Shown here piece after piece: positions 1-10,000 of a stretch of 10,000 bases of DNA; position 1 is the first letter of the stretch; each line of letters begins with the position of its first letter. The position numbers and the translations under genes are program-made. Under the pieces are notes generated by a model that saw only the letters and a program-made list of their open reading frames with translations, searched no databases and was not told the DNA's origin. This stretch comes from Candidatus Hydrogenedens sp. (lineage in GTDB: Bacteria > Hydrogenedentota > Hydrogenedentia > Hydrogenedentales > Hydrogenedentaceae), in NCBI GenBank assembly GCA_020216745.1, contig JAIWNQ010000048.1, forward strand, positions 1-10,000, given 5' to 3'.

Positions 1-77
1 TGTGCAAAAATCATACCGACAGGAAGAAGTAATAAAATACAAATCGTTAATGATATAAAAAAATATCTCCCGTTCAC
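1..77 (-). CDS. Partial secreted protein (N-terminus only), possibly Skp/OmpH-like chaperone
   Basis: Only the first 25 codons plus two bases are inside the window; the rest lies beyond the left edge. The frame opens with GTG at 77-75, preceded by an AAAGGA ribosome binding site ending 6 nt upstream, and there is an in-frame TAG just before it. The visible peptide is a textbook signal peptide: a short n-region with one Arg (residues 1-4), a hydrophobic core FFISLTICILLLLPVG (residues 6-21), and a small residue (Ala25) where signal peptidase I could cut. It follows bamA on the same strand. In many Gram-negative bacteria the gene after bamA encodes the periplasmic chaperone Skp/OmpH, so that is the leading guess, but nothing of the mature protein is visible. 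Export is well supported; the specific identity is inferred from position only. Confidence 0.6.
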   Translation of the reverse strand, partial: MNGRYFFISLTICILLLLPVGMIFA

Positions 78-125
78 TGCGAATCCTTTCTATTTATGTT
101 AATTTAACAATTGTTATTTTATTCT

Positions 126-154
126 TATTTAATATATAGACGAAAGTATATCAA
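126..154 (-). promoter_or_regulatory. Possible promoter for the truncated secreted-protein gene
   Basis: On the minus strand TTGATA (154-149) is followed after 17 nt by TAAATA (131-126), a fair -35 and a weak -10 match. It lies about 50 nt upstream of the GTG start at 77, in the 151-nt gap after bamA. An alternative -10, TATACT, overlaps it but has no good -35. The surrounding DNA is very AT-rich, so chance matches are easy. The gene could equally be read through from bamA, since I see no convincing terminator between them. Confidence 0.25.
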
Positions 155-228
155 ATTTTTATTTTAAATTTCACGTATGCGGGATTTTTTCTAAGAATAA
201 GGGAATCTTTATCATATATTCTTTTTGA

Positions 229-2544
229 TTAGAATTGCAATCCTGTAGTTAAATGTAATCTACCGTGTCCTTGGTCATCATCAGGATTTAATGGAATACC
301 ATAATCAACACGAATAGGTCCTATCTTCGGAATTTCTGCACCTATTCCTAATCCGCTACTATATCTTAAATCTGACAAATCGATATCTCCCTCATCTTCC
401 CAAACACCACCCATATCAATAAAGCTATAAATTCTAAAGATATTTGTCACCTTATACTTTAATTCTAAATTGTTAACTAATCGTAAATTACCGCCTTTGG
501 CAATCCAATCTCCAAAGAAGCCATATTCACGAATCTTAGGACCAATATCACGATAATCATAACCTCGGACTGTGGTAGTACCACCAGCATAAAAACGGTA
601 GATTAGTGGTATATAATCTGAGTCTCCATATTCTGTCATCCAACCCTCACGAGTTCTTAGCATAAAAACCCACTTTTTATCTTTATCCAATGCCCTATAC
701 CAAGCAAAATCAAGTTGCAATTTTACAAAATTATTATCTCCGCCAAGTCCAGCAAGTTCTGAACTTAACACAGCATTAATACCACGACTTGGGTCACGAT
801 AACGGTCTAAAGTATTTCTCTCTAAACTCAAAATTGTACTTACCGTTGTTGAATTTTCAGTTTGTTTTCTTATTTCAGGATTTATAAACCATGAAAGGTC
901 ACTAATATCGACATCTTCAACCCTAAATGCTAACCGTGCAGTATTGTAAAGTGAAAGCGCCTTCCCAAAACGTATTTGTCCTCCTGTCTGATTTTCACGG
1001 TAGTCTGCACCACTACGAACCCAATAGGATTCATCATACAAATCTACGCCAAGTGAAATAGGATATCCAAATATCTCGGGGTCAGTGAAACTTACACTAT
1101 AGCGGTCTCTTCTGTCACCGACGTGAACACGTGCTGAAAATTGTTGTCCTCCCCCTGAAAAGGATGGCCAGTTGGTAATGTCAAAATTTCTTAGTCTTAA
1201 CTGTGCAAAACCGCCAACACCTTCATCTGTACTATATCCAGCTCCGAAAAGAAAGGTATTGGTTTTCCCTTCCTCTACATCTACAAGTAAATTAGAATAT
1301 CTTGGGTCTTCTTCATCATCATGGAGCGTAATACGGATTTTATCAAAATAATCCGTATTTTCAAGTCGCAATCGGCTTGATTCCACAGCAGAACCATCAT
1401 ATCGTTCTCCAGGTTTCACTAATACCTGCCTGCGAATGACTTCATCTTGTGTAACATCATTACCCGTAATATCAACTTGTTTTATATATTTCAATTCACT
1501 TTCAGATATGTTATATACAATATTCGTTGTTTTATTCTGTTCATCTTTTGAGACCTGTGGAGTTACGGTAGCATCCACATAACCACTATCTTGGTATTTC
1601 TTTTCAAGTACTTGAGCATCTTTAGCCACCTGTCCTTTATTATGAATATCTTCTGGTTTTACTTTGATATCCTTTTCTAACTCTTCAGCATCAAAAACGA
1701 TATTATTTGCGTATTGTAGAGATTGAACTTTATATTGGTCTCCCTCCTCAACAAAAAGTTTTATTCTAAGCTTTTTTCCATTATCTGTATATAGAACATC
1801 TGTATGCGTTACTTTAGCATCTAAATAACCGTGGTCTCCATACTTATTAACTATATTCTCCAGGTCGGTCTCAAATTTGGTCTCGTCATATTTACCACCC
1901 AAAAACCACCAAGCGGGTTTGGTCTTCATTGCTTTCTTTACCTGACGGTCACTCAGTGCTGAGTTCCCTTCAATTTCAATCTCTTTAATTCTTGCTTTTT
2001 TCCCTTCATCAATAGAATAAATAATACGAACAAGTCCAGGTTCCACTTTTTCTGTTATAACATCAACCTTTGTATTTGCATATCCCTTTGCTTGATACAT
2101 ATTAATAATTGCTTTTCTATCTTCCTCACAAAGTTCGGGAATAAAAGAAGTTCCTCTTTTTTGCTTTAATACAGGTTCTATTGCACGGGGTTTTATTTTT
2201 TTGCAACCAATTATTTTCACATCTGATATTCTTCGTTCTTCTTCCACTATATATGTCACTTTGACTCCATCCCCTTCTGGAATGACCTCAACACTTACTT
2301 TTGTAAAATAGCCTAAATTATAAATTCGTTTAATATCTCGTGCTACAGCTCTGGAATTGAGTTTATCTCCCACTTTTGTTTCTACCTGTCCTAACACAAC
2401 CTGTTCGTTAAGTTTTTCAAGCCCTTGAATATTTACAGAAAGAACTTCTTTGCCTGAATAATCCGTTTCTTGTGTCACAGAATTTTTACATAAAATAAAA
2501 ATAACAATAGATAAAATGACATGTACATATCTTGTTCTTAACAT
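229..2544 (-). CDS. bamA: BamA, outer membrane protein assembly factor
   Basis: Essential Omp85-family protein that folds and inserts beta-barrel proteins into the outer membrane. The 771-residue product has an N-terminal signal sequence (hydrophobic core about residues 7-19), then five POTRA repeats at roughly 33-103, 104-180, 183-268, 271-349 and 352-426. The C-terminal barrel of about 345 residues starts near 427 with FLFGAGYSTDEG. The conserved loop-6 motif appears as VRGY (659-662), and the chain ends in Phe771, as expected for an outer-membrane beta-signal. Length and domain order are normal for the family. The ATG start has an AAGGGA ribosome binding site 8 nt upstream. It lies 54 nt after clpC with no clear terminator between, so it is probably the last or next-to-last gene of the mcsA-mcsB-clpC operon. 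A translocation protein TamA is unlikely because TamA has three POTRAs. The presence of this gene shows the organism is diderm. Confidence 0.95.
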   Translation of the reverse strand: MLRTRYVHVILSIVIFILCKNSVTQETDYSGKEVLSVNIQGLEKLNEQVVLGQVETKVGDKLNSRAVARDIKRIYNLGYFTKVSVEVIPEGDGVKVTYIVEEERRISDVKIIGCKKIKPRAIEPVLKQKRGTSFIPELCEEDRKAIINMYQAKGYANTKVDVITEKVEPGLVRIIYSIDEGKKARIKEIEIEGNSALSDRQVKKAMKTKPAWWFLGGKYDETKFETDLENIVNKYGDHGYLDAKVTHTDVLYTDNGKKLRIKLFVEEGDQYKVQSLQYANNIVFDAEELEKDIKVKPEDIHNKGQVAKDAQVLEKKYQDSGYVDATVTPQVSKDEQNKTTNIVYNISESELKYIKQVDITGNDVTQDEVIRRQVLVKPGERYDGSAVESSRLRLENTDYFDKIRITLHDDEEDPRYSNLLVDVEEGKTNTFLFGAGYSTDEGVGGFAQLRLRNFDITNWPSFSGGGQQFSARVHVGDRRDRYSVSFTDPEIFGYPISLGVDLYDESYWVRSGADYRENQTGGQIRFGKALSLYNTARLAFRVEDVDISDLSWFINPEIRKQTENSTTVSTILSLERNTLDRYRDPSRGINAVLSSELAGLGGDNNFVKLQLDFAWYRALDKDKKWVFMLRTREGWMTEYGDSDYIPLIYRFYAGGTTTVRGYDYRDIGPKIREYGFFGDWIAKGGNLRLVNNLELKYKVTNIFRIYSFIDMGGVWEDEGDIDLSDLRYSSGLGIGAEIPKIGPIRVDYGIPLNPDDDQGHGRLHLTTGLQF

Positions 2545-2598
2545 TGAACAAATCCCTTCATTATGTTATATTCAATATTTTTCGCCTACAGTTTTGCC

Positions 2599-5097
2599 CT
2601 AATTATTTATTAATTTTACAGTATTATTATCCGTTTTTGGTAATTGATTTTCAAACTGGTTCTCCTTTACCTTAAATTCCAGAGCAGTTCCATCGGAATT
2701 TAAATCAATTAATACAGTACTTCCCTCCTTTATTTCGCCTGAGAGCAGTTTCTCAGCAAGCGGGTCTTCAATGTTTTGTTGAATAGACCTACGAAGAGGA
2801 CGAGCACCATATTCTTCACTACTACCTATATTTACAAGGAATTTTTTAGCTGAAGGTGTAATTTCAATTTTCATTTGTTTTTCTTGTAAATGCTTAGTAA
2901 CTTCATTCATTTGAATATCGACAATTTGTTCTAATTGTTCCTGAGTAAGGCGATGGAAAACAAGGACTTCATCTAAACGGTTTAGAAATTCTGGATTAAA
3001 TGTTTTCCTAACTTCTTCCATAACACGGTCACGCATCTTTTCATATTCTTCTTCTATACTATCTTTTTGAAAACCTAATGAGGTTGACTTTCCAATTTTA
3101 CGTGCTCCAATATTTGACGTTAAAACAATTACCGTGTTTTTAAAATCTACTTTTCTTCCACTACCATCGGTCATTTGGCCTTCTTCAAGTATTTGCAATA
3201 ATGCATTAAAAATGTCAGGATGTGCCTTTTCTATTTCATCGAACAGCACTACTGAGTATGGTCTCCGTCTTACCTGCTCTGTTAATTGACCTCCTTCATC
3301 ATAACCTACATATCCTGGAGGTGCCCCCATAAGTCGTGATACAGTAAATTTTTCCATATATTCCGACATATCTAACGTAATTAGAGCCCGCTCATCACCA
3401 AACAAGAATTCAGCGAGTTTCTTAGCGAGAAGTGTTTTTCCTACACCAGTAGGACCCAAAAATAAAAACGAGCCTACAGGACGGTTTGAGTGCCTCAAAC
3501 CTGCTCTTGACCTTTGAATTGCGCGGGTAATGGCATTAATCGCTTCATCTTGTCCGACTATCGATTTATGTAGCTCTTCACGCATTCGAAGCAATCGTTC
3601 AGATTCAGTCTCCCCAATCTTGGTAAGTGGGACTCCTGTCCATTTCGAAACGACGTAAGCGATGTCTTCAGCAGTAACTACTGCTTGAGCAGAATCTCGC
3701 TGTGACTCCCATTCCTTTTTCTTCTCTTGATAAAGAGATTGTAATCTCCGTTCACGGTCACGTAGTGAAGCTGCTTTTTCAAATTCTTGGTGTTTTATAG
3801 CTATCTCTTTATCCTGTGTTACTTTTTCGATTTCCGCTTCTAATTCTTTTAATTCCTTTGGTCTTGTCGTAATTTGTAAACGGACACGACTCCCCGCTTC
3901 GTCAAGGACATCAATTGCTTTGTCTGGCAGATATCTATCAGAAATATATTGGTCGGATAATCGAACTGCTGCGATGATAGCGTCATCGGTATATTTTACT
4001 TTATGATGTGCTTCATACTTATCACGCAGTCCTTCCAATATCCTAATTGTCTCTTCTGGAGTAGGCGCCTCCACAAAAATAGTTTGAAAACGACGTGCAA
4101 GGGCACTATCTTTTTCAATATATTTACGATACTCATCGGCAGTTGTGGCACCGATACATTGCAATTCACCGCGAGCCAAAGCAGGCTTTAACATATTTGC
4201 AGCATCAACAGCACCTTCTGCGGCTCCTGCACCTACAATTGTATGTATTTCATCAATAAATAGAATAATATTATCTTCCCTTTGAATTTCTTTCATGACC
4301 GATTTTAATCGTTCTTCAAACTGTCCCCGATACTTCGTTCCTGCAATAACTGCTCCTAAATCTAATGTCAAAACACGTTTATTTAATAACAAATCTGGCA
4401 CATTCCCATTTACAATTGCCTGAGCCAACCCCTCAACTATTGCAGTTTTACCGACACCTGCCTCACCAATAAGAACTGGGTTGTTTTTTGTTCTCCTACT
4501 TAATATCTGTATTACACGCTCAATTTCCACTTCTCTCCCAATTACGGGGTCTAATTTGCCTTCTCTCGCTAAGTAGGTTAAATCTCTACCAAATGTATCT
4601 AAAGCAGGAGTCGTAGATTTTTTCCGCTCATGAGGTTCGCTCTTTCCACCTTTACTGGTTTCACCGATAAGTTTCATAATTTCTGCTTGTGCACGGTGTA
4701 AGTCAACACCAAAATCATGTAGCAATTTTGCAGCAACTCCTTCTCCCTCTTTAATTAGACCTAAAAGGATATGCTCGGTACCTACATAAGTATGGTTAAA
4801 ACGATGTGCTTCTTCAACTGCCATCTCAAGAACTTTTTTTGCTCTTGGTGTGTAGGTAATTTCATCGGATGAAAGCAAAGCCGGTCCGGAAGGACAACGA
4901 TGTTCAATTTCTTGCAATAACTGTTCTAAATCTATGCCTAAATTTAATAAAGCCTTCGCAGCAATACCCTCTGTTTCAAGACAAAGAGCAAATAAAATAT
5001 GTTCAGTACGAACGTATTCACTTCCTCGTTTTACAGCCTCATTACGAGCGACAGCGATAACATGCCGAGCTCGTTCTGTAAATCGTTCCCATAACAT
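2599..5097 (-). CDS. clpC: ClpC-type AAA+ unfoldase, ATPase subunit of Clp protease
   Basis: Hsp100 unfoldase that threads substrates into the ClpP peptidase in the cytoplasm. In the 832-residue product the order is: two Clp_N repeats (about 1-145), AAA1 with Walker A GEAGVGKT (211-218), Walker B ILFIDE (278-283) and Arg finger ARR (334-336); a middle region with a UVR-type helix (about 430-450); AAA2 with Walker A GPTGVGKT (548-555), Walker B VVLFDE (616-621) and sensor-2 GARPLRR (764-770). SLGFQ (673-677) matches the ClpP-docking loop, so it should work with a ClpP encoded elsewhere. The N-domain TEH motifs place Glu32 and Glu108 where Bacillus ClpC has its phosphoarginine-binding Glu residues, though these are also conserved in ClpC lineages without McsB. 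The short middle domain and UVR motif mark ClpC rather than ClpB or ClpA. The start has AAGGGA 8 nt upstream, and the gene lies 38 nt after the mcsB-like gene. The last 22 residues are a polar, Asn-rich tail. Confidence 0.95.
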
Positions 5098-5135
5098 TTA
5101 CTTATTCCCTTATAAAAAATTCTTTTGTTCTTAAA

Positions 5136-6278
5136 TTAATTTTTGAATATTTCCTTAAACTTGCTTGCGCGTGCTAAACTCATCTTCACAGTGTTATTCC
5201 CATTTCCAGTTAAATTAATGATAATATGTCCTCCTTGAAGTTCAAAAAGCAAAGGTAAAGGTAAAGATGGAATATTTTTAGAAGTTAGGTTCAAAGAAGA
5301 GCCTAATTGCAAAGCAGACCATAACTCAATTGCCTCAGCAAATTCCAAAAATTTAGCTCCGTATGCGACACCTTCAGCTCTTCCTACGATATCTTCTAAT
5401 GTTAACCGACTTGAAGATAACAATTTCTGTCTTGCATCATTTTCAGCCTTTGTTATTTCACTAACCATGTGGGATAAGGAAAAAACTATCTCTGCTTCGG
5501 AAAATCCAAGGGTATACTTATTACCAATGGCAAAAAGACTACCTACTGTCTCTATAAATCCGACAGTAACTGGCGTGCCTATGGTACTATGAAATCCTTG
5601 TTCAACAAGATGTTTTGGGATGGATAATGGCCTGGCGTCAACGGGAGGACCTGTTTTAATTCCATTTAAATAAAAACCTAATGACTTCAATTTTTCTTCC
5701 CAGAGCATTATACTCCCCGTTCTTGCCAGTCCTGGAAGATGAAGAATAACAAATAACTTCAACCCTGTACCAACAAGGTTCAAATCTGACGTTAAAAATC
5801 CCAACCGTGAGTCTGTCATATAGTCAATAGACTTGCTTATTCTATCGTCGATTTGATTAAGTAATTCCCAGACCTTCTCAACCTGAGCCCCTGCAAAAAC
5901 GGAACGAAGAACAAGATGCTCTCCCCCATTAATCATTAGCGAAAACCGTTGGTCTCTACTAATAAAAACACCTCTACGTCCAATACCTGAAAGTAAATCG
6001 TAAGACACGAGAAATCGTTCTGACAAAAAAAGGTGTTCTCGTGGAGATACTCCTGCAAAACTGACATATTCATCTACTGAAAACTCATCAAACTGCGTTA
6101 GTGCTTCTTTCAATAAGATTTCAAGCCGTTCTTTTTCTTCTTCGCCCATTCGTACTGGAAAAAAGAACCCTGCAACATTACGACATAATGTCCCGACAGT
6201 AAAAATAGCAACCGGTGCACCTTCTGCCTCTTCTTTCCACCATATTGGTTTATTATCTACCCACGTTTTCATAATCAT
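5136..6278 (-). CDS. McsB-like protein, probable catalytically inactive arginine kinase
   Basis: The 380-residue product matches the fold and position of McsB, the phosphagen-kinase-type protein arginine kinase, but has lost its active site. Family landmarks remain: SERFLVS (86-92), MINGGEH (115-121), a GFLT...VGTG...ILHLPGL block (160-184), NKYTLGFSE (253-261), and a C-terminal helical region with LEDIVGRAEG (294-303). Against canonical motifs: SSRxRLARN reads FTVGTLCRN (26-34), keeping one of three Arg; NEEDH reads NGGEH (117-121); TACPTN, carrying the catalytic Cys, reads TSDLNL (163-168); the Arg after GTGL is Lys174; the GEGSE loop reads IETVG (242-246); and RDxxRA reads MSLARA (366-371). 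The frame is intact over full length, so this is a maintained protein, not a decayed gene. I chose ATG at 6278, 2 nt after the mcsA stop with GGGAAAG upstream; a TTG at 6302 inside mcsA is in frame but less likely, and ATG 6272 is possible. Inferred role: adaptor or regulator with McsA and ClpC. Confidence 0.85.
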   Translation of the reverse strand: MIMKTWVDNKPIWWKEEAEGAPVAIFTVGTLCRNVAGFFFPVRMGEEEKERLEILLKEALTQFDEFSVDEYVSFAGVSPREHLFLSERFLVSYDLLSGIGRRGVFISRDQRFSLMINGGEHLVLRSVFAGAQVEKVWELLNQIDDRISKSIDYMTDSRLGFLTSDLNLVGTGLKLFVILHLPGLARTGSIMLWEEKLKSLGFYLNGIKTGPPVDARPLSIPKHLVEQGFHSTIGTPVTVGFIETVGSLFAIGNKYTLGFSEAEIVFSLSHMVSEITKAENDARQKLLSSSRLTLEDIVGRAEGVAYGAKFLEFAEAIELWSALQLGSSLNLTSKNIPSLPLPLLFELQGGHIIINLTGNGNNTVKMSLARASKFKEIFKN

Positions 6279-6280
6279 AA

Positions 6281-6808
6281 CTAATTCTTTCCCATTTTCC
6301 AAGAAGATATTGTTTTCTCTAAATCTATAATTTCATCACGTAGCTTAGCCGCAAATTCGTAATCTTCTGCTTTAATTGCTTGTCGAATTAACGCTTTTTT
6401 AGTATCCAGAAGAAACTGTGCCCGAACCCGCTCTTCATCATTAGAATAATTTAATTTTTTACCGATATGAGTGCCTCCACCTTGAATAACTTCAAGTATA
6501 GACTCTATTTCTGGACCAAAATTTTTGTAACATGTAAAACAACCAACCTTGTTTTTTTCCTGGATATAATTCAGCTGGGTACCACATACCGAACATATAG
6601 ATTTGACTTTTGCCTTTTTGGATATATCTTCTATAGTTTCTTTTGATTCTTTTACTTGTGGTTCTTCTGAACTCAGTTTAAATCCTTTCGGGTTATTTTG
6701 AACTTCTATTAAACAGTCAGGGCACAAATGAATCTCAGTAACATGTCCATCTATAACCTCTGCATATCTAACTGTGGCAAGTTTTTTCTTGCATTTTTGG
6801 CAAATCAT
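6281..6808 (-). CDS. mcsA: McsA-like zinc-finger/UVR protein, activator or adaptor of the ClpC system
   Basis: In Firmicutes McsA binds and activates the arginine kinase McsB and helps deliver CtsR and other substrates to ClpC. The 175-residue product shows the expected two zinc modules, each with paired CxxC: Cys3/6 with Cys29/32, and Cys72/75 with Cys90/93. The sequence GGTHIGKKLN (111-120) follows, where McsA has a conserved H-x-GK segment. A C-terminal UVR motif sits at about 132-167 (KKALIRQAIKAEDYEFAAKL...), a likely contact for the McsB/ClpC partners. Size is typical. The ATG start has TGAGGA 7 nt upstream. It is the first gene of the minus-strand operon and ends 2 nt before the McsB-like gene. 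All eight metal ligands are present, so it looks functional even though its usual partner appears catalytically dead. There is no ctsR before it, unlike in Firmicutes. Confidence 0.9.
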   Translation of the reverse strand: MICQKCKKKLATVRYAEVIDGHVTEIHLCPDCLIEVQNNPKGFKLSSEEPQVKESKETIEDISKKAKVKSICSVCGTQLNYIQEKNKVGCFTCYKNFGPEIESILEVIQGGGTHIGKKLNYSNDEERVRAQFLLDTKKALIRQAIKAEDYEFAAKLRDEIIDLEKTISSWKMGKN

Positions 6809-6815
6809 CGTTAAT

Positions 6816-6842
6816 TCCTCATGTGTTAATTAAATTATACCA
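6816..6842 (-). promoter_or_regulatory. Extended -10 promoter and ribosome binding site for the mcsA operon
   Basis: On the minus strand TGGTATAAT occupies 6842-6834: a perfect TATAAT with the TGn extension, which can compensate for a poor -35 (only TGAAGG at 17 nt spacing). Transcription would start near 6827, giving a leader of about 18 nt with GAGGA at 6820-6816, 7 nt before the mcsA ATG. I saw no CIRCE element (TTAGCACTC inverted repeat) and no CtsR-type tandem GGTCAAA heptads, so the usual heat-shock repressors are not indicated. Confidence 0.5.
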
Positions 6843-6892
6843 TTATTCATGATTTGCCTTCACCTTTAAGAAGAACCAATTAAAGATTCCAT

Positions 6893-6922
6893 TTGCATAA
6901 AACTCACAAAAGTGTTTAAAAT
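6893..6922 (+). promoter_or_regulatory. Possible promoter for the small membrane protein gene
   Basis: TTGCAT (6893-6898) and TAAAAT (6917-6922, five of six consensus bases) are 18 nt apart on the plus strand, which would start transcription near 6929 and leave a leader of about 59 nt. The -10 overlaps a small symmetrical sequence, TTTAAA-A-TTTAAA (6915-6927). This lies in the 179-nt divergent gap between mcsA and the plus-strand gene. The match is moderate and the region is AT-rich. Confidence 0.3.
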
Positions 6923-6987
6923 TTAAATGGCAACTATGCATCATTGAAATAATATCGAATACCTACTGCAAATCTTTGGAAGGAAAC

Positions 6988-7281
6988 ATGCCCCTTCGAA
7001 ATAGAACAATTACAAAAATTCTCAGTTTTATAATCGCACTATATCTTATCATTGCTGTGTTACACGGCATTGCTCCTGGAATTTGGAAAAAATCCTTTGG
7101 GGGAGCTGAGGGAAAAGGTCCTTTTAGAATTCTAATGTTTACTCCCTTATTAATCTTCTCTGTTTTTATATCTTATCTTTTATATCAAATTTGGGATAAC
7201 ACATGTTCCCATAAACCAAAGGTATGTTATTTAAAAATTTTTCATGAACCTTACTCCAGACGGGGTCCCCCAAATTATTAA
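6988..7281 (+). CDS. Small two-helix membrane protein of unknown function
   Basis: I do not recognise this 97-residue protein. It has a basic N-terminus (MPLRNRTITK), a first hydrophobic helix at about 11-31 (ILSFIIALYLIIAVLHG), a polar loop rich in Gly and Lys (about 33-48), and a second hydrophobic helix at about 50-70 (ILMFTPLLIFSVFISYLLYQIW). A short, basic, Cys-containing tail follows, ending RRGPPNY. Two membrane-spanning segments with both ends cytoplasmic are likely. The ATG at 6988 is preferred because GGAAGGA lies immediately upstream; a TTG at 6976 is in frame but overlaps that ribosome binding site. It is transcribed divergently from mcsA and lies 96 nt before the prepilin gene. 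The tail around 7262-7270 contains an unusually GC-rich GGGGTCCCC, so a late frameshift or altered C-terminus cannot be excluded. The start, codon-like composition and hydrophobic pattern favour a real gene. Confidence 0.6.
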   Translation: MPLRNRTITKILSFIIALYLIIAVLHGIAPGIWKKSFGGAEGKGPFRILMFTPLLIFSVFISYLLYQIWDNTCSHKPKVCYLKIFHEPYSRRGPPNY

Positions 7282-7377
7282 ACCTCCCTATTCATCCTGT
7301 CTAAAATTCTAAATACTCAATCTTACTCTTTCTTTAGTTAACTATTTTATCTTACAAATCATTAGGAGGTGTTTGAA

Positions 7378-8322
7378 ATGAAAAAATATGGTTTTACTCT
7401 TATAGAACTACTGGTAGTTATTGCGATTATCGGTATATTGGCGGCAATTTTATTACCAGCATTAGCGCGAGCACGTGAAGCGGCACGCCGTTCCAGCTGT
7501 CAGAACAATCTTAAACAATGGGGTATCATCCTAAAAATGTATGCAGGAGAGGCTAAGGGAGAACGATTTCCTATGGTATTGATTAACATGGAATCATTAT
7601 ATGACTGTGAGACTCTTACCCCTACTGGAGCCACGAATTACGTTTATGGTTTAAATCCGAGAATATCTGATATTTATCCTGAATATCTTACCGACCCAGC
7701 TATTCTTGTTTGTCCTTCTAATTCAAAAGTGACCGTAAATAACTTAAAAAACTCGAAAGGTGATTGGACGATTAACTATGCCTGTGATGATGGTACTGGG
7801 CATCTTTTACATTCCGCAGGTGTACGACTCGGGGTGAATAGTTATATTTATACAGGTTGGGTTTTTGACCGCTGTGAGTTAACTGACCCAAAAACAAATT
7901 TAACTCCTTTTGCACCGTCAAAAGAAGGTAGTGCTCAATTATGGAATGGATTAGCCTATACCGCAATGCAAGGAGCTATGGCTCATAATTATAGTGTGGC
8001 TGATAAAGACATCCCTGGAATGTTTCCAAATGGGAATGCTGGTGGAGATATTATTTACCGCTTACGTGAAGGTATTGAAAGATTTTTAATTACGGACATT
8101 AACAATCCTTCCAGTAAAGCACAAGCACAAAGTAGCGTGTGGATTATGTTTGATATTTTGGCTACTGGAAGTAAAACACAATATTTCAATCATATTCCTG
8201 GTGGTTGTAATGTGCTATATTTAGACGGGCATGTAGAATTTATAAGGTATGAAGGTAGGGCACCTGTAAATCGATATGTTGCGGAATGCCTTTCTGCAAT
8301 TCCCTATGCTTTATCATTTTAG
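7378..8322 (+). CDS. Type II/IV prepilin-like protein with C-terminal H-x-DG box
   Basis: Pseudopilin-like secreted protein of a family that is highly multiplied in planctomycete-type genomes. The 314-residue product starts [17 protein letters not shown]: a prepilin peptidase site after Gly5, with the conserved Glu at +5 of the mature protein (Glu10). A hydrophobic helix runs to about residue 30, followed by an [18 protein letters not shown] segment (30-47) typical of these proteins. Near the end [16 protein letters not shown] (229-244) and [16 protein letters not shown] (271-286) match the conserved C-terminal region often labelled H-X9-DG; here the His272-to-Asp283 spacing is ten residues. 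Seven Cys are present. The ATG at 7378 has a strong AGGAGGT 7 nt upstream; the GTG at 7369 overlaps that site and is rejected. No pilus or secretion machinery is nearby, so it would use machinery encoded elsewhere. The precise substrate or surface role is unknown. Confidence 0.9.
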
Positions 8323-8336
8323 TAATTGCAATTACT
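8321..8336. repeat. Perfect 16-bp palindrome overlapping the prepilin stop codon
   Basis: AGTAATTGCAATTACT reads the same on both strands and includes the last two bases of the TAG stop. It is directly followed by a second small inverted repeat. As a fully symmetrical sequence without a loop it suits a dimeric DNA-binding protein better than an RNA terminator stem, but its AT content makes chance symmetry possible. Confidence 0.4.
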
Positions 8337-8338
8337 TA

Positions 8339-8365
8339 AAGGTACTACCTTAAAATACCCTTTTT
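8339..8365. terminator. Possible weak bidirectional terminator between convergent genes
   Basis: AAGGT-ACT-ACCTT (8339-8351) forms a five-pair stem with a three-base loop, followed on the plus strand, after a few bases, by CTTTTT (8360-8365). It sits where the plus-strand prepilin gene and the minus-strand phosphoesterase gene converge, 41 nt apart. The stem is short and the T run is separated from it, so termination strength is doubtful. Confidence 0.35.
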
Positions 8366-9209
8366 AATAAACTGTAATTATATCCTGAACAATTGGTTTA
8401 CCGTACTCCACTTCACCTACTTTAATATGTAAATTAGGTAGGATATGTACATCAGCATACCCGTGAGTATGTCCACATAGAACCAGAAATTGATGATACA
8501 TACTGTTCATAGCAGATGATTGAATAACCTCTCCTAAGGCACCACATGTATAGTTTGGCAACCATTTTGCATCCCCTCTGCGACCTTGATGCCAGCATGC
8601 TTCAGCAAAAGGAGGAACATGGGTTGCAATTATTATATACTGAGCACGGCTCATCGCCTCAGGCAGTAATTTAGCTAAATATCGAGCAGACTCGGCACCG
8701 ATAGCCTGAATAACCTGCTTAATTCGAGGACGGTCAAGCCCAATGAGTTCTTTAATAAATAGATAGTCACTCATTTTCGTTTCTGCATGGTCAAAATCAC
8801 CAAGCCTCGCATCTCCCCAACCATCACAGCCTATAAGTACCGTGTTAGGGGTTAATGTAACAATACCCACTTCTGGTAACCATCGAACACGCTGAGAGTA
8901 TCTCGTAATCTGCCTGACCTTTTGCCGAACTTGTTCTATTGACCCATGATAATAATCATGATTACCTAATACAAAGTACACGGGACACGTAAAAACACGG
9001 TCTATATATAATAACCACTTATCTACTGTCTCAGCAGTCGAAATATCCCCCGTTATAACAACTAACGAAGGTTTCTTCTCAGCTATTTCGCGAATAAAAG
9101 CAGAGCCTTTTTCAGGTGGGAGATGGTCTAAATGTATATCTGTCACCCACAACAGAGAAAGTGGTTCTCCTTTTTTATTATCTTTCATATTCATCTTTAT
9201 GTTTGACAT
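8364..9209 (-). CDS. Calcineurin-like metallophosphoesterase
   Basis: Cytoplasmic two-metal phosphoesterase of unknown substrate; members of this superfamily cleave phosphomono- or diesters, including cyclic nucleotides and nucleotide-lipid precursors. All five signature motifs are visible in the 281-residue product in the right order: DxH (Asp24, His26), GD (Gly54-Asp55), GNHD (82-85), a lone His in ATHVPPF (His197), and GHTH (246-249). Thus both metal sites and the catalytic His look complete. There is no signal peptide or membrane segment. The first 16 residues are a Lys/Asn/Met-rich stretch outside the fold, and the ATG at 9209 lacks a Shine-Dalgarno sequence, so the true start could be one of the in-frame ATGs at codons 6 or 8. 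It lies 35 nt after the EamA transporter gene on the same strand and may be cotranscribed with it. An LpxH-like role is possible in a diderm but is not supported by any specific motif I can name. Confidence 0.85.
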   Translation of the reverse strand: MSNIKMNMKDNKKGEPLSLLWVTDIHLDHLPPEKGSAFIREIAEKKPSLVVITGDISTAETVDKWLLYIDRVFTCPVYFVLGNHDYYHGSIEQVRQKVRQITRYSQRVRWLPEVGIVTLTPNTVLIGCDGWGDARLGDFDHAETKMSDYLFIKELIGLDRPRIKQVIQAIGAESARYLAKLLPEAMSRAQYIIIATHVPPFAEACWHQGRRGDAKWLPNYTCGALGEVIQSSAMNSMYHQFLVLCGHTHGYADVHILPNLHIKVGEVEYGKPIVQDIITVY

Positions 9210-9244
9210 TTTGTTAAGTTTTATTTTTATTTATAGTTTTTAAT

Positions 9245-10000
9245 CTAAATAGGTTTGGATATATTTTTATTTAATGGTTTTATCCAAATAACACAAGATA
9301 TAGAGAATAATACCATTATCATCCCAATCAAATGATATATATCCACTTTCATTCGATTTAAAAACAATTCAATCATCATAGTGATTAAAACTTGACTTAA
9401 TCCTAAAATAGAAATCCACTGTGGTTTCCCATTACCATAAGCATTTGTTAAAAAAATTTGACCTACTGTTCCACTTACTCCTATCACTATAAGCAAGAGG
9501 TAATATTTTTTCATTATGACTATTATGTTAGAAAATTGAGAGCAGTAAAAGCAAAAAAGGATAAAACTCGTTATCACTGCTACCATACTGTAATGGGATA
9601 CAACGGTAATCGGTGTAATTTTTCCACAGAAACTTAAGCTAACCATAGCAGAACCTGCACATATAGCACCTATAAATGCAATAAATATAGGAATAACATT
9701 GCCTTGAAATTGTGGTCTTTCTATTATGCATATTCCTATAAATGTAGATATAACAAAAACCCAAAGTAACGGAGGTGCTTTGTCTTTGAAAACAATTGCC
9801 ATAATAAATCCTATCCAAATAGGGGTTGTAGCAAAAATAGTAACTGTGTCAGTAGCATGTAAATGGGATAAGGAATAAAAGGTACAAAGTAATGCAACAG
9901 TCCCAAAAATACTACGTAGCCATAAAGAAAAAGAACCAATTAAAATGGGTTTTTCTCCTATAAGCAACGCAAAAATCAAAATAAAAATAAATGTAGGAAG
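9245..10000 (-). CDS. EamA/DMT-family transporter, N-terminus beyond window
   Basis: Integral inner-membrane permease of the drug/metabolite transporter superfamily; substrates in this family range from amino acids and metabolites to drugs, and cannot be told here. The open frame continues to the right edge, giving 251 visible residues. Family members are usually around 300 residues with ten helices in two EamA repeats, so roughly 50 N-terminal residues are missing. About eight hydrophobic segments can be seen. The first-repeat pattern SLWLRSIFGTVALLCTFYSL followed by a TDTVTIFATTPIW segment is characteristic of EamA, with a second-repeat equivalent at GQIFLTNAYGNGKPQWISIL. The product ends with a Lys/Asn-rich polar tail after the last helix. 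A TTG within the frame at 9979 is an internal Leu codon, not a start. The gene lies upstream of, and in the same direction as, the metallophosphoesterase. Confidence 0.85.
   Translation of the reverse strand, partial: LPTFIFILIFALLIGEKPILIGSFSLWLRSIFGTVALLCTFYSLSHLHATDTVTIFATTPIWIGFIMAIVFKDKAPPLLWVFVISTFIGICIIERPQFQGNVIPIFIAFIGAICAGSAMVSLSFCGKITPITVVSHYSMVAVITSFILFCFYCSQFSNIIVIMKKYYLLLIVIGVSGTVGQIFLTNAYGNGKPQWISILGLSQVLITMMIELFLNRMKVDIYHLIGMIMVLFSISCVIWIKPLNKNISKPI

Follow-up and report, generated by a model that had tools for sequence, protein, structure and literature searches.

McsB is a protein-arginine kinase that marks damaged proteins with phospho-arginine, and ClpC is a protein-unfolding machine. 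Can a protein that keeps the McsB fold but has lost the catalytic residues still serve McsA and ClpC, and if so, how? The question is raised by a stretch of 10,000 nucleotides (the window; positions 1 to 10,000 of contig JAIWNQ010000048.1) from Candidatus Hydrogenedens, a genus placed by NCBI in the order Candidatus Hydrogenedentales of the phylum Candidatus Hydrogenedentota. Four genes follow each other with tight spacing, all on the minus strand: mcsA (6281..6808; 175 aa, with both zinc fingers, comprising eight Cys, and a UVR motif), a gene that we term pseudo-mcsB (5136..6278; 380 aa, with its ATG at 6278 and its stop ending at 5136), clpC (2599..5097; 832 aa, with a double Clp_N, AAA domains and a UVR middle domain) and bamA (2544-229). 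In the window the mcsA stop is separated from the pseudo-mcsB ATG by 2 nt (an in-frame TTG at 6302 is an alternative start, which would give a protein of 388 aa), and clpC begins 38 nt past the pseudo-mcsB stop. A sequence-only reading of this DNA had described an intact frame of about 380 codons at 5136..6278; these coordinates are exact, the strand being minus.

Divergent from mcsA lies a small, membrane-like ORF (6976-7281, plus strand) with no Pfam or NCBIfam match; matches to it are found in 10 of 68 genomes of the order, the window's own included, and it is also divergent beside mcsA in two others (G002 and G003). Farther on, a DUF1559-type pseudopilin with a C-terminal H-X9-DG motif is encoded at 7369-8322 (plus strand); pseudopilins of this type are frequent in Planctomycetes. 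Rfam models gave no match at the gathering threshold between positions 5000 and 7000, and PADLOC returned no match for McsA or pseudo-McsB and ATPase-type matches for ClpC.

Pseudo-McsB is a full-length McsB fold without the catalytic residues. It matches PF00217 far over the cut-off and has the phosphotransferase as well as the dimerisation domain; the NCBIfam equivalog cut-offs for McsB are missed (182.4 vs 385 bits for NF002194 and 155.4 vs 500 bits for NF053707). The closest protein with a name, from 'Candidatus Hydrogenedens sp.', is 79% identical. The motifs quoted in the sequence-only reading (FTVGTLCRN, NGGEH, TSDLNL, MSLARA, VGTG, ILHLPGL and NKYTLGFSE) are all found as given, and its claim that two of the three Arg residues of SSRxRLARN are lost was borne out: FTVGTLCRN (residues 26-34; 6177..6203, minus strand as are all the motifs below) replaces it, with the first and second Arg lost and the third kept as R33. 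The alignment agrees likewise with the replacement of NEEDH by NGGEH and of the Cys of CPTN. NGGEHLV (residues 117-123; 5910..5930) takes the place of NEEDHLR, the catalytic Glu (now G119) and the phosphate-binding Arg being gone, and SDLNL (residues 164-168; 5775..5789) takes that of SCPTN, with D165 at the position of the catalytic Cys. The proposed loss of RDxxRA to MSLARA holds in part. MSLAR (residues 366-370; 5169..5183) replaces the RDxxR of the phospho-arginine (pArg) pocket, R337 and D338 are lost, and the second Arg (R341 in B. subtilis McsB) survives as R370; it is the only residue of the R337-D338-R341 pocket that is retained.

Using what we take to be the arginine-kinase numbering of eight kinase sites (C271, E314 and also H227 appear in PDB titles), the alignment of the window protein reads R124 to V28, R126 to T30, E225 to G119, R229 to V123, C271 to D165, R280 to K174, R309 to N205 and E314 to G240; none of the eight residues is kept. 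The catalytic Glu pair (of NEEDH and of GEG) is thus represented by G119 and G240, and the active-site Arg residues R29, R125, R176 and R207 of B. subtilis McsB by V28, V123, K174 and N205. In B. subtilis each of the exchanges R29K, R31K, R34K, R125K, R176K, R207K and R337K abolishes the phosphorylation signal of McsB (PMC7235348, partial text), and of these seven essential Arg residues the window protein keeps one, the R34 equivalent (R33). An R337A/D338A mutant, altered in the pArg pocket, loses the higher oligomers of McsB (PMC8370763, partial text). The window protein has one Cys in all, C32.

Where the RGxxGEG catalytic loop was, an insertion of 30 residues is found (residues 209-238; 5565..5654). 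Alignment by hhalign of two separately built profiles (made without L022, L032, L052 and L054) put the motifs in the same register and the insertion opposite the RGxxGEG loop, and in the predicted structure the residues 211-240 have block pLDDT values of 86, 92 and 96. Catalytic residues placed elsewhere in the protein, which the sequence-only reading had named as evidence that would overturn it, were searched for by sequence and none were found. A relocated active site was rejected, hhalign giving no other register and the best Cys column being occupied in 42 of 60 members of the order, with the window protein lacking that Cys; the order-wide conservation scan revealed no newly conserved set of Glu, Arg or Cys at the cleft motifs. 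A second, intact McsB in the genome of the window (G000) is improbable, one PF00217 protein having been found there; as G000 is 86% complete, this genome taken by itself might still have a copy that is missing from the assembly. A sequencing error or frameshift is unlikely, since the protein cluster to which pseudo-McsB belongs (P0001; two member sequences at a clustering identity of 90%) is present on 6 contigs, the longest of 246,930 bp, and since the degenerate form is shared by 60 of the 68 genomes that represent the order.

The loss of kinase residues, with conservation of the fold, extends across the order, which consists of mostly uncultured bacteria. Of its 68 genomes (G000-G067), 60 gave PF00217 matches, with all matches from one genome sharing a frame, and these are degenerate McsB forms. 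The protein searches scored 8000 candidates sharing most words, hence family sizes are lower bounds. The 60 members represent 59 distinct proteins, those of G053 and G057 being identical, and three (L022, L032 and L054) are truncated by contig ends. None of the eight kinase residues is kept in 18 members, one in 25, two in 11 and three in six, a count that includes L022 and L032, both cut at the N-terminus. The catalytic Cys is lost in all 60; 11 members still have E225 and two have E314, never both together. In the pArg pocket R337 is kept in two of the 60 members, D338 in none and R341 in 59, with one gap. Among 58 full-length rows of the order, the seven essential Arg residues are reduced to one (23 rows), two (23), three (10) or five (2). 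A comparison set of 48 intact homologues, picked for having most of these Arg residues, retains six (11 rows) or seven (37). In a set of 46 intact homologues 54 sites are at least 90% conserved; the 57 rows of the order that were scanned (without L022, L032 and L052) keep 31 of these sites and have replaced 23, which fall mostly in the SSRxRLA, NEEDHLRxQ, CPTN, R-S, RG and GEG motifs. Complete conservation of the eight kinase sites in this intact set is by construction, since those sites define the set.

Eight genomes of the order gave no PF00217 match (G001, G010, G020, G032, G036, G040, G054 and G063). Assembly gaps are likely in four of them, since clpC starts at contig base 2 in G001, 381 in G020 and 459 in G054, and mcsA of G032 ends 173 bases from the contig end. 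By the essential Arg residues the least degraded members are L010 (G042) and L024 (G015), which keep R124, R229, R280 and R337 and have neither the Cys nor either catalytic Glu; they are possible intermediate stages of kinase loss. Within families f4 and f5, some members retain two or three of R124, R126, R229, R280 and E225 and, as judged by these residues, might still bind nucleotide.

In 17 of 20 within-order pairs dN/dS lies between 0.036 and 0.263, dS being saturated in many of them; for the six with dS below 1 the range is 0.036-0.201, and three pairs yielded no value (one identical pair and two with saturated dS). No internal stop is found in the 60 matches, three of which are cut by contig ends.

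The constant companion of pseudo-mcsB is mcsA, which is immediately upstream on the same strand in all 58 loci of the order that have upstream DNA. With script-chosen starts, the mcsB start lies -16 to +49 from the end of the mcsA stop, and within -7 to +10 in 55 of the 58. The eight Cys residues of McsA are kept in all 57 complete proteins of the order; the window McsA scores under the NCBIfam equivalog cut-off (82.1 vs 210 bits, NF053706). McsA is present in 60 of 68 genomes, and its mismatches with the McsB set (G032 and G066) lie at contig ends. By alignment register TDSRLGF of pseudo-McsB (residues 155-161; 5796..5816) equals the loop Y147-Y153 of S. aureus McsB, which touches the C-terminal zinc finger of McsA (PMC12467219, partial text); in the order the Gly of this McsA-contact loop is found in 60 of 60 members and the next aromatic residue in 59. 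Order-wide catalytic loss, a conserved fold, purifying selection and tight linkage to mcsA together lend strong support to the pseudokinase assignment of the sequence-only reading: by its residues, the window protein would be a kinase-inactive, pseudokinase form of McsB.

The link to clpC is looser. In a neighbour table counted by eye, clpC comes directly after pseudo-mcsB in 36 of 60 loci of the order; 19 loci have at least 800 nt downstream without a full clpC (two of them carry a Clp_N-only ORF) and five end too soon. The constant unit is therefore mcsA-pseudo-mcsB and not the mcsA-pseudo-mcsB-clpC triple. A search of 24 genomes, 21 without and three with an adjacent clpC, gave a close ClpC (69-76% identity) among the matches listed for 22; the two others, G049 and G051, are each 82% complete. 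In G049 and G055 a stand-alone double-Clp_N protein with a charged tail (Pfam was run on the G049 copy) is encoded after pseudo-mcsB, at about 1219-2055 of L057 (G049) and near 3104-3526 of L066 (G055), in both cases on the minus strand, in genus g35 of family f10 and with no full clpC adjacent. We regard these stand-alone ORFs as genetic evidence linking pseudo-McsB to the N-domain of ClpC, which in B. subtilis serves as the pArg reader (PMC5506225, partial text).

We propose, as the best and a reasonably probable explanation, that the McsA-bound pseudokinase McsB is an adaptor or regulator of ClpC that operates without a phospho-arginine tag. Pseudo-McsB would descend from a protein-arginine kinase and, by its residues, would be able neither to hold ATP phosphates nor to phosphorylate arginine, and it would have persisted as the invariable companion of McsA, a zinc-finger protein. 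McsA, responsive to redox or stress through its zinc fingers, would bind the conserved LGY/F loop and shape the McsB dimer or oligomer; the complex may then bind the ClpC N-domain and either hand damaged or regulatory proteins to ClpC or toggle ClpC between an idle and an active state, no phospho-arginine tag being involved. An adaptor or scaffold role is plausible by analogy with B. subtilis, where McsB C167S lengthens the half-life of MgsR less than mcsB deletion does, from which an adaptor function independent of kinase activity, possibly serving ClpX, was inferred by the authors of that study (PMC7235348, partial text). As a precedent it is limited, being concerned with MgsR and probably with ClpX instead of ClpC. 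Counting against the proposal are the requirement of kinase activity for the stimulation of ClpC by McsB in B. subtilis (PMC5506225, partial text), the incomplete adjacency of clpC, a locus outside the order without clpC (L143, see below) and the residual residues in f4 and f5.

Two further groups of pseudo-McsB were found. In a Lentisphaerae MAG (L143, 4342-6059, plus strand) mcsA abuts a second type of pseudo-mcsB; no clpC adjoins the pair, and the next gene encodes VUPS, PAS and histidine kinase domains. A third group (L154-L159, of G070 and G100-G103) occurs in one family, with mcsA upstream in G070. Each of the three clades has 100/100 support in a tree of 62 rows, where AU tests do not reject joining them in pairs (p 0.357, 0.256 and 0.243); in a tree of 63 rows, joining the order with Lentisphaerae gave p 0.63 and a higher likelihood. 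The three clades may therefore stem from separate losses or from fewer origins. For the trees, rows were picked by hand (96, 63 and 62 of them), and both the insertion and the catalytic columns were excluded; long branches met in the 96-row tree, eight rows (long, or otherwise chosen) were left out of the 63-row tree, and four partly degraded rows (P0048, P0050, P0055 and L031) were additionally left out of the 62-row tree. Scattered single McsB homologues (P0085, P0086, P0050, P0055, P0058 and P0060) have also lost the catalytic residues partly or fully; of these, P0086 is labelled protein-arginine kinase by one source.

A codon pattern for CTGNTCRSP, which we take to be the motif of the YwlE-type pArg phosphatase, is absent from all 68 genomes of the order. 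Because the pattern admits AGY serine only, its absence from any one genome says little. It is present in three of seven genomes with an McsB that has all eight residues (G076, G085 and G094) and missing in the other four, and it also occurs in G073, whose McsB keeps six of the eight, and in no other among 100 genomes. Loci of the LMW-phosphatase family (PF01451) were read for 30 of about 80 listed matches of the order; 21 have C[LM]GNICRS and nine CTGN[SA]CRS, and no YwlE-like signature was seen among these 30. The selectivity of YwlE depends on one residue change relative to tyrosine phosphatases (PMC5506225, partial text). A search for CtsR gave no match in 100 genomes, and of 14 controls it matched only Lactococcus lactis, B. 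subtilis being missed, so that this negative carries little weight. A kinase-free version of the phosphoarginine pathway, as put forward in the sequence-only reading, would find in the missing YwlE-type motif a support that is only indirect.

Extended to all groups, the proposal becomes more tentative: to the idea that at least three bacterial groups shed phospho-arginine chemistry, leaving the McsA-pseudo-McsB pair as the substrate receptor or allosteric switch of a tag-free ClpC pathway, we give somewhat less than an even chance. The catalytic site is lost in all three groups, and the order in addition lacks the YwlE-type motif and the pArg pocket; in many members a new element would lie over what was the active site. 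In the window ClpC, Glu is kept at the usual pArg sites (E32 and E108, going by the B. subtilis site numbers); this counts against the adaptor proposal, although it was taken as uninformative.

It is unlikely, though it deserves consideration, that the pair has left ClpC and that pseudo-McsB stabilises or regulates McsA as a redox sensor acting in another pathway, for instance on a transcription factor. The invariant neighbourhood of mcsA (58/58) as opposed to clpC (36/60) and the Lentisphaerae pair, to which clpC is not adjacent, would fit this possibility, as would the finding that in B. subtilis oxidised McsA stops the kinase action of McsB yet lets McsB, freed from McsA, remove CtsR from DNA (PMC5506225, partial text). 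It agrees poorly, however, with the adjacency of clpC in those same 36 loci, with the close ClpC of 22 of 24 genomes, given that the two exceptions are 82% complete, and with the ClpC N-domain ORFs that occupy the same place in two genomes.

The adaptor proposal also has to be set against a changed enzyme, the altered cleft of which would bind nucleotide or another ligand and carry out a different chemistry. The model for it is provided by SelO-type pseudokinases, which perform other chemistry in a kinase fold. The cleft loop of the window protein is replaced by a confidently modelled insertion and not simply lost, some members of the order hold R124, R229, R280 or E225, and there are order-specific conserved positions (E48, R55, Y71, Q110, D152 and E263). 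However, no alternative catalytic set is conserved order-wide, the cleft residues vary from family to family and no Cys column is fully conserved (the best is that of 42 of 60 members, absent in the window), all of which makes a changed enzyme quite improbable. Even less credit can be given to an ordinary, divergent McsB, active as an arginine kinase with unusually placed residues. While PF00217 is matched far over the cut-off and three pseudo-forms (P0066, P0070 and P0082) are called 'protein arginine kinase' by one source, R-to-K exchanges at equivalent sites kill B. subtilis McsB (PMC7235348, partial text) and the window protein has lost six of those seven Arg residues together with the catalytic Glu pair and the Cys, hhalign offers no other register and the YwlE-type motif was not found. 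A decaying pseudogene with a frame open by chance, for which the large divergence between families would speak (the window protein has 22-36% identity to members outside its genus-like cluster), is already contradicted by the lack of internal stops in the 60 matches, three of them cut by contig ends, by dN/dS far under 1, by the confident predicted fold and by the invariant mcsA linkage, and its likelihood is close to nil.

Compared with the McsB kinases of B. subtilis, Geobacillus and S. aureus (PDB codes: 6fh1, 6fh3, 6tv6 and 8gqd), the window protein lacks the catalytic Cys, the Glu pair, the phosphate-binding Arg residues and the RD of the pArg pocket, and has the 30-residue insertion at the catalytic loop. 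Adaptors of ClpC such as MecA deliver untagged substrates to its N-domain, and the delivery proposed for pseudo-McsB would be similar to theirs. The bacterial serine/threonine pseudokinases have a fold that is unrelated to the McsB fold. They are alike in that a kinase fold is kept and catalytic residues are lost (PMC12599244, partial text). McsB C167S shares with pseudo-McsB the kinase-dead state, combined with the inferred kinase-independent adaptor effect on MgsR turnover; it is, however, a single engineered change that leaves the rest of the active site and the pArg pocket intact and is tied to ClpX, whereas the window protein belongs to a natural lineage (PMC7235348, partial text). In the literature on McsB, pseudokinases and Hydrogenedentes, a body largely exclusive of subscription papers, so that absence is unproven, we found neither a natural kinase-dead McsB lineage nor a paper on a pseudokinase of the phosphagen-kinase fold.

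A PF00217 or McsB annotation, or the name 'protein arginine kinase' as attached to P0066, P0070 and P0082, is not evidence of phospho-arginine signalling. In B. subtilis the adaptor and the writer role of McsB are hard to separate, because the stimulation of ClpC needs the kinase (PMC5506225, partial text). The McsB proteins of the order, apparently unable to phosphorylate and yet kept with McsA and ClpC, would thus be natural separation-of-function proteins, and if the tag-free pathway is true, evolution would be able to separate the adaptor function of McsB from its kinase function.
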